Program-made: the position numbers and the translations under genes
Shown here: in pieces, positions 1-64,000 of the stretch
Layout: each line of letters opens with the position of its first letter
Position numbering within the stretch: position 1 is the first letter of the stretch
NCBI RefSeq assembly: GCF_001672295.1
Contig: NZ_JXMS01000013.1
Span: 1-64,000, forward strand
Origin: Halodesulfovibrio spirochaetisodalis
GTDB lineage: Bacteria; Desulfobacterota; Desulfovibrionia; Desulfovibrionales; Desulfovibrionaceae
Length of the DNA stretch: 64,000 nucleotides
Direction of reading: 5' to 3'
The notes under the pieces: generated by a model
Database searches by the model: none
The model's input: only the letters and a program-made list of their open reading frames with translations
Told to the model about the DNA's origin: nothing

Positions 1-56
1 CTGCTAAAAATATTAACATATTGAATTTGATTACAAAACAGAAAAATATTTTTAAT

Positions 57-86
57 AAAAAAGCAGGGAGGTAACCTCCCTGCTTT
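57..86 (-). terminator. Rho-independent terminator after mltG
   Basis: A 13-bp perfect inverted repeat (60-72 and 74-86, core GCAGGGAGGT) reads into a T-rich tract on the minus strand. It lies about 50 bp past the mltG stop, so it probably ends the ruvX-mltG transcript. Confidence 0.85.
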
Positions 87-139
87 ACTCACTATAGAAG
101 CTATATCCTGTAGGCCGAAACCTAGCGCAACAAACCTAT

Positions 140-1171
140 CTATTTTTTCTTTCGACTAAGCTGATATTTGCGCACAGCTTTATTGTGCTCTTTCAGTGTC
201 TTACTGAATTTGTGTGATCCATCACCACGAGACACAAAGAACAAATACTTATGTTTGGCAGGGTGGAGAGCAGCCCGTATTGCCTCAAGTCCCGGCGAGC
301 AGATAGGCCCCGGAGGCAATCCTCTATGCTGATATGTATTGTAGATATTCTTTTTATTTCGAATATCAGCACGGGTGATATCACCGTTAAAATCTTTCCC
401 GATACCATAAATTATTGTCGGGTCAGCCTGCATCCGCATACCCATTTCGAGTCGGTTTGCATAAACCCCTGCCACAGTATCCCGCTCGGCAGGAACACCG
501 GTTTCCTTTTCCACAAGAGAAGCCAGTATAATTACTTTGCGCAGCTCTTCAGGGCTCGGCTTATGATCACCCCACAATGATGCTGTTTTCTGCCAAAAAG
601 TTAACACAAGCATGTCCGCTACTTTCTTTGCAGCGTCCATATTCATAGTCTGCGGCTTATTAAGCTTATATGTCTCAGGAAACAGAAAACCTTCTGCATT
701 GGAAAACGGGATATTATGTTTCTTCAAAAATTCCGGATCATGAATGACTTTTGCAAAGTCTTCTGCCTTTGCAAACCCTTGCTGCTGCACTATGTCAGCA
801 ATCTGCCACCATGTTAAACCTTCCTGAAACGACAGGGTGTACAACACCCCTTTACCTGTCACGAGCTCTTTAAGCAGGCGTTCTGGTGTCCATCCTGTAT
901 TGAGCATATATTCGCCAGCTTTCAGGTTGTGCTGCTGCTTTTTGATACGCACCATCAGCTGGAATACATACGGATATTTTACTGCGCCCTGACGCGCCAT
1001 ATCTTCAATAACCTGATTAAAGGATGCTCCTTCCGGAACAACCAGTGGAATTTCGCGCGGCTCGCTGGACATTGGCGAACGTGTATACGTTTCAAACGCA
1101 AACCAGACACCGGCGGCAGAAAGCAGCACAAGCACCAAGATTATACTGCAAATTTTAGTGAAAGTTCCCAT
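140..1171 (-). CDS. mltG: Endolytic murein transglycosylase MltG
   Basis: MltG (YceG family) cleaves nascent peptidoglycan at the inner membrane and is thought to end glycan-strand synthesis. The 343-residue protein has an N-terminal membrane anchor at about residues 8-25, a LysM-like part, and the catalytic core with the hallmark VEKETG around residue 220, whose Glu is the expected catalytic residue, followed by the QADPTIIYG segment. Length is normal for the family. The ATG is preceded by a GGAT ribosome site and lies 9 bp after ruvX, so the two are co-transcribed. The assignment rests on family motifs I recognise; there is nothing odd in the sequence. Confidence 0.95.
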   Translation of the reverse strand: MGTFTKICSIILVLVLLSAAGVWFAFETYTRSPMSSEPREIPLVVPEGASFNQVIEDMARQGAVKYPYVFQLMVRIKKQQHNLKAGEYMLNTGWTPERLLKELVTGKGVLYTLSFQEGLTWWQIADIVQQQGFAKAEDFAKVIHDPEFLKKHNIPFSNAEGFLFPETYKLNKPQTMNMDAAKKVADMLVLTFWQKTASLWGDHKPSPEELRKVIILASLVEKETGVPAERDTVAGVYANRLEMGMRMQADPTIIYGIGKDFNGDITRADIRNKKNIYNTYQHRGLPPGPICSPGLEAIRAALHPAKHKYLFFVSRGDGSHKFSKTLKEHNKAVRKYQLSRKKK

Positions 1172-1180
1172 ATCGATCCT

Positions 1181-1612
1181 CTAGTCGTATAATTGTCTGT
1201 GTTCTTCTGCTAAATGCAGGAACGACTCAAGAATACGCACTGCAGCCTGCTGATCAATCACCTGGTCAATCTCATGGCCTTTCAGGCCGGCATCCCGTAA
1301 TTCCAATTCCGCTTCAAATGAGCTGAGTGCCTCTTCAATAGTGTATATCGGTAAATCACACCGACGACGTAATCTTGCTAAAAAATTGCCTACCTGACGT
1401 GACATAAGCGTTTCTTCGCCATCAAGCGATTTAGGCAGTCCTACAACAATGGCGACAGGCTCTTCTGCTTCAATGAACGCCAGAAGCTCCGCGAAGAATT
1501 TATCGCGAGTCTTCATTATAACCGTTTTACGTGGAAACGCCATATTGCCACCAGTATCACTGGCTGCAAGTCCTGTCCGCTTTGTCCCGTAGTCTATAGC
1601 AATATATTTCAT
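1181..1612 (-). CDS. ruvX: Putative pre-16S rRNA nuclease / Holliday junction resolvase-like RuvX (YqgF)
   Basis: A 143-residue RNase H-fold protein of the YqgF/RuvX family. The start [16 protein letters not shown] carries the first catalytic Asp (DYGTKRTG). [12 protein letters not shown] holds the second conserved stretch, and [10 protein letters not shown] gives the late acidic residue. In Escherichia coli YqgF is linked to 5' processing of pre-16S rRNA; a Holliday-junction role is older and less certain. It precedes mltG by 9 bp in the same orientation. The pairing ruvX-mltG is common in proteobacteria. Confidence 0.93.
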
Positions 1613-1641
1613 GCAGTTACTCTTCTGCCCTTTGTACGCAA

Positions 1642-1670
1642 GACTCCCCTCCGTTTGCGGGAGGGGAGTC
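1642..1670. repeat. Intercistronic hairpin between the FAD/Fe-S oxidase gene and ruvX
   Basis: Perfect 11-bp inverted repeat (GACTCCCCTCC at 1642-1652 with its complement at 1660-1670) around a short loop. There is no T-run on either side, so it is more likely a processing or mRNA-stability hairpin, or a weak terminator, than a full stop between the two genes. Confidence 0.6.
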
Positions 1671-1677
1671 AGTGCAA

Positions 1678-4600
1678 TTAAAGACCAGTTGTATCTACGA
1701 TTCGCTTCGAATCTTTTTTCACCGACTCTGTCGCGATACGTTTTATATGTTTTTTCCAGTCATCCCCATACAACATCTGGGCAAGATATTCCACCGTGTG
1801 CAGTACAGGTCTTTTTTCGTGTAAGTTCAGGAAGATTCGTGAAATACCAACTTTACAGGATGGACAGCCCACAATAACAGGAGCGTCCTTCTGCATTGTC
1901 GGCAGCACCAGAGCCAGTCCTGCTTCTTTTTTAGCACGCAGCTTATTGTAAATATCCGGACTGGTCAGAGCACCCATACCGGATTCGCCACAGCATCCCG
2001 GATTAAGCTCCACATCAGCACCAGATAACTCACTGAGCGCAGTTGCGTACATGCCCGCAGCTTTATTCTTATGTACTCCGGTCCACTCTGCATGACAGGA
2101 TGGGTGGTACAATACAGAATGTCCGCTGGCGGCATCTTTCAGAGCATCTTTACCCATACGTTCAATGAGGAACTGTACGGCATCCTTATGCTCAAGCTTG
2201 ATATTCAGTGACTCCGCAAGCTCGTAGGACTCAAGTCCCTCACGGCAGGAACCGCATGCGGTTATGGAGTGTGTGATATTCAATCCCGCACGAACAGCAT
2301 CAGCAAGAAACGCTTTCATTTCTTCGATATTAGCCGCACGGTTTTTCTTGTATTCTTCGTCTTTACCCGCAGCAAGCAGCGGATACCCACAACACATATG
2401 GCGTGGAGGCATAATCACAGCCACACCGGATTTGAGCATCAGCATAAGCGATGCAAGACCGATGTTTCTGTAGAACAGGGAACCACCGCATCCAGGGAAG
2501 TAGAACACTGCTTCCAGCTCTTTTCCTTCCGGTGCGTTATCAGGAACAAAGATCGCGCCTTTATCCAGACGGATAGCTTCGTTCAAACCACGGTATCCCA
2601 CTTCAGGGCCGAGGCCGGAGAAAAGAGGGCTGTTAATATTGGAACGCCATGAGCTTGGGATAATGCGCAGCATTTTATTCTGCAAACGCTGTCCCATAGA
2701 CGCCATTTTGGCAGCACGCGGCACTCGTGTAGAAACATCCGCCACAAGGTAATCGAGAACCTTGGACTTGATAGGATGGCCACCTGCGCCTTCATCTTCC
2801 GCAAAAGCACGTAATTCAAGTGCAACCTTGGAAGAATCAATCTTAACAGGACAAACTGCCTTACACTTTCCGCAACCTGTACAGTGCTCCATAAGCTTGC
2901 GTAACTGCGCCATCAGGTTATCGTCCGGCTTACCCTTGTTCACCTGAGAGTAGTAGACAGCTTCAAGCAATGCACCGAGGCTCAGGTTTTTGTTACGCGG
3001 ATGGTACAGCAGGTCGCCCTGCGGGTAGAACATCGGACACACCTGCTTACACTTACCGCAACGGGTACAAACCTGTACGTTGGTGAGCAGGTTAATCAAA
3101 CGTTCTTTTTCCGGCAGACCAGAGGCCTGAATATCGCGGATAAGACGGTTAAACGAAAACGTAAACGGCTTAACCGGAGTATCACGCTGGGTCAGCTTGG
3201 CAGGGTTAAGAATGGAAAGCGGGTCTACCCTGCGTTTAAACAAGGAAAGCTCTTCCATCTTCTCAGCCGCGAGGAATTTAATTTTGGTTATACCAATTCC
3301 GTGCTCACCGGTTACTTCACCGTCCATCTCCTGTGCTTTGGCCATAACTTCCTCTGCCACTTCTTCTGCATGGTGCAGCATGACAGGATTGTTGGAGTCT
3401 ACAGGGATGTTTACGTGGCAGTTACCGTCGCCCGCATGCATGTGGTTAGCCACAATAATGCGGGTTGCAAGCATATCATCCACAATCTTTTTGAGATTGC
3501 GACGCTGGGACGGGTAACGCTCCTGCGCTTTCTCAAAGTACGCAAGCGCCTGTTCCAGCATTTCCTGGTCTGAAAGCTCAGCAATAGGCACATCACCTTT
3601 CGCAACCTTGGAAGCAAAGGTAAATGCTCGGTTGAGCTCTTTATCTTCCAGCGGCATACCGCTCAGGCGTCCGCTTTCACCAAGTGCTGTACGGAACGCT
3701 CTGCCCATGCAACGCTGGTTGAGGTGCTCAATAAAGTCTGAGAACTCAGGAATGACATCAATCGGAATAACGATATCTTCGTTAATTTTAAAGCCGGAAG
3801 TACGACGCGCAATAGCTGAAAGCTTGTGTCTGTCATCCCAGAAGAGCTCAGCCTCTGCTGCATCCTTTGCAACAAATACGTCCACACCTTCATACGGAGT
3901 ACAGATATTCACGATATCTTCCACGCTCTTATCAAGCGCACCGGTATCGTTCGAGTTCAACTCAATAATCAGAACAGAAATAGGACGTTCGTCGTACTTT
4001 GTAGATTTTGTCTGGTATTCAATAGCCTCAACGTATTTAACACCAAACTCTTCCAGCGCTGAAATTTTAACAAGGTCGCCCTGTTCGCGGATAACATCAC
4101 GCAGGCCGACAATGTCTTTAATAACGAGCATTGCGTTGCGCATGGAGCGTCCAAAAAACTCCAGCACAAGCACGCGGTCAAACTTCTGCTTCGGATAACA
4201 GATAAAGGTTGCCTCAGTGATGATACCATCAGTGCCTTCTTTCTGTACCCCTGGCAGACCGCCGAGAAACTTGTTGGTAACGTCTTTACCAAGACCTGCT
4301 TTGCGGATTTGATCACCGCGTAAGGAAATAACAGTGCGGACACCGCCGGACACATCCTTTACTTCAAACACGGCGGTTTCATCTTCCATGATCTTATGAC
4401 GTGGATGATTAACACGCTCAACAGTAATGATTTCACCAGTCGGTGTAACCATTGTGTATTGAAGGATATTGTCCAGAGTTGTTCCGTATTCAAAGGCAAA
4501 AGGACCGCCGGAGTTTTCCGACACGTTCCCGCCGATGGTGGAAGCAGTCTTGGAAGCAGGGTCAACAGTAAAGAGCATGCCACCTTTGTCTGCAGCTTTA

Positions 4601-5250
4601 ATGGCATCAAAGGTAATGACACCGGCTTCAGCAGTGAGGGTCATCTCTTTAGCGTCGATGGATTTGATTGCGCTCAATTTCTGCAAACTCATCACAACAG
4701 TACGCTTACGTGCCGGAATAGCGCCACCGGTACAACCGGAAGCACCGCCACGCGGGATGAGTGCAAATTTCATTTCGTTCGCAAGGCGAACAATGGCGCT
4801 TACCTGCTCTGTTGCAGAAGGTGCAACAACAAGCAACGGAAGCTCCATGCGCAGGTCGGTTGCGTCTGTGGAACATTCCACTAACGATGCAGGACGCAGA
4901 TCAATGTTGTTTTTAGGAATGATCTGTCCAAGGCGGCGAACAAGCTCGCTCCGGAATGCCATATCTGCCTCGTAAGCACTCCAGAAGACTGTGATACCTT
5001 CGCTCAAAGTGTTTGCGTAATGGTGCGCCAGAGCTGGTTCTGCTCTGTCAAAACGCGTAGTTACACTTGTGCGAACGGTTTCAGCATCGATAAACGGATT
5101 GTAACGGACAAGGAAGAGCTCTTCAGCGATTGCAATTGCAAGCTCGCGAACGGCTTCCGGCCAATCTTCAAATTCATCAAGATCAATCCGCAACACCCTA
5201 TGGACAAGAAACTCGGAACCTATAGAAATATGTGGGCCTTTGTGCGGCAT
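1678..5250 (-). CDS. FAD-linked oxidase fused to Fe-S/CCG domains (D-lactate dehydrogenase-like)
   Basis: A 1190-residue three-part oxidoreductase. Residues about 130-350 form an FAD-binding PCMH/FAD_binding_4 domain ([12 protein letters not shown] is the flavin loop), and about 350-690 an FAD-oxidase C domain with EHGIGITK. Two ferredoxin-type clusters follow, [12 protein letters not shown] near 727 and [12 protein letters not shown] near 790. The C-terminal part holds two CCG (heterodisulfide reductase-like) repeats, with CCGYP near 951 and CCGESGMG near 1083. The family oxidises 2-hydroxy acids such as D-lactate or glycolate and passes electrons through the Fe-S centres to the membrane pool; the exact substrate is inferred. 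The ATG at 5250 has a GGGAG site; an in-frame TTG two codons upstream is a poorer start. Confidence 0.88.
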
Positions 5251-5361
5251 GACCAATTCTCCCAGTAATTAAGAACGAAGCTGAAGAGTTTACTTTTTGT
5301 TCTTTAAGAATGCAAGAAGAGCATCGTTGCATCCTTTACCGGCAGGCGTTGGGCAGCAATG

Positions 5362-6399
5362 CTATGACTCGACTATCTTCTCGATATCTTCATCGGCAGG
5401 CTTGGCGCATTTAATGGAGCGATTACGCGTAGGGGAGACAAGGCGCTTGAACACAAACATTTCAACATCTTTTCCATCCAGTTCAGCAATTGGAATTTCT
5501 GCACGGGCTAGCGCCTTATGCCCGCCGGCAGAGCCAACATCGTTGAACTGACAATACGCAAAATGGCCAAGATCACGGTTTACACCGTCACCACGGAATA
5601 TAATCACTGCTTTGTCTTTGTATACACCGCAGACAGCCACCCAGCGCATTTCGTGCACACGCATGAAGAAATCTGCAATAACAACAAGCGCGTCCGGATT
5701 CTCCACCATACCAACAAATGCATAGCGGCCGGAACCAACTTTGTGCATTCCGGTAATGGCACGGGAGAAATACTCCAGCCAGTCGGAGTGCATTTCACTT
5801 CGGGAAATACGGGAAAGCAGCGGATGGTTGGCAAATTTGCTCAGGTACTTAAACGCCCTGATATCCACTTCGTTGAAGTTTCGTTCAAAATCGTTGGTAT
5901 CAGTCTTGATTCCGTACATGAGCGCTGTTGCCAGCATTTTTCCCGGACGGATTTTCATCTGATACAGATATTCGGTAAGAATGGTACTGTTTGCACCATA
6001 TCCCGGTAAAATTTCTTTAAACTCAGACTGTACCGGATAGTCATCATTCAACGGGTGATGATCAATGACAATAGAGTAGTCCAGTTCACTGAACAAAGGA
6101 TGGTGGTGCGGCTGGGAGTCTACAATGGCAAACCTGTCGTACTGAGCTGTAACCTGTGGAGTCATTTTGATCATTGGGATACGCAGCAGGCGAATCATCG
6201 CAAGATTGTCCGGGCGTGTGACGTCATTCACGCTGGCAATGCCTACATCCGCGACCCTGTGGCTCATAATGCGTTTAAGCGCAAGGGCAGAGCCTAATGC
6301 GTCCGGGTCGGCATTAATGGTGATCAACCAGCGTTCATTGCGGGAAAACATTTCCAGCAGCTGCTCAATCTGTGGTTTTACATTGCGAAAATACGACAT
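5362..6399 (-). CDS. DHH family phosphoesterase (NrnA/RecJ-like)
   Basis: A 345-residue cytoplasmic phosphoesterase. The DHH domain shows NADPDALGSALALKR at about residues 30-45 (metal-binding Asp residues), a DSQPHHHP segment near 95 and the DHH signature IDHHPL near 112. The DHHA1-like C-terminus ends with GSAGGHKALARAEIP, matching the GGH motif. Relatives degrade nanoRNA, pAp or cyclic dinucleotides; which of these applies cannot be read from sequence. The start lies 1 bp after the cobU stop, with an AAAGG site inside the cobU end, so it is translated from the same message as cobU and cbiR. Confidence 0.88.
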   Translation of the reverse strand: MSYFRNVKPQIEQLLEMFSRNERWLITINADPDALGSALALKRIMSHRVADVGIASVNDVTRPDNLAMIRLLRIPMIKMTPQVTAQYDRFAIVDSQPHHHPLFSELDYSIVIDHHPLNDDYPVQSEFKEILPGYGANSTILTEYLYQMKIRPGKMLATALMYGIKTDTNDFERNFNEVDIRAFKYLSKFANHPLLSRISRSEMHSDWLEYFSRAITGMHKVGSGRYAFVGMVENPDALVVIADFFMRVHEMRWVAVCGVYKDKAVIIFRGDGVNRDLGHFAYCQFNDVGSAGGHKALARAEIPIAELDGKDVEMFVFKRLVSPTRNRSIKCAKPADEDIEKIVES

Positions 6400-6400
6400 A

Positions 6401-6907
6401 TTATGCCTTTTTTACGTATAGCGGAAGTCCCGCAACCATGAGGCAAACCTCGTCACTCACTGCGGCAACAGCTTGGTTAAGCGCACCCAATCTTCGTACA
6501 AACTGACGAACCTGAGAACTTGCCGCAATAGGTCCGAGACCTGCTTCACACGACACTATGGTAACTTGGATTTCATCTGGAACCAATGAAAGGCTGTGTA
6601 AAAGCGCCTGTTGCGCCTCCTCCCACTGTTCATGACAAGCAAAAACCCAAAAATCCAAACTGTCGATGAGAATAGAGCGATACTCCAGTATGGACTTTTC
6701 TAACAATCGGGGCAATTCAATTCCTGTTTCCTTTACAGGAATCTCTGGAATACGTGCCAGACGATGATCCAGAATCTGCTGCCCGAATGTAAAGTCCTGT
6801 GCCTGCCCTGTTGCAAGCAAAAGTGCCGGAGATACACCCTCATACAAGCACTGTAAGCCAAAATCAGACTTACCGGACTTGTCCCCTCCAAGAATAAGTC
6901 GAATCAT
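6401..6907 (-). CDS. cobU: Adenosylcobinamide kinase / guanylyltransferase (CobU)
   Basis: CobU phosphorylates adenosylcobinamide and then transfers GMP to it during assembly of the cobamide nucleotide loop. The 168-residue protein starts with a P-loop GGDKSGKS (residues 8-15; the usual form is GGARSGKS) and keeps a His-Arg pair in ILDHRLAR, the region of the guanylylated His. The usual NEVG..IVP segment is replaced by CEAGLGPI, so it is a somewhat divergent member. It sits 1 bp from cbiR and 1 bp from the DHH gene. The neighbour cbiR supports a role in cobamide salvage and remodelling. Confidence 0.88.
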   Translation of the reverse strand: MIRLILGGDKSGKSDFGLQCLYEGVSPALLLATGQAQDFTFGQQILDHRLARIPEIPVKETGIELPRLLEKSILEYRSILIDSLDFWVFACHEQWEEAQQALLHSLSLVPDEIQVTIVSCEAGLGPIAASSQVRQFVRRLGALNQAVAAVSDEVCLMVAGLPLYVKKA

Positions 6908-6908
6908 C

Positions 6909-7796
6909 CTATCTTCCTTCAGTCACACGTAATTGTTCAACAACCGGAATGGATGCTTCTATCTGCTCCCAATCAAAGAGCTCGTAAACAAAGGTACAAT
7001 CTTCCCCACATAGTTGCAGAACCCTGCGTGCTATATGCCTTCCGGCTTCATCCAGCTGCGTAAGGCTGACATGTTTACTACGCCCTTTCGGCGTTGTTAT
7101 GTCTGCCGGAGCATTCAAGTGAACCATGCAAAGTCGATCAAAAATATCAGCACAATCAAGTAGTGCATCATGCCCGTATGCAATGATGTGACCTATGTCA
7201 ATGCATATGCCTAACTCTAACTCTGCAATAACAGGTACCAAATCAACTAAAGCGGCTCCCTCTACATTCTCGATAAGTAAATCATTACAGCGCAGTCCAT
7301 GCTTTTTCCATGCACGCGCAACAACTTCCAACGCCTGCGAAGCTTCTGTAACAGAAAATGCATCTTTGCCCGTGGTTACCGGAGGATGCAGCACTGCCTG
7401 ACGTACCCCGAGAAATCGAACTTTATCCATCAACTCGAGAATGATCTCTACAACAGCTGACGGTTTTTGCCACGGTAAATCCAGCGGCAAATGAACATGA
7501 TACGTCAAATCAAGCGATGCTAACTCATCAGGTAAGTCACTGCTGTCATAGGCAAGGCATGATGCTGATTCGAAAAAGAGAAGGGCAACTTCGTCAACTT
7601 TCCCTTCTAAAAACAAGCAGTTTTCATAGATAGTACCGGGCATCACCCATGAAGGCGCAGCAACTGTAGGCTTGTTACGAAGTCTATCTCCGACAAGCCC
7701 TGAGCCCTCTTTCCCCTGTTCAGGTGAATTAATCTTTTTCATATGGTTTTCCACATCCGGCGTATGGGCAGATAGCACCACACATTGTGGCGTCAT
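6909..7796 (-). CDS. cbiR: Putative cobamide-remodelling phosphodiesterase CbiR (TIM-barrel, AP-endonuclease superfamily)
   Basis: A 295-residue xylose-isomerase-like TIM barrel. MPGTIYENC opens the fold, IENVEG and CIDIGHIIAYGHD give metal-ligand-type Glu/Asp/His residues, and KSKHVSL-type spacing appears late (RSKHVSLTQLDE). CbiR enzymes cut the nucleotide loop of cobamides so that the lower ligand can be exchanged. The call leans on this pattern and on the directly adjacent cobU. The start is uncertain: the listed ATG has no clear ribosome site, and an in-frame ATG at 7742 (MKKINSPEQ) is preceded by GTGGAA. Confidence 0.75.
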   Translation of the reverse strand: MTPQCVVLSAHTPDVENHMKKINSPEQGKEGSGLVGDRLRNKPTVAAPSWVMPGTIYENCLFLEGKVDEVALLFFESASCLAYDSSDLPDELASLDLTYHVHLPLDLPWQKPSAVVEIILELMDKVRFLGVRQAVLHPPVTTGKDAFSVTEASQALEVVARAWKKHGLRCNDLLIENVEGAALVDLVPVIAELELGICIDIGHIIAYGHDALLDCADIFDRLCMVHLNAPADITTPKGRSKHVSLTQLDEAGRHIARRVLQLCGEDCTFVYELFDWEQIEASIPVVEQLRVTEGR

Positions 7797-7818
7797 TGTA
7801 AGAAAGCCAGCAGCCTCA

Positions 7819-10800
7819 CTAAATCAAGCCAAGCTGTGTCTCTTTATGCTTCTTTTTAGCTTTCAGTGCTGAATGCTTTACCCCTTCCTGCGGAAGGTCT
7901 TTCAAAAAACGGGACGGGGCAAGATGCACAGTTCGTCCATAGATCATCCGCTTGCTGGAATGACTAAGAAATAGCAACTGCTCTGCACGAGTCATAGCAA
8001 CAAAGAGTAAGCGTCGCTCTTCTTCAACATCATAATGTTCCGCAGCACCCTTTGGGGTTCCGGTAAGCGTATCCATACCGCAATAGGGAACTATTCCATC
8101 CTCAAGGGCAGGAAGAAACACAGCTTTAAACTCAAGCCCTTTTGATGCGTGCATGGACATTATCTGAACCTTTTCACTCTTCTGACGAACTTGATCAAGC
8201 TCTGTCTGCAAATGAATCCAGTTAAGAAGCCCCACCCAACCCTTATGCTCTGTATATTTCTTCACCAACTGCTTAAACGCATTGGATTTCCAGAACAAAC
8301 GGTCAAACGGTGGAATATCTTCCATGTACACAGCAATACCTTGCGGCCCTTTTGCCAATATTGAATCAGGACAGGATATCTGTTCTTCCTCTTCCTTGGC
8401 GGCGATACCCACAAAGCGCCCAGCCGCAGAAAGAATAAGCTCCACACGAGGATCAACCCAGAATGCCTCCTGCTCCGGCACAGAACACGGTATACCGAGT
8501 CTGTTAAGCGTCTGGCTGATAACAGGAATAAGCGCCTTAAACCGTACAAGAACAGCAATGTCACCGGGGGAAAGCTCTCCGCCAAGAAGCCGCTCCTGCC
8601 TATTATCCTGTAAAGAGTGACTGGTTTGACCAAGAAGTCCTCTAATCTGCGCACAAATCCATGATGCCTCCGCCTCTGAAGACGGGGCTTCAAACATGCG
8701 CACTTCAGCTTTAACAGCCTTTTTAGCCTCTATAGGCTGAGCCTGACGTTCCGATGCCATCAGCGCACCTGCGTAATCAACAATCTGCTGCGCAGAGCGA
8801 TAGTTTTCCGATAGCTGAACGGTTCGTAGTGAAGGTAACTCCTGTGCTAGATACTCCTGCACACCACCATGTGCCCCCCTGAAACCATAAATAGACTGGT
8901 CAGGGTCACCGATACCGAAAAAGCCCTGTCCGTGCTGTTCATCCTGCGAAACAAGTTCTCGAACCACAGCCAGCTGCAACGGGGATAAATCTTGAATCTC
9001 GTCCACCAGAACGTGTGTCCAAGGACGTACAAAGACATTATTCCGCAGAGACTCCAGCCAGAACTCCAGTAAATCTGTGTAATCTGCAAGATTCCACGAG
9101 TTTTTCAGGCTGGAATAATTTTCATATGCAGCCATCTCTTCAAGAGGGCATGGCTCCATACGCTCACGACTTAGGGAAATTATCTCCCACGCCTGTTTGC
9201 ACTCCTGCTTTGAAGCCTCTGCATTTGCTTCTGCAAACACACGTTTTGATCCTTCTTCAGAAAGCAGCGTAGGTGCATCAGAATAGGAGTTCTGCCAGTA
9301 TTCAAAGGCTAACCCATGCAATGTGTCAGCACGGGGAATAGAAACTTTGTTCTGGATGGAATCAGCAAGTCGTGTTGTCAGCTCCTGAGCAGCACGGCGC
9401 GTAAAGGTCAACGCCAAAACCTGACGTGCACTCACCCCTGAGCCAAGCAGGTGTTCAATACGACCGATCAATGTACGGGTTTTACCTGTACCCGGCCCTG
9501 CTAGTACCAGCAGGGGATCAGGCGCAAAAGTTATGGCATCCTGCTGTGCTGCATTGTAGCTGATACTCTCAGCTTCCTCCTGCCGCTTCTGAACTGCGGC
9601 ATCAAATACAGGCACCGTCGAAGCAGCTTCTTCAGGCGTAAGTCCACTTACCTTTTCTGGAACATCTATAAGACTTTTGCCGTGCTTAAATTCGTTGCGC
9701 TCTTTTTGCGAAAACACGCGTACTACACCGAATTCACCATCAAAACCAGGCTGGCGCAGTACTTCTCCCTTACGCATTCGTCCTACAGCTTCAGCAAGCA
9801 ACGGATGCACCTTGCTGATATCCTCCTGCGGAACATCCCGCAAAATGGACATTTCGGAACCAAGAGCCTGTATGGCCTCTGCATAGAGGGTCATTACTTT
9901 TTTTGTTTTCGGCCCTACCCCAAGCACTTCGCTCATAAGCTCAGGAAGCGGTATCAAGGAGCTATAGTCCCCCGCCTTTGACGGCTGTTTAGGAACATCC
10001 CTGTCCGCAAGGGAAAGAACACGGTTCAATACCCCTACGGTCAACGGCTTTCCGCAAACAGGACAAATACCGTCACGGGTAAGTGTTTCGCGTGGCTCCA
10101 TGACCACATTACACTTGCGATGGCCATCCAGATGATATTTTCCTTCTTCAGGAAAGAACTCCATTGTCCCTAAAAACTTGTGCCCCAAGCCTTCACCGCG
10201 CAGACTACGGTAGATACCTTCATACGAAATATCTCCGGCAAACAGGTTACATTCGCGGCCAAGCTTATCGCCGGAATGAGCATCGGAGTTTGAGACAAGA
10301 GAGAATCTGTCCAGCGCACTCCACAGCCAGTTCATTTCAGGGTCAGAAGAAAGACCAGTCTCAAGAGCAAAAATTTCTGAAGAATAGTCACCAAAGCACT
10401 CTTCAATGGTATCGAATCCAGACTTGGAACCGAATATGGAGAACCACGGTGTCCATATATGGGCAGGAATAAGAAAAGCAAAGGGATGTGTCTCAAGAAC
10501 GAGATCAAGAATATCGCGGGAATCCATCCCGAGAATAGGACGTCCGTCTGAGGTAATATTACCGATTTCACCAAGGCGCTTACTGAACTTTCGGGCTGCT
10601 TCCAGCGTCGGCATAAATACGAGGTTATGTACCTTACGCACCTTGCCGCCACGCTTATAGATAGAACTTATTTCGCCCTGCAACATGAACAAGGAACGCC
10701 CATGCATCTGCCGCTCATCAAAGCCTGAAATTTCTTTTCCAAGTCCCGCCGTATCTTTCAGTTGGTACAGCCCGCTCTGACTGTCCTCCACAAGCAGGTC

Positions 10801-10962
10801 TTCCAGCTCATCAAGCCAGACAGGGTGTGTGCAGTCGCCTGTACCAAGGACATTCAGCCCCTTTACCTCAGCCCACGCAGCCAAATGACGCGGAGTTAAC
10901 TTTTTACTGGTTGCACGGGAAAAACGGGAATGAATATGCAGGTCAGCGCGAAATTGTTTCAT
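7819..10962 (-). CDS. EndoQ-like PHP nuclease fused to UvrD/PcrA-type helicase
   Basis: A 1047-residue fusion. Residues 1 to about 420 resemble the PHP endonuclease Q family: an N-terminal DLHIHSRFS metal site, SNSDAHSG near 235, a zinc-knuckle-like CNVV...CPVCGKPLT near 285-305, and a helix-hairpin-helix-like stretch. From about 490 a superfamily 1 helicase follows, with Walker A LAGPGTGKT, TFTRRAA (Ia), VDEIQDLSPLQ (II), GDPDQSIYGFRGA (III), SMHASKGLEFKAVFLP (V) and VAMTRAEQLLFLSHS (VI). EndoQ enzymes nick 5' of deaminated bases and abasic sites; joining one to a 3'-5' helicase suggests a repair machine, which is inference. The ATG has an AGGGAA site. It lies 22 bp before cbiR. Confidence 0.88.
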   Translation of the reverse strand: MKQFRADLHIHSRFSRATSKKLTPRHLAAWAEVKGLNVLGTGDCTHPVWLDELEDLLVEDSQSGLYQLKDTAGLGKEISGFDERQMHGRSLFMLQGEISSIYKRGGKVRKVHNLVFMPTLEAARKFSKRLGEIGNITSDGRPILGMDSRDILDLVLETHPFAFLIPAHIWTPWFSIFGSKSGFDTIEECFGDYSSEIFALETGLSSDPEMNWLWSALDRFSLVSNSDAHSGDKLGRECNLFAGDISYEGIYRSLRGEGLGHKFLGTMEFFPEEGKYHLDGHRKCNVVMEPRETLTRDGICPVCGKPLTVGVLNRVLSLADRDVPKQPSKAGDYSSLIPLPELMSEVLGVGPKTKKVMTLYAEAIQALGSEMSILRDVPQEDISKVHPLLAEAVGRMRKGEVLRQPGFDGEFGVVRVFSQKERNEFKHGKSLIDVPEKVSGLTPEEAASTVPVFDAAVQKRQEEAESISYNAAQQDAITFAPDPLLVLAGPGTGKTRTLIGRIEHLLGSGVSARQVLALTFTRRAAQELTTRLADSIQNKVSIPRADTLHGLAFEYWQNSYSDAPTLLSEEGSKRVFAEANAEASKQECKQAWEIISLSRERMEPCPLEEMAAYENYSSLKNSWNLADYTDLLEFWLESLRNNVFVRPWTHVLVDEIQDLSPLQLAVVRELVSQDEQHGQGFFGIGDPDQSIYGFRGAHGGVQEYLAQELPSLRTVQLSENYRSAQQIVDYAGALMASERQAQPIEAKKAVKAEVRMFEAPSSEAEASWICAQIRGLLGQTSHSLQDNRQERLLGGELSPGDIAVLVRFKALIPVISQTLNRLGIPCSVPEQEAFWVDPRVELILSAAGRFVGIAAKEEEEQISCPDSILAKGPQGIAVYMEDIPPFDRLFWKSNAFKQLVKKYTEHKGWVGLLNWIHLQTELDQVRQKSEKVQIMSMHASKGLEFKAVFLPALEDGIVPYCGMDTLTGTPKGAAEHYDVEEERRLLFVAMTRAEQLLFLSHSSKRMIYGRTVHLAPSRFLKDLPQEGVKHSALKAKKKHKETQLGLI

Positions 10963-11154
10963 GAAGCAAGTTCCCTGGCGTTACGCCTTAGCAGACAAAC
11001 TCATACAGAAAAATAATCCATCCTGTCCTATCTGTACCAGAGGAATACCCCCTAGACAATTGTGCAAAATAGCCGCCTGTTTTACTGCCCTTCATCCATG
11101 TTCTACCCGCTGAAAAGGCTGGCTGAGCCACATCTTCCAGATACAAAAAAAGAA

Positions 11155-11189
11155 CAAAGGCTCTTCTGTATACAACAGAAGAGCCTTTG
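11155..11189 (-). terminator. Terminator of the amino-acid ABC operon
   Basis: A 15-bp inverted repeat (core GGCTCTTCTGT) is followed on the minus strand by a run of T (A-run at 11145-11151). It lies about 60 bp past the ATPase stop. The rest of 10963-11250 shows no convincing gene. Confidence 0.85.
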
Positions 11190-11250
11190 CTCACTATATT
11201 CGATTCGGAGGTAAATATTGTGTAAATCTACCTCTACCTTCCAAAATATT

Positions 11251-11988
11251 TTACAATTTACCGAGGAAGTCTTTCAGACGAGGATGTTTCGGATTGGAGA
11301 AAAACTCGTCCGGTGCTGCTTCTTCCTGAATCACACCATCTGCAATGAAGATTACACGGTCGGCTACTTCGCGAGCAAAGCCCATTTCGTGTGTTACAAC
11401 CACCATGGTCATGCCTTCGTCAGCAAGGTTCTTCATTACATCAAGAACTTCGCCTACAAGCTCAGGATCAAGCGCAGAAGTCGGCTCATCAAAAAGGATA
11501 ACTTTCGGGTTCATAGCCAAGGAACGTGCAATTGCCACACGCTGTTTCTGACCGCCGGAAAGCTGATCCGGATACGCTGTCGCTTTATCCGGCAAGCCTA
11601 CTTTATCAAGAAGGCTCAGCGCAATTTTGTCTGCTTCTGCCTTATCCATTTTGCGAACTTTAATAAGCCCGATGGTAATGTTCTGCAGAACAGACAAATG
11701 CGGGAACAGGTTAAACTGCTGGAATACCATTCCTGCTTCTGAACGCACGTAGTTGATGTCTGTTTCTTTTGCGTAGAGATCAAACCCGTCTACAACAATG
11801 GTACCGGATGTGATCTCCTCAAGACGGTTAATACAGCGCAATACTGTTGATTTACCAGAACCGGACGGCCCGAGAATAACAACTACTTCGCCCTGCTTAA
11901 CATTTAAATCTACGCCTTTGATTACTTCTATGTCACCGTAACTTTTGTGCAGGTTACGGATTTCAATCATGTTTGAGGAATCGCTCAT
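11251..11988 (-). CDS. glnQ: Polar amino-acid ABC transporter, ATP-binding protein (GlnQ-like)
   Basis: A 245-residue ABC ATPase that powers amino-acid import. It shows Walker [10 protein letters not shown] near residue 38, Q-loop [11 protein letters not shown], signature [16 protein letters not shown], Walker [15 protein letters not shown] and switch His VTHEMGF. This is the complete set for the polar amino-acid uptake subfamily. The ATG has an AGGAG site 9 bp after the permease stop. Substrate is not decided by sequence; glutamine, or another polar amino acid, is the usual choice. Confidence 0.95.
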
Positions 11989-11997
11989 GATATGCTC

Positions 11998-12669
11998 CTA
12001 GCGGTGGCTGCGTGCCATCAATTTTTTCTCGTACCAACGCAGAGCTTTCGCAATGGAAAGGGTCATACAGAGGTATACAATCGCGACAGTCAGGTACACT
12101 TCAAATGATCTGAAGTTAACCGCAACAATTTCCTGACCGGAACGGGTAAGCTCTGCAACACCGATAACAGTAAGAAGCGAGGTATCCTTAAGCGAAATAA
12201 TAAACTGGTTTCCCAATGGCGGGATCATACGGCGGAAAGCCTGAGGCCAGATGATGGAGATCATGGTCTGACGGCGTGTAAGACCAATAGAGCGGCCGGC
12301 TTCAAACTGTCCTTTATCAATAGACTGAACCGCACCACGTACAATTTCAGCAATATATGCACCGGAGTTAACAGCAATGGTAATGATACCCGCTGTGATC
12401 GGATTAATACGAACACCGGTAGCAAGCGGAACACCAAAGTACAGGAACAACGCCTGCACAATCATCGGGGTACCGCGAATAATTTCTATGTAAATGCTCG
12501 AAATGGAGCGATTAAACTTATTCTGTGAAAGTCGGCCAAGGCCTGCCACGGTGCCTATCATGAAACCGAAAACAAGACCGAGGAGCGTGATATAAATAGT
12601 TAACTCAATCCCTTCTGTAAGAAGCGGAAGAGTCTCTACCATCACTGCTGGTTTAAACTGGAATGCCAT
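11998..12669 (-). CDS. glnP: Polar amino-acid ABC transporter, permease
   Basis: A 223-residue inner-membrane permease of the His/Glu/Gln/Arg/opine family, starting MAFQFKPAVMVETLPLL. About five membrane helices are visible. The EAA coupling loop reads EAGRSIGLTRRQTMISIIWPQA near residue 140, and the C-terminus is KALRWYEKKL. I chose the ATG at 12669, which has AAAGG upstream. An in-frame ATG at 12726 would fall inside the intercistronic hairpin. It forms a transporter with the ATPase downstream and the binding protein upstream. Confidence 0.92.
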   Translation of the reverse strand: MAFQFKPAVMVETLPLLTEGIELTIYITLLGLVFGFMIGTVAGLGRLSQNKFNRSISSIYIEIIRGTPMIVQALFLYFGVPLATGVRINPITAGIITIAVNSGAYIAEIVRGAVQSIDKGQFEAGRSIGLTRRQTMISIIWPQAFRRMIPPLGNQFIISLKDTSLLTVIGVAELTRSGQEIVAVNFRSFEVYLTVAIVYLCMTLSIAKALRWYEKKLMARSHR

Positions 12670-12723
12670 GAGTGTATCTGCCTTTAAGTACTTTTGCCGA
12701 AAAACTCCGGCGAATAAAATGTA

Positions 12724-12752
12724 CATAGGGATGGCACAACGCCATCCCTATG
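12724..12752. repeat. Hairpin between binding-protein and permease genes
   Basis: Perfect 12-bp inverted repeat CATAGGGATGGC with a 5-nt loop. On the transcribed (minus) strand it lacks a T-run, so it looks like a stabilising or attenuating hairpin. Such hairpins often keep binding-protein mRNA in excess over permease mRNA. Confidence 0.7.
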
Positions 12753-12781
12753 AAAAAATACTATGAGAGAAAGAGAAGCTG

Positions 12782-13522
12782 CTATTTAGCAGGTGCGTAA
12801 CCGAACCACTTAATGAAGAGTTCGTTGTAAGTACCGTCAGCTTTCATTTCTTTGAGCGCTTTGTTTACGCCGGAAACGAGCTTGGAACCTTTAGGGAATG
12901 CAATACCGTAAGCCTGTCCCTGATAGATAGGACCAACTACTTTTACCATGCCCTTACCTGCTTTTGCTTCAAAATCCTTAACAACAGGCATATCAAAGAT
13001 AACTGCGTCTGCACCGCCGGTCATCAGTTCCATGAACATGTTATCGTTGTTAGGGAAGAGCTTGATGTTCTTCTTAGGTACGTACTGCTGAGCAAGGTCA
13101 ACAGAAGAAGTAGCAAGCTTGGTAGCAACAATTTTATCTTTCAGATCGTTGATATCTTTGATGTCGTTGTTGTCTTCACGAACAAGGATAACAAGACCGG
13201 AATCGTAGTAACCATCAGAAAAATCAACAACTTCAGCACGGGAAGGTTTGATTGTGATGCCCGCAACAGCAGCATCAATAGAACCAGCCTGAAGACCCGG
13301 GATAATGCCGTTAAAGTCCATTGGCTGGAAGTCGTAATCAAGGTTCATACGCTTTGCGATCTCTTTCCACATGTCGATATCAAAACCAACGTATTCACCG
13401 TTCTGTTTAAACTCAAAAGGCTTGAAGTTGGTGTCATGTGCTACAACCAGCTTCTGAGCAAACGCAACTGAAGATACAGAAAGTACGAGCAGTGCGGCAA
13501 ATATAGCGATAAGACGTTTCAT
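12782..13522 (-). CDS. glnH: Amino-acid ABC transporter, periplasmic binding protein (GlnH-like)
   Basis: A 246-residue family 3 solute-binding protein. A signal peptide covers residues 1-22 (ends SVAFA). The mature part opens KLVVAHDTNFKPFEF and contains the family signature GFDIDMWKEIAKRM, plus AGITIKPSRAEVVDFSD and the ligand-Asp-type hinge segments. It should bind a polar amino acid in the periplasm and deliver it to the permease encoded downstream. A good AGGAGG-type site precedes the ATG. The long AT-rich region upstream carries two inverted repeats that could be operators. Confidence 0.94.
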   Translation of the reverse strand: MKRLIAIFAALLVLSVSSVAFAQKLVVAHDTNFKPFEFKQNGEYVGFDIDMWKEIAKRMNLDYDFQPMDFNGIIPGLQAGSIDAAVAGITIKPSRAEVVDFSDGYYDSGLVILVREDNNDIKDINDLKDKIVATKLATSSVDLAQQYVPKKNIKLFPNNDNMFMELMTGGADAVIFDMPVVKDFEAKAGKGMVKVVGPIYQGQAYGIAFPKGSKLVSGVNKALKEMKADGTYNELFIKWFGYAPAK

Positions 13523-13679
13523 GAATGAACCCTCCTAAAAGTGATTACATAACTAATTTGTGAAATACCTACTATTTCGTTTTTCGCGTAACGAAAAATG
13601 TCTTCTCAAAACCGAGAGAGTATTAGCAGACGGATGAAAAAAAATCAAACAAGCTGTATTTTTTTCCGTTTTTGTTATT

Positions 13680-13697
13680 TGTAAAATCAGTTTTACA
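13680..13697. promoter_or_regulatory. TyrR-box-like inverted repeat upstream of the amino-acid transporter
   Basis: The site reads TGTAAAATCAGTTTTACA: a TGTAAA-N6-TTTACA arrangement, the recognised TyrR box consensus. It lies about 160 bp upstream of the binding-protein start. The assignment to a TyrR-family regulator is inference, since such sites can occur by chance in AT-rich DNA. Confidence 0.45.
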
Positions 13698-13759
13698 TTT
13701 TTTGTTTTTTATTCATTTTTATTTCAGACAGATAGAAAAATTGCCGTAAACACTCACAA

Positions 13760-13783
13760 CACAATTTTGTTAACAAAATTGTG
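13760..13783. promoter_or_regulatory. 24-bp perfect palindrome in the ald / amino-acid transporter gap
   Basis: Each 12-bp half reads CACAATTTTGTT and its complement, with no spacer. It lies about 240 bp upstream of the binding-protein start and 105 bp past the ald terminator, in an otherwise empty 447-bp gap (13523-13969). It could be a dimeric operator or a hairpin. No known regulator motif fits exactly. Confidence 0.5.
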
Positions 13784-13882
13784 AGCCAATGGATAGAACA
13801 AAAAAAATCCAGCACGCTGAGCTGGTAATTTCCGATTACATAAGCCTGCGTACTGACAAATTTGCACATCTCTCCATATACC

Positions 13883-13929
13883 AAAAAAGCCAAGCTCGCA
13901 CAGATACTTTCCTGTTATCGAGCTTGGCT
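13883..13929 (-). terminator. Terminator after ald
   Basis: An 11-bp inverted repeat AGCCAAGCTCG is followed on the minus strand by six T. It lies 40 bp past the alanine dehydrogenase stop. Confidence 0.85.
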
Positions 13930-13969
13930 CCTTATTCTCTTGTGCTGCACCTAACAGTGTAGAGGAAAA

Positions 13970-15073
13970 CTAGAGCACATCCTCTGGTGAGACAGAGAAC
14001 ATTTCAAAAGCTTCGCCCACAGCAGGACAGGTGAGTTTTCCTTTGTACGTATTCAGACCAAGCGCAAGAGCACGGTCTTCGCGCAACGCATCTAATCCCT
14101 TGTTTGCCAGCTGAATTGCATACGGCAATGTCTGGTTGCTCAGCGCAAAGGTAGAGGTACGAGGAACGGCACCCGGCATATTGGTAACTCCATAATGCAC
14201 TACCCCGTGGAGGTTAAAAACAGGCTCATCATGTGTTGTCGGCTTGATTGTTTCGCAGCAACCGCCCTGATCTATGGCTACATCAACGACAACAGCACCC
14301 TCCTGCATCGTTTTAATCATGTCTTCCGTAACAAGGCTCGGAGCCTTGGCGCCCGGAATAAGCACTGCGCCCACCACGAGATCAGACTTGGCAACCCACT
14401 CACGAATATTCGGTTCAGTGGAAGTAATAGTACGGATACGATTGCCGAACACATCATCAAGATACTGCAGGCGCTGGTGGCTGACATCAAGAATAGTAAC
14501 GTCCGCTCCAAGGCCGATAGCCATCTTGGCTGCATTGGTTCCAACAACACCACCACCGACAACAGTCACACGGCCGGGTGCAACTCCCGGAGTACCACCC
14601 AGAAGCACGCCTCGTCCGCCATTTGCCTTTTTCAAAAAGTTTGCGCCTTCCTGCGTTGCCATGCGTCCAGCCACTTCAGACATAGGCATCAGCAACGGCA
14701 GGCAGCCGTTAGGGAGCTGAACAGTTTCATATGCAATGGCGGTGGTTCCTCCCTCAAGCAGGGCATCTGTCAGATCGCGCTCCGCAGCAAGGTGCAGATA
14801 GGTGAAAAGCAGCAATCCTTCACGAAGATACTGGTACTCTGATGCAACAGGCTCTTTTACTTTAATAACCATATCCGCGCCCCATGCCTCTTCAGCAGTA
14901 ACCATGGTAGCGCCGGCTGCAATGTACTCTTCATCCATCAAGCCGCTACCGCGACCGGCTTCTGTTTCTACAAGTACAGAGTGTCCTTGCCGAATCAAAG
15001 TTGCCGCACCGCCCGGAGTAAGAGCGACCCGATTTTCCAGTGTTTTTATTTCCTTAGGTACACCGATAATCAT
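13970..15073 (-). CDS. ald: Alanine dehydrogenase
   Basis: A 367-residue NAD-dependent enzyme interconverting L-alanine with pyruvate and ammonia. It opens [20 protein letters not shown], keeps Lys and His in VKVKEP and FTYLHLA, has the Rossmann glycines [20 protein letters not shown] near 170-190, and ends with [15 protein letters not shown]. Length matches the family. An upstream in-frame ATG at 15154 is less likely because AGGAGG sits just before the ATG at 15073. It probably serves growth on or salvage of alanine, near an amino-acid importer. Confidence 0.95.
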
Positions 15074-15286
15074 GACTTCCTCCTTGCAACAGTCAAGAAC
15101 ACAGCCAATATAGTCTGCATCCCTAATTGTGAACATTGAAACTGTGATATACATTCACGCTTGTAACGTGCGTCATTTGGGTTACCTTTCCCTGTACAAT
15201 CACCACAAATTTGCTACAAGAAAAAAACAAGATTTACGCAGAAAACACCCAAAATTTACTGTGTTATGCGAAAAAACATACACTTA

Positions 15287-15300
15287 TTGCAAATTTGCAA
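15287..15300. promoter_or_regulatory. Perfect 14-bp palindrome TTGCAAATTTGCAA
   Basis: It lies in the 534-bp gap 15074-15607 between divergent ald and the M48 protease gene, 214 bp upstream of ald. It is shaped like an operator for a dimeric regulator. The rest of the gap is AT-rich with no supported gene. Confidence 0.35.
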
Positions 15301-15607
15301 CACAAATATGTTTTTTCATGTATGCTCTGGTGCTCACCTTACAGATGTACTTCCTCAACGCACCATAAACAGGCAGCTCTCGCCTGTTCAAAAAAATGCA
15401 TAATCCATCAACCATGTTGCATAGTTGCGACTACTGCTTATATATGAAAAATTGCTAACCTCAGTTGAAAAAACACACAGCGCATATCTCTTTTTTAAAC
15501 GAAAACGCACCGCGGCTGTTTACTACACAGCCTGCTGCCAATAATACCAGCACACCACATATACAGTATTCCGCAAGCAATGCTCGTTATCCCGATAAGG
15601 AACCATT

Positions 15608-16846
15608 ATGACTTTTTTGACTTTTCTCATTCTCTTTTTCATCGTCGGCGCATGGGGACTGGAAACATGGGTCAGCAAACTAAATATGCAATCCCTTGGA
15701 CAACCGATTCCAGAAGCTTTTGAACATGCAATAGATGCACAAAAGTATGCTCGGTCTCAGAAATACACACGGAAAAAGAATGCACTTTCCACGGCATCAG
15801 GATTCGTGAACGTAGCCGCCATTGTGCTCTGTCTTTTTTTGGGGATTTTTAATGTCTTCAATGAATGGGCATATGCGATTTCAGACAACAACATCCTGCA
15901 GGGACTGGCATTTCTCGGCATTGTGTCTCTTGCTTCAATGCTGCTTTCACTTCCGTTCTCTATCTACGGAACCTTTGTGATTGAAGAAGAATTTGGCTTT
16001 AACCGCACTACCCCGAAGCTTTTTATTGCTGATCGTATCAAAGGAATTCTGCTCTCAATTGTTATCGGAGCTCCACTTGCCGCAGGTGTTCTCTGGTTCT
16101 TTCAGACATTCCCGACCTATGGCTGGCTTATTGCGTGGGGATTTGCCACAGCATTTATTTTTGCTGTGCAGTACGTGGCGCCTATCTGGATTATGCCGCT
16201 GTTCAACAAGTTTACTCCACTGGAAGACGGCGACCTGCGTCAGGCAATTGAAAATTTTGCGCAGCGAAACGGATTCAATATTTCCGGTATCTATATAATA
16301 GATGGCTCAAAACGCTCGAGCAAAGCCAACGCTTTTTTCACGGGGTTTGGTAAACAAAAACGCATCGCGCTCTTCGATACGCTGGTGAACTCCATGAGCA
16401 CAGCTGAAATAGTAGGTGTGCTTGCACATGAAATAGGGCACTGCAAGCTTAATCATATTAAACGAATGTTCATCACAAGCATTGCTACAACCGGCATTAC
16501 GTTTTTCTGCCTGTCTTTGGTGCTCGGATACCAGCCATTGTACGCAACGTTTCATGTGGAACAAATGACCATTGCAGTCGGCATCGTGCTGTTCAACTTC
16601 CTCTACACACCACTGTCATTGCTACTGACCATTTTTGCTTCATACCAGTCCCGAAAATACGAATTTGAAGCGGATGCATTTGCAGCTAAAACCACCAAAA
16701 CGCCTTGGGAGCTTTCCAACGCGCTTATCAAATTATCTGTAAACAGCCTTTCCAACCTGACGCCCCATCCGGCATATGTATTTTTGCACTACTCGCATCC
16801 GCCGGTTGTTGAGCGCATCAAGGCTCTCAATAATATATCTATATAA
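15608..16846 (+). CDS. M48 family (CAAX/Ste24-type) membrane metalloprotease
   Basis: A 412-residue integral membrane zinc protease. Several hydrophobic helices occupy residues 1-20, 60-120 and 145-215. The zinc motif LAHEIGHCKLNH lies near 275 and the third ligand Glu in YEFEADAFAAK near 352, which is the Ste24/CAAX prenyl protease pattern. Bacterial members probably take part in membrane protein quality control; prenylated substrates are not expected here. The ATG has an AAGGA site. The protein is a single gene with its own long 3' region. Confidence 0.92.
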   Translation: MTFLTFLILFFIVGAWGLETWVSKLNMQSLGQPIPEAFEHAIDAQKYARSQKYTRKKNALSTASGFVNVAAIVLCLFLGIFNVFNEWAYAISDNNILQGLAFLGIVSLASMLLSLPFSIYGTFVIEEEFGFNRTTPKLFIADRIKGILLSIVIGAPLAAGVLWFFQTFPTYGWLIAWGFATAFIFAVQYVAPIWIMPLFNKFTPLEDGDLRQAIENFAQRNGFNISGIYIIDGSKRSSKANAFFTGFGKQKRIALFDTLVNSMSTAEIVGVLAHEIGHCKLNHIKRMFITSIATTGITFFCLSLVLGYQPLYATFHVEQMTIAVGIVLFNFLYTPLSLLLTIFASYQSRKYEFEADAFAAKTTKTPWELSNALIKLSVNSLSNLTPHPAYVFLHYSHPPVVERIKALNNISI

Positions 16847-16956
16847 TTAAACGTTTTGTTCAAAAGTTTTCCTACCGGAGTTGGACAAAGCCATGTAGTG
16901 CAACGCGAAAGAAGCTCAGAGGCAAACAATCACTTATTCTAAGAGAACGTTTATTT

Positions 16957-17120
16957 TTGACACAATGCAATACTGTGTTGATTTATTATTACGCTGTCAC
17001 CGATACTGTTTTGTTCATTACTATAATCAGCAGACACTTTTCAGCTAACGCTCATATAATCCTTTTTACGTACAACTCACTAATAACAAAACGCCACAAT
17101 GCACTGCACTGTGGCGTTTT
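16957..17120 (+). ncRNA. Candidate short independent transcript ending in a terminator
   Basis: A perfect TTGACA (16957-16962) is followed after 17 bp by a weak -10 (GATTTA). About 110-130 bp further on there is a strong hairpin with 11-bp arms (AAAACGCCACA 17088-17098, complement 17110-17120) ending in TTTT. No convincing ORF with a ribosome site lies between. It may equally be the 3' end of the M48 transcript. The gap continues to 17515. Confidence 0.3.
17088..17120 (+). terminator. Hairpin terminator downstream of the M48 protease gene
   Basis: Perfect 11-bp arms (AAAACGCCACA) with an 11-nt loop and a T-rich 3' edge. It lies 240 bp after the protease stop. Confidence 0.75.
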
Positions 17121-17257
17121 ATACTTTCTTATAGCTACACATGGATTTGCAAATCGCTTGTAGCAATGCAGCAGCACGTACACGTTTTAGCACTTACGTA
17201 CTTCCTGAAACATACCACTCATCAATTGTAAGCAACTAAGAGCATTCACATAATAAC

Positions 17258-17274
17258 ATGATGTTAAACATCAT
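17258..17274. promoter_or_regulatory. Palindrome ATGATGTT-A-AACATCAT before the alkaline phosphatase gene
   Basis: Perfect 8-bp arms around one base, 241 bp upstream of the phosphatase start, in the 669-bp gap 16847-17515. It is operator-like. A second short palindrome (CCCCTAGGGG) follows near 17302. No proper Pho box was seen. Confidence 0.35.
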
Positions 17275-17515
17275 TTTTATGCATTTTCACATTGACCTTC
17301 CCCCTAGGGGCAGGGGGTAGGCTTTCACAGCTCTAATTTTAGAAAGTACATTTTTACATCCCTGAACCAGAATCTACTTCGCACAACAACTACACAAACC
17401 TTAGACGATATCACGCGTCTGTTTGAATAAGGCAGACTACTGCCGAACAGGTATCCATCTGTATTGAAAGTTGAATTAATTACATTCACGACCGTAACTA
17501 ACAATGGAGAAATGT

Positions 17516-19096
17516 ATGACTTTGCAGCGACTTGGTAACAAGACAATGTGTGCGTTTGTATTGCTAGCCAGCATGCTTCTTTTTGCATCCAGTGCTTTTG
17601 CAGCAGCACCTAAGTATGTATTTTACTTCATCGGCGACGGCATGGGCGCTTCTCAGCGCCAGGCTGCCCAGTACTTCTACAAAATTCAGACCCAGAATCC
17701 CGAAGCCAAACTGGTAATGAACAGTTTCCCAGTTTCTGCTCTGGTTACCAGCCATTCAGATAACACTCTCATTACAGATTCAGGTGCTGGTGGTACTGCT
17801 CTTGCGACCGGCTTTAAAACAACTAACGGTGCTATTGCTAAACTTCCTGACGGGACAGATCTGAAGACCATTGCAGAAGCAGCACACGACGCAGGCTACG
17901 CAGTAGGTCTTGCAACCTCTACCCGTATCACCCATGCTACACCTGCAGCATTTTCCGCTCACAACATGAGCCGCAGTAATGAGAATGAGATGGCAATCGA
18001 CCAGCTTGGTACCGGTTTTGAATACTTTGCTGGCGGTGGTTTTCGCCACTTTGTTGCCAAAAACAACGCCGCTGGCCTCAAATCTAAGCGCAAAGATGAC
18101 CGTGACCTCATCGCTGAGTTTAAAGCAAAGGGCTATACTACATTTGTTGGCAATAACGCTCGTGATGCCTTCCGCGCGTACAAACCCAAAAAAGGTGATA
18201 AAGTCCTCGCACCTCTCGCATACAGCGTATTAGGCATGGAAATCGACCGCATTAACAGTTCTGAAAAAAAGAACGCTATGCCTTCTATTGCTGAATTAAC
18301 TACTAAAGGTATTGAGGTTCTTGAAGCACAGAAGAAGCCATTCTTCTTCATGGTTGAAGGCGGACGTATTGACTGGGCAGCGCACTGTAACGATGCGACC
18401 GGCACAATATACGACACTCTCGCTCTTGACGCAGCTGTTGCAGAAGCACTCGCTTTCTACAAAAAACATCCTGAAGAAACACTGATCGTTGTAGCTGCTG
18501 ACCACGAAACCGGCGGTATGGCTATGGGTATCAGCCTTGATTCCAAAGGTTACTTCCTCAAACTCAACGAGCTGTTCAAAGTTAAAGCTTCCATCGAAGA
18601 CATTCTTGCGTACGTATACCCCGACATGGTGGAAGAGTACCCGAAAGTAGCAGAACGTCATGCAGCATACCTTAAGTATGTTGGTGAGTACTTCGGATTA
18701 ACCGACCTTACTCCACGAGAAAAGGAACAGCTTGAATCTGCAATGACTATTGAAGATCGTAACCAGAACCTGCCTGCAGCTGAACAGATTAACTACGGCT
18801 ATGCCTACACCCCTACCATGATTGCTGTTGCGCACCTCGTATCTGAACGTGCACGTATCAGCTGGACCTCTTACGTTCACACCTCCACTGTTACGGCACT
18901 GTCTGCAATCGGTAACCAGTCAGCAAAATTCGGTGGATTTAAAGACAACACAGAAGTCGCTAAAACCATGGCAGACGTTATGGGCGTAAAACTTTCCTCT
19001 TTCAAAACTACACCTTCCAAAGCGCTGCTTGGTAACACAACAGGCCCTAACGAAAAATACTCTAAAATTCCTTATGGCCAAGAACGGACTAAGTAG
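17516..19096 (+). CDS. phoA: Alkaline phosphatase (PhoA superfamily), exported
   Basis: A 526-residue periplasmic phosphomonoesterase. A signal peptide spans about residues 1-30 (ends SAFAAAPKY). The metal site FIGDGMGASQRQ starts near 38 and the nucleophile motif DSGAGGTALATG near 86 (Ser in place of the usual DSAASATA arrangement but with DS retained). GGRIDWAAH near 285 and VAADHETGGM near 330 complete the metal ligands. The C-terminal 150 residues are longer than in E. coli PhoA. The chosen ATG has GGAGA 6 bp upstream; an in-frame ATG at 17504 overlaps that site. Confidence 0.92.
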   Translation: MTLQRLGNKTMCAFVLLASMLLFASSAFAAAPKYVFYFIGDGMGASQRQAAQYFYKIQTQNPEAKLVMNSFPVSALVTSHSDNTLITDSGAGGTALATGFKTTNGAIAKLPDGTDLKTIAEAAHDAGYAVGLATSTRITHATPAAFSAHNMSRSNENEMAIDQLGTGFEYFAGGGFRHFVAKNNAAGLKSKRKDDRDLIAEFKAKGYTTFVGNNARDAFRAYKPKKGDKVLAPLAYSVLGMEIDRINSSEKKNAMPSIAELTTKGIEVLEAQKKPFFFMVEGGRIDWAAHCNDATGTIYDTLALDAAVAEALAFYKKHPEETLIVVAADHETGGMAMGISLDSKGYFLKLNELFKVKASIEDILAYVYPDMVEEYPKVAERHAAYLKYVGEYFGLTDLTPREKEQLESAMTIEDRNQNLPAAEQINYGYAYTPTMIAVAHLVSERARISWTSYVHTSTVTALSAIGNQSAKFGGFKDNTEVAKTMADVMGVKLSSFKTTPSKALLGNTTGPNEKYSKIPYGQERTK

Positions 19097-19110
19097 GGAT
19101 TACGCAATTG

Positions 19111-19143
19111 GGCGGAGCCGGAACCCCGACTCCGCCTTTTTTT
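19111..19143 (+). terminator. Terminator after alkaline phosphatase
   Basis: GGCGGAG pairs with CTCCGCC and is followed by seven T. It sits 15 bp past the stop and argues against the longer start of the next gene at 19108. Confidence 0.9.
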
Positions 19144-19176
19144 GAATGCAAACCAACAGAAAGAGCCGGAGAAAAA

Positions 19177-20331
19177 ATGTCGAGGCTGAAGCGTATTGTA
19201 GAAGCTCTATTACTTCTGGGGATTGTCATATTGTTGTTTCTTACCGGACAAAAATGGTTTGAAACAGATCGGTCAGGCAATATACATGAGCTGTCCGGAA
19301 CCGTACTCTCTGTTGATAATAGCGAAATTTTTCAAGCAGGCGCAGGAACAGTCGGTAACCAGACAGTACTTGTCATTGTAAATGAAGGTCACTGGAAGGG
19401 TGAACAGGTTACCGCAGTCAATCACCTTAATGGGCAGATGGATATGGATGAACTCTATCAGCCCGGTGATACTATCCTGCTTGCAATTCAAGTGAAAGAT
19501 CAGCAAATCACCCACGCCAAGGCAATAAACACGTTCCGCCAAAACTGGGAACTCGTACTTTTTATTCTTTTTGCAGTAGCACTTATCGCCTACTCCCGCA
19601 TAATAGGGCTTAAAGCACTCTTTTCTTTCGTGGCCTCACTTGGCCTGCTCTGGTGCTATTACATCCCCAATCTTCTTAATGGGGCAGACCCACTTCCCCT
19701 CAGTTTGAGCGTCCTCGTGCTGTTATCCATGGTCATTATCCTCACTGTTGCAGGAGCCACACGACATGGCATTGCAGCATTTCTTGGAACAATCAGCGGG
19801 CTTGCCGTCACACTTATTCTTACTCTTTTCTTCGGCGACAAACTCAATCTTGGCGGTATGACGACACCATTTTCCACCACGCTTCTCGTGCAAGGTAATT
19901 ACGGCCTTAACATGCAGCACATTTTTTATTCAGCAGTGCTGCTTGGTGCCTCTGGAGCAGCCATGGACATTGCCATGGATGTGAGTGTGTCGATGAACGA
20001 AATCAAGCTCAAACGTCCTGATATTACAATGCGTGAGCTCATCCAGTCCGGCTTCAATGTTGGCCGCATGGTCATAGGCACCATGGCAACGACCTTATTG
20101 CTTGCATACTCAGGTGGCTACCTGACCATGCTGATGGTCTTTGTATCGCAGGGAACAAGTTTTACGCGCATAGTAAACATGAAACTGGTTGCCGCAGAAA
20201 TTTTCCGTATCCTCATAGGCAGTATTGGGCTTCTTATGGTTGCCCCTGTCACGGCACTCATAGCAGGGGTGCTACTAACGGCATATGTGGAAACGAGTCC
20301 CCCCGCAAAAGACTATTTAGAAACCAATTAA
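19177..20331 (+). CDS. YibE/F-like integral membrane protein
   Basis: A 384-residue inner-membrane protein of the YibE/F family, whose biochemical role is unknown. A first helix lies near residues 8-24, a periplasmic beta-rich segment at about 30-130, then about eight helices to the end. The family stretch GASGAAMDIAMDVSVSMNEI near 265-285 is intact. The ATG at 19177 has GGAG 5 bp upstream; an upstream in-frame ATG would start before the preceding terminator. It stands alone with a terminator on each side. Confidence 0.85.
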   Translation: MSRLKRIVEALLLLGIVILLFLTGQKWFETDRSGNIHELSGTVLSVDNSEIFQAGAGTVGNQTVLVIVNEGHWKGEQVTAVNHLNGQMDMDELYQPGDTILLAIQVKDQQITHAKAINTFRQNWELVLFILFAVALIAYSRIIGLKALFSFVASLGLLWCYYIPNLLNGADPLPLSLSVLVLLSMVIILTVAGATRHGIAAFLGTISGLAVTLILTLFFGDKLNLGGMTTPFSTTLLVQGNYGLNMQHIFYSAVLLGASGAAMDIAMDVSVSMNEIKLKRPDITMRELIQSGFNVGRMVIGTMATTLLLAYSGGYLTMLMVFVSQGTSFTRIVNMKLVAAEIFRILIGSIGLLMVAPVTALIAGVLLTAYVETSPPAKDYLETN

Positions 20332-20353
20332 CAACACATCTGTGTAAAATAAA

Positions 20354-20388
20354 AAAAAGCTCTCATCATTCTTCAGTGAGAGCTTTTT
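20354..20388 (+). terminator. Terminator after the YibE/F gene
   Basis: Twelve-base arms (AAAAAGCTCTCA and complement) with an 11-nt loop and a T-rich tail, 23 bp past the stop. Confidence 0.9.
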
Positions 20389-20532
20389 ACTTTTTCATAT
20401 AACAGTGTATTAGCAGATTATCGTTGCAGCAAAGGTTGTCTAGACAAAAACATGCTTCATTAAGCACAATACCACTGTTTACAAATCATAAACTATCTTG
20501 ACATAAGCATATAACTTAATAATGTTTACAAC

Positions 20533-21366
20533 ATGAACACTCACATAGAACTGCTTATATGGTTTTTCCTTGGGCTTTCTGTAATACTTTTATTTTTTCA
20601 CAGAAAAAAAGAAGGTATTTTTTTTGTCATAACATCTCTGGTTACAGCATTCATAGCAGACAGAATCACTATCAGCGCAGCGCTGCTTGTCTTACTAGGC
20701 TTTGCAATTGCAGCAAGCATCCCTAAATTACAATTTCACATACGCACACTGGCATATGCTGTACTTACCGCATGGTGTGTTGCGTTATACGAACATTGGG
20801 TTCCCGGAATCAGTAATTTGCTTATCCTGAAAAGCGTACATGCAGGCCCACAAAGCGCTCCCTTTTCCATGTACCTTAATCTGGACAAGCCCTTAATCTT
20901 TTGTGCGCTCGCCGTCTGTTGGGCAAAACTGTTCGGATCAGGCAAAACGTTTCGCATTCGCCCCCTGCTAGCAGCGGCAACAGGACTTTTCTGTATGCTT
21001 ATGGTGGCATGGGCTCTTGGATCAATCCGACCGGAAATCATGCTCCCATCATGGTGGTGGATTTTTGCCCTGAATAATCTTCTGTTCACCTGCATTGCTG
21101 AAGAAGCGTTATACCGAGGCTACATTCAGGAAGGACTGAAAGGAATTATCGGGCTATGGCCCGCACTCATCATTGCGAGCATCCTGTTTGGTATTTCCCA
21201 TTATCATGGCGGCATTCTGCTCATTGCTTTTGCCACCGTTGCGGGGCTCTTTTATGGAATGGCATTCCAGTACAGTTCCAGACTCTGGGTTGCTGTCCTG
21301 TATCATTTCCTTTTCAACTTCTCCCACCTGTTCTTTTTTACATACCCTTCTGCAATACATTCATAG
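20533..21366 (+). CDS. CPBP family intramembrane metalloprotease
   Basis: A 277-residue protein with about eight membrane helices. It has the three CPBP (Abi/CAAX-like) motifs: EEALYRG near residue 190, SILFGISHYHG near 216 and YHFLFNFSH near 258, supplying the Glu-Glu, His and His/Asn of the intramembrane metal site. Family members cut membrane or prenylated proteins and some protect against self-produced peptides; no bacteriocin gene is near, so the role here is unknown. The ATG has no clear ribosome site. Confidence 0.87.
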   Translation: MNTHIELLIWFFLGLSVILLFFHRKKEGIFFVITSLVTAFIADRITISAALLVLLGFAIAASIPKLQFHIRTLAYAVLTAWCVALYEHWVPGISNLLILKSVHAGPQSAPFSMYLNLDKPLIFCALAVCWAKLFGSGKTFRIRPLLAAATGLFCMLMVAWALGSIRPEIMLPSWWWIFALNNLLFTCIAEEALYRGYIQEGLKGIIGLWPALIIASILFGISHYHGGILLIAFATVAGLFYGMAFQYSSRLWVAVLYHFLFNFSHLFFFTYPSAIHS

Positions 21367-21400
21367 CCCGTCTCAAGCTGAGACAGCACAATAAAAAACG

Positions 21401-21430
21401 AAAAGCCGGAACGTGTGTTCCGGCTTTTCT
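21401..21430 (+). terminator. Terminator after the CPBP gene
   Basis: Perfect 12-bp arms AAAAGCCGGAAC with a short loop; works on the plus strand and perhaps also for the convergent yccF gene. Confidence 0.88.
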
Positions 21431-21490
21431 TGTTTGTAAATCAAAATTACAGACAGTCAACTGACTGTAAAAATTTTGAAATAATCAATT

Positions 21491-21910
21491 TTAGTCATTC
21501 AACAGGGAATTCGGGTCATCAATAACGCTTTTCCCAACCGGTGCAAGGCAAATCACCGCCAGTTTGAGATGCTGGAAGCCGAACGGAATACCAATAATGG
21601 TAATAAAGTTCATCAACGCAAAAAGCAGATGCCCGATTGCGAGCCAGAATCCGCCAAAGATAAACCAGATAATGTTACCGAAAAGTCCAAGGCAACCTGT
21701 ACCGATGTCCGGCACGCCTGTTACTTCTTCCCTGTTAACCACCTGCTTGCCGAAAGGCCACAGGGTAAACATGCCTATTACAAAGCATGAACGCGCCCAT
21801 GGGATACCCACAATTGAGATGATCATGATAATTCCGGCAATAAACCAGCCGAGTGCCATTTCAAGTCCCCCCAGAACAAGCCAGAGGATATTCATAATCG
21901 TTTTTAGCAT
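21491..21910 (-). CDS. YccF domain-containing inner-membrane protein
   Basis: A 139-residue small membrane protein with two copies of the YccF domain: the first around WLVLGGLEMALGWFIAG with IVGIPWARSCF, the second around IIWFIFGGFWLAIGHLL with IIGIPFGFQHLKLA. Four or five helices are expected. Function is unknown in the family. It is transcribed convergently with the CPBP gene and divergently from gdhA. The start has only a weak GAGAAA site. Confidence 0.87.
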   Translation of the reverse strand: MLKTIMNILWLVLGGLEMALGWFIAGIIMIISIVGIPWARSCFVIGMFTLWPFGKQVVNREEVTGVPDIGTGCLGLFGNIIWFIFGGFWLAIGHLLFALMNFITIIGIPFGFQHLKLAVICLAPVGKSVIDDPNSLLND

Positions 21911-22057
21911 GCTATTTCTCTAGTAAGTATATGTACCGCACTGAAAAAACGGCGGTGTTTCACAAAAATGTCAGCAATTGTTAGTAAAATTGGAACTTTT
22001 TATATTAAATACGATTTAAAATAAAAAGCAAGTATCTCCCTTTTACTATAATTTTGA

Positions 22058-23512
<1,455 letters not shown>

Positions 23513-23694
23513 CCACCACAATACGTACTCTTTATCACGTACCTGCGGCTGAGGCAGTCGACTACGTCTTTACCTGCCAGATTGAAACCAATCTGTGCAG
23601 TGCAAGGCGCAAGATAAACTCATAAGTAGCGACCAATAAGAGCCTTGGAGTTTTTCGAAGCAACGCCGCAATGTTCGGTTTTATTATCAATCTT

Positions 23695-23729
23695 AGAGGC
23701 ATACCTGCAAGTAGGTGTGCCTCTTTTTT
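23695..23729 (+). terminator. Terminator downstream of gdhA
   Basis: AGAGGCA pairs with TGCCTCT, an inner ACCT/AGGT pair extends the stem, and six T follow. It lies 180 bp after the gdhA stop. The remaining gap (23513-23953) has no supported gene. Confidence 0.85.
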
Positions 23730-23953
23730 ATCTCCGATCTTATTCAGCATTCTTTCTCCAACCAAGCAACGCTCTCGCAGATTGCGTCCTTCCATTGCTC
23801 TAACGGCCTGCCAGTGCTACAAATTAAACAACGATATCTTTTTTAGAGAGTGGCAATGCACTATATTCCAGTACCAGCCATTGATACTCAAAGACAAATC
23901 GTACTCACAACAGAAACCACCTGAACCATCCACCCTCAAACCTGCGGGGCATT

Positions 23954-26950
23954 ATGGCACTTTCTGATTTCTGTCACCGAATTACAGCTGAAAACAAATT
24001 CAGGGTATATCATGATCTTATGCGCGAGAAGGTAAAGCACATCCTTCTTGTGTCCTCACCATATGATGCATGGGTAATGGAAGAAGATTGCAACCTTTCA
24101 GAACGCCTTGCAAACGAATACCGCGGTCTTAACCTCAGTTCACCGCCTCGCCTTACATGGATTTCTTCACCTGAAGAGATTCCGGCCGCTCTGGAACAGC
24201 GTCCCGCTGAAATGGTTATCCTTATGTCTGGACTTGCCGAACCGGAACTGGTTGACCTGAAACAGCGCATTGACGCCTTTGTGCCGGATCTGCCCGTTGT
24301 CATACTGACTCACAGGGAAATAGAAAACGAGCAGCTCAAGCGAAAGGATTTAGATCATTGCTTCTTATGGACAGGGGATGCCGAACTCCTGCTGGCTATC
24401 GTCAAATTGACTGAAGATAAGATGAATGTTGCCCATGATGCCATGGAAGCCGGAATCCGCAGTATTATTCTGGTGGAAGATTCCCCGAGCTATATCTCGT
24501 CATTTCTCCCTATTCTCTACCGCGCGTTAGTACAGCAGGCACAGGCAGTTATTCAAGAAGGGCTCAATCAGGAGCACCGGCTGCTGGTGATGCGCGCCCG
24601 TCCCAAAATTCTTGTGGCAGAAACGTATGAAGAAGCCATGGAATATTTCCGCCAGTATGAACAATACGTACTCGGTGTCATTTCAGATGTACGCTACCCG
24701 CGCAACGGTCAGGTAGACCCGTCTGCGGGTGTTACGCTGCTTTCCCAGATCAAAAAAGAACGAAAAGACATTCCGCTTCTGCTCGCAAGCAGTGAATCAG
24801 TAAATAAATGGTTTGCGGAAGAAATCCCGTGTGAATTCATCGATAAAAACTCTCCGCTGCTTCTGGCGGAACTGCACCGCTTTGTGAGTGAACATCTAGG
24901 ATTCGGTGATTTTATCTTCCGTAACAAAGACGGAATGGAAATAGACCGTGCACACACCATGTTTCAGCTCAAACAAAAGCTGAACGAAGTACCTGACGAT
25001 GTTTTTCTTGCCCATTGTCTGAATAATGATTTCTCGCGCTGGTTCTTTGCCCGTACAGAAACAGAACTTGCCTGCATCATGCGTCCCCTGACTGCTGAAG
25101 ATTTTGAAAACAGCGTGGATGCTATGCGTGCCTTTGTTATTGAACAGATTCATAACAGGCTGCAGCAACGCCAACGGGGCATTGTCGTGAGCTTCAAAGA
25201 AAATGATTTTGATCCGCAGACAGACTTCTTAAAAATAGGCGAAGGCTCTATCGGCGGCAAAGCGCGCAGTCTGGCCTTTATGTTCCGCCTTATAGGGCAA
25301 AGTAATTGGCTGAAAGAAAAATACCCCCACATCGACATTGTACCTCCGAAAGTTCTCAGTATTGCTACAGAAGGTTTTGACAGCTTCCTTCGCCTGAATG
25401 ACTTAGGGTATCTTGCCGATGATGATTTTGAAGACGCAGAGGTTGTAGAAATATGCCTTAAGGCAAAACTACCGGACTGGCTCAGACACAAGCTGAGAAT
25501 CTTTCTGGAAAAAGTACACACACCTCTTGCTGTCCGTTCATCAAGCCTGCTTGAAGATGCTCAATATCAGGCATATGCCGGATTGTACTCAACCGTCATG
25601 CTCACCAATACGCATCCAGATATTGAATTCCGGTACAGGGAACTGGCGACGGCTGTTAAAAAAGTCTACGCGTCCACGTTCTTCCAGTCCCCGAAATCAT
25701 TCTCCCGCAGAGTTAAGCTGCGCACGGATGAAGAAAAAATGGGCGTAATTATTCAGGAAGTTATCGGAAGACGTTACGATGACTACTTTTACCCTGCGAT
25801 ATCAGGTGTTGCCCAGTCAAAGAACTTTTATCCGTTCGGCAGAATGAAAACAGATGACGGCATTGCATCCATTGCTATGGGGCTCGGCAAAACCGTCATG
25901 GACGGCGGACAGGTATTCCGCTTCTGCCCTAAATGTCCGCATGTACAACCTCAGGCTGCAAACATGCAGGAACTGCTCAAGAACTCGCAAAGCACCTTCT
26001 ACAGCCTTTACATGGGCGATCCAGTACTTGCGCCTAAAGCTAAGGAACAAGAGGGCGCACTTGTTCAACGCCGGATATACAATGCCGAACCGGACGGCCC
26101 TATTTCCTATCTTGCAAGCAGCTATCTCCCGCAGGAAGGAATCATTCGTGAAACTGCCTCAATTCCAGGAAGCTCCAAAGTTCTTCTCTTTGCACAAGTT
26201 GTTAAGCACGGCCTATTCCCGCTCCCTTCATTGCTGAATGATATCCTCACAATGGCAGAAGAAGCCATGGGTGGCCCTGTAGAACTGGAATTTTGTGTAA
26301 ACATGGATATGGACGGTTCCAACGCGGAATTTGCCTTGCTCCAACTGCGCCCTATGAGTTCACTTTCCGGTCTGGCAACCGTGAACATTACTGAACAAGA
26401 ACGGGCAGAAGCCTTTTGTCACTCCAAACATGCATTGGGAAATTCCGAAAATCAGGACATATACGACATTATCTTTATCCATCCTGATGACTTTGATGTG
26501 GCAAAAACAATGGAAATTAAACAGGAGATAATGGACAGCAACAGGCAGATGCTTCAGGAAAACCGCAAATACATTCTCATAGGCCCCGGTCGATGGGGGA
26601 CATCTGACCGCTGGCTCGGCGTTCCTGTCACATGGAATGAAATATCCAGTGTATCTGCCATTGTGGAAACCTTTACCGAAAACCTGCGTGTGGAACCTTC
26701 ACAAGGTTCACACTTCTTCCACTGCATCACCACACTGGGCATCAACTACGTTATGGTTACCAACTCCAGTGAAGAATTCATACAATGGGACTGGCTGGCA
26801 TCAGTGCCTGTACACGCAAAAGGACAGTTCATTACACACGTACAGTTTGAATCACCAATCACTGTCAAAGTGGACGGTCGAACAGCAGATTGCGTTTTGT
26901 TAAAGCCTTCAGGCTCTAAGCCGGAGCAATCAAACAAAAGTGCAACATAA
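23954..26950 (+). CDS. Receiver-like/PEP-synthase ATP-grasp fusion protein
   Basis: A 998-residue protein. The first ~330 residues look like two receiver-type domains: one from KHILLVSSPYDAWVMEEDC, and one from SIILVEDSPSYISSF with VISDVRYPR as the phospho-acceptor-type Asp segment. Residues about 420-830 match the ATP-grasp (PPDK_N) half of phosphoenolpyruvate synthase: GEGSIGGKARSLAFM, LAVRSSSLLEDAQYQAYAGLY and ELEFCVNM...LLQLRPMSSL. The phospho-His swivel and the C-terminal PEP/pyruvate barrel of true PEP synthase are missing; instead the end carries GPGRWGTSDRWLG. It cannot be an ordinary PEP synthase. Function unknown; regulation of a phosphotransfer is inference. Confidence 0.8.
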   Translation: MALSDFCHRITAENKFRVYHDLMREKVKHILLVSSPYDAWVMEEDCNLSERLANEYRGLNLSSPPRLTWISSPEEIPAALEQRPAEMVILMSGLAEPELVDLKQRIDAFVPDLPVVILTHREIENEQLKRKDLDHCFLWTGDAELLLAIVKLTEDKMNVAHDAMEAGIRSIILVEDSPSYISSFLPILYRALVQQAQAVIQEGLNQEHRLLVMRARPKILVAETYEEAMEYFRQYEQYVLGVISDVRYPRNGQVDPSAGVTLLSQIKKERKDIPLLLASSESVNKWFAEEIPCEFIDKNSPLLLAELHRFVSEHLGFGDFIFRNKDGMEIDRAHTMFQLKQKLNEVPDDVFLAHCLNNDFSRWFFARTETELACIMRPLTAEDFENSVDAMRAFVIEQIHNRLQQRQRGIVVSFKENDFDPQTDFLKIGEGSIGGKARSLAFMFRLIGQSNWLKEKYPHIDIVPPKVLSIATEGFDSFLRLNDLGYLADDDFEDAEVVEICLKAKLPDWLRHKLRIFLEKVHTPLAVRSSSLLEDAQYQAYAGLYSTVMLTNTHPDIEFRYRELATAVKKVYASTFFQSPKSFSRRVKLRTDEEKMGVIIQEVIGRRYDDYFYPAISGVAQSKNFYPFGRMKTDDGIASIAMGLGKTVMDGGQVFRFCPKCPHVQPQAANMQELLKNSQSTFYSLYMGDPVLAPKAKEQEGALVQRRIYNAEPDGPISYLASSYLPQEGIIRETASIPGSSKVLLFAQVVKHGLFPLPSLLNDILTMAEEAMGGPVELEFCVNMDMDGSNAEFALLQLRPMSSLSGLATVNITEQERAEAFCHSKHALGNSENQDIYDIIFIHPDDFDVAKTMEIKQEIMDSNRQMLQENRKYILIGPGRWGTSDRWLGVPVTWNEISSVSAIVETFTENLRVEPSQGSHFFHCITTLGINYVMVTNSSEEFIQWDWLASVPVHAKGQFITHVQFESPITVKVDGRTADCVLLKPSGSKPEQSNKSAT

Positions 26951-27056
26951 TTTTCTGTTAGCAGCACCCCGCCCAACTCCTTCGGGTTGCACTAGCGCAA
27001 CATAACGTATAATAATATTGCCCTAAAATACCTACGTTTCCCTCTTTTTTCAGGCC

Positions 27057-27098
27057 ACATTCTAATGACGTTGCATTTTAGCAACGCCATTAGAATGT
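27057..27098. repeat. Long inverted repeat upstream of a sigma54-type promoter
   Basis: Eighteen-base arms with one mismatch around a 6-nt loop; the inner part reads TTGCATTTTAGCAA. No T-run follows. Its place 116-157 bp upstream of the promoter at 27214 fits an enhancer-binding-protein site, but a plain hairpin is equally possible. Confidence 0.55.
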
Positions 27099-27213
27099 AC
27101 ATCAACCCCAAGATGCACAAATGCAACCCGTGCGAGTAAACACCATTATAATCGATATTTCCCAACATGCTGAAATCGCGGGTTTTATAAAAAAAGCATA
27201 AACTTTTTTAAAC

Positions 27214-27230
27214 TTGGCATCCCTGTTGCT
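27214..27230 (+). promoter_or_regulatory. Sigma54-type (-24/-12) promoter
   Basis: TTGGCAT-CCCTG-TTGCT, with GG and GC separated by exactly 10 bp, matches the sigma54 consensus TTGGCAC-N5-TTGCT at all but one base. It points to transcription starting near 27241, in a region with no ORF for nearly 300 bp. Confidence 0.75.
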
Positions 27231-27240
27231 ATATTAGAAT

Positions 27241-27470
27241 TAGCTTTTCATAAAAGCACATGTGGTATCCTCTAACACAGTGAAATTGTGAGTAACTGCC
27301 AACACTCTTTTCACCTTCGGTACCAGTTTACCTAACTTCCTTTTTCTATCTGACAGCCCCGTTGTGATTGCGCTTTAATAACGGGGAGAAGTCAGATAGC
27401 CTGAATGTTCCACGAATATTTCCTCGAAGGGCTCTGTAATCATCATGATTACAGAGCCCTTCTTGGTTTC
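27241..27470 (+). ncRNA. Candidate sigma54-dependent structured RNA (or long leader of the YqaA gene)
   Basis: The predicted transcript begins with a stem GCTTTT/AAAAGC (27243-27257). It continues with a nested hairpin (CTATCTGAC 27346-27354 with 27391-27399, inner CCCCGTT 27357-27363 with 27380-27386) and ends in a hairpin with 18-bp arms (27426-27462). No ORF with a ribosome site is inside. The last hairpin has a poor U-tract, so readthrough into the YqaA-type gene at 27525 is possible. I do not recognise it as a known RNA family. Confidence 0.5.
27426..27462 (+). terminator. Strong hairpin, terminator-like
   Basis: Perfect 18-base arms (GAAGGGCTCTGTAATCAT and complement) around one base, followed by TTGGTTTC rather than a clean T-run. 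Confidence 0.6.
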
Positions 27471-27524
27471 GTATCTTGTCTTTCCATTGACGCTACACCC
27501 GCTTTTTGAAACAGTGCCAGACCT

Positions 27525-27971
27525 ATGACAGAGTTTTTTTCCCCAGAGACAGGATATCCCGCGCTTTTTTTTCTCAGCTTTTTAGCTGCCACAGTGCTTC
27601 CACTTGGTTCCGAGTGGCTACTTATTGCTATGGTTGCAGGCTCTTTTGAACCAACAACCTCTGTTATTGTCGCCACAGCAGGAAATACTCTGGGTGCCTG
27701 TACAACATATGCCATCGGCATATGGGGAGGTGCTTACCTTATCAACCGCATCCTGCGCATTGATGAAAAATCCCAACAGAAAGCGCAATCCTTCTATAGC
27801 AAGTGGGGACAGTGGTCTCTGCTTCTTTCATGGGTTCCAATAATAGGTGATCCGCTGTGTCTTGTCGGCGGTATTGCCCGAATGCGTTTTTCCCTGTTCC
27901 TTCTACTTGTTCTTACAGGCAAGTTTGTCCGCTACGCAGCACTGGCATGGCTGACAATGCAAGCGACATAA
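27525..27971 (+). CDS. YqaA/DedA-like (VTT domain) membrane protein
   Basis: A 148-residue inner-membrane protein with about four helices. GNTLGACTTYAIG near residue 50 and SWVPIIGDPLCLVGGIARM near 105 are the hallmarks of the short YqaA branch of the VTT/SNARE-associated family, which is linked to lipid scrambling or transport across membranes. It lies 63 bp after the strong hairpin that ends the preceding structured region. No clear ribosome site precedes the ATG, so the start is not certain. Confidence 0.83.
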   Translation: MTEFFSPETGYPALFFLSFLAATVLPLGSEWLLIAMVAGSFEPTTSVIVATAGNTLGACTTYAIGIWGGAYLINRILRIDEKSQQKAQSFYSKWGQWSLLLSWVPIIGDPLCLVGGIARMRFSLFLLLVLTGKFVRYAALAWLTMQAT

Positions 27972-28176
27972 CACAACCCTGCGTCTTCTTTTGCCGCATG
28001 ATTCTTTCTTCGCTTTCCATTATAGAATGCCTCGACCTTCCCCCTAACTGACTGCACATACCGTCCTCATATGGTAGGATTACACTCATCCCTTTTCAAA
28101 CGGGATATTCGACTCAAACCAACCATAGCGCATAATGCAGTTGCGCGTGAATATATCATATGAGCCGGAGGAAGGT

Positions 28177-28620
28177 ATGCGAACAATTAAGCACATTCTC
28201 GTTGCTGTTGATTTAATGGAAGACAGTTCTTTTGTAGCAAAATATGCCAAGCTCTTTGCAGAAAGGCTGAATGCCACCATAACCGTGGTCTATGCAACAC
28301 CACCGTTGAGCCAGTACTTCGGTCTCTATCTGCCACAAGACACTATTTCCAAATTCCATGAAGATTCTGAAAAAGGAGCCATACGCGAACTGGCTAAATT
28401 CGTGGAAAGCAACTTTGCGGGGGCAGACGTAGTGCAGCGGCTCGCCAATGGACACCCGCAGGATGTGATTCTTGGAATAGCAAAAGAAAGTAACGCCGAC
28501 CTGATTATTATGGGCACCCACAGTCGAAGAGGCGTGGACCGGATCATGTTCGGGTCAGTAGCCAGCCATGTAGTCAAACTGGCCGATATTCCAGTACTCA
28601 CAGTCCGCCCTGAAAAATAG
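28177..28620 (+). CDS. Universal stress protein (UspA family)
   Basis: A 147-residue cytoplasmic Usp-fold protein. It opens MRTIKHILVAVDLMEDS and ends with the ATP-binding type signature MGTHSRRGVDRIMFGSVASHVV followed by PVLTVRP. GGAGGAAGG before the ATG at 28177 decides the start over the in-frame upstream ATG at 28135. A second, clearly related Usp gene follows 280 bp later, so the pair probably arose by tandem duplication. Its specific stress is not known. Confidence 0.93.
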   Translation: MRTIKHILVAVDLMEDSSFVAKYAKLFAERLNATITVVYATPPLSQYFGLYLPQDTISKFHEDSEKGAIRELAKFVESNFAGADVVQRLANGHPQDVILGIAKESNADLIIMGTHSRRGVDRIMFGSVASHVVKLADIPVLTVRPEK

Positions 28621-28741
28621 TGAATCCAAAAAATTTCAAATTCCCCTGAAAGAAACAAATTGTCTTCAGGGGAATTTTTGTATTATCAATAGATTACAAA
28701 AAAATTTTGTTTTTTATCTTTTTTAGGTTGCATAAGATAGC

Positions 28742-28763
28742 TTTTTAGTATTCATTACTATTA
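28742..28763. promoter_or_regulatory. Element shared with the cydAB upstream region
   Basis: The 22-bp stretch containing TTAGTATTCATTACTATTA matches 20 of 22 bases at 29880-29901. It lies 161 bp upstream of the second universal stress gene. Confidence 0.5.
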
Positions 28764-28902
28764 AGAGTTATAACAAAGAATAACGCCACAATCTGTTTGT
28801 CCCGATGTTCTTTGCTTCTTGCTCTGGAGCATCTGACTGCAAAGACAGAGTCCGCAGAGCTTGAAACTATCCCCGATTATTTAACATCTGTTGGAGGTCA
28901 TC

Positions 28903-29355
28903 ATGCCTAGTATCAAAAATATCCTCGTTCCTGTTGATGTCATGGAAGACAACGGCTTCTTTGTAGAATACGCAAAAATGATGGCAGAAAAACATGAGGC
29001 AAAAGTAACTCTTTTGTATGCACGCCCACCACTTGATCGCTTTTATGATGTTTACCTTACAGATGACGTCGTTGAAAAACTCAAAGCGGATTCAAAACAG
29101 CGCGCAATAGATGAACTTGATAAACTTGCAGAAAACCAACTTCAGAACACTGACGTTTCCATCAAACTCAGACGCGGACAGCCTCAGGATTTGATTCTGG
29201 AAATGACTGAAACTGGTGATTACGACATGGTCATAATGGGAACTCATTGCCGTAAAGGAATGGAACGCGTTCTTTTCGGCTCTGTAGCCAACAGAGTTGT
29301 AAAACACTCCAATACACCTGTACTTACAATCCACCCGGCTGAATGCAAAGGCTAG
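28903..29355 (+). CDS. Universal stress protein (UspA family), second copy
   Basis: A 150-residue Usp-fold protein starting MPSIKNILVPVDVMEDN. The nucleotide-binding type loop reads MGTHCRKGMERVLFGSVANRVV, then PVLTIHP. It resembles the preceding Usp throughout. The GGAGG site 6 bp before the ATG at 28903 fixes the start. Its upstream element is shared with cydAB, suggesting common control, perhaps by oxygen or redox state (inference). Confidence 0.93.
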   Translation: MPSIKNILVPVDVMEDNGFFVEYAKMMAEKHEAKVTLLYARPPLDRFYDVYLTDDVVEKLKADSKQRAIDELDKLAENQLQNTDVSIKLRRGQPQDLILEMTETGDYDMVIMGTHCRKGMERVLFGSVANRVVKHSNTPVLTIHPAECKG

Positions 29356-29404
29356 CGCACAACATCCCTTCTGCTAGTCCATCCAGCCCGCAGGCTCGAC
29401 GCAC

Positions 29405-29500
29405 TTTTATCCGGTAGATAGACGGATAAAAACAGCACACAGCTATGCACACAACTCCGGAACGCCCCCGCCTGACAGCTCATTCAGGCTGGGGCGTTCC
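29405..29500 (+). terminator. Two hairpins after the second universal stress gene
   Basis: First an inverted repeat TTTTATCCG (29405-29413 with 29423-29431), then a long GC-rich stem (29459-29500; GGAACGCCCC with its complement). Neither has a full T-run, but the second is strong. The 661-bp gap 29356-30016 otherwise holds the cydAB control region. Confidence 0.6.
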
Positions 29501-29879
29501 TATTGTGACTTGCCCTATAGGGTCTTTTTACCTATTAGTATTATAAGGAAAAAAGTTTTATCATGGTCTTCGGTTTTACTCACTTCACATTCCAGCAACA
29601 TGCACAGGTAGTGAATACAAAGAACTTTTGTAACGCAATAAACACCCGATAAGAGTTACGACAGGGCAAGGTAGAGTTACATAGTCTAGCCTGATGCTAG
29701 CCAGTACCTTTCCTCAGCCGCCTCTGTCGGATATAAATTTCAGAGCTTTTATGTCACGAGGCAAAAATAAACGTATCTTATTTTTTTTGTTATCTAATTT
29801 AAAAAGAACATGCTAAAAAGAAGGAGTAAGGAGCCTTTTTTATTGGGGGAAAAACAAATTTGTGGTTGCAAAAAAAGTT

Positions 29880-29903
29880 TTTTTAGTATTGATTACCATT
29901 ACT
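29880..29903. promoter_or_regulatory. Shared element / imperfect palindrome upstream of cydAB
   Basis: Contains the 22-bp element seen at 28742, and inside it AGTATTGATTACCATTACT (29885-29903), whose two halves match at 7 of 9 paired positions. It lies 137 bp upstream of cydA. The palindrome is somewhat Fur-family-like in layout; the regulator is unknown. Confidence 0.5.
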
Positions 29904-30016
29904 GAGTGAGTGGCAGGACAGTCGTGTGTGTCCTGTTAAAAATATTCAATAATTTTTTTGAAACCTTGGCGTCCGCTGCCTGCTCTGACAGGACGTAAGC
30001 CGAAGGGGGTTAATGT

Positions 30017-31315
30017 ATGGACGTAGTAATGCTGTCCAGAATCCAGTTTGCAGTAACTGTATTCTTCCATTTCATCTTCGTACCACTAACGCTTGGACTG
30101 TCTGTATTGCTTGCCATCATGGAAACCATGTATGTGCGTACCGGCAACGAAATGTACAAGCGCATGGTAAAATTCTGGGGTAAACTGTTCATCATCAACT
30201 TTACTCTTGGTGTTGTTACAGGCATCACTCTTGAATTCCAGTTCGGTACTAACTGGTCCCGCTACTCTGAGTACGTAGGGGATATTTTTGGTTCCTTGCT
30301 CGCAATTGAAGCAAGTACTTCCTTCTTCCTTGAATCCACCTTTATTGCTGTGTGGTTCTTCGGCTGGGAAAAAGTATCCAAAAGAGTCCACTGTATGTGC
30401 ATATGGCTCGTCGCTCTTGCGTCTAACATGTCTGCCTTCTGGATCATCATGGCTAACGCGTTCATGCAGAATCCTGTTGGCTACAAAATGGTTGACGGAA
30501 AACCGCAGCTTGCTGACTTCTTTGCCGTAATTACCAACCCATACGGAATCGGCGAATTTGCCCACACAGTTTCCTCTTCATGGATGGTTGGCGGCCTCTT
30601 TGTCATTGGTATTTCCGCATGGCACCTTGTCCGCAAAAATGAAATGGAACTGTTCAAAAGTTCTTTCAAGATTGCGTCCATATTCTTCCTTATTTTCTCA
30701 TTAACCACTGCAGCAGCCGGTCACCATCAAGGCCAGATCGCAGCCAAATACCAGCCTGCAAAACTTGCTGCTATGGAATCACACTGGGAAACCGGAACCA
30801 ACGTTCCTATGTACCTGCTTACATGGCCTAATGCTGAGAATACAGGTAACGCCATTCAGGCACTGCCTATTCCGGGTGCGCTGTCCATTCTGGCTTACAA
30901 CAACCCGAATGCAGAAGTTATCGGCCTGAACGATATTCCTGCTGAAGATCGTCCGCCAGTTTTGCCAACCTTTATCAGTTTCCGTCTGATGGTTGCCCTT
31001 GGCTCCTTCTTCCCTCTTCTCGGTATCGCCCTGTTTGTATGGCGTAAAAAGATTGAAGAAAAAACGTTTGTGCTCAAAGTACTCCCTTGGCTTATCCCAC
31101 TTCCGTACATTGCCATTATGCTTGGCTGGACAGTAACGGAAGTAGGTCGTCAGCCTTGGATCGTACACAAACTACTCCGAACCTCAGAAGCGGCTTCACC
31201 GATCGAAGCCTCCATGGTTGTCTGGTCTATTGTTGCCTTTACCGTGATTTACACCTTCCTTGGCCTGCTGGATATCTACCTGCTGAGGAAGTACGCGATG
31301 AAAGGCCCTAAGTAG
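30017..31315 (+). CDS. cydA: Cytochrome bd quinol oxidase subunit I
   Basis: A 432-residue membrane subunit with about nine helices that carries the three haems and oxidises quinol while reducing oxygen to water. The haem-ligand His in FHFIFVPLTLGL lies near residue 18. The periplasmic Q-loop begins with AAGHHQGQIAAKYQPAK near 240 and is of the short type. TEVGRQPWIVHKLLRT near 375 is highly conserved. A GGGGG site precedes the ATG; cydB follows 44 bp later. In a strict or near-strict anaerobe it would serve oxygen defence. Confidence 0.97.
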   Translation: MDVVMLSRIQFAVTVFFHFIFVPLTLGLSVLLAIMETMYVRTGNEMYKRMVKFWGKLFIINFTLGVVTGITLEFQFGTNWSRYSEYVGDIFGSLLAIEASTSFFLESTFIAVWFFGWEKVSKRVHCMCIWLVALASNMSAFWIIMANAFMQNPVGYKMVDGKPQLADFFAVITNPYGIGEFAHTVSSSWMVGGLFVIGISAWHLVRKNEMELFKSSFKIASIFFLIFSLTTAAAGHHQGQIAAKYQPAKLAAMESHWETGTNVPMYLLTWPNAENTGNAIQALPIPGALSILAYNNPNAEVIGLNDIPAEDRPPVLPTFISFRLMVALGSFFPLLGIALFVWRKKIEEKTFVLKVLPWLIPLPYIAIMLGWTVTEVGRQPWIVHKLLRTSEAASPIEASMVVWSIVAFTVIYTFLGLLDIYLLRKYAMKGPK

Positions 31316-31359
31316 ACCGGCAGGACAAATCCTAAGCAATCAATAGAGAGGTTTTTTGT

Positions 31360-32388
31360 ATGACTCTTGAACTTATCTGGTTTTTATTATGGGGAGTCCT
31401 CTGGAGTGTCTACTTTGTGTTAGACGGCTTTGATCTCGGACTCGGAACCCTGTTCCCGTTCTTTGCAAAGAATGAGCGCGAAAAGCGCGTTCTGTATAAT
31501 ACAGTTGCACCTTTCTGGGATGGTAACGAAGTATGGCTTATCGCTGCCGGCGGTATCACCTTCGCTGCATTCCCTAGAGCCTACGCAATCATGTTCAGTG
31601 CTCTTTATGCACCGCTTCTCATTATCCTGTTTGCACTCATCATGCGTGCAGCAAGCTTTGAGTTCCGTAATAAAGTAGATTCTGATGGCTGGCGTAAAAT
31701 GTGGGACGTATTCCAGTTCCTCGGCAACTTTATTCCTGCATTGCTCTTCGGTGTAGCATTTGCCAACATCTTCCAGGGCATTCCGTTTGACGCAGACGGC
31801 GTATACTACGGCAGCATTATTAAACTGCTCAACGTATACGGCATTATTGGCGGCCTGTTCTTTGTAATCAACTTTGCAATGCACGGCGCAATGTGGCTTT
31901 CCATGAAGTCTGACGGTGAAATTCACGATCGTGCGATTTCCTATGCAAAGAAATTGTGGCCGTTCACTGTAGCTCTGGCTGTTGCGTTCCTCGCTGCTAC
32001 CGGCTTCTACACTGATCTGTTTGCAAACTACCAGAAGAACGGCGTACTGCTTGTAATTCCTGCAATCGGTGTGACTGCGCTGCTTATGGTTCGTATCTTC
32101 CTTGCTGGTGGACGTAACCACCTCGCATGGATCAGCAACGCGATCTCCATTTTCTCCGTAATCATGTTCGGTGTAATCGGCATGTTCCCGAAATTGCTGC
32201 CATCAAGCCTTGATCCTGCTGCGTCTGTTACTGTGTACAACGGTGCGTCCAGTACCCTCACTCTGCAGATTATGCTCGGTGTTGTGGTTGTGATCATCCC
32301 GCTTGTTCTTCTCTACCAGCTCTGGGCTGTTAAACTGCTCATGCATGTAGTAGATGACAAAGTGCTCGATTCTGACGAATCTTACTAG
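31360..32388 (+). CDS. cydB: Cytochrome bd quinol oxidase subunit II
   Basis: A 342-residue membrane subunit partner of CydA. It opens with ELIWFLLWGVLWSVYFVLDG, includes GFDLGLGTLFPFF and FWDGNEVWLIAAGG typical of CydB, and has about nine helices. The AGAGAGG site and short gap show it is translated from the cydA message. No small CydX-like gene was found after it. Confidence 0.96.
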   Translation: MTLELIWFLLWGVLWSVYFVLDGFDLGLGTLFPFFAKNEREKRVLYNTVAPFWDGNEVWLIAAGGITFAAFPRAYAIMFSALYAPLLIILFALIMRAASFEFRNKVDSDGWRKMWDVFQFLGNFIPALLFGVAFANIFQGIPFDADGVYYGSIIKLLNVYGIIGGLFFVINFAMHGAMWLSMKSDGEIHDRAISYAKKLWPFTVALAVAFLAATGFYTDLFANYQKNGVLLVIPAIGVTALLMVRIFLAGGRNHLAWISNAISIFSVIMFGVIGMFPKLLPSSLDPAASVTVYNGASSTLTLQIMLGVVVVIIPLVLLYQLWAVKLLMHVVDDKVLDSDESY

Positions 32389-32408
32389 CACCTGATAGAA
32401 TACAATAA

Positions 32409-32444
32409 AAAAAGGCTGTCCTGCATATGCAGGGCAGCCTTTTT
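32409..32444 (+). terminator. Terminator after cydAB
   Basis: AAAAAGGCTG pairs with CAGCCTTTTT around a TCCTGCATATGCAGGG stem; 20 bp after the cydB stop. Confidence 0.9.
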
Positions 32445-32498
32445 GGTGTTCAGAATATCAACACATCAAATCAGATGTGTCTTGTACAGTCGCGATAC

Positions 32499-32990
32499 CT
32501 AGTTCTTACCGCAACATTTTTTAAATTTCTTACCTGAACCACAAGGGCAAGGCTCGTTACGGCCTACTTTCGGGGTCTCACGGCGGTAGGTATCGTGGTT
32601 CTGTACCATGCCTTCTACGTAGAACCAATCTTTACCTTCTTTGCGGAAGAAGCTGTGTTCATGGAGTTCCTGCGGCATACCACCAAGTTTGTAGTGAGCA
32701 ACGAATTCAACTTCGCCAACCTCATCATTTTCGCCACCAGCTTTCGTGTCGAGAATCTCAAGGCCAGTCCAGGAGATCTTTTCAGACCACTCCTTAATTT
32801 CGTCTACAGAAAGATCGCCACGCATTTCAGGGTGCATGGAGGTACCAAGGTACTCATAGATTCCTTTTACATGTGCAGAGTAACGGGAACGCATGAGTGC
32901 TTCTGCTGTAGGAGCAGGAGTTGCACCGGAAATCACAGGTTCACAACATGCAGAAAACTCAAGTTCGGAACCGCAAGGACATTTAGACAT
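32499..32990 (-). CDS. YchJ family protein with two SEC-C motifs
   Basis: A 163-residue protein. The N-terminal [13 protein letters not shown] and the C-terminal [14 protein letters not shown] are SEC-C zinc-binding motifs. The middle is an NTF2-like fold typical of YchJ ([25 protein letters not shown]). Family function is unknown; SEC-C motifs also occur in SecA, where they bind SecB. A GGAAG site precedes the ATG. It is divergent from the PilZ gene; the 340-bp gap 32991-33330 shows no clear gene or operator. Confidence 0.9.
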
Positions 32991-33330
32991 GATTACTTCC
33001 TTATATCTTAGTAATTTTTCAATTCTATTTCAAAATCAGATTGTGCTAAAAAAAGGTGTACAGACCACTTAGTTACTAGTCTGATACGACAGAGAATCTG
33101 CCACGACTATACTTTTCGATATGGACACAATACGCTGATGAGTGGGTACAACATTCAAATTAGACTTGCAAGATTTCCATACCTGACTAAAATAACAGAC
33201 AATTTATAATAGCTTCAAGACAAGTTTGCTGTGATATTCTCACGCAAGCACTCATCTAACGTTTTTTTCTATTTTAGAAAAAACACACGCGGCGTGTATT
33301 CCCCTTTAATAAATATGGGACAATTCTACT

Positions 33331-33729
33331 ATGCCACAAGAGGCTCATTATAAGGAACGCAGGGCACAGACACGTTATCCCCATCCATTTACAGCATCCA
33401 TTGCGGAATTTGTTTTCCCCATGTCGTGCCAGCCGGAATTTGAGGCTGAATGTATAGACATAACCTCCAAAGGTGCCATGCTGAAAGTTGACTCCGTCAT
33501 CCCCAAAGGAAGCGTACAGCAAGTTTGTATAGAACTTCCGGGCTTTGAAAAGAAACTCCAAAGAGTCAATCAGGTTCCTTGTGATCTTCCTTGCAAAATC
33601 CGCGTAGTCTCGCGGGTCATCTGGTCAACGGTTAAAGAGGGGGCTTCGGTAATCGGCATAGAGTTTCTAAATATGGGCAAAAGCGCTGAACAGGCACTTA
33701 CCCGCTATCTAAAAGACAATAAGTCCTGA
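33331..33729 (+). CDS. PilZ domain protein (probable cyclic-di-GMP effector)
   Basis: A 132-residue single-domain protein. The N-terminus has the RxxxR-type motif in ERRAQTRYP and, 40 residues on, DITSKGAMLKV, which fits D/NxSxxG except for Thr in the Ser place. These residues bind cyclic-di-GMP in PilZ domains. The partner is unknown. A GGDEF protein is encoded at 38 kb. The ribosome site is weak. Confidence 0.85.
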   Translation: MPQEAHYKERRAQTRYPHPFTASIAEFVFPMSCQPEFEAECIDITSKGAMLKVDSVIPKGSVQQVCIELPGFEKKLQRVNQVPCDLPCKIRVVSRVIWSTVKEGASVIGIEFLNMGKSAEQALTRYLKDNKS

Positions 33730-33751
33730 AAGGACGATCTGTATATTTCAA

Positions 33752-33783
33752 AAAAAGCCATGCACCTGCATGGCTCTTTTTTT
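33752..33783 (+). terminator. Terminator after the PilZ gene
   Basis: AGCCATGCA arms with a 2-nt centre, followed by seven T. Confidence 0.88.
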
Positions 33784-34029
33784 ATAACAATGACCGATTA
33801 TCATTGATGATGCATTGTAACATCATCCCATAAAAAAATAACTCCTCTCCAAAACTCTCGCAACACAGACTGTACGTACCTTCCCCATCAATGATGTTTT
33901 TTTGTACTTGCCTACTTTATCAATGTTTATTGACACAAACACACACTTTTCGCATATTTGTAATGATTCAGCTATGTTGTTTATGTTTAGCTTCCCCCTG
34001 TTGTTCAGGAAAAAACAAAGGACATGGTC

Positions 34030-34413
34030 ATGGCAGAAACTTCGCGTACAGCCCGCAAGACACAGGAAATGCAATCACTCCTTTCCGAGTCATTTAAACA
34101 AAAGATCCAGCATGTTCCCCTTCAAGAAGAAGTACAAACCGACATCCACCGAATCATGCTCGCTCTCGGATACGCAATTGCGCTGACTCCTGCCGGAACA
34201 ACTGCATTTACAAGGCAGACCAGCTACAAAGGACTTGATGTGCGTGTGTGGGTAATGAACGAACACCAAAACGGATTTCCAGGCTCACTCCTTGAACCGG
34301 TATGGATCGGTTACTACTCACAAGGTGATCAGCATGAAATGCTGGAAGATTTCGAATACCCACGCCTTATGGATTTTTTGCAAGAATTCCATCCGGAAAT
34401 TTTTAGCTCATAA
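34030..34413 (+). CDS. Small protein of unknown function
   Basis: A 127-residue soluble protein that I do not recognise. It starts MAETSRTARKTQEM, has a predicted helical N-terminal third, then a mixed segment YKGLDVRVWVMNEH and FPGSLLEPVWIGYYSQ, and an acidic end LMDFLQEFHPEIFSS. No signal peptide or membrane helix is seen. The AAGGAC site fits the ATG at 34030 better than the in-frame ATG two codons upstream. It is flanked by terminators, so it is a single transcription unit. Codon use looks like its neighbours. Confidence 0.75.
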   Translation: MAETSRTARKTQEMQSLLSESFKQKIQHVPLQEEVQTDIHRIMLALGYAIALTPAGTTAFTRQTSYKGLDVRVWVMNEHQNGFPGSLLEPVWIGYYSQGDQHEMLEDFEYPRLMDFLQEFHPEIFSS

Positions 34414-34456
34414 TCCTGTCCGCAGGCGAAAAACAACACACTCCTACTCACAAAAA

Positions 34457-34494
34457 ATATGGCGTCAACGTATCTAAGTTGACGCCATATTTTC
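34457..34494 (+). terminator. Terminator after the small unknown gene
   Basis: Perfect 13-bp arms ATATGGCGTCAAC with an 8-nt loop and short T-run, 44 bp past the stop. Confidence 0.85.
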
Positions 34495-34543
34495 CTGCGG
34501 CTATGCTAACCAATCGTACAAATTTTCAAGGAGCCGCATTTCA

Positions 34544-35833
34544 ATGCTCGATCTCAAACTTTTGCAGAAAAATCCGCAAGTTGTAGCTGAAGCTTTGGCT
34601 AAACGAAACTCTTCTATTAATGTTGAAGAGTTCACTAAAATTGATAAACGTCGCAGAGAGTTACTCGTAGAACTTGAATCTCTTAAAAGCGAACGCAACA
34701 AAGCTTCCGGCGATGTAGCTAAGATGAAACGCTCAGGCGAAGATGCATCTGAGCTTATCGCCCGCCTCGGTTCATTGTCCGATAAAATTAAAGAGCTTGA
34801 TGCCGAAACGGATACCATTAAAGCTGAAATGAACGAATGGCTTATTGCTGTTCCGAATATACCACACGAAAGTGCTCCTGTTGGTGCAGATGAAGACGAC
34901 AACGTTGAACTGCACAAATGGGGCGAAAAGCCTTCCATGTCCTTCACTCCTAAAGAACATTGGGAGATTGCAGAGACTATGGGCGGCCTTGATTTTGAAC
35001 GCGCTGCCAAACTTACCGGTTCCCGCTTTGCAGTACTGTGGGGCTGGGCTGCTCGTCTGGAACGCGCGCTTATCAACCTGTTCCTCGATATGCAGACTAA
35101 CGAACACGGCTACACTGAAGTGTTCCCGCCTGCTATCGTAAACAGCACCACCATGACCGGTACCGGTCAGCTGCCTAAATTTGAAGAAGACCTTTTCCGT
35201 CTTAACCATAAAGACTACTACCTCATCCCGACTGCTGAAGTGCCACTGACCAACATGCACTCAGGCGAAGTTCTGGATGAAGAAGATCTACCGCGTGCAT
35301 TTACAGCGCAAACCCAGTGCTTCCGCTCTGAAGCAGGCAGCTACGGTAAAGACACAAAGGGCCTGTTCCGCCAGCACCAGTTCACCAAAGTTGAAATGGT
35401 TCGCTATGCGCATCCGGATTCTTCTTACGATGATCTTGAAAAAATGCGTCAGCATGCAGAAAACATTCTCCAGCGCCTTGGCCTGCACTACCGTGTAGTA
35501 ACCTTGTGCACCGGTGACATGGGCTTTTCTTCCGCAAAAACATACGACATCGAAGTATGGTTGCCTGGTCAGAACAAGTACCGTGAAGTTTCCTCCTGCT
35601 CTAACTGCGTAGATTTTCAGGCACGCCGTGCTAACCTCAAGTTTAAACGCAAAGGCGGTAAAAAACCTGAGTTTGTGCACACACTAAACGGTTCCGGCCT
35701 TCCTACCGGCCGTACAATGATTGCGATCATCGAGAACTACCAGCAGGAAGACGGTTCCATCGTTATCCCTGAAGCTTTGCGTCCGTACATGGGTGGCCTT
35801 GAAAAAATCACCCCGGATATGGCTACAAAATAA
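34544..35833 (+). CDS. serS: Seryl-tRNA synthetase
   Basis: A 429-residue class II synthetase that charges tRNA-Ser. The N-terminal long coiled coil covers about residues 25-110. Motif 2 lies in [20 protein letters not shown] near 265 and motif 3 in [15 protein letters not shown] near 385. Length is typical. AAGGAG precedes the ATG by 11 bases. It is followed by three tRNA-Lys genes rather than a terminator of its own that I can see. Confidence 0.97.
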
Positions 35834-35860
35834 AAAAATCACTTTTTTTTCAAAAAGTGT

Positions 35861-35887
35861 TTGACAATCTGAGTGCTCAACTATAGA
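35861..35887 (+). promoter_or_regulatory. Promoter of first tRNA-Lys
   Basis: TTGACA and TATAGA separated by 15 bp, 16 bp before the tRNA. Confidence 0.7.
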
Positions 35888-35903
35888 ACTGCACTCCTCA
35901 AAC

Positions 35904-35979
35904 GGGTCGTTAACTCAGTTGGTAGAGTATCTGCCTTTTAAGCAGAGAGTCACTGGTTCGAGCCCAGTACGACCCACCA
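35904..35979 (+). tRNA. tRNA-Lys (anticodon TTT), copy 1
   Basis: A complete 76-nt cloverleaf: acceptor GGGTCGT/ACGACCC, anticodon stem TCTGC/GCAGA with loop CTTTTAA, T-loop TTCGAGC, and encoded CCA end. It reads AAA/AAG codons. Its sequence is identical to copies 2 and 3. Confidence 0.97.
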
Positions 35980-35989
35980 CTGAATTTAC

Positions 35990-36020
35990 AGACCGGAATT
36001 TCGGTTCCGGTCTAATTTAT
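35990..36020 (+). terminator. Terminator of first tRNA-Lys
   Basis: AGACCGGAA/TTCCGGTCT stem followed by a T-rich stretch. Confidence 0.8.
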
Positions 36021-36072
36021 TCACCACCGTTTGAGTAAGGTAACGCAATGTTAATTTTTCCTAGAAAATTAT

Positions 36073-36099
36073 TTGACATGAGGATGCGAAGCCTATAAA
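36073..36099 (+). promoter_or_regulatory. Promoter of second tRNA-Lys
   Basis: TTGACA and TATAAA separated by 15 bp, 16 bp before the tRNA. Confidence 0.75.
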
Positions 36100-36115
36100 A
36101 AACTTTTCCTCAAGA

Positions 36116-36191
36116 GGGTCGTTAACTCAGTTGGTAGAGTATCTGCCTTTTAAGCAGAGAGTCACTGGTTCGAGCCCAGTACGACCCACCA
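36116..36191 (+). tRNA. tRNA-Lys (anticodon TTT), copy 2
   Basis: Same 76-nt sequence as copy 1, with encoded CCA. It has its own promoter and terminator, so it is a separate transcription unit. Confidence 0.97.
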
Positions 36192-36201
36192 CTGGATACA
36201 T

Positions 36202-36235
36202 AAGCCGTATTTGCGAAAGCGAATACGGCTTTTTT
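36202..36235 (+). terminator. Terminator of second tRNA-Lys
   Basis: AAGCCGTATT stem capped by a GAAA tetraloop and followed by six T. Confidence 0.88.
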
Positions 36236-36292
36236 GGGTGCTGAAGGTGTGCATTAGAGCTCTTGAGAAAACATACTTTTTTCGAAAAATGT

Positions 36293-36319
36293 TTGACAAG
36301 ATGACTCGGAATCTATAAA
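36293..36319 (+). promoter_or_regulatory. Promoter of third tRNA-Lys
   Basis: TTGACA and TATAAA separated by 15 bp, 14 bp before the tRNA. Confidence 0.75.
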
Positions 36320-36333
36320 TCACATCTCCGAAC

Positions 36334-36409
36334 GGGTCGTTAACTCAGTTGGTAGAGTATCTGCCTTTTAAGCAGAGAGTCACTGGTTCGAGCCCAGTAC
36401 GACCCACCA
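36334..36409 (+). tRNA. tRNA-Lys (anticodon TTT), copy 3
   Basis: Same 76-nt sequence as copies 1 and 2, with encoded CCA. The downstream 45 bp nearly repeat those after copy 2, which points to recent tandem duplication. Confidence 0.97.
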
Positions 36410-36419
36410 CTGGATATAT

Positions 36420-36456
36420 AAGCCGTATTTGCGAAAGCAAATACGGCTTTTTTTTT
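36420..36456 (+). terminator. Terminator of third tRNA-Lys
   Basis: AAGCCGTATTTGC stem capped by GAAA and followed by nine T. Confidence 0.9.
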
Positions 36457-36580
36457 ATGTCCGAACTCAACGTTTGTTCATCGGAAACAGCTAATCTCTA
36501 AAAAGCTCTTTTGCACTTATCTCTCGCCTTTTCAGTCTTTTTTACAGTCTCGCTAACCAGACAATGAGCTCCAATCATAC

Positions 36581-36612
36581 AAAAAGGCTGTCCCACCTGA
36601 TGCAGGACAGCC
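36581..36612 (-). terminator. Terminator after mtnA
   Basis: GGCTGTCC/GGACAGCC stem with five T on the minus strand, 65 bp past the mtnA stop. Confidence 0.8.
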
Positions 36613-36676
36613 CTTACGTGTTATTCAAAACATAGCACAGAATGATTACAAAGAATCTCCTGCCGCCAAATAAAAA

Positions 36677-37726
36677 TTACTTACCTTGCTCTTCGAAAGC
36701 TTTTTTAATGGACTCAGCAAACGGAGGACGCAGCACACCCACTTCTGTCACAATTCCTGCGATCAGTTCATTTGGAGTCGGATCAAACGCAAAGTTAAAA
36801 ACAGGAACGTCATCAGGCGTAATCTGAGTTTCACCCACGTGCGTCACTTCCAGAGGGGTACGGTCTTCAATGGGGGTCGAGTCACCGTCAGGCATGTTTC
36901 TATCAATTGTGGACAATGGTGCCGCCACATAGAAAGGAACATTGTGAGCTTTTGCAAGAAGCGCCACAGAATAGGTTCCAATCTTGTTTACAGCATCACC
37001 ATTTGCGGCAACACGGTCAGCACCTACAACAACCTTATCCACCATACCGCGGCGCATAAGAAGCCCGCATGCGTTGTCGCAGGCAACGGAAACAGGAATA
37101 CCGTCTTCTTTTAATTCATATGCGGTAAGACGTGCTCCCTGAAGAAATGGGCGGGTTTCATTCGCAATAACAGAGATGTCTTTCTTACCTGCGTCGACAG
37201 CGCCTCGAACTACGCCCAACGCTGTCCCGTATCCTGCTGTTGCAAGGGCACCTGCGTTACAATGTGTCATCACGGTGTCACCATCATCAATAACAGATGC
37301 ACCATGGACGCCGATTTGTTTGCAGATCTCAATATCTTCTTTATGGATAATCTTTGCTTCTTCCAGCCAGATATCCATAAGTGCTTCAAGAGTTTCTGCC
37401 TGAGAAGATTCCCACAGAGCCTTCATGCGCTCCACACCCCAGCGTAAGTTCACGGCTGTAGGGCGTGCTTCTGCGATCTCTTCAAGCTTTGCTTCAAGCT
37501 CTTTTTTCCAATCTTCACTTCCTGCCACTTCTTTTGCTGCAATCCAGCAACCGTATGCAGCTGTAACGCCAATGGCAGGCGCGCCACGCACAACCATAGT
37601 CTGCAATGCATAGATAATATTTTCTACGGTATGGCAATAGTAATCGTCTTCACATGCTGGCAGGTAACGCTGATCAAGCAGCACAAGGGCTGCATCTTCA
37701 TCAGAAAAACGAATATGACGTTCCAT
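36677..37726 (-). CDS. mtnA: Methylthioribose-1-phosphate isomerase
   Basis: A 349-residue isomerase converting 5-methylthioribose-1-phosphate to the ribulose form in methionine salvage. [14 protein letters not shown] lies near residue 92, the catalytic Cys in [18 protein letters not shown] near 155, and the catalytic Asp in [19 protein letters not shown] near 235; all fit the eIF2B-alpha-like fold. No other methionine-salvage gene is nearby. The 304-bp gap 37727-38030 to the divergent GGDEF gene shows nothing certain. Confidence 0.95.
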
Positions 37727-38030
37727 TTTATACTCTCTATGGGTTTAGAAAACGACTCAACGCACCGATAAAAGAATTCTGAAGCAAAAATGAGATCGAA
37801 TAGTACAGACCGCATCTGATACTGAACTCCTATCTGCAACAACTGCATTGTTGCCAAACAGACTCCATTGAGTAACGCATTCTGTGAGCAAAAGTTATAG
37901 ATGCACTGATACCCTGTTGCGCAACTCTGAGCAAGACAGTACACAGGGTTGCTCCACAGGGCACTTCAGGCTATGACAGGCCTTAGAGAGGGTTGAAATA
38001 AAAGATGATATCAAAGTTACGAGGTTAAAT

Positions 38031-39338
38031 ATGAGAGCACTCACAAATTTAGTTCTCTCACTGTTCCTGCCTGTCGCTATCCTTGGGGGGACATATTTTA
38101 TCGTAATGAATCAGCATGTTATACCAAGATCAGTTATTCCTATTATGCCTGCAATTCCGTTTGTCATTGCCTTCATCGGGGGCGCTATGGCGTGGCAATT
38201 CAAACGAAGCAGGGCTGTTTTTCTTTTGATACTGATTGCACTTTGTTGCTGGTTTATTACGTTATACTTGCCCAATATGAGCAGTACCGGCTTAAGGCTC
38301 CGTCAGGCATACGGACTTTCAGCATTACTGCTTCCTATCAACTTGATAATATTTGCGTACTGTGAAGACAGGGGCGTGTTAACATTTTGGGGAGCTATTT
38401 CCGCAACCTTTATCTCGATACAGGCTGCAATCGTTGCTGCCATACTTACCCCGGCAGCACAGCACAGCATCATTGCCCAGTTTCAGGCACTTGCAACACC
38501 GCTCGACCGAACAGACTTTATTCCTGCATGGGCCAGCAGCTGGACGTTTCTTCCACAGCTTGTACTTATTGTTAACGGCAGTGTACTGCTTCTTTTGATC
38601 CTCTTTATGATCATTAACCGCGGTAAGCGCGACAGTACGTATGTCACCCTAATTACAAGCTGTATTGCTGTGCTAGCAGCGTACCACTATGTTGCTATCA
38701 CCAATGCAAGTGCTTTGTTCTTCACTGCTACAGCCTGCATCATCACGTTGTCCTTGTTTCAGGACTCCTACTTTATGGCATACGTGGATGAGCTGACCGA
38801 CCTGCCTTCACGCAGAGCGCTTAATGCAGATTTCAAAAAACTTGGTCGAAAGTACGCGCTGGCAATGGTCGATATTGACCATTTTAAAAAGTTCAATGAC
38901 ACATACGGTCATGACATCGGTGACGATGTATTGCGCATGGTTGCTGGGCATTTATCCCGTGTTTCCGGCGGTGGTAGAGCATATCGCTATGGCGGTGAAG
39001 AGTTTACCATTGTATTTCCTAAAGGCTCTGCCAAAGAAGCTGAACCACACTTAGATGAACTTCGCAGGCGCCTTGCCAGCACAGACTTCCATATTCGTGG
39101 CGGAAAACGCGCTCCTAAGAAACGTAACGCGCGTAAAGGCAGTGTAAACGTCACTGTCTCTATTGGTGTCGCAGAACGCTCAGAAGGCGCTCAATCACCG
39201 ATGGAAGTAGTTAAGCTCGCGGATAAGGCTCTTTACAAAGCAAAGGGCGCAGGCCGAAACATTGTGAAGCTTGCCGCAGCACCGAGAAACACAAGAAGTG
39301 ATTCCCGTTCGGAACGAAAGCGTAACGTACGAAAATAA
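38031..39338 (+). CDS. Membrane-bound diguanylate cyclase (GGDEF)
   Basis: A 435-residue protein with about seven N-terminal membrane helices (residues 5-250). A GGDEF domain follows: DELTDLPSRRALN near 260, VDIDHFKKFNDTYGHDIGDDVLRMVA, the active-site loop RYGGEEF near 323 and VSIGVAERSEG near 390. The intact GGEEF loop predicts synthesis of cyclic-di-GMP. The I-site RxxD is not obvious before the loop, so product inhibition may be absent. The C-terminus is Lys/Arg-rich. The GAGG site precedes the ATG. Confidence 0.92.
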   Translation: MRALTNLVLSLFLPVAILGGTYFIVMNQHVIPRSVIPIMPAIPFVIAFIGGAMAWQFKRSRAVFLLILIALCCWFITLYLPNMSSTGLRLRQAYGLSALLLPINLIIFAYCEDRGVLTFWGAISATFISIQAAIVAAILTPAAQHSIIAQFQALATPLDRTDFIPAWASSWTFLPQLVLIVNGSVLLLLILFMIINRGKRDSTYVTLITSCIAVLAAYHYVAITNASALFFTATACIITLSLFQDSYFMAYVDELTDLPSRRALNADFKKLGRKYALAMVDIDHFKKFNDTYGHDIGDDVLRMVAGHLSRVSGGGRAYRYGGEEFTIVFPKGSAKEAEPHLDELRRRLASTDFHIRGGKRAPKKRNARKGSVNVTVSIGVAERSEGAQSPMEVVKLADKALYKAKGAGRNIVKLAAAPRNTRSDSRSERKRNVRK

Positions 39339-39360
39339 TTTGTTCAGTTCTCGACAAACA

Positions 39361-39397
39361 AAAAACGCCAGTTCAAGTAATGAACTGGCGTTTTTTA
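39361..39397 (+). terminator. Terminator after the GGDEF gene
   Basis: Perfect 15-base arms AAAAACGCCAGTTCA with a 5-nt loop and T-run. Confidence 0.92.
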
Positions 39398-39797
39398 TTC
39401 CCAACAGAACAATCTGTGCACCTATCTTCCCCAAAGAAAAACATTCTCCCCGAAAACCTATCGACCATGGTAGTTCTCTCAGCCTCAAAGAAGCTTCTTA
39501 CTAGTGCTCTCTTGAATCTACACTCTTAAAAGCAATGCAAACAATACCCATAATCTCCCCAAACAGCTTCCCCCCTTTTTTTCCAGCAACACACCACTCG
39601 CCGTCTCGAAAATTACAAGCAGCTGTAGTGCATTTATTCTTTTGATGACGGTGCTGTTTCTCCCACGGAGTGCACAGCAAACGGGATGTGCTGATAGTTA
39701 CACGGACGCTCCGGAATCAAAAGAATGTATGTACTGCAACTGCCATTTCCACTCTGCCCCCCCAAAAAACACTCTCCTAATCATTTTTACAGGACAC

Positions 39798-39835
39798 AAA
39801 AAAAAAGCGGCTTATCCTTGTACAGGATAAGCCGC
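39798..39835 (-). terminator. Terminator after the unknown membrane protein gene
   Basis: GCGGCTTATCC/GGATAAGCCGC stem followed by a long T-run on the minus strand. The gap 39339-39924 holds no gene I can support. Confidence 0.88.
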
Positions 39836-39924
39836 CTTACAATTAACTCTGCCACTCGTTAATAGGAATTCCCTATTCAACTATACGAAATGCACTGCAA
39901 TTGTGCGATTGCAGTGCATAATAT

Positions 39925-40860
39925 TTACGCAAGAAGATTGAGAATGCAGGTACCTACAGCAATACCGAATGCTGGTGGGTCAACGTGGGTGTCGCCGTGG
40001 TTCCAGAAGAGACGAGCGCCCAGCTCCTGAAGAAGTGCGCCAGCTACTGCTGCAACTACACAAACTCCGAGGTTACCGAAGTTAACCCAAGCAATACCAG
40101 CAAGAATTGCCTGACAATGCCATACAGGTACACGCTGGATGGTGTCATTACCGAGCTGTAATGCGATAAGAGAAACAGCTGCTACAGCCCAACCGATTAC
40201 TACCTGTGCGGTAACGGTTGCGCCGGAAGCAATGCCTGCAGCTTCTGCATAGTTACCGATTGCCATTGCAGCACCGCCGGAAACAAGGCCGATACCGATA
40301 GCAAACATAATCATGCGAGAGAAAGGCAACATCCACGGTACCCAAGACAGGTTAGTGTCATCGGTGCCGAGAAGACCAAATTTTTTAATAGATTCAGAGT
40401 TACCAAACGGGCTCTGACGAAGGAAAAGTGCGCGAGATACAAATGCGCTGATAAGAACAGTAATAGCGATGGTGTCCTGCCCTTTCATGAAAGAAGCAAG
40501 CCACAGGTTACAAAGGTAACCGAATACAGCGAAAATACCACCAACGAGTAATACGTCCCAGGAAGTAGGCATGAGAGATGCGAGAATATCCTTAGCTCCA
40601 CCTGTAGGATGATTCTTGCGAACGCCTTGTGCGTAGTTAGCTGCAGCAACGCCGGCTGCGAAGCCACCAACATGTGGGCCGAAAACAGGACCGAATCCGA
40701 TTACGGAGAACATAAAGTCCCCACCGCCAGCTAAAGCGATCAGACAGCCTGAGAACACAAACAGACCACAAAGCACGAAGGACAGCAGCCCGCCAAGAGC
40801 ACCGCCCAGAATTCCTCCACCAAAACAGACTAGCAACGTCGTTAAGCTTAACGGTTCCAT
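39925..40860 (-). CDS. Integral membrane protein of unknown function
   Basis: A 311-residue very hydrophobic protein with about nine or ten helices that I cannot place in a named transporter family. It is rich in Gly and Ala (GGGILGGALGGLLSF at the start, GFGPVFGPHVGGFAAGVAAA near 53). It has one soluble loop (YAQGVRKNHPTGGAKD near 75) and a conserved-looking LFWNHGDTHVDPPAFGIA near the end. The ATG has a strong GGAGG site. It is a single transcription unit, upstream of the Zra-like pair in the same direction but separated by 165 bp. Confidence 0.8.
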   Translation of the reverse strand: MEPLSLTTLLVCFGGGILGGALGGLLSFVLCGLFVFSGCLIALAGGGDFMFSVIGFGPVFGPHVGGFAAGVAAANYAQGVRKNHPTGGAKDILASLMPTSWDVLLVGGIFAVFGYLCNLWLASFMKGQDTIAITVLISAFVSRALFLRQSPFGNSESIKKFGLLGTDDTNLSWVPWMLPFSRMIMFAIGIGLVSGGAAMAIGNYAEAAGIASGATVTAQVVIGWAVAAVSLIALQLGNDTIQRVPVWHCQAILAGIAWVNFGNLGVCVVAAVAGALLQELGARLFWNHGDTHVDPPAFGIAVGTCILNLLA

Positions 40861-41025
40861 TCTGCCTCCACTTTTTGTGCTCTCCCTCTCAACGAATGCA
40901 ACAAATCCCCCAATAATGTGGCAGGTAGGGGCATCAGATCGTACATGTAACTAAGCCGAAAAGAAGGATTACATAGTATAATGAGATAACGATTTGACGT
41001 TTATACTAGTATAAGCAATAAAATG

Positions 41026-42381
41026 CTACTCAAATCCATACCGTTTTAGCTTATTATGCAGAGTTGCGCGGGTAATTCCTAATTTTCTTGCAGTCTTACT
41101 CTTATTGTATTCACATTCTTCCAACGTTGCCAAAATGGCCTTACGCTCAAGTTCATCAAGAGACATCCCTGTTAATGCAGTAGCTTGCGCAGGCTGAATT
41201 GGTGCTTCATTGTCTTTTGAAGATAAGGACAACGGCAATTCACGGGTAGAGATATATTCTCCCATTGTCATTATGACAGCACGTTCAATAACATTTTCCA
41301 GTTCACGGACGTTCCCCGGCCATGCATAGCGGATAAGTGTATCCATCGCCTGAGGAGCAAGTCCTTTAATGTGCTTGCGGTTTTTGTTTGAATATTTTTT
41401 CATAAAATATTCAGCCAGCAAGGGAATATCACTCTGGCGCTCACGAAGAGCTGGCACACGAAGGGCTATAACATTCAAGCGGTAATACAGATCTTCTCTG
41501 AAATTACCCTGTTCTACCTCTTCGGGTAAATCTCTGTTTGTAGCTGCAATGACTCGAACATCCACGTTTTCAACAGTGTCACTGCCGACACGCTGAACCT
41601 CACCCTGTTGCAGGGCACGGAGTAATTTAGGCTGCAACGAAACCGGAATTTCCCCAACTTCATCAAGAAAAAGGGTTCCTCCGTCAGCCTGTACAAAGCG
41701 ACCTTCACGGCGCCTGTCTGCTCCAGTAAATGCTCCACGCTCGTGTCCGAACAACTCAGATTCAAGCAAGTTTTCACTTAATGCTGCACAGTTTATTGCC
41801 ACAAAGGTTTCACCAGCGCGGCTACTGGCGTTATGAATAGCATTTGCCACCAGCTCCTTACCTGTTCCCGACTCACCAGTGATAAGTACAGACGCATCAG
41901 AAGGAGCAACGGTTGCAATGATCTGGCGAAGTTCTTTGATAACTTCGCTGTTCCCGACCATTCCCATAGTATCCGGCTCCAGAATACTCCGTAATTCTTT
42001 ATTCTCAGTCACAAGGCGGGTGTGATCCAGCATGCGCTCAAGCGTCAGTTTGAGCACATCAAAATCCAGCGGTTTAGTAAGATAGTCATATGCACCGATT
42101 TTAAGCGCCTTAACCGCAGTATCAACGGATGAAAACGCCGTCATAATCAGTACAGGTATGGAGGGATTATACTCTTTAATACGCTCAAGAGCGGTTATGC
42201 CGTCCATTTTTACCATTCTGATATCCATCAGAATGGAGTCATATGACTGTTCCTGTACCATTGCCACAGCTACATCACCATCATCAGCTTCAGCCACATC
42301 GTAGCCCCAGCCTTTGATAATGGTCTTAAGCATGGAGCGATGCGCCAGATCATCATCAACTATCAATATTTGTGCATTCAT
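41026..42381 (-). CDS. zraR: Sigma54-dependent response regulator (ZraR/NtrC-like)
   Basis: A 451-residue enhancer-binding protein. The receiver domain (residues 1-120) holds the phospho-acceptor Asp in ILMDIRM near 53. The AAA+ domain has Walker A GESGTGKE near 172, the sigma54-contacting GAFTGA near 220 and Walker B GGTLFLDEVGEIP. The end is a Fis-type helix-turn-helix (NKSKTARKLGITRATLHNKL). The start overlaps the kinase stop by one base (TAATG). Its likely target is the divergent zraP-like gene, whose promoter has a sigma54 signature. The symbol reflects context and similarity of layout. Confidence 0.9.
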   Translation of the reverse strand: MNAQILIVDDDLAHRSMLKTIIKGWGYDVAEADDGDVAVAMVQEQSYDSILMDIRMVKMDGITALERIKEYNPSIPVLIMTAFSSVDTAVKALKIGAYDYLTKPLDFDVLKLTLERMLDHTRLVTENKELRSILEPDTMGMVGNSEVIKELRQIIATVAPSDASVLITGESGTGKELVANAIHNASSRAGETFVAINCAALSENLLESELFGHERGAFTGADRRREGRFVQADGGTLFLDEVGEIPVSLQPKLLRALQQGEVQRVGSDTVENVDVRVIAATNRDLPEEVEQGNFREDLYYRLNVIALRVPALRERQSDIPLLAEYFMKKYSNKNRKHIKGLAPQAMDTLIRYAWPGNVRELENVIERAVIMTMGEYISTRELPLSLSSKDNEAPIQPAQATALTGMSLDELERKAILATLEECEYNKSKTARKLGITRATLHNKLKRYGFE

Positions 42382-44198
42382 TAGGCGTTTTCTCCCACCG
42401 GTGACACTGGAATTTCAATAACAAACTGAGCACCGACACCTTCTTTGGAGTGGACACGAATAGTGCCGCCATGTGCTTCCACTATTTTCAGGACAATGGA
42501 CAACCCAAGTCCGGTGCCCTGACTTTTGGTTGTGTAGTACGGCTCAAAAATACGAGCGACATCTTCTTTGCTGATACCTTTACCAGTATCGGCAATGGCA
42601 AGCGTTACCTTTTCATCTGTATGTGACAGGTTCATAGACAGCTTACCGCCATCCGGCATCGCTTCAAGACTGTTCAGGCAAATATTCAGTACAGCCTGAG
42701 AAAGCCTGTCAGGGTCAACAAAGAGTTGCGGAATAGTTTCATCAGCCTGTAAATCCAACTCAATATTATGCGATGCAGCGTCCTGTTTTATCAACCCGAA
42801 ACAATGGGCAATCAGCGCATTCATATCTGTTTCGCTACGGCGCAGATCTGATGGTCTGGAAAGATTTATGAGGTCGGTAATTACACGGTTTAACCGTTCC
42901 ACTTCATGCACCATAATATTGGCTGCTTCTCTGTCTTCAGAGCCTTCATCAAAACGACTGCCGAAATACGTTGCATACCCTTTAATGGAGCTTAACGGAT
43001 TACGGATTTCATGCGCTACACCCGCTGCAAGAGAGCCTACGGCTGCAAGTTTTTCTTTTCGCCGAACCTCGGCCTCAAGCCTGCGCACCTCACGCAAATC
43101 GCGCAGCATGTAGACATATCCAATAGAAGTACCATCATCCAGCGTCACTGCTGAACCACTCACGCCTACCGGAATAGCTTCACCCTGCTCCCCAAGGCAT
43201 TCTACTTCCACTTCGGAAAGGGCTTCGTCCCCTGTCAATTCAACAAGACGCGCCACACATTCCGGTAAAACTTCCGAAGGCATGCTGCCGACCACCTTGC
43301 TGTCTTTAATATTCAACTGCTCAAGGGCGATATCATTCAGCAGTGCAATACGGCCTTCATCATCCGTCACAAGCAAGCCGTCCGGTAAGTTGTACATAAC
43401 CTCATTGGCTAATGCCTCTGAACTTTGTAAACGCCTGCGGGACTGACGAGCTTTTTGTGCCCACGATAGGGCAAGGAAGCCCGCAAGACCGATGAGCAGA
43501 ATAAATACCGCATTTACCAGCGCGTGTTCTCTGTTCACCGTCTGGGCAGTAGCAAAGGTCTTTTCGTCCAGACCGATATAAATAACAGGTGCAGGGCCAT
43601 CCTGCGGGAAGAGCTTACGACGGAACATATGCTCTTCTTTTGTGCATCCGATATCTCCCCTGCGCATATTCCGCATCATTCTGTGCATACCATGCATCAT
43701 TCTTTGAGAAGAGGTACCGTCCCCGCGTTTAAACGGCGTAAAATCTCTATATACAACAAAAGCTTTATGCTCTCCCTGCTCCATAATCCGCCATGATGTA
43801 CTCTTGCCGGGCTTCAACTCTGCCAGCTGCTGCGGGGTAAATGCACGTGTTCCAACAACAGCAGGATCGCTGTGGGCAATAATCATCCCGTTGGCATCTG
43901 TTGCCATAAGAAACAATATGCCGGACTGGCTGGACATTTCCTCAAGCATTGTCTGGAGCCTGAGCGCCCGTATGTTATGTCTTAGATCAGTGCGTGTACC
44001 GGCTTCCAGAGCTGTAATGATAGACGCACCTTTCTCTTCATAAAACGTCTCTAATTGACGATTTTCCTGATTAATACCCCGAATGGTCATAAGCGTAATG
44101 GCCAGTCCAAGGATAATAATGCCCCCGATAAGCACCCACAATGAGGTAGCAAATTGGGATCGCACTACTTTTTTCTTACGAAGAATGGTCTCTTTCAT
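42381..44198 (-). CDS. zraS: Sensor histidine kinase (ZraS-like)
   Basis: A 605-residue membrane kinase. Helices at about residues 18-38 and 225-245 bracket a periplasmic sensor region of about 185 residues. This region contains a Met/Arg-rich part (RMMHGMHRMMRNMRR) followed by a Cys, which may touch metal. A PAS domain follows (about 275-385). The phospho-His lies in GVAHEIRNPLSSIKGY near 395, and ATPase motifs NICLNSLEAMPDG, ADTGKGISKED and GTGLGLSIV complete it. It partners the regulator overlapped at its stop. Metal sensing is inferred from the ZraP neighbour. Confidence 0.9.
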   Translation of the reverse strand: MKETILRKKKVVRSQFATSLWVLIGGIIILGLAITLMTIRGINQENRQLETFYEEKGASIITALEAGTRTDLRHNIRALRLQTMLEEMSSQSGILFLMATDANGMIIAHSDPAVVGTRAFTPQQLAELKPGKSTSWRIMEQGEHKAFVVYRDFTPFKRGDGTSSQRMMHGMHRMMRNMRRGDIGCTKEEHMFRRKLFPQDGPAPVIYIGLDEKTFATAQTVNREHALVNAVFILLIGLAGFLALSWAQKARQSRRRLQSSEALANEVMYNLPDGLLVTDDEGRIALLNDIALEQLNIKDSKVVGSMPSEVLPECVARLVELTGDEALSEVEVECLGEQGEAIPVGVSGSAVTLDDGTSIGYVYMLRDLREVRRLEAEVRRKEKLAAVGSLAAGVAHEIRNPLSSIKGYATYFGSRFDEGSEDREAANIMVHEVERLNRVITDLINLSRPSDLRRSETDMNALIAHCFGLIKQDAASHNIELDLQADETIPQLFVDPDRLSQAVLNICLNSLEAMPDGGKLSMNLSHTDEKVTLAIADTGKGISKEDVARIFEPYYTTKSQGTGLGLSIVLKIVEAHGGTIRVHSKEGVGAQFVIEIPVSPVGENA

Positions 44199-44286
44199 AA
44201 CAACCCTGTGTATTCTTTTTTTTCAGTGTAAAAAAAATGAACAACCAGCACAAAGCTTTCTGTCTATATTTTTTACACCTCTATTA

Positions 44287-44301
44287 TTGCATACGTTGCA
44301 A
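44287..44301. promoter_or_regulatory. Candidate enhancer site for the ZraR-like regulator
   Basis: TTGCA-N5-TGCAA inverted repeat, 63-77 bp upstream of the sigma54-type promoter, a typical position for an enhancer-binding-protein site. Binding is inferred. Confidence 0.45.
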
Positions 44302-44363
44302 CAAAATTAATAATGCACCGTAACCTACTGTTTTATCGAAGTTAACACTTATCATCTGTAAGT

Positions 44364-44380
44364 TTGGCACACGCGTTGCT
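44364..44380 (+). promoter_or_regulatory. Sigma54 promoter of the zraP-like gene
   Basis: TTGGCAC-ACGCG-TTGCT is a full match to the sigma54 consensus with the required 10 bp between GG and GC. It lies 58 bp before the ATG, and the divergent operon encodes a sigma54 activator. Confidence 0.88.
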
Positions 44381-44437
44381 GTATACTAGCTAGCAAAACA
44401 CGAACCATTACTTGATTTTTATACATAGGAGTTCCTT

Positions 44438-44971
44438 ATGCGATTTAAAGCATTAAAAATGTTTCTGGCAGTAGCATGTCTCATGACAGTAGCAACCACA
44501 GCTGCGTTGGCGGCTGGCCCAACATGGACAGATCTTTCCGAAGCACAGCAGCAGAAATACATGACTCTGCATGATGGCTTCATCAAGAAAACAACTCCGC
44601 TTCGCGACGCAATGTGGGCGAAACGAGTAGAACTTGAAGCCGTCATGAACAATGAAAATGTAGACGTAGAAAAAGTAAAAAATATCGTAACTGAAATTAA
44701 TAAACTGCGTGCTGAAATGCGCACCGAGCGCGAAGCATTCGCAGCTACAGTAAAAAAAGAAGTAGGTATTGAGCCACTTGCTAATCCACATCGCGGCAAC
44801 AAAATGATGGGCGACTGCCCAATGGGCATGAAACGTGGTCACGGTGGTCACGGCATGCACCGCGGTATGGGTGGAAAAGGCATGGGGCACGGTATGATGA
44901 AAGGCTGCGACAACATGATGCAGAACTCTGCACCAGCAGCACCGGCTCAGCCTGAAACACCAGCTAAATAG
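44438..44971 (+). CDS. zraP: Periplasmic metal-binding/chaperone protein (ZraP/CpxP/Spy-like)
   Basis: A 177-residue exported protein. The signal peptide covers residues 1-26 (ends AALAAG). The mature part is helical (KNIVTEINKLRAEMRTEREAF; LTxxQ-like repeats are degenerate) as in ZraP, with the Trp segment WTDLSEAQQQKY. The last ~55 residues are rich in Gly, His and Met (GHGGHGMHRGMGG) and suited to bind metals. An AGGAG site precedes the ATG. ZraP in E. coli is zinc-induced and feeds back on its kinase; the same here is inference. Confidence 0.88.
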   Translation: MRFKALKMFLAVACLMTVATTAALAAGPTWTDLSEAQQQKYMTLHDGFIKKTTPLRDAMWAKRVELEAVMNNENVDVEKVKNIVTEINKLRAEMRTEREAFAATVKKEVGIEPLANPHRGNKMMGDCPMGMKRGHGGHGMHRGMGGKGMGHGMMKGCDNMMQNSAPAAPAQPETPAK

Positions 44972-45131
44972 TAATTCCTACACACACGTTCCTCTCACTC
45001 AGACACAGTGTAACTTCACAACTCGTGGCAGCGGGTCCTTCACCTTAGGTGGAATTACACAGTACATAAATTCGCTATTACCTGTCCGGTAATGTGAATA
45101 AAAAGGATAAGGCATCCTTTCTCCCCCACAG

Positions 45132-45168
45132 AAAAGCCCTGCACACCTCCTCAAGTGCGGGGCTTTTT
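45132..45168 (+). terminator. Terminator downstream of the zraP-like gene
   Basis: AAAAGCCC/GGGCTTTT stem with an inner GCAC/GTGC pair and T-run. It lies 160 bp past the stop; 44972-45273 has no other feature. Confidence 0.8.
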
Positions 45169-45273
45169 CTCTGTTATTCAGCAAAATACCTTTTATCCCC
45201 GCCCAATAATTGAGCCCCCGATTCTGCGTAGTACAATACGTATGCAAAACACGAATAAACGCAGGGGGAGGTC

Positions 45274-45705
45274 ATGCATCAAAAGAATATTATGTGGCTT
45301 GCTGCAGTTACGCTGCTTCCCGTGCTTTTTGCACTTGCTGTACAATATGATGCCCGAAAAAACTCAGGAACTGTGTACGTCGAACAACCTACTCCCGCTC
45401 CGGTTTCATTTATTCTCAACACCGCTAACCCAGAGAAAGCCCAAACAACCTTCAGGCTAGCAAGCAAGCTATATGGAAAAGGAGTACATACAACAGTCTT
45501 TCTGGAAGGGGCAGGAGTATTGCTGGTGCATACTCCATTTGCAAAAGAAGCAGGGTATGAAGGAGAAATTATTGTTTGTCCCGAGTGCCTGAAACTATAC
45601 GGAATTGATAAACAGAAGCTTCCGGACAATGTATCAGCCATTACGACTGACATCTCAGCCGGAATGCATACCCGAACAACAGATAGCTCTGCTGTTCCAC
45701 AATAA
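45274..45705 (+). CDS. Exported DsrE-like protein, first of a pair
   Basis: A 143-residue protein with an N-terminal anchor or signal peptide (about residues 7-24) and a DsrE-like domain: SFILNTANPEKAQTTFRLA, then TTVFLEGAGVLLVH, then IVCPECLKLYGI near 100, a Cys-x-x-Cys segment at the site where DsrE-fold proteins keep a reactive Cys. DsrE-fold proteins relay sulfur or act in redox. An AGGGGGAGG site precedes the ATG. The next gene follows 9 bp later and looks related. Function is unknown. Confidence 0.78.
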   Translation: MHQKNIMWLAAVTLLPVLFALAVQYDARKNSGTVYVEQPTPAPVSFILNTANPEKAQTTFRLASKLYGKGVHTTVFLEGAGVLLVHTPFAKEAGYEGEIIVCPECLKLYGIDKQKLPDNVSAITTDISAGMHTRTTDSSAVPQ

Positions 45706-45714
45706 GAGAATTAT

Positions 45715-46326
45715 ATGCAGTTTTCACCAACCACACTGCTACGGGGCATACTTCTTTTTACCGCAATATGCTGCGTACGTATTCATCCTGCATATTCAGC
45801 AACACCGCTTCCGAGCCAGTTTTATTCACCGGAAGATACCTCTGCATTTACGTATCTTAACCAGATAACCTTTGTTATTTCATCATCGAATCAATTAGGG
45901 CAGGCAGTCAGGACAACCCTTCTTGCCAACAAACGGCAGGCAGCCGGAATAGACACAGTACTGCTGTTTGAAAACTCAGCGGTAACACTGCCAATTTTGC
46001 AGGGAATTCCGCATGGAATTCTGACGACTTACTCTGGCAGACTCTATTGCTCACCACATAACACTCCACCAAAGTGTCCTGTAAGCGTGGAAGACTATAT
46101 TCCACCACTCATACCGGATGTACAGATTGCTAATGCAAAGGAAATTTATTTGCCGCTGCTGGAGAGGCTGCTTGTGGAACATGCACGCCTTGGAGGAAAG
46201 ATAGCCCTATGTGCTTGCTGCAACAGGAAACCGGAAGAACGCATTATCTATCTGCCGAAACAGATTCCGCACGACAAACTGAAGCATCTTAAAAAGCAGA
46301 TGAAGATAAAAGAAGGGGCGTATTAA
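45715..46326 (+). CDS. Exported DsrE-like protein, second of a pair
   Basis: A 203-residue protein with a signal peptide at residues 1-29 (ends AYSA). The core resembles the DsrE fold: ITFVISSSNQLGQAVRTTLLA, then AGIDTVLLFENSAVTL, an inserted loop with two Cys (LYCSPHNTPPKCPVSVEDY), and a late CAC C cluster in KIALCACCNRKPEER near 167. It is longer and more Cys-rich than its upstream partner. Codons appear similar to neighbours. Probably co-transcribed and perhaps partners in a periplasmic sulfur or metal relay, which is inference. Confidence 0.75.
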   Translation: MQFSPTTLLRGILLFTAICCVRIHPAYSATPLPSQFYSPEDTSAFTYLNQITFVISSSNQLGQAVRTTLLANKRQAAGIDTVLLFENSAVTLPILQGIPHGILTTYSGRLYCSPHNTPPKCPVSVEDYIPPLIPDVQIANAKEIYLPLLERLLVEHARLGGKIALCACCNRKPEERIIYLPKQIPHDKLKHLKKQMKIKEGAY

Positions 46327-46383
46327 ATATCAGAATGACTGAGGAAGGGGAGGACGAGGAGCATGCCCATAAACAGGAAGAGC

Positions 46384-47580
46384 CTAGTCATCCTCTTTGA
46401 ATTTAAACAAGCTGCCGCGACAGATTGCCTTGTTGCCGAATTTATTACGTACAGCATCCAGCGCCTTATCCAGCCGTCGCTGTTGTTCTGTGGCGCGAAT
46501 AACACCCGAACAGCCATGCTGCATGTGATCGAGCATATTAAGCTGCTCCACACCACTGTTATCGTAATTTGACAACCCCAGTCCTATGAGCCTAACCGGC
46601 TTCACCAAATCTATTGCATCCAATAAGTCTGCTGCAACCTGATAAATGACGTCTGTGGTGTTTGTCGGGTCTGGCAACGTTTTACTGCGTGTGAGCGACT
46701 GGAAATCAGAGTATTTTACTTTCAGGGTGATAGTTCGCCCTTTCAGACCATATTTACGCTGATTCTGGCCTACACGATCTGCATGACGCATGAGCCACTT
46801 TTTCAACAACGCCTTATCAAGCGTATCCTTATGCAGCGTGTTTTCTGCGCTCTCTGACTTTGCTTCAGTGGCTGTTTCAACCTCGCGATCATCTATCCCG
46901 CTTGCTCGCTGCCACAAAGCAATACCGCTTTTCCCGAAACGGCGCTCCCAGAACTCAGCAGAATATTCAAGCACCTGACCGCAAGTGGTCACACCAAGTT
47001 CATCCAGCTTGCTCACAAATTTTTTTCCAACACCCGGAATTTTGCGGACAGGTAACTCCGCTAAAAAACTGGCTACCTCATTCTCAAAAATGGCATACAG
47101 CCCATTAGGCTTGTTATAGTCAGAGGCAATTTTTGCGAGGAACTTTACAGGAGCAATACCTATAGAGCAGGTCAGCCCCACTGAATCATAAATTCCTTTT
47201 TTCATACTCGTTGCCAGTTCCAGAGGGGAACCAAAAAGATGCTCTGTCCCTGTCGCATCAATGTATGCTTCATCAATCGAAGCTTTTTCAATGACCGGAG
47301 AATACGAGTGAAGGACGTCCATGACTTTGCGGGACAGTTCCAGATACCGGCCTCTGGTTGTAGCTGTGTATATTCCGTGCGGACACAGCTTGCGAGCCTG
47401 AACAATCGGCATGGCAGAGTGCACACCGTACTTGCGGGCTTCATATGAAGCTGCACATACAACACCGCGCTCACCGTATCCTCCAACAATAACGGGTTTT
47501 CCCCGCCATTCAGGATTATCTAGTTGCTCTACGGAAGCAAAAAAGGCGTCCATATCAAGGTGCATGATGCAGCGTTTCAT
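46384..47580 (-). CDS. dinB: DNA polymerase IV (Y family)
   Basis: A 398-residue lesion-bypass polymerase. MKRCIMHLDMDAFFASVEQ opens the catalytic palm with the first metal Asp, and KASIDEAYIDATGTEHLFG near 100 holds the second catalytic acids. The helix-hairpin-helix (RKIPGVGKKFVSKLDELG) and the little-finger domain (GLKGRTITLKVKYSDFQ) follow. A longer form starting at an in-frame GTG at 47625 lacks a proper ribosome site. No LexA box was identified with confidence. Confidence 0.94.
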   Translation of the reverse strand: MKRCIMHLDMDAFFASVEQLDNPEWRGKPVIVGGYGERGVVCAASYEARKYGVHSAMPIVQARKLCPHGIYTATTRGRYLELSRKVMDVLHSYSPVIEKASIDEAYIDATGTEHLFGSPLELATSMKKGIYDSVGLTCSIGIAPVKFLAKIASDYNKPNGLYAIFENEVASFLAELPVRKIPGVGKKFVSKLDELGVTTCGQVLEYSAEFWERRFGKSGIALWQRASGIDDREVETATEAKSESAENTLHKDTLDKALLKKWLMRHADRVGQNQRKYGLKGRTITLKVKYSDFQSLTRSKTLPDPTNTTDVIYQVAADLLDAIDLVKPVRLIGLGLSNYDNSGVEQLNMLDHMQHGCSGVIRATEQQRRLDKALDAVRNKFGNKAICRGSLFKFKEDD

Positions 47581-47817
47581 CCGCAACATATAGCAGAATG
47601 CCTCAGCAGACTGAAGCTCTATCACCCTGCAACGTGTGTTAGTACAGTTTCACAGTAAGAGTATTTTTATTTCAGCAAGATAAGCAAAATTAATTTTTCT
47701 CTTTTCTTTTCATTTTTTTTACCATACTCTCTGACGGTTTAAACAATGCCCCGTACCGTGGGGCTTTTCTGTGTCCAATCTACAAAATCCCTGCCGTGCA
47801 GGGAATTAGGTGCGCAT

Positions 47818-48567
47818 ATGGCTCTAACAGCTTCCTGCTTTGGTATTATTCCCGCCAGATACGATTCCACTCGTTTTCCCGGCAAACCGCTTGCCATTAT
47901 CGAAGGTAAGCCCATGTTCTGGCATGTATATCAACGTGCCTGCTCATGCCCGGAATTCGACAAGGTTGTTCTGGCGACTGACGACGAACGTATTGCAGAA
48001 ATGGCTCGCAAGCTTGACGTGGAATACGTAATGACCCGCAATGACCACCCCAGTGGTACAGACAGGGTCTATGAAGCTGCATGTCTGCTTGGTGCTGGTG
48101 AAGACGCTGTAATAGTCAATATTCAGGGTGATGAACCTGCACTCAACCCGATTATGCTCACCGAACTTGTTTCCCCTTTCTTAACAGACGGTAATGTACA
48201 GGTGGCCACGCTTGCACATCATATAAGCGCCGAGGAAGCCGCCAGTCCTGACAAAGTAAAAATTGTTCAGGCAAAAAATGGTGATGCACTTTACTTCTCC
48301 CGCGCATGCATACCGTTTGTACGTGAAGGTGATACAACAGTCGGATATCTTGGGCATATCGGCTTATACGCATTCCGTTTCGGAGTTTTAAAGCAGTTCA
48401 CAAAATGGGAACAGTCAAGCTTAGAGCGTTTAGAACGACTTGAGCAACTGCGTCTTTTAGAGAATAATGTTCCAATCAGAGTAGTATGCACTGAGCATAA
48501 GACACACGGTGTGGATCGTCCTGAAGATATAGACGTAATTTTAAAACTTTTACGGGAGAACGCCTGA
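47818..48567 (+). CDS. kdsB: 3-deoxy-manno-octulosonate cytidylyltransferase
   Basis: A 249-residue enzyme that activates Kdo with CTP for LPS inner core assembly. [18 protein letters not shown] is the nucleotide-binding start, [11 protein letters not shown] near 100 and [15 protein letters not shown] near 160 are typical of KdsB. AGGTGC lies before the ATG at 47818; an upstream in-frame ATG would add an unusual 24-residue tail. The last base of its stop overlaps the carA ATG (TGATG). It proves a Gram-negative LPS. Confidence 0.95.
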
Positions 48568-49691
48568 TGAAAGCCATTTTGGCACTTGAAGACGGCTTTG
48601 TACTTGAGGGTCGCTCATTCACCGGACCCGGTGAAACTGGCGGTGAGGTCATCTTCAACACTGGTATGACCGGATATCAGGAAATTTTGACCGACCCTTC
48701 CTACGCTGGACAGATGGTATGTATGACATACCCGCTTATCGGTAACTACGGCGTAACTGAAGAGGATATTGAGTCAGGCGGAGTTCACGCTTCAGCACTT
48801 ATCGTAAAAGAGTGCTGTAAAGTTCCTTCCAACTGGCGTTCTGTTGCTTCCTTGCCGGATTACCTCAAACGCAACGGTGTACTTGGTATTGAAGGTATTG
48901 ATACCAGAGCACTCACAAGCCATATCCGCAAGAATGGCGCAATGCGTGCAATCATTTCTACTGAAGAACTGAATGTAGAAAAGCTTGTTGAAAAAGCAAA
49001 AGCACTTCCGTCTATGGAAGGACTCAACCTTGTTAAAGACGTTGCACCAACACATGTATACCGATGGGATGGTGTTCGTCCGCAAAACGTCCGACTTGTA
49101 GACGGGGTATACAACTGGACTGGCAAAGGTCCAAAAGTTGTTGTATATGACTTTGGTATTAAATGGAATATTTTACGGTTATTGCATGAACAGGGACTTG
49201 ACTTATTAGTTGTTCCTCCGTCATTTACAGCAGAGCAGGTTACATTAACAGGTGCTGATGCCGTATTCTTATCCAACGGCCCTGGAGACCCTGCTACACT
49301 AAAAGACGAAATTGCCGAAATTACAAAGCTTTGTGACATGATGCCAGTCGGCGGTATCTGCCTTGGTCATCAGCTGCTTGGACACGCCTTGGGCGGTACA
49401 ACATCCAAACTTAAATTCGGACATCATGGCTGTAACCATCCTGTTAAAGATTTGACAACCGGGCGCATTGAGATTTCTTCGCAGAACCACGGTTTCTGTG
49501 TAGAACTGGATAGTGACGATGTTGAGATCACACACATTAACCTTAACGATGACACCGTTGAGGGCATCGCACACAAAACTAAGAAAGTTATTTCTGTGCA
49601 GCACCATCCAGAAGCTTGTCCTGGGCCTAACGACAGTCACTACTTCTTTAAACGATTCAGTGACATGGTTAAGGAAGGTCTTAACAAGTAG
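48567..49691 (+). CDS. carA: Carbamoyl-phosphate synthase small subunit
   Basis: A 374-residue glutaminase subunit supplying ammonia for carbamoyl phosphate in arginine and pyrimidine synthesis. The N-terminal carA domain reads [17 protein letters not shown]. The class I glutaminase has its nucleophile in [16 protein letters not shown] (Cys near 266) and His/Glu in [10 protein letters not shown] near 350. It overlaps kdsB by one base. carB is not next to it. Confidence 0.96.
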
Positions 49692-49720
49692 CTTCTTTAT
49701 GCTTCCCGAAGGGGGTTTGA

Positions 49721-50521
49721 ATGTCTGCTGAACTGACTAAAGCTCGTTCCCAGCTAAGCAACGTTCGCACGTACTTAAAGCAAGATAAGGTTCAAATGGC
49801 AGCACAGGCGCTGCACGACGGCCTTATCGCATACTTAAAGCACCCGCTTATGAAAGCCGAAAGGCAGGAGTTTGTGCGACTGCTTGAAGACAGTACTATG
49901 TACTTGTCTGCTGTACCCAAGCTGAAAGAGATTTTCCCGATTGTTCTTACCTATAAAGAAGGAAAAGAGCGCGAATTACTGGAAACAGTTAAGGAACTTC
50001 TCGTTGAGCTTCAGAAAAGTGTTACTGACGAAGCTCAGCAAATGCTTGAAGCACTGGAAAGACAAAAGCAGGCAGAACTGGAAAAGGGACAAGCGTTTCT
50101 AGACTCTGGTCAACACCAAAGCGCTGTTGCTGTTTTTAACTCTTTGCTCAACAGATTTTCTGAGGATGCAGAGCTTAAAAGCGATATTGCTGAACGGTAC
50201 ATCCGTGCAGGGTTATACCATGAGGCCTATGAAAGACTTGCTGAAGCAATTGATCTTTCACCGGAAAATATCCGCTACTACAACAGCATCGGTATGGCAC
50301 TGCGCAAACTCGGCAAATTCAAAGTTGCTGAAAAGTACTTTGCAAAAGCTGTACGCGTAGCAGGCAAGGATCCGCACTTATTCTTTAACCTCGGTCGCGT
50401 ATATGTAGACTGGGAAAAATGGGATAAATGTGCAAAATCCGCTCTCATGGCGCTTAAGCTTGATCCGGAATTCAAAGAAGCTGAAAAAATGCTCGCCTTT
50501 GCCAAAAAACGCCTTGCATAA
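49721..50521 (+). CDS. Tetratricopeptide repeat protein
   Basis: A 266-residue soluble protein. The first half is helical and charged (KQAELEKGQAFLDSG). Residues about 130-260 carry three or more TPR-type repeats (QSAVAVFNSLLNRF, HEAYERLAEAIDLSPENIRYYNSIGMALRKLGKFKVAEKYF is split over two repeats, LFFNLGRVYVDWEKWDKC). It probably holds protein partners together; these are unknown. The GGGGG site and 29-bp gap suggest it is the third gene of the kdsB-carA unit. Confidence 0.85.
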   Translation: MSAELTKARSQLSNVRTYLKQDKVQMAAQALHDGLIAYLKHPLMKAERQEFVRLLEDSTMYLSAVPKLKEIFPIVLTYKEGKERELLETVKELLVELQKSVTDEAQQMLEALERQKQAELEKGQAFLDSGQHQSAVAVFNSLLNRFSEDAELKSDIAERYIRAGLYHEAYERLAEAIDLSPENIRYYNSIGMALRKLGKFKVAEKYFAKAVRVAGKDPHLFFNLGRVYVDWEKWDKCAKSALMALKLDPEFKEAEKMLAFAKKRLA

Positions 50522-50569
50522 CCCCTTCTGCAGGGAGAGCTAACGCTCACCTGTGCACGCAAAAAATCT

Positions 50570-50603
50570 AGAGCAGATGGAAATTTTCCATCTGCTCTTT
50601 TTT
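50570..50603 (+). terminator. Terminator after the kdsB-carA-TPR unit
   Basis: Perfect 14-base arms AGAGCAGATGGAAA followed by six T. Confidence 0.92.
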
Positions 50604-50704
50604 ATGCTTCTCACTACAGTTCCTACACATTTCTTTTATTGACTTTTCACCAAATATAGAAAAAAACTTGCACGAAAAAAGTTTGAAGTTCTAATTATTT
50701 TTAT

Positions 50705-50722
50705 TTGTGCAATAAAACACAA
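50705..50722. promoter_or_regulatory. Rex/HcpR-like operator TTGTG-N8-CACAA
   Basis: TTGTGCAATAAAACACAA fits the outer halves of Rex or HcpR sites. It lies 274 bp upstream of the TauE gene in the AT-rich 474-bp gap 50522-50995. The inner bases differ from the consensus of either regulator. Confidence 0.35.
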
Positions 50723-50995
50723 AGTTGCACTAAAAATAATACTTCTTCATAACTTCAACCCGATATTCTCTAAAAAGCACGTGAAAAAAAGCTCTATCTC
50801 ACTGTTTTTTTCGTTCTACTTCAACGCTACACGTCAATAAAAAAATGTAGCAAAGTGACAAAAAACTTGAATATCAGATGCTTACTCAAGCAACTCTCTC
50901 ACTATGAGGTGATTGACATATTTTTCACATTCTTTTAACCCAAAAGTACGGAACAACTTTTGATTAGAGGTCAACGTAAGTTATGCGAGGAAAAA

Positions 50996-51988
50996 ATGCT
51001 TAAAAACGTTACTAGATTTTTTACGATGCTATCCCTTTGGGTTAGCGCAGTAGTATTTGCATCCCCGATGGGTGCTTTTGCTACAGAAGCTGCTGCTACC
51101 GGCGCTGCCGCCGGCGGCGGTGCGGGACATGCATGGTGGTTCTGGCCACTCATTTTGCTTGTTTTCTGTTTTGTACTCGGTGTGATCGCGGTTCTGGCCG
51201 GTGTTGGCGGTGGCGTACTCTACGTACCACTGGTTTCCGGTTTCTTCCCGTTCCATATCGACTTTGTTCGTGGTGCAGGCCTTATGGTTGCGCTTGCCGG
51301 TGCCCTTGCTGCGGGACCTGGTCTTTTGAAGCGTAACCTTGCAAGTCTGCGCCTTGCGCTGCCTATGGCGCTTATTGCCTCCGCCTGTGCGGTTGTGGGT
51401 GCTATGCTTGGTCTGTACCTTTCAAAGCTCGACCCACGTTATGTTCAGACAGCTCTCGGTGCTACCATTATGGGTATCTCCATACTGCTGCTCTGTTCTA
51501 AAAACTCCGAATACCCAGTGGTAACCAAGCAGGACGCTATCAGTCATGCTCTTGGTATCGAAGGTATTTATCAGGATCAGGCAACAGGTAAAGAATTTGA
51601 ATGGAAAACTCACCGCACATTTACCGGTCTTCTGCTGTTTGTCGTAATTGGCATCATGGCAGGTATGTTCGGTCTTGGTGCAGGCTGGGCAAACATTCCT
51701 GTTCTCAACCTTCTCATGGGTGCTCCACTTAAAGTATCCGTAGCAACATCCAAGTTCTTACTTTCCATCACAGATACTTCTGCTGCATGGGTATACATGA
51801 ACCAGGGTGCTGTTATTCCACTGATCGCCATTCCGTCCATTATCGGTCTGATGCTCGGCTCACTCGTAGGCGTACGCCTGCTCGCAGTGGCAAAAGCATC
51901 TTTTATCCGCTACATGGTTATTGGCGTTCTCTTCTTTGCTGGCTTCAAGGCTCTTGATAAAGGTCTTGGACTCGGTATTATGGGTTAA
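50996..51988 (+). CDS. TauE/SafE family sulfite/anion exporter
   Basis: A 330-residue membrane protein with an N-terminal hydrophobic segment (possibly a signal) and about eight helices. Two TauE/SafE halves can be seen: GVIAVLAGVGGGVLYVPLV near 65 and IMAGMFGLGAGWANIPVLN near 225, the repeated GxGGG/GxGAG motifs. It probably moves sulfite, sulfonates or similar anions out of the cell; substrate is not decided. GAGG before the ATG at 50996 decides the start. The DUF1634 partner follows 12 bp later. Confidence 0.9.
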   Translation: MLKNVTRFFTMLSLWVSAVVFASPMGAFATEAAATGAAAGGGAGHAWWFWPLILLVFCFVLGVIAVLAGVGGGVLYVPLVSGFFPFHIDFVRGAGLMVALAGALAAGPGLLKRNLASLRLALPMALIASACAVVGAMLGLYLSKLDPRYVQTALGATIMGISILLLCSKNSEYPVVTKQDAISHALGIEGIYQDQATGKEFEWKTHRTFTGLLLFVVIGIMAGMFGLGAGWANIPVLNLLMGAPLKVSVATSKFLLSITDTSAAWVYMNQGAVIPLIAIPSIIGLMLGSLVGVRLLAVAKASFIRYMVIGVLFFAGFKALDKGLGLGIMG

Positions 51989-52000
51989 GGGAGGTAAGTC

Positions 52001-52426
52001 ATGACAAAACAAACTAATACATGTGTAACTTCTCCAGAACAAATGCGCTATGCAATCATTCTGGAGCGTGGTGCTTACCTCGGTATCCTGATTATGATTG
52101 TTACCTATGCAGTATACGCACTAGGTATCCTTCCTCCGCATGTGCCTATTGAAACTGTTGTTAACAACTGGCACCTCGGAGTTCATGATTATTTACAGGC
52201 TACCAACAGCCCTACAGGCTGGGATTGGTTAGCGCTTGTTGGAACCGGTGACTTCATCAACTTCATCGGTCTTGCACTGCTGGCAGTGATGACAATCATC
52301 TGTTACGCAACGCTCATTATGCCGTACTTCCGCTGTGGTGATTACATCTACCTCGGTATTGTCTTGGCTGAAATTGCTGTTCTTACTCTTGCTGCCTCCG
52401 GTATTCTCGGAAGTGGCGGACACTAA
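52001..52426 (+). CDS. DUF1634 membrane protein (TauE/SafE partner)
   Basis: A 141-residue protein with three membrane helices (about residues 25-45, 80-105 and 115-138), fitting DUF1634. Members are typically encoded next to TauE/SafE exporters as here. GGGAGG precedes the ATG. It probably forms part of the same transport unit; no independent function is known. Confidence 0.85.
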   Translation: MTKQTNTCVTSPEQMRYAIILERGAYLGILIMIVTYAVYALGILPPHVPIETVVNNWHLGVHDYLQATNSPTGWDWLALVGTGDFINFIGLALLAVMTIICYATLIMPYFRCGDYIYLGIVLAEIAVLTLAASGILGSGGH

Positions 52427-52596
52427 CCGCGACTACGTTATAATACTGCCAAGCCTCCGATCTTACAGGCCGGAGGCTTTTCTTTTTACTACAGGCAGTT
52501 ATTTTGATTTCCCAACTTCTTTCAGCTACTGTTCAATACAATCAGCCTGACAACGAGATAATACTAACTCCCTCATCAATATTCCTTGGAGACACC

Positions 52597-53382
52597 ATGA
52601 ACATACCGATTTATCAAATTGATGCGTTTGCCAACAAAACATTCCAGGGAAACCCTGCCGCAGTTTGTCTTCTTGATTCATGGTTGCCAGAACCAACAAT
52701 GCAAAAAATTGCGGCTGAAAATGCCATAGCAGAAACAGCATTTTTAAAACCGCTTAATGACGGCTACGAAATACGATGGTTTACTCCGGAAATTGAAATA
52801 GATTTATGCGGGCATGCCACACTGGCGTCTGCTCACGTTATTGCGCGGCATATAAACCCTGCATTATCTTCAATGACGTTTTACTCTCAAAGCGGAACAT
52901 TAACCGTTACAGTGGAAGGGGAATTGCTCACCATGAATTTTCCTTCCCGACCACCTGCTCCCAGCGATATTCCACAACTCATTGTAGATGCTCTACAAAT
53001 ACAACCAACAGAAATCCTCCGCTCAAGAGATTACGTCCTTGTTTTTGAATCAGAAGAAGTCATTAAAAATATGAATCCTGACGTAGCCATGCTTAACCAG
53101 ATTAACACCGACCCCGGCGGAATCTGCGTTACTGCACCAGGAAGTGACGTTGACTTCGTCTCCCGCTTCTTCACGCCGCAGGCGCAAATATTTGAGGACC
53201 CTGTCACAGGCTCTGCGCATTGCTCCTTAATTCCTTACTGGAGTAAGCGGCTCAGTAAAAAGCACATGCGAGCAACGCAGCTGTCAGAAAGAAAGGGCGA
53301 GCTTATGTGCAAAGACTTAGGAGAACGTGTTTCGATCTCAGGAAAAGCCATCACGTATCTTCAAGGAACGATTACACTTTAA
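52597..53382 (+). CDS. PhzF family isomerase/epimerase-like protein
   Basis: A 261-residue PhzF-fold protein. It opens MNIPIYQIDAFANKTFQGNPAAV, keeps the catalytic-Glu segment AENAIAETAFL near 45, has IDLCGHATLASAHV near 70 and EDPVTGSAHCSLIPYW near 200. These are the signatures of the family; the true substrate is unknown for most members. GGAG before the ATG at 52597 decides the start over an in-frame upstream ATG. It is not part of a phenazine cluster. Confidence 0.9.
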   Translation: MNIPIYQIDAFANKTFQGNPAAVCLLDSWLPEPTMQKIAAENAIAETAFLKPLNDGYEIRWFTPEIEIDLCGHATLASAHVIARHINPALSSMTFYSQSGTLTVTVEGELLTMNFPSRPPAPSDIPQLIVDALQIQPTEILRSRDYVLVFESEEVIKNMNPDVAMLNQINTDPGGICVTAPGSDVDFVSRFFTPQAQIFEDPVTGSAHCSLIPYWSKRLSKKHMRATQLSERKGELMCKDLGERVSISGKAITYLQGTITL

Positions 53383-53411
53383 ATAAATATTCTCTGGTAT
53401 CCTTATTCAAT

Positions 53412-53444
53412 AAAAAAGGCTGATTGCGTAATGCAATCAGCCTT
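53412..53444 (-). terminator. Terminator between convergent phzF-like and yhaN-like genes
   Basis: AAGGCTGATTGC arms with a 5-nt loop; a T-run on the minus strand serves the yhaN-like gene, and it may act both ways. Confidence 0.8.
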
Positions 53445-53467
53445 CGTTGTGAACATATGCCAAGTTA

Positions 53468-56400
53468 TCATGCGCCTGCTTCAAGCACACCGTTGGTAAC
53501 GGTATACACCCCGACATCGTGAATATATTTTTCCATAAGCTTCACAGTCTGCGGGTGGCAGGTAAATAAAAATACCTGATTATGGGCAGCTAGTTCAGCA
53601 ATGGTTGCAGCAGTATTCGCTGCCCTTGCCGGATCAAAGTTCACCATAATATCATCCATAATAACCGGAAGCGGCTCATTCTGCCCTGAATGGCTCAAAA
53701 TGTGCCCAAGACGCAACGATAAGTAGAGTTGCTCCGCTGTTCCGCGACTCAGTTCCTCCGGTTCACGACGCGTACCGTCTTCAGCCAAGGCAAACACATT
53801 TTCTTCACCCAGCGGCTTGAATACACCACTGTACGCACCCTTTGTAATAGTCTTGAAGAAAGCACCTGCCTGCTTAACAACTTCAGGCTGCTGTTCCCGT
53901 TCAAAACGCTCACGGGCACGGGACAGCATATGCTCTGCAATTTTATAACGTGCCCACTCCTTAGCAAGCATAGTAGCTTCTTCTTTCAGTGCTTCCTGTT
54001 GAGTACGCTGGATGGTCTGCTCTTCAGTTGAAACAAGTTTTTCCTGCTCGACCTTAGCCTGAATAAGGCTCTGGCGCAGCGCCTCCTGCTCTTGTTCTTT
54101 TTCTTCAATGGCAGCTGCTAATTCAGCAGCTTTCACTGCAAGTTCCTGCTCACTTTGCTGACCTATGCGAGCAGCCAGAGAAGTAATATCTCCGTTTTCG
54201 CTGGCTGCTGTGAGAGAAGCTTTCAGTGCAGAAAATTCAGAAACCAGTTCCTGCTGCTGAGCATACAGAGCATGTCTGGCTCGATAAGACTCTTCATCCG
54301 CTACATTCGCTTCAAAAAAAAGAGCTTTTATATCGTTTTCCAAAGTTTCTTTCGATATTTTCAGAGATTTTGCTGAAACAATATCTTTCTGCCAAATTTC
54401 AGTAAGACTCTCAATGCTCGTCTGAAGCTGCTGCGATTCTGTTAAAATGCGTAGCAACTTGTCCTGCGTTGCGTCACGTTTTATCGTGTTATCAAAGGCA
54501 AGTTCCGGTTCAACACCAGCCGCCTTACACACGGCATCCTGTTGATCTGCAAATGCGTGTAAAATCTGTTCTGCAGCTTCTATTCTCGCTTGAACATCCG
54601 AACGTTGATGCAGCATAGCTTTAGTTTCTTTAATAAGCTGTAACGTTTCTGGAATATGTTGAATTCGCAGGGTAGAAGAAAGTCCATGAGCTTCCAGCCA
54701 TTGTGTACTTTTTGAATAAATAGCTGCCAGCTTATCCTGTGCAATACCTTCATTACGAGAAGCTTTTGCAAACTGTTCCTGAATATCTTCGTGGTACTTT
54801 TCAGCTGTATGCAGTTTATCCTGCCATGCCTCCAACGCCACTAAACCACGCTGCAAATCTTCAAATGCATCTTCTGCTTGCGCAAGACATTCATCAGTCA
54901 CTTCCGGTTGTGGAAAGATCAATGGTGCAGCAGCCATTATTTCAAGAAGGTTATTTTGAGCCTCTTGTTGCTTCTTTTTCTGCTGTCTTGTGCCCACGAC
55001 GTAAACTATGGCTGCAGCCACAGTCATACATACACCTGCGTACAGTAAATAGCTCGGAACCGGAGCAAAACTCGGTGCAGCAGCCACCACAACACCAATG
55101 AGACCCAACAGGACTGTAAGTAGTAGCGTTGTACTATTGGTTGTAGCTTGTTGTGTAAGAACCAACGGCAATCGGGAACGTACACTACGCAAAATATCTT
55201 TGGTCTGTTGCAGATCTAGTTGCTCTTCAGCCGATGCGTCTTTCAAATTCGCAAATCGATTAAGATCTGCATTCTGTTCAAGCTCATTGGCACGTTGCTC
55301 AACTGCACGTTGAGCATCATCAAGCATGCCGGAAAGGCGTGATTTTTCATTTTGCACCAGCGCAACATCGTGTCTGGCTTTCTCAGCCTGTTCTTCAAAC
55401 TCTGCGACTTCACGTCGGGTATTATCCGAAATATCGAAAGCTTGTATTTTTTCCGCATGCCAGCCAGCCCCAAGCTGCTCCAGCACTTCTTGAAAGCTAT
55501 GATTCAAGGCTTTTTCTTCAAGCTTGCGTTGTTCAAGCTCGCGTTTTTTCCCTGTCATAACAGCTTTTTCTTCACTTAATGCCCGTACCACATCCTGCCG
55601 GACAATCAGTTCAGTATTAATCTGTGCTTGTTTTGCTTCAATATCTCGGGTTGCAGCTTCAATGGTTCCAAGCAGCTGAGTAAGCTGATCACGCTTTTCT
55701 CTATAGCTTCTTTGGAGGTTATCAAACCGAACCAGCCCATCCTGCGGAAATTCCACAAGCGGTTTTACAGCTTCCAAAGCAACCTGTTTCTCTTTATATG
55801 CGGTAAAAGTAGCCCACAGCCGCATATCAGCCTTCACTGTTCCAGCTTCAATTCCCAGCCTGCGCAGCACTGAAGCACATTCTGCAATATTGTCCTCAAG
55901 CTCAGTAATCTGTTGCGAGACGGTCAAATAAGCAGAAACACTGTCTTCACCCGCAAGCAAGTCTTTGCGAAGCTGCTCAATAGATTTCAAATGTTGATTA
56001 AGAGGCTGCTTCGTCCCTTTTTTCTTGAACAAAGCCTCCCGCTTTGCAGCAAGATGCTTCATTACATCAGTATAGGAAGCACCGCCGCCATGAACGGTTC
56101 CATACAAGGCATTTCGAACAGCATCACCTGTCAGGGCGTCCTTGCTCTGTAATTCTGTTAGGGAAAAGCCATACACATTGGTATAGAGATCTCGCGAAAC
56201 ATTACCGAGCAATGCCTGTAATGCAGATTCATCCATCTGCCCGCCTTGCGCGTCAGAAATGGCTATTCGCTTAGGCTTAAAGGATCGCTCAAGACGCAGT
56301 GCACCAAACTTATGGGTATCAAGTCCCAGTACACCTGCATGATTACCGCCACGTAATGGTTCGTGGTGAGAAATCGTTTTCCCTTTTCGCGGCAACCCGA

Positions 56401-56545
56401 ACAACATGTACCGCAAAAAAGCCAGACAAGTTGATTTACCAGCCTCATTATTGCCTAGAAAAACGTTAACGCCGGAAGAAAAGCCAGAAAGCTCCTGCTC
56501 AGCAAAGATGCCGAAACCATGAATATGAAGGTCCGTAATCTTCAT
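53468..56545 (-). CDS. SbcC/Rad50-type ATPase, YhaN-like
   Basis: A 1025-residue SMC-like ATPase. Walker A is FLGNNEAGKSTCLAFLR near residue 32. Long coiled coils flank a hydrophobic pair of helices at about 468-520. The C-terminus has LSRGTAEQLYLSLRLGH (signature) and Walker B VIMDDIMVNFD near 965, matching YhaN rather than E. coli SbcC. It acts with the SbcD-like nuclease upstream; its ATG overlaps that gene by one base. The GGAGG site supports the start at 56545. Membrane-associated DNA end processing is inferred. Confidence 0.88.
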   Translation of the reverse strand: MKITDLHIHGFGIFAEQELSGFSSGVNVFLGNNEAGKSTCLAFLRYMLFGLPRKGKTISHHEPLRGGNHAGVLGLDTHKFGALRLERSFKPKRIAISDAQGGQMDESALQALLGNVSRDLYTNVYGFSLTELQSKDALTGDAVRNALYGTVHGGGASYTDVMKHLAAKREALFKKKGTKQPLNQHLKSIEQLRKDLLAGEDSVSAYLTVSQQITELEDNIAECASVLRRLGIEAGTVKADMRLWATFTAYKEKQVALEAVKPLVEFPQDGLVRFDNLQRSYREKRDQLTQLLGTIEAATRDIEAKQAQINTELIVRQDVVRALSEEKAVMTGKKRELEQRKLEEKALNHSFQEVLEQLGAGWHAEKIQAFDISDNTRREVAEFEEQAEKARHDVALVQNEKSRLSGMLDDAQRAVEQRANELEQNADLNRFANLKDASAEEQLDLQQTKDILRSVRSRLPLVLTQQATTNSTTLLLTVLLGLIGVVVAAAPSFAPVPSYLLYAGVCMTVAAAIVYVVGTRQQKKKQQEAQNNLLEIMAAAPLIFPQPEVTDECLAQAEDAFEDLQRGLVALEAWQDKLHTAEKYHEDIQEQFAKASRNEGIAQDKLAAIYSKSTQWLEAHGLSSTLRIQHIPETLQLIKETKAMLHQRSDVQARIEAAEQILHAFADQQDAVCKAAGVEPELAFDNTIKRDATQDKLLRILTESQQLQTSIESLTEIWQKDIVSAKSLKISKETLENDIKALFFEANVADEESYRARHALYAQQQELVSEFSALKASLTAASENGDITSLAARIGQQSEQELAVKAAELAAAIEEKEQEQEALRQSLIQAKVEQEKLVSTEEQTIQRTQQEALKEEATMLAKEWARYKIAEHMLSRARERFEREQQPEVVKQAGAFFKTITKGAYSGVFKPLGEENVFALAEDGTRREPEELSRGTAEQLYLSLRLGHILSHSGQNEPLPVIMDDIMVNFDPARAANTAATIAELAAHNQVFLFTCHPQTVKLMEKYIHDVGVYTVTNGVLEAGA

Positions 56546-57807
56546 TACTCTGCCTCCAATAAATCTATGCACAAGTATTGTGCTTCAGCTGCAAGCTGCT
56601 CAAGCTCTACATCAGTAAGGATGGTTAAGTTTCTTTTGACAGCAGGGGAGCCGTATAACTCACTTACAGATTCACGAAGTTCTTCAACTCCGTTTTCTCC
56701 TGTTAAGGATTCGGCAACAGTAAGCGCCTCCCCAAGCAGGTCAGGGCGGCTGCGCATCGCCTTAATATCAACATCCGGCTTACATGCCAGCTCAATATCT
56801 TTCAGCCATACAAAAGGAGAATTCTGCATTTGTCCTTCACGAATACGTTCAGTAAATTCCTGTACAGCACCATTTTTACGTAATTCTCCATCAAGCACAC
56901 TGCGTCCTTTCAGTACCAGACGGACAATAACGCCCTTACAGCTTTCCGGCAGCGTCTGCACAACTCCGTCAAGATAGTTCTCAACTGCATCCTCAAGCAT
57001 ATCAAGTTGCTCAATTGCTGAAATATCTACTGGAATAATCTTCCACTGGACTGTTCCAAGTGTATGCGAGCGTATTGTTGACTGACCATCTTCTACAGTA
57101 ACAAACAGGCATCCACGCTCACCCTGCTCATTAATATGCAGTCCTTGAATATTGCCGGAATATGCTGCAAACGGCTCCTTGCTGACGATCTGTTGCTCAT
57201 GAATATGCCCGAGTGCCCAATAATCGATACCGGATTTTGCAAAATCACCCACACTTGCCGGAGCATACTGTTCCGAAGCAGCAACGGAATCCACAGTACA
57301 ATGCAGCAAAGCAATCTGAAACACATCGTCTTCAGTACGCTTATACTGTCTGGCTAATTTCCTGCGTTCATTGTGCTTTCCGTGGCTTATGCCGTGCACG
57401 ACTGCAACTAGCTCCCCGTCGCTGTTCTCAACGCGAACCTGTTCAACACCTTCGGTTCCAAAAATATGAACATTTTCAGGAAAGCTAAACGACTTCTCGC
57501 TCTCTACTAACGGATCATGGTTACCATGAACAATAAAGACTCGTACGCCTGCTTCATCCATACGCTTGCAGGCATCCAGTAAAGCAAAACGTGCCTTAAG
57601 GCTCTGGTCTTCCTGATTGTAAATATCACCAGCCAGCACAACAAATAGAGGACGTTCCTTGCAAGCAAGTTGCGTCAAACGTTCGAGAGCTTCAAAGGTA
57701 GCGGAGCGCAATACTCCAGCCACCTGCGAAGAAACATGAGCAACTCCTTTAAAAGCTGCATCCAAATGCAAGTCAGCTGCGTGGATAAAAGAAAATGTCG
57801 GTTTCAT
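56545..57807 (-). CDS. SbcD/YhaO-like metallophosphoesterase (DNA exonuclease)
   Basis: A 420-residue Mre11-type phosphoesterase. SFIHAADLHLDAAF gives the first metal ligands, VLAGDIYNQED near 55 and VHGNHDPLVES near 95 the next, and WALGHIHEQQI near 205 the last. The C-terminal ~200 residues are the capping part that meets the YhaN-like ATPase. Together they would be a double-strand-break-end nuclease. No clear ribosome site precedes the ATG. Confidence 0.9.
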   Translation of the reverse strand: MKPTFSFIHAADLHLDAAFKGVAHVSSQVAGVLRSATFEALERLTQLACKERPLFVVLAGDIYNQEDQSLKARFALLDACKRMDEAGVRVFIVHGNHDPLVESEKSFSFPENVHIFGTEGVEQVRVENSDGELVAVVHGISHGKHNERRKLARQYKRTEDDVFQIALLHCTVDSVAASEQYAPASVGDFAKSGIDYWALGHIHEQQIVSKEPFAAYSGNIQGLHINEQGERGCLFVTVEDGQSTIRSHTLGTVQWKIIPVDISAIEQLDMLEDAVENYLDGVVQTLPESCKGVIVRLVLKGRSVLDGELRKNGAVQEFTERIREGQMQNSPFVWLKDIELACKPDVDIKAMRSRPDLLGEALTVAESLTGENGVEELRESVSELYGSPAVKRNLTILTDVELEQLAAEAQYLCIDLLEAE

Positions 57808-57979
57808 GGATTACGCATAGCCTTTTCTGATCTGCGGCAGAATGCCTCGGTGACTTGGAAATATCTAAAACACCTGTCTGCAAGATCAGCACGGTTTTTA
57901 TTTTCTCATACGGCGTTCAGGCCGTCACAGTAATAACTCGGTAAGCACAGGGAAAAAATACTTACCCTATATTTTTACC

Positions 57980-58897
57980 CTAGTAGACGTTGGTCAGAAG
58001 CTGCTGGTCCACATCAAAAGGGCGCTTCCATGTTGGAAGGCAAATAAATTTTTCAGCAGGCAACACAACGCGCCATGCGTGCAGCAGCATTCCTTGTGGA
58101 TTAAGGGAACCGTTGTACTTGATATCACCAACAATTGGATGACCTCGGCTGGAAAGCTGAACACGAATCTGATGTGTGCGACCTGTTTGCAATGAAATAT
58201 GCAACAGCGATTTCTTGTTCGTTCTCAGCAACGACGTGACCAAACAAAGCGATTCCTTTCCTTCACCAGTTTCTACGCGTTCTTTGCCGTCCCTTTGAGA
58301 TTGCTTACTCAGCAGGTCATGCAGTTCCACTTCTTCTGAGTGTTCCCAGCGCCCTTCAACCCATGCCAGATAATGCTTACCTATGGCATGTTCGTTTCGA
58401 AAAAGGTCATGCAACTCCTGCAGGCGGGTATAACTTGTCGCAACAAGCAGTAACCCCGAAGTATTTTTATCCAGCCTGTGAGCAGGAGTAGGGCAGAAAG
58501 GTGCATCTGCATATTTTTGTTTTAATCTCGTTGTTACAGCATCTGTGTGCCCTGTACCGGGTTGAACCGGCAGACCTGCAGGCTTGTTCAGAACAAGCAA
58601 CCCGTCAGCTTCTCCCACAATATCCAGTTCAATCTTTTGCATGACTGACTGAATGCCGGACTGCTTCTCAGAAGCACCTTCTGTATCAACAGTATATGGA
58701 GGGATACGCACAACATCATCCTGCTCAAGGCGGACAAAGGGCTTCACCCGTCCTTTATTCACCCGCACCTGTCCGGTGCGTATCCAGCGCATGATTGCAC
58801 TCTTGGGTACATCCTTATCAACTCTGCGCTGCAAAAACTGCAAAACCTTCTGTCCGGCTTCTTCCGGCGTTACTGTAACAAACTCAACCTGTCCCAT
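57980..58897 (-). CDS. RluA family pseudouridine synthase
   Basis: A 305-residue RNA-modifying enzyme that converts uridine to pseudouridine in rRNA (or tRNA). An S4-like RNA-binding part lies at about residues 15-75 (SAIMRWIRTGQVRVN). The catalytic Asp is in AHRLDKNTSGLL near 143, and TGRTHQIRVQLSSRGHPIVGD near 245 is the conserved late motif. Layout matches RluC/RluD; which position it modifies is not evident. A GGGACGG site precedes the ATG. It is the last gene before the candidate origin. Confidence 0.92.
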   Translation of the reverse strand: MGQVEFVTVTPEEAGQKVLQFLQRRVDKDVPKSAIMRWIRTGQVRVNKGRVKPFVRLEQDDVVRIPPYTVDTEGASEKQSGIQSVMQKIELDIVGEADGLLVLNKPAGLPVQPGTGHTDAVTTRLKQKYADAPFCPTPAHRLDKNTSGLLLVATSYTRLQELHDLFRNEHAIGKHYLAWVEGRWEHSEEVELHDLLSKQSQRDGKERVETGEGKESLCLVTSLLRTNKKSLLHISLQTGRTHQIRVQLSSRGHPIVGDIKYNGSLNPQGMLLHAWRVVLPAEKFICLPTWKRPFDVDQQLLTNVY

Positions 58898-59588
58898 TTC
58901 CGTCCCTTTCTGCTGCCGTGACCGGTATAATCACAAGAACTGCCCCTTTTTCGCAAAGAAGCCTGTCAATTTCCGGTCACCTCACACATCTATTCAAAAT
59001 CTTGTATCCCGCAGTTGTACTGCAACCAAATTCAATTGGCTACACCGGAAGTGTTATCAACAGAATGTTCCTAACTTGAAACAGTGGAAAATGTTCGTAA
59101 CGTAGCTATCTCACTTTTTACGAAGAGAAATCAAACAACAAGTTATGAACATTTCTTTTTGTACATAACTTGTTCCTAAGATTGTAAGGAAGGCCAAAAA
59201 ATAAAAATGAGTGCGTACAAAATTTGCATACCACCAAGAAAATGGCCATCTCCTGACATAGAAATTAAGGGCACGAAAAAAAGCCCTCATCGCTGCAAGT
59301 TCGCTGAGGGCCATTGTCAAAACAGACTACACACACTCACGGCATGTATTATTTTTATGATTTTTTATTGTCATTCGGTCGATTTCGCACAGAACGCCCT
59401 TAGAATGCGTTAAAGTGCAAAAAGATAACCTTAGGCTCATGTTGTGAAAAAAAACAGGCGCAGAACGGCTGTTGCTTGGCTTACCCTTTGTTTTTTGATA
59501 TATAACTAAGGTTACGTCGCCTGATTTTATGTACAAGAAATATGGCGACAAATTTTATTAATAACCAACTGGAAGTAGTAGATTTATT
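58898..59588. other. Candidate replication origin (oriC) upstream of dnaA
   Basis: A 691-bp gap with no supported gene. It holds six TTANNNACA-type 9-mers within 59054-59179 and one more at 59527-59535, an AT-rich stretch at 59345-59372, and dnaA directly downstream. Genes on the two sides run away from it. Typical DnaA boxes (TTATCCACA) are not present, so the match is to a relaxed form (TTATGAACA, TTAGGAACA, TTATCAACA). Confidence 0.6.
59054..59179. repeat. Cluster of six DnaA-box-like 9-mers
   Basis: Plus strand: TTATCAACA 59054, TTATGAACA 59143. Minus strand: TTAGGAACA at 59066-59074 and 59171-59179, TTACGAACA at 59092-59100, TTATGTACA at 59160-59168. An inverted repeat ACAAGTTATG (59138-59147 with 59164-59173) joins two of them. 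Confidence 0.6.
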
Positions 59589-60935
59589 TTGCTGAAAAAC
59601 GGGCTGAGAAATTTTCTCGAACAGCAGTATCCGGAAAAGGAATTACGCAGCTGGTTCGACCCACTCACGATAGACTATGGTGACCTTGAAAAAAGTGTGT
59701 CTGTAGCCTTTCCTCACGCCTTTTTCGGCACATGGTTTACTGCACATGGAAAAACTGCTCTGGAACAGGCCGTACGAGACTACATAAGCCCTGAAGTAGT
59801 TGTGTTGTATAGCACTCCACTCAGCGAACCTGCTCCTGTTTCTGCCTCAAATACACCTGCAACACCGTGTGTTTCCCCCGCTCAGGAAAAAACAGCTCCA
59901 TCTGTCAGTAAGGTGGCAGTTGGCAGCCAATTCACGTTTGATACGTTTTTACACAACGCAAAGAACGTCTTTCCCGTTGCCAGTGCCAAAGAGGTAGCTA
60001 AAGCGGAAATTCCACCAAAGTATAACCCGCTGGTTATTGCTGGCCCTTCAGGAAGCGGAAAAACCCATCTGTTACGGGCTATTGCACATCAAATATTGAA
60101 ACAGCGCGACGAAAGTGCATTATTCTTAGGCAACATTGAAGATCTTGCTGCGTTATATCAGGACGGTAGCCCCGGTGCCCGCTTTGAAATGCGTAAGCAA
60201 ATTGTCCAAAAGGATTTCTTTTTACTGGATGACCTACAACGACTGGAAGATTTTCCTATTCTGCAGGAAGAGCTGATAGCGCTTTTTGATGCATTCCATG
60301 ACAACAACAAGCAGATGGTTTTCTGCTGCACAGGCGGGTTGACGACTCATGACTTCCTGTTGCCGAACTTACGCTCCCGACTGGAGTGGGGATTAATGGC
60401 GCAGCTAAAGCCGCAGGACATGGATATCAGAATTAAGTATGCGACAAACCAGCTCAAAGAAAACCAGATAAAACTGACAAATGATCAGATTATTCTTTTA
60501 TGCCAGCGCTTTGAAGATTTCAGACTTTTGCAAGGTGTCCTGCTTAAGTTGGCAGCATTTAAAGAGCTGATGCAGACAGAAGTGTCAGAATATGAATTTA
60601 ACCAGATCATAGAACACACAGATAAAACCAAATCGACTCCGCTTACGTCCGACATAATCATTAATGTTGTAGCTGAACATTACATGCTGCAGCCAAAAGA
60701 TTTGTTGAGCGAAAAACGACACCAGAAGATTGTATTGGCAAGACAGATAGCCATGTATCTGACCCGTACCCTGCTTGGCTCGTCGTACCCTGCTCTAGGA
60801 AGAATATTTGGCGGAAAAGACCATTCCACTGTGATCTATGCAGTTAATAAGATTAAGAATTTTATAGTTAAGAACAAAGATACGAAACTTTTAATAAACG
60901 AGCTGAAGGAAAAGTGCTTAACAGCCACGAAGTAA
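59589..60935 (+). CDS. dnaA: Chromosomal replication initiator DnaA
   Basis: A 448-residue initiator with a TTG start, preceded by GGAAG. Domain I is residues 1-75 (KNGLRNFLEQQYPEKELRSW). The AAA+ domain has Walker A GPSGSGKTHLL near 152, Walker B FFLLDDLQRL near 210 and the arginine-finger region LRSRLEWGL near 262. Domain IV carries the DNA-reading helix GGKDHSTVIYAVNKI near 410, with Ser where most DnaA have Thr in DHTT. Neighbour order dnaA-dnaN-gyrB supports the call. The AAA+ part is more divergent than usual. Confidence 0.92.
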   Translation: MLKNGLRNFLEQQYPEKELRSWFDPLTIDYGDLEKSVSVAFPHAFFGTWFTAHGKTALEQAVRDYISPEVVVLYSTPLSEPAPVSASNTPATPCVSPAQEKTAPSVSKVAVGSQFTFDTFLHNAKNVFPVASAKEVAKAEIPPKYNPLVIAGPSGSGKTHLLRAIAHQILKQRDESALFLGNIEDLAALYQDGSPGARFEMRKQIVQKDFFLLDDLQRLEDFPILQEELIALFDAFHDNNKQMVFCCTGGLTTHDFLLPNLRSRLEWGLMAQLKPQDMDIRIKYATNQLKENQIKLTNDQIILLCQRFEDFRLLQGVLLKLAAFKELMQTEVSEYEFNQIIEHTDKTKSTPLTSDIIINVVAEHYMLQPKDLLSEKRHQKIVLARQIAMYLTRTLLGSSYPALGRIFGGKDHSTVIYAVNKIKNFIVKNKDTKLLINELKEKCLTATK

Positions 60936-61025
60936 ATAATACGCCTTCAGTTATGCGCACCCGGTTACTAACGGGTAATTTTTAGTGACACAATATAGTT
61001 ATGCAAATTCAATCAGTTAACTCAC

Positions 61026-61034
61026 TTATCAACA
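61026..61034 (+). promoter_or_regulatory. DnaA-box-like site before dnaN
   Basis: TTATCAACA, the same 9-mer as the first box in the dnaA upstream region, 46 bp before dnaN; possible control by DnaA. Confidence 0.4.
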
Positions 61035-61071
61035 TAGTAACAGCCCCTACAACAACTACTAAGGAGATCAT

Positions 61072-64000
<2,929 letters not shown>

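Follow-up and report, generated by a model that had tools for sequence, protein, structure and literature searches.

Within the order to which this bacterium belongs, sigma54-dependent non-coding RNAs have been described for D. vulgaris. Its sigma54 regulome includes four ncRNAs (the targets of DVU0653, DVU0679/Dv_sRNA2, DVU1419 and DVU2359), two of which are located downstream of the gene of their own activator (available text of PMC4641369), and the function of Dv_sRNA2 is stated to be unknown (available texts of PMC4641369 and PMC3333781). An earlier note on this DNA had called such small RNAs rare, but with four of them in D. vulgaris they are less exceptional in this order than it supposed. 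In Vibrio, the Qrr RNAs are transcribed in a sigma54-dependent way under control of upstream TTGCA...TGCAA dyads, the LuxO site being TTGCAWWWTGCAA (available text of PMC10162802). GlmY and GlmZ, which are connected with QseF/GlrR, are likewise structured sigma54-dependent RNAs with a possible overlapping sigma70 promoter (available text of PMC3844500).

The RNA that we describe here resembles those of D. vulgaris in that it comes from the same order, is assigned to a sigma54 regulon and is non-coding, but its candidate activator is encoded on another contig, in the cluster for sulfopropanediol breakdown (DHPS; hps genes). Compared to the LuxO site the dyad found here, TTGC-N6-GCAA, is one base longer; it also differs from the dyad of the activator QseF. 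Unlike Qrr and GlmY/GlmZ, the RNA has no Rfam match. The Qrr RNAs are about half as long and use Hfq, whereas Hfq (PF17209) was recovered in none of the 10 genomes of the genus by a search that did detect it in E. coli and four more of 14 control genomes. Judged by titles and abstract starts among the matches listed, the literature on Halodesulfovibrio small RNA and on Desulfovibrio sRNA, Hfq and sigma54 contains no such RNA, and that on DHPS gene regulation in sulfate reducers yielded nothing; the available text of a computational ncRNA survey of O. alaskensis G20 (PMC11124144) has 0 mentions of sigma54, sigma 54 or RpoN. A link between an RNA and sulfonate metabolism is apparently unreported.

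The window, i.e. the whole stretch of 64,000 nucleotides that was analysed, is part of contig C5 of a 3.6-Mb genome (G000), the gene content of which points to a marine sulfate reducer of the Desulfovibrionaceae, perhaps Halodesulfovibrio, and the RNA element is found in a 574-bp intergenic region between a PPDK_N-domain gene and a YqaA-type gene (Table 1). Elsewhere in the window there is a 661-bp intergenic region (29356-30016), presumably bounded by a second UspA-like gene and a cydA-like gene. We consider it probable, though well short of certain, that the element is a sigma54-dependent RNA gene of ~225 nt, activated by the enhancer-binding protein P0002 together with the hps genes in response to DHPS, and that its product acts in trans without Hfq. 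This reading rests on sequence, because it is at that level that the promoter, the dyads, their conservation, the covariation, the independence of yqaA, the shared motif and the co-occurrence with P0002 have been established; the binding of the dyads by P0002, the role of DHPS as the signal, the production of a transcript and its pairing with messages are inferred.

Table 1. Positions of the features in the window, and of the hps cluster elsewhere in the genome
Feature	Position	Strand	Remarks
PPDK_N-domain, phosphoenolpyruvate-synthase-like gene	23954-26950		5' flank of the intergenic region
Candidate activator dyad 3 (about -228), GTTGCACTAGCGCAAC	26986-27001		at -228/-229 in 5/5 genomes; degenerate in G009, G002, G008 and G005
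Long inverted repeat around dyad 2	27057-27098		opposite-strand self match, 81%
Candidate activator dyad 2 (-144), GTTGCATTTTAGCAAC	27070-27085		degenerate in G008 and G005
Candidate activator dyad 1 (-102), GATGCACAAATGCAAC	27112-27127		5/5 genomes, as GATGC-N5-TGCAAC at -101/-102
sigma54 -24/-12 promoter, TTGGCATCCCTGTTGCT	27214-27230	+	extended -10-like TGCTATATT overlaps its end
Small RNA gene, predicted ends, about 225-230 nt	27241-27469	+	conservation and fold
Pyrimidine-rich stretch, ACCAGUUUACCUAACUUCCUUUUUCUAU, highly conserved, mostly unpaired	27322-27349	+	alignment, fold; candidate target-contact site
Nested stem, outer CUAUCUGAC/GUCAGAUAG, inner CCCCGUUGU/AUAACGGGG	27346-27399	+	fold, covariation
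Short conserved stem, GAAUGUUC/GAAUAUUU	27403-27421	+	fold
Terminator-type stem, 17 pairs, 3-nt loop, then weak U tract UUGGUUU	27426-27462	+	5 compensatory pairs
YqaA-type gene, VTT-domain	27525-27971		3' flank of the intergenic region
hps cluster	L192 1-16001 (G000:C45:76000-92000)		two different sigma54 activators, TauE/SafE exporter

A BLASTN search recovered the element in 5 of 39 genomes, all within the genus (G000, G009, G002, G008 and G005), and a covariance model recovered the same five among 198 relatives and nothing outside the genus, with the proviso that distant weak copies may have escaped the model because stricter filters were used. The element thus occurs in half of the 10 genomes of the genus, always between the same two flanking genes, and the mean column identity over the transcript is 94% in the five-genome alignment; 80 loci of YqaA relatives from named genomes were left out of the comparison. 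An origin as a repeat element was rejected, the element being present in a single copy in G000 apart from self matches of the palindrome.

The earlier note had read the region as a sigma54-driven small RNA, and this reading is supported in that the promoter, the enhancer dyads and the structure are kept together at one site in five genomes. Its -24/-12 element at 27214 was recovered as TTGGCATCCCTGTTGCT, with letters that are invariant in the five genomes (consensus TTGGCAYCnCnGTTGCTATA, in which the -24 GG and the -12 GC, 10 bp apart, never change), and the position of this element predicts a transcription start at about 27241. The looser pattern TGGCAYN5TTGCW has two matches in the window versus 0.31 expected, and at least two were obtained in 4 of 100 shuffles. 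The long inverted repeat upstream of the promoter, which had been proposed as the place where an activator would act, is real and its core (GTTGCATTTTAGCAAC) is one of three activator-type dyads; its outer arms were not seen in the other four element-bearing genomes. As an observation in its own right, the window holds, at 41026-44971, genes for a sigma54-type response regulator and a sensor kinase (minus strand) that face a Metal_resist-domain gene (44438-44971), which is preceded by the sigma54 element TGGCACACGCGTTGCT at 44365-44380; we take this to be an ordinary zraSR-zraP locus.

The three dyads have the form GTTGC-N6-GCAAC and are positioned at about -102, -144 and -228; at the most proximal one, 9 of the 10 half-site letters match in all five genomes. 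Every element-bearing genome has, at this locus, one dyad with a sigma54 element at 70-100 bp; the five other genomes lack this combination, and G000 shows it at one further, unrelated place. The exact pattern GTTGCN6GCAAC alone is not diagnostic, since G000 has 5 copies of it (2 at this locus and 1 in the hps region) and the reversed control pattern is commoner, with 8 occurrences. Judged from sequence and position, the dyads are candidate binding sites of an enhancer-binding protein. In the interval between dyads and promoter a consensus-like IHF site was found in only 3 of the 5 genomes and was set aside (an IHF paper, PMC3897727, treats the D. vulgaris orp operons in its available text).

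In three genomes, exact dyads elsewhere drew attention to an intergenic region between divergent genes that lies ~4 kb upstream of the gene for an activator. This region measures 1.45 kb in G000, where it separates a TRAP transporter operon (DctP, then a fused DctQM, by Pfam) from the gene of a glycyl-radical enzyme, which the NCBIfam model NF048011 identifies as (2S)-3-sulfopropanediol dehydratase (1565-1580 bits in the five genomes, cut-off 1000). Six genomes pass this model in all, the HpsG of G004 at 1557 bits, and in G000 the activase, the gene of which lies past the TRAP genes, is recognised by the hpsH model (465, cut-off 430). Both hps operons have clear sigma54 elements in the five genomes (TGGCATCACCTTTGCT and TGGCAYnGGTATTGCT). 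The substrate, DHPS, is an abundant organosulfonate, the breakdown of which gives sulfite for sulfide formation.

With a dyad matrix built from the 15 small-RNA sites alone, 8, 8, 8, 7 and 7 sites were found in the hps intergenic regions of the five genomes (eight in G000); shuffled sequences averaged 0.6-1.0 sites, and in 300 shuffles these counts were never attained. The best hps site per genome scores 18.9-21.4 bits, whereas the 14 other activator loci that were scanned in G000 (64,314 bp) contain 25 weaker sites, the best of 11.6 bits. The distances count against our preferred reading: in G000 the dctP promoter is separated from the nearest hps dyads by 274-385 bp and the hpsG promoter by 302-369 bp, which exceeds the 102-228 bp of the small-RNA dyads. 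In the window outside the element there are 16 matrix sites of at least 7 bits, two of which reach at least 14, both upstream of the alanine dehydrogenase gene (TIGR00518; ORF 13970-15154, minus strand). These two dyads (15286-15301, 16.6 bits; 15416-15431, 14.4 bits) are 130 bp apart, and no good sigma54 element was found upstream of this gene, the best site scoring 8 of 13 as compared to 11 for the RNA promoter. The gene could be another member of the regulon or carry a similar motif of a different activator; given strong sites that lack a good sigma54 partner, more than one activator may use the motif.

The hps cluster encodes two candidate activators, namely P0002 (PAS-AAA+-Fis-type HTH, 464 aa), the gene of which adjoins the activase gene, and P0001 (GAF-PAS-AAA+-Fis, 686 aa). 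All five genomes with the element encode P0002 at 97-100% identity, and none of the five others does so at that level; G005 has both hpsG and P0002. P0001 is present in four of the five; at E 1e-150 it has no match in G005, which has the element, or in G004, which lacks it. G004 does encode a 54% relative of P0002, 1.2 kb past its hpsG gene, and the 530 bp upstream of that hpsG contain 4 matrix sites, a number attained in none of 300 shuffles, and the sigma54-like TTGGCACAAACCGTGCT, which the strict promoter pattern missed. On the distribution of the two proteins, and on the hpsG-linked relative and sites in G004, P0002 ranks first among the candidates for dyad binding. Element and P0002 may nevertheless co-occur through one evolutionary event, as the five genomes are close relatives.

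The strongest competing explanation, to which we give a limited but real chance, retains a sigma54-dependent small RNA and assigns it to a different enhancer-binding protein that shares the half-site (P0001, L173, L175, L179 or one outside the survey), so that the signal would not be DHPS. P0001 is encoded in the same cluster and accompanies four of the five elements, and V. fischeri qrr1 is known to have two activators acting on overlapping sites (available text of PMC10162802). Moreover, among the 30 activators of G000 that were compared, L173, L175 and L179 also have a counterpart in G005 and none in G001, a genome without the element, and they stay candidates because of this shared profile (the G005 counterpart of L179 is also matched by L178, at 70%). 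The comparison covered 30 of the 32 PF00158 matches of G000 (the two weakest left out), 26 of 29 in G001 (three weak ones left out) and 30 of 34 in G005 (without the four weakest, among them two activators of full score). Against P0001 speaks that no match was found at E 1e-150 in G005, nor in G004, where dyads still adjoin hpsG, and against the other three that their 4.6-kb loci contain no matrix site above 11.6 bits.

Much less probable is that the RNA is real but sigma70-driven from the extended -10 (TGCTATAWT), with a sigma54 match that is fortuitous or belongs to a shared promoter such as those of glmY/glmZ. A scan for sigma70-type promoters does yield TTTAAA-17-TATATT with a TG, overlapping the sigma54 promoter, G002 has TGCTATAAT, and overlapping sigma70 and sigma54 promoters are described for both glmY and glmZ (available text of PMC3844500). 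However, it is the -24 GG and the -12 GC that are invariant in the five genomes, with dyads at fixed distances, and the -10-like part that varies (TATATT, TATAAT, TATATA).

The alternative offered in the earlier note, in which the region serves the YqaA-type gene as a long regulatory leader, is about as improbable; the hairpin would then be an attenuator. The element lies directly upstream of yqaA in all five genomes and its weak U tract might allow read-through, but a leader should stay with its gene, and G001 retains both flanking genes, 71 bp apart and with a YqaA that is 82% identical, without the element: its 71-bp interval contains no such promoter, RNA or dyads. What G001 has kept is a short block directly before yqaA, TTGACG...TTTTTGAAAnAGTGCC. 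As G001 has the flanking genes and no element, the latter is much more probably a free-standing gene than a yqaA leader, and it was gained or lost as a unit. By sequence, the predicted RNA of 27241-27469 is independent and non-coding; the stem of its putative terminator covaries, but the weakness of the U tract behind it counts against a terminator.

Structure adds to this assignment. The fold of 27241-27470 has an energy of -78.5 kcal/mol, as compared to a shuffle mean of -47.4 (sd 4.4; z -7.07), and none of 200 shuffles was as low; in relatives, a conserved structure was seen by both covariance search and alignment. In the four helices of the 3' part, 98% of the cells pair and 6 pairs show changes on both sides, a number that none of 500 shuffles reached and that also lies above all slid controls. 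G000 and G005 account for three of these changes each; five affect the terminator-type stem and one the nested stem, which has 97.8% and 95.6% of its cells paired, 1 compensatory pair and 4 pairs changed on one side. The short stem at 27403-27421 is beyond the reach of this test because its bases never vary. The 5' stem has 0 pairs with both-sided changes (500 of 500 shuffles were as high in the five-genome alignment), the 5' part being without covarying pairs because its bases hardly vary. Of the three hairpins claimed in the earlier note, the nested and the terminator-type stems are therefore the ones that covary, the latter with 17 pairs on folding instead of 18, and the 5' stem is a predicted one. 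Overall, the covariation supports a structured RNA. The strong structure and the covarying terminator stem would fit an RNA that stands alone.

A covariance search of the window against Rfam found no family at gathering score on the RNA and reported three tRNAs only; five sub-threshold matches were microRNA hairpins on the terminator. The tRNAs are tandem tRNA-Lys (TTT) genes at 35904-36409, about 215 bp apart, with equal model scores.

That the stretch would encode a small protein is very improbable: a 15-codon GTG frame is retained in four of the five genomes, and all five have an ATG start at transcript position 167/168, but the frames that follow this ATG differ in length (34, 11, 11, 11 and 30 codons in G000, G009, G002, G008 and G005), single-base indels separate the genomes, no Shine-Dalgarno sequence was seen before the small ORFs of the stretch, the longest plus-strand ORF starting inside it has 34 codons, and no frame has both its start and its length kept in the five genomes, all of which agrees with the earlier judgement that no credible ORF is present.

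The reading that we prefer, i.e. a small RNA activated by P0002 along with the hps genes, can be phrased as a sequence of steps. An enhancer-binding protein on the three GTTGC-N6-GCAAC dyads would open the sigma54 promoter; this protein is most likely P0002, which is encoded in the hps cluster, the divergent promoter region of which carries the same dyads. The sigma54 RNA polymerase would then transcribe the RNA up to an end at the 17-bp hairpin, so that the RNA would be made alongside the hps genes once the activator is switched on, presumably by DHPS or its product. The RNA may act in trans, by base pairing of its conserved pyrimidine-rich single strand and without Hfq; the core of this strand (ACCUAACUUCCUUUUUCUAU) is the most conserved unpaired part of the RNA and could cover purine-rich ribosome sites. 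More tentatively, and with somewhat less than even confidence, we propose that one DHPS-sensing activator turns on the catabolic operons and an Hfq-independent RNA, by which further genes of catabolism or respiration are silenced or retuned.

Duplex energies of four segments of the RNA versus 114 gene starts of G000 yielded no firm target. For the 3' segment, the first rank goes to the start region of a gene in the hps cluster, that of the Na+/solute symporter, with -24.6 kcal/mol (mean -17.2, sd 3.1). This candidate was rejected: the pairing is the same in G000, G002 and G008 and different in G009, and a cluster gene that we take to be of the DAO type scores equally on average; no symporter start was found in the G005 stretch examined, though G005 has the RNA. 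A wobble-aware complement of the pyrimidine-rich stretch has 15 matches in the five genomes, 5 of which are the RNA gene itself. Eight of the remaining 10 lie inside or antisense to an ORF of at least 80 codons and two (in G005 and G009) are intergenic; none of the 10 is located within 60 bases upstream of a start in the sense direction.

If the proposed reading is true, the RNA would constitute a post-transcriptional arm of sulfonate use, by which the cell may retune other genes when DHPS arrives. The locus leads to a concrete hypothesis, in terms of an activator, a binding motif, target promoters and a small RNA, and it offers a way into the action of small RNAs in bacteria in which Hfq was not found. 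In addition, it would be a predicted case of a LuxO-like dyad that controls a small RNA outside Vibrio.
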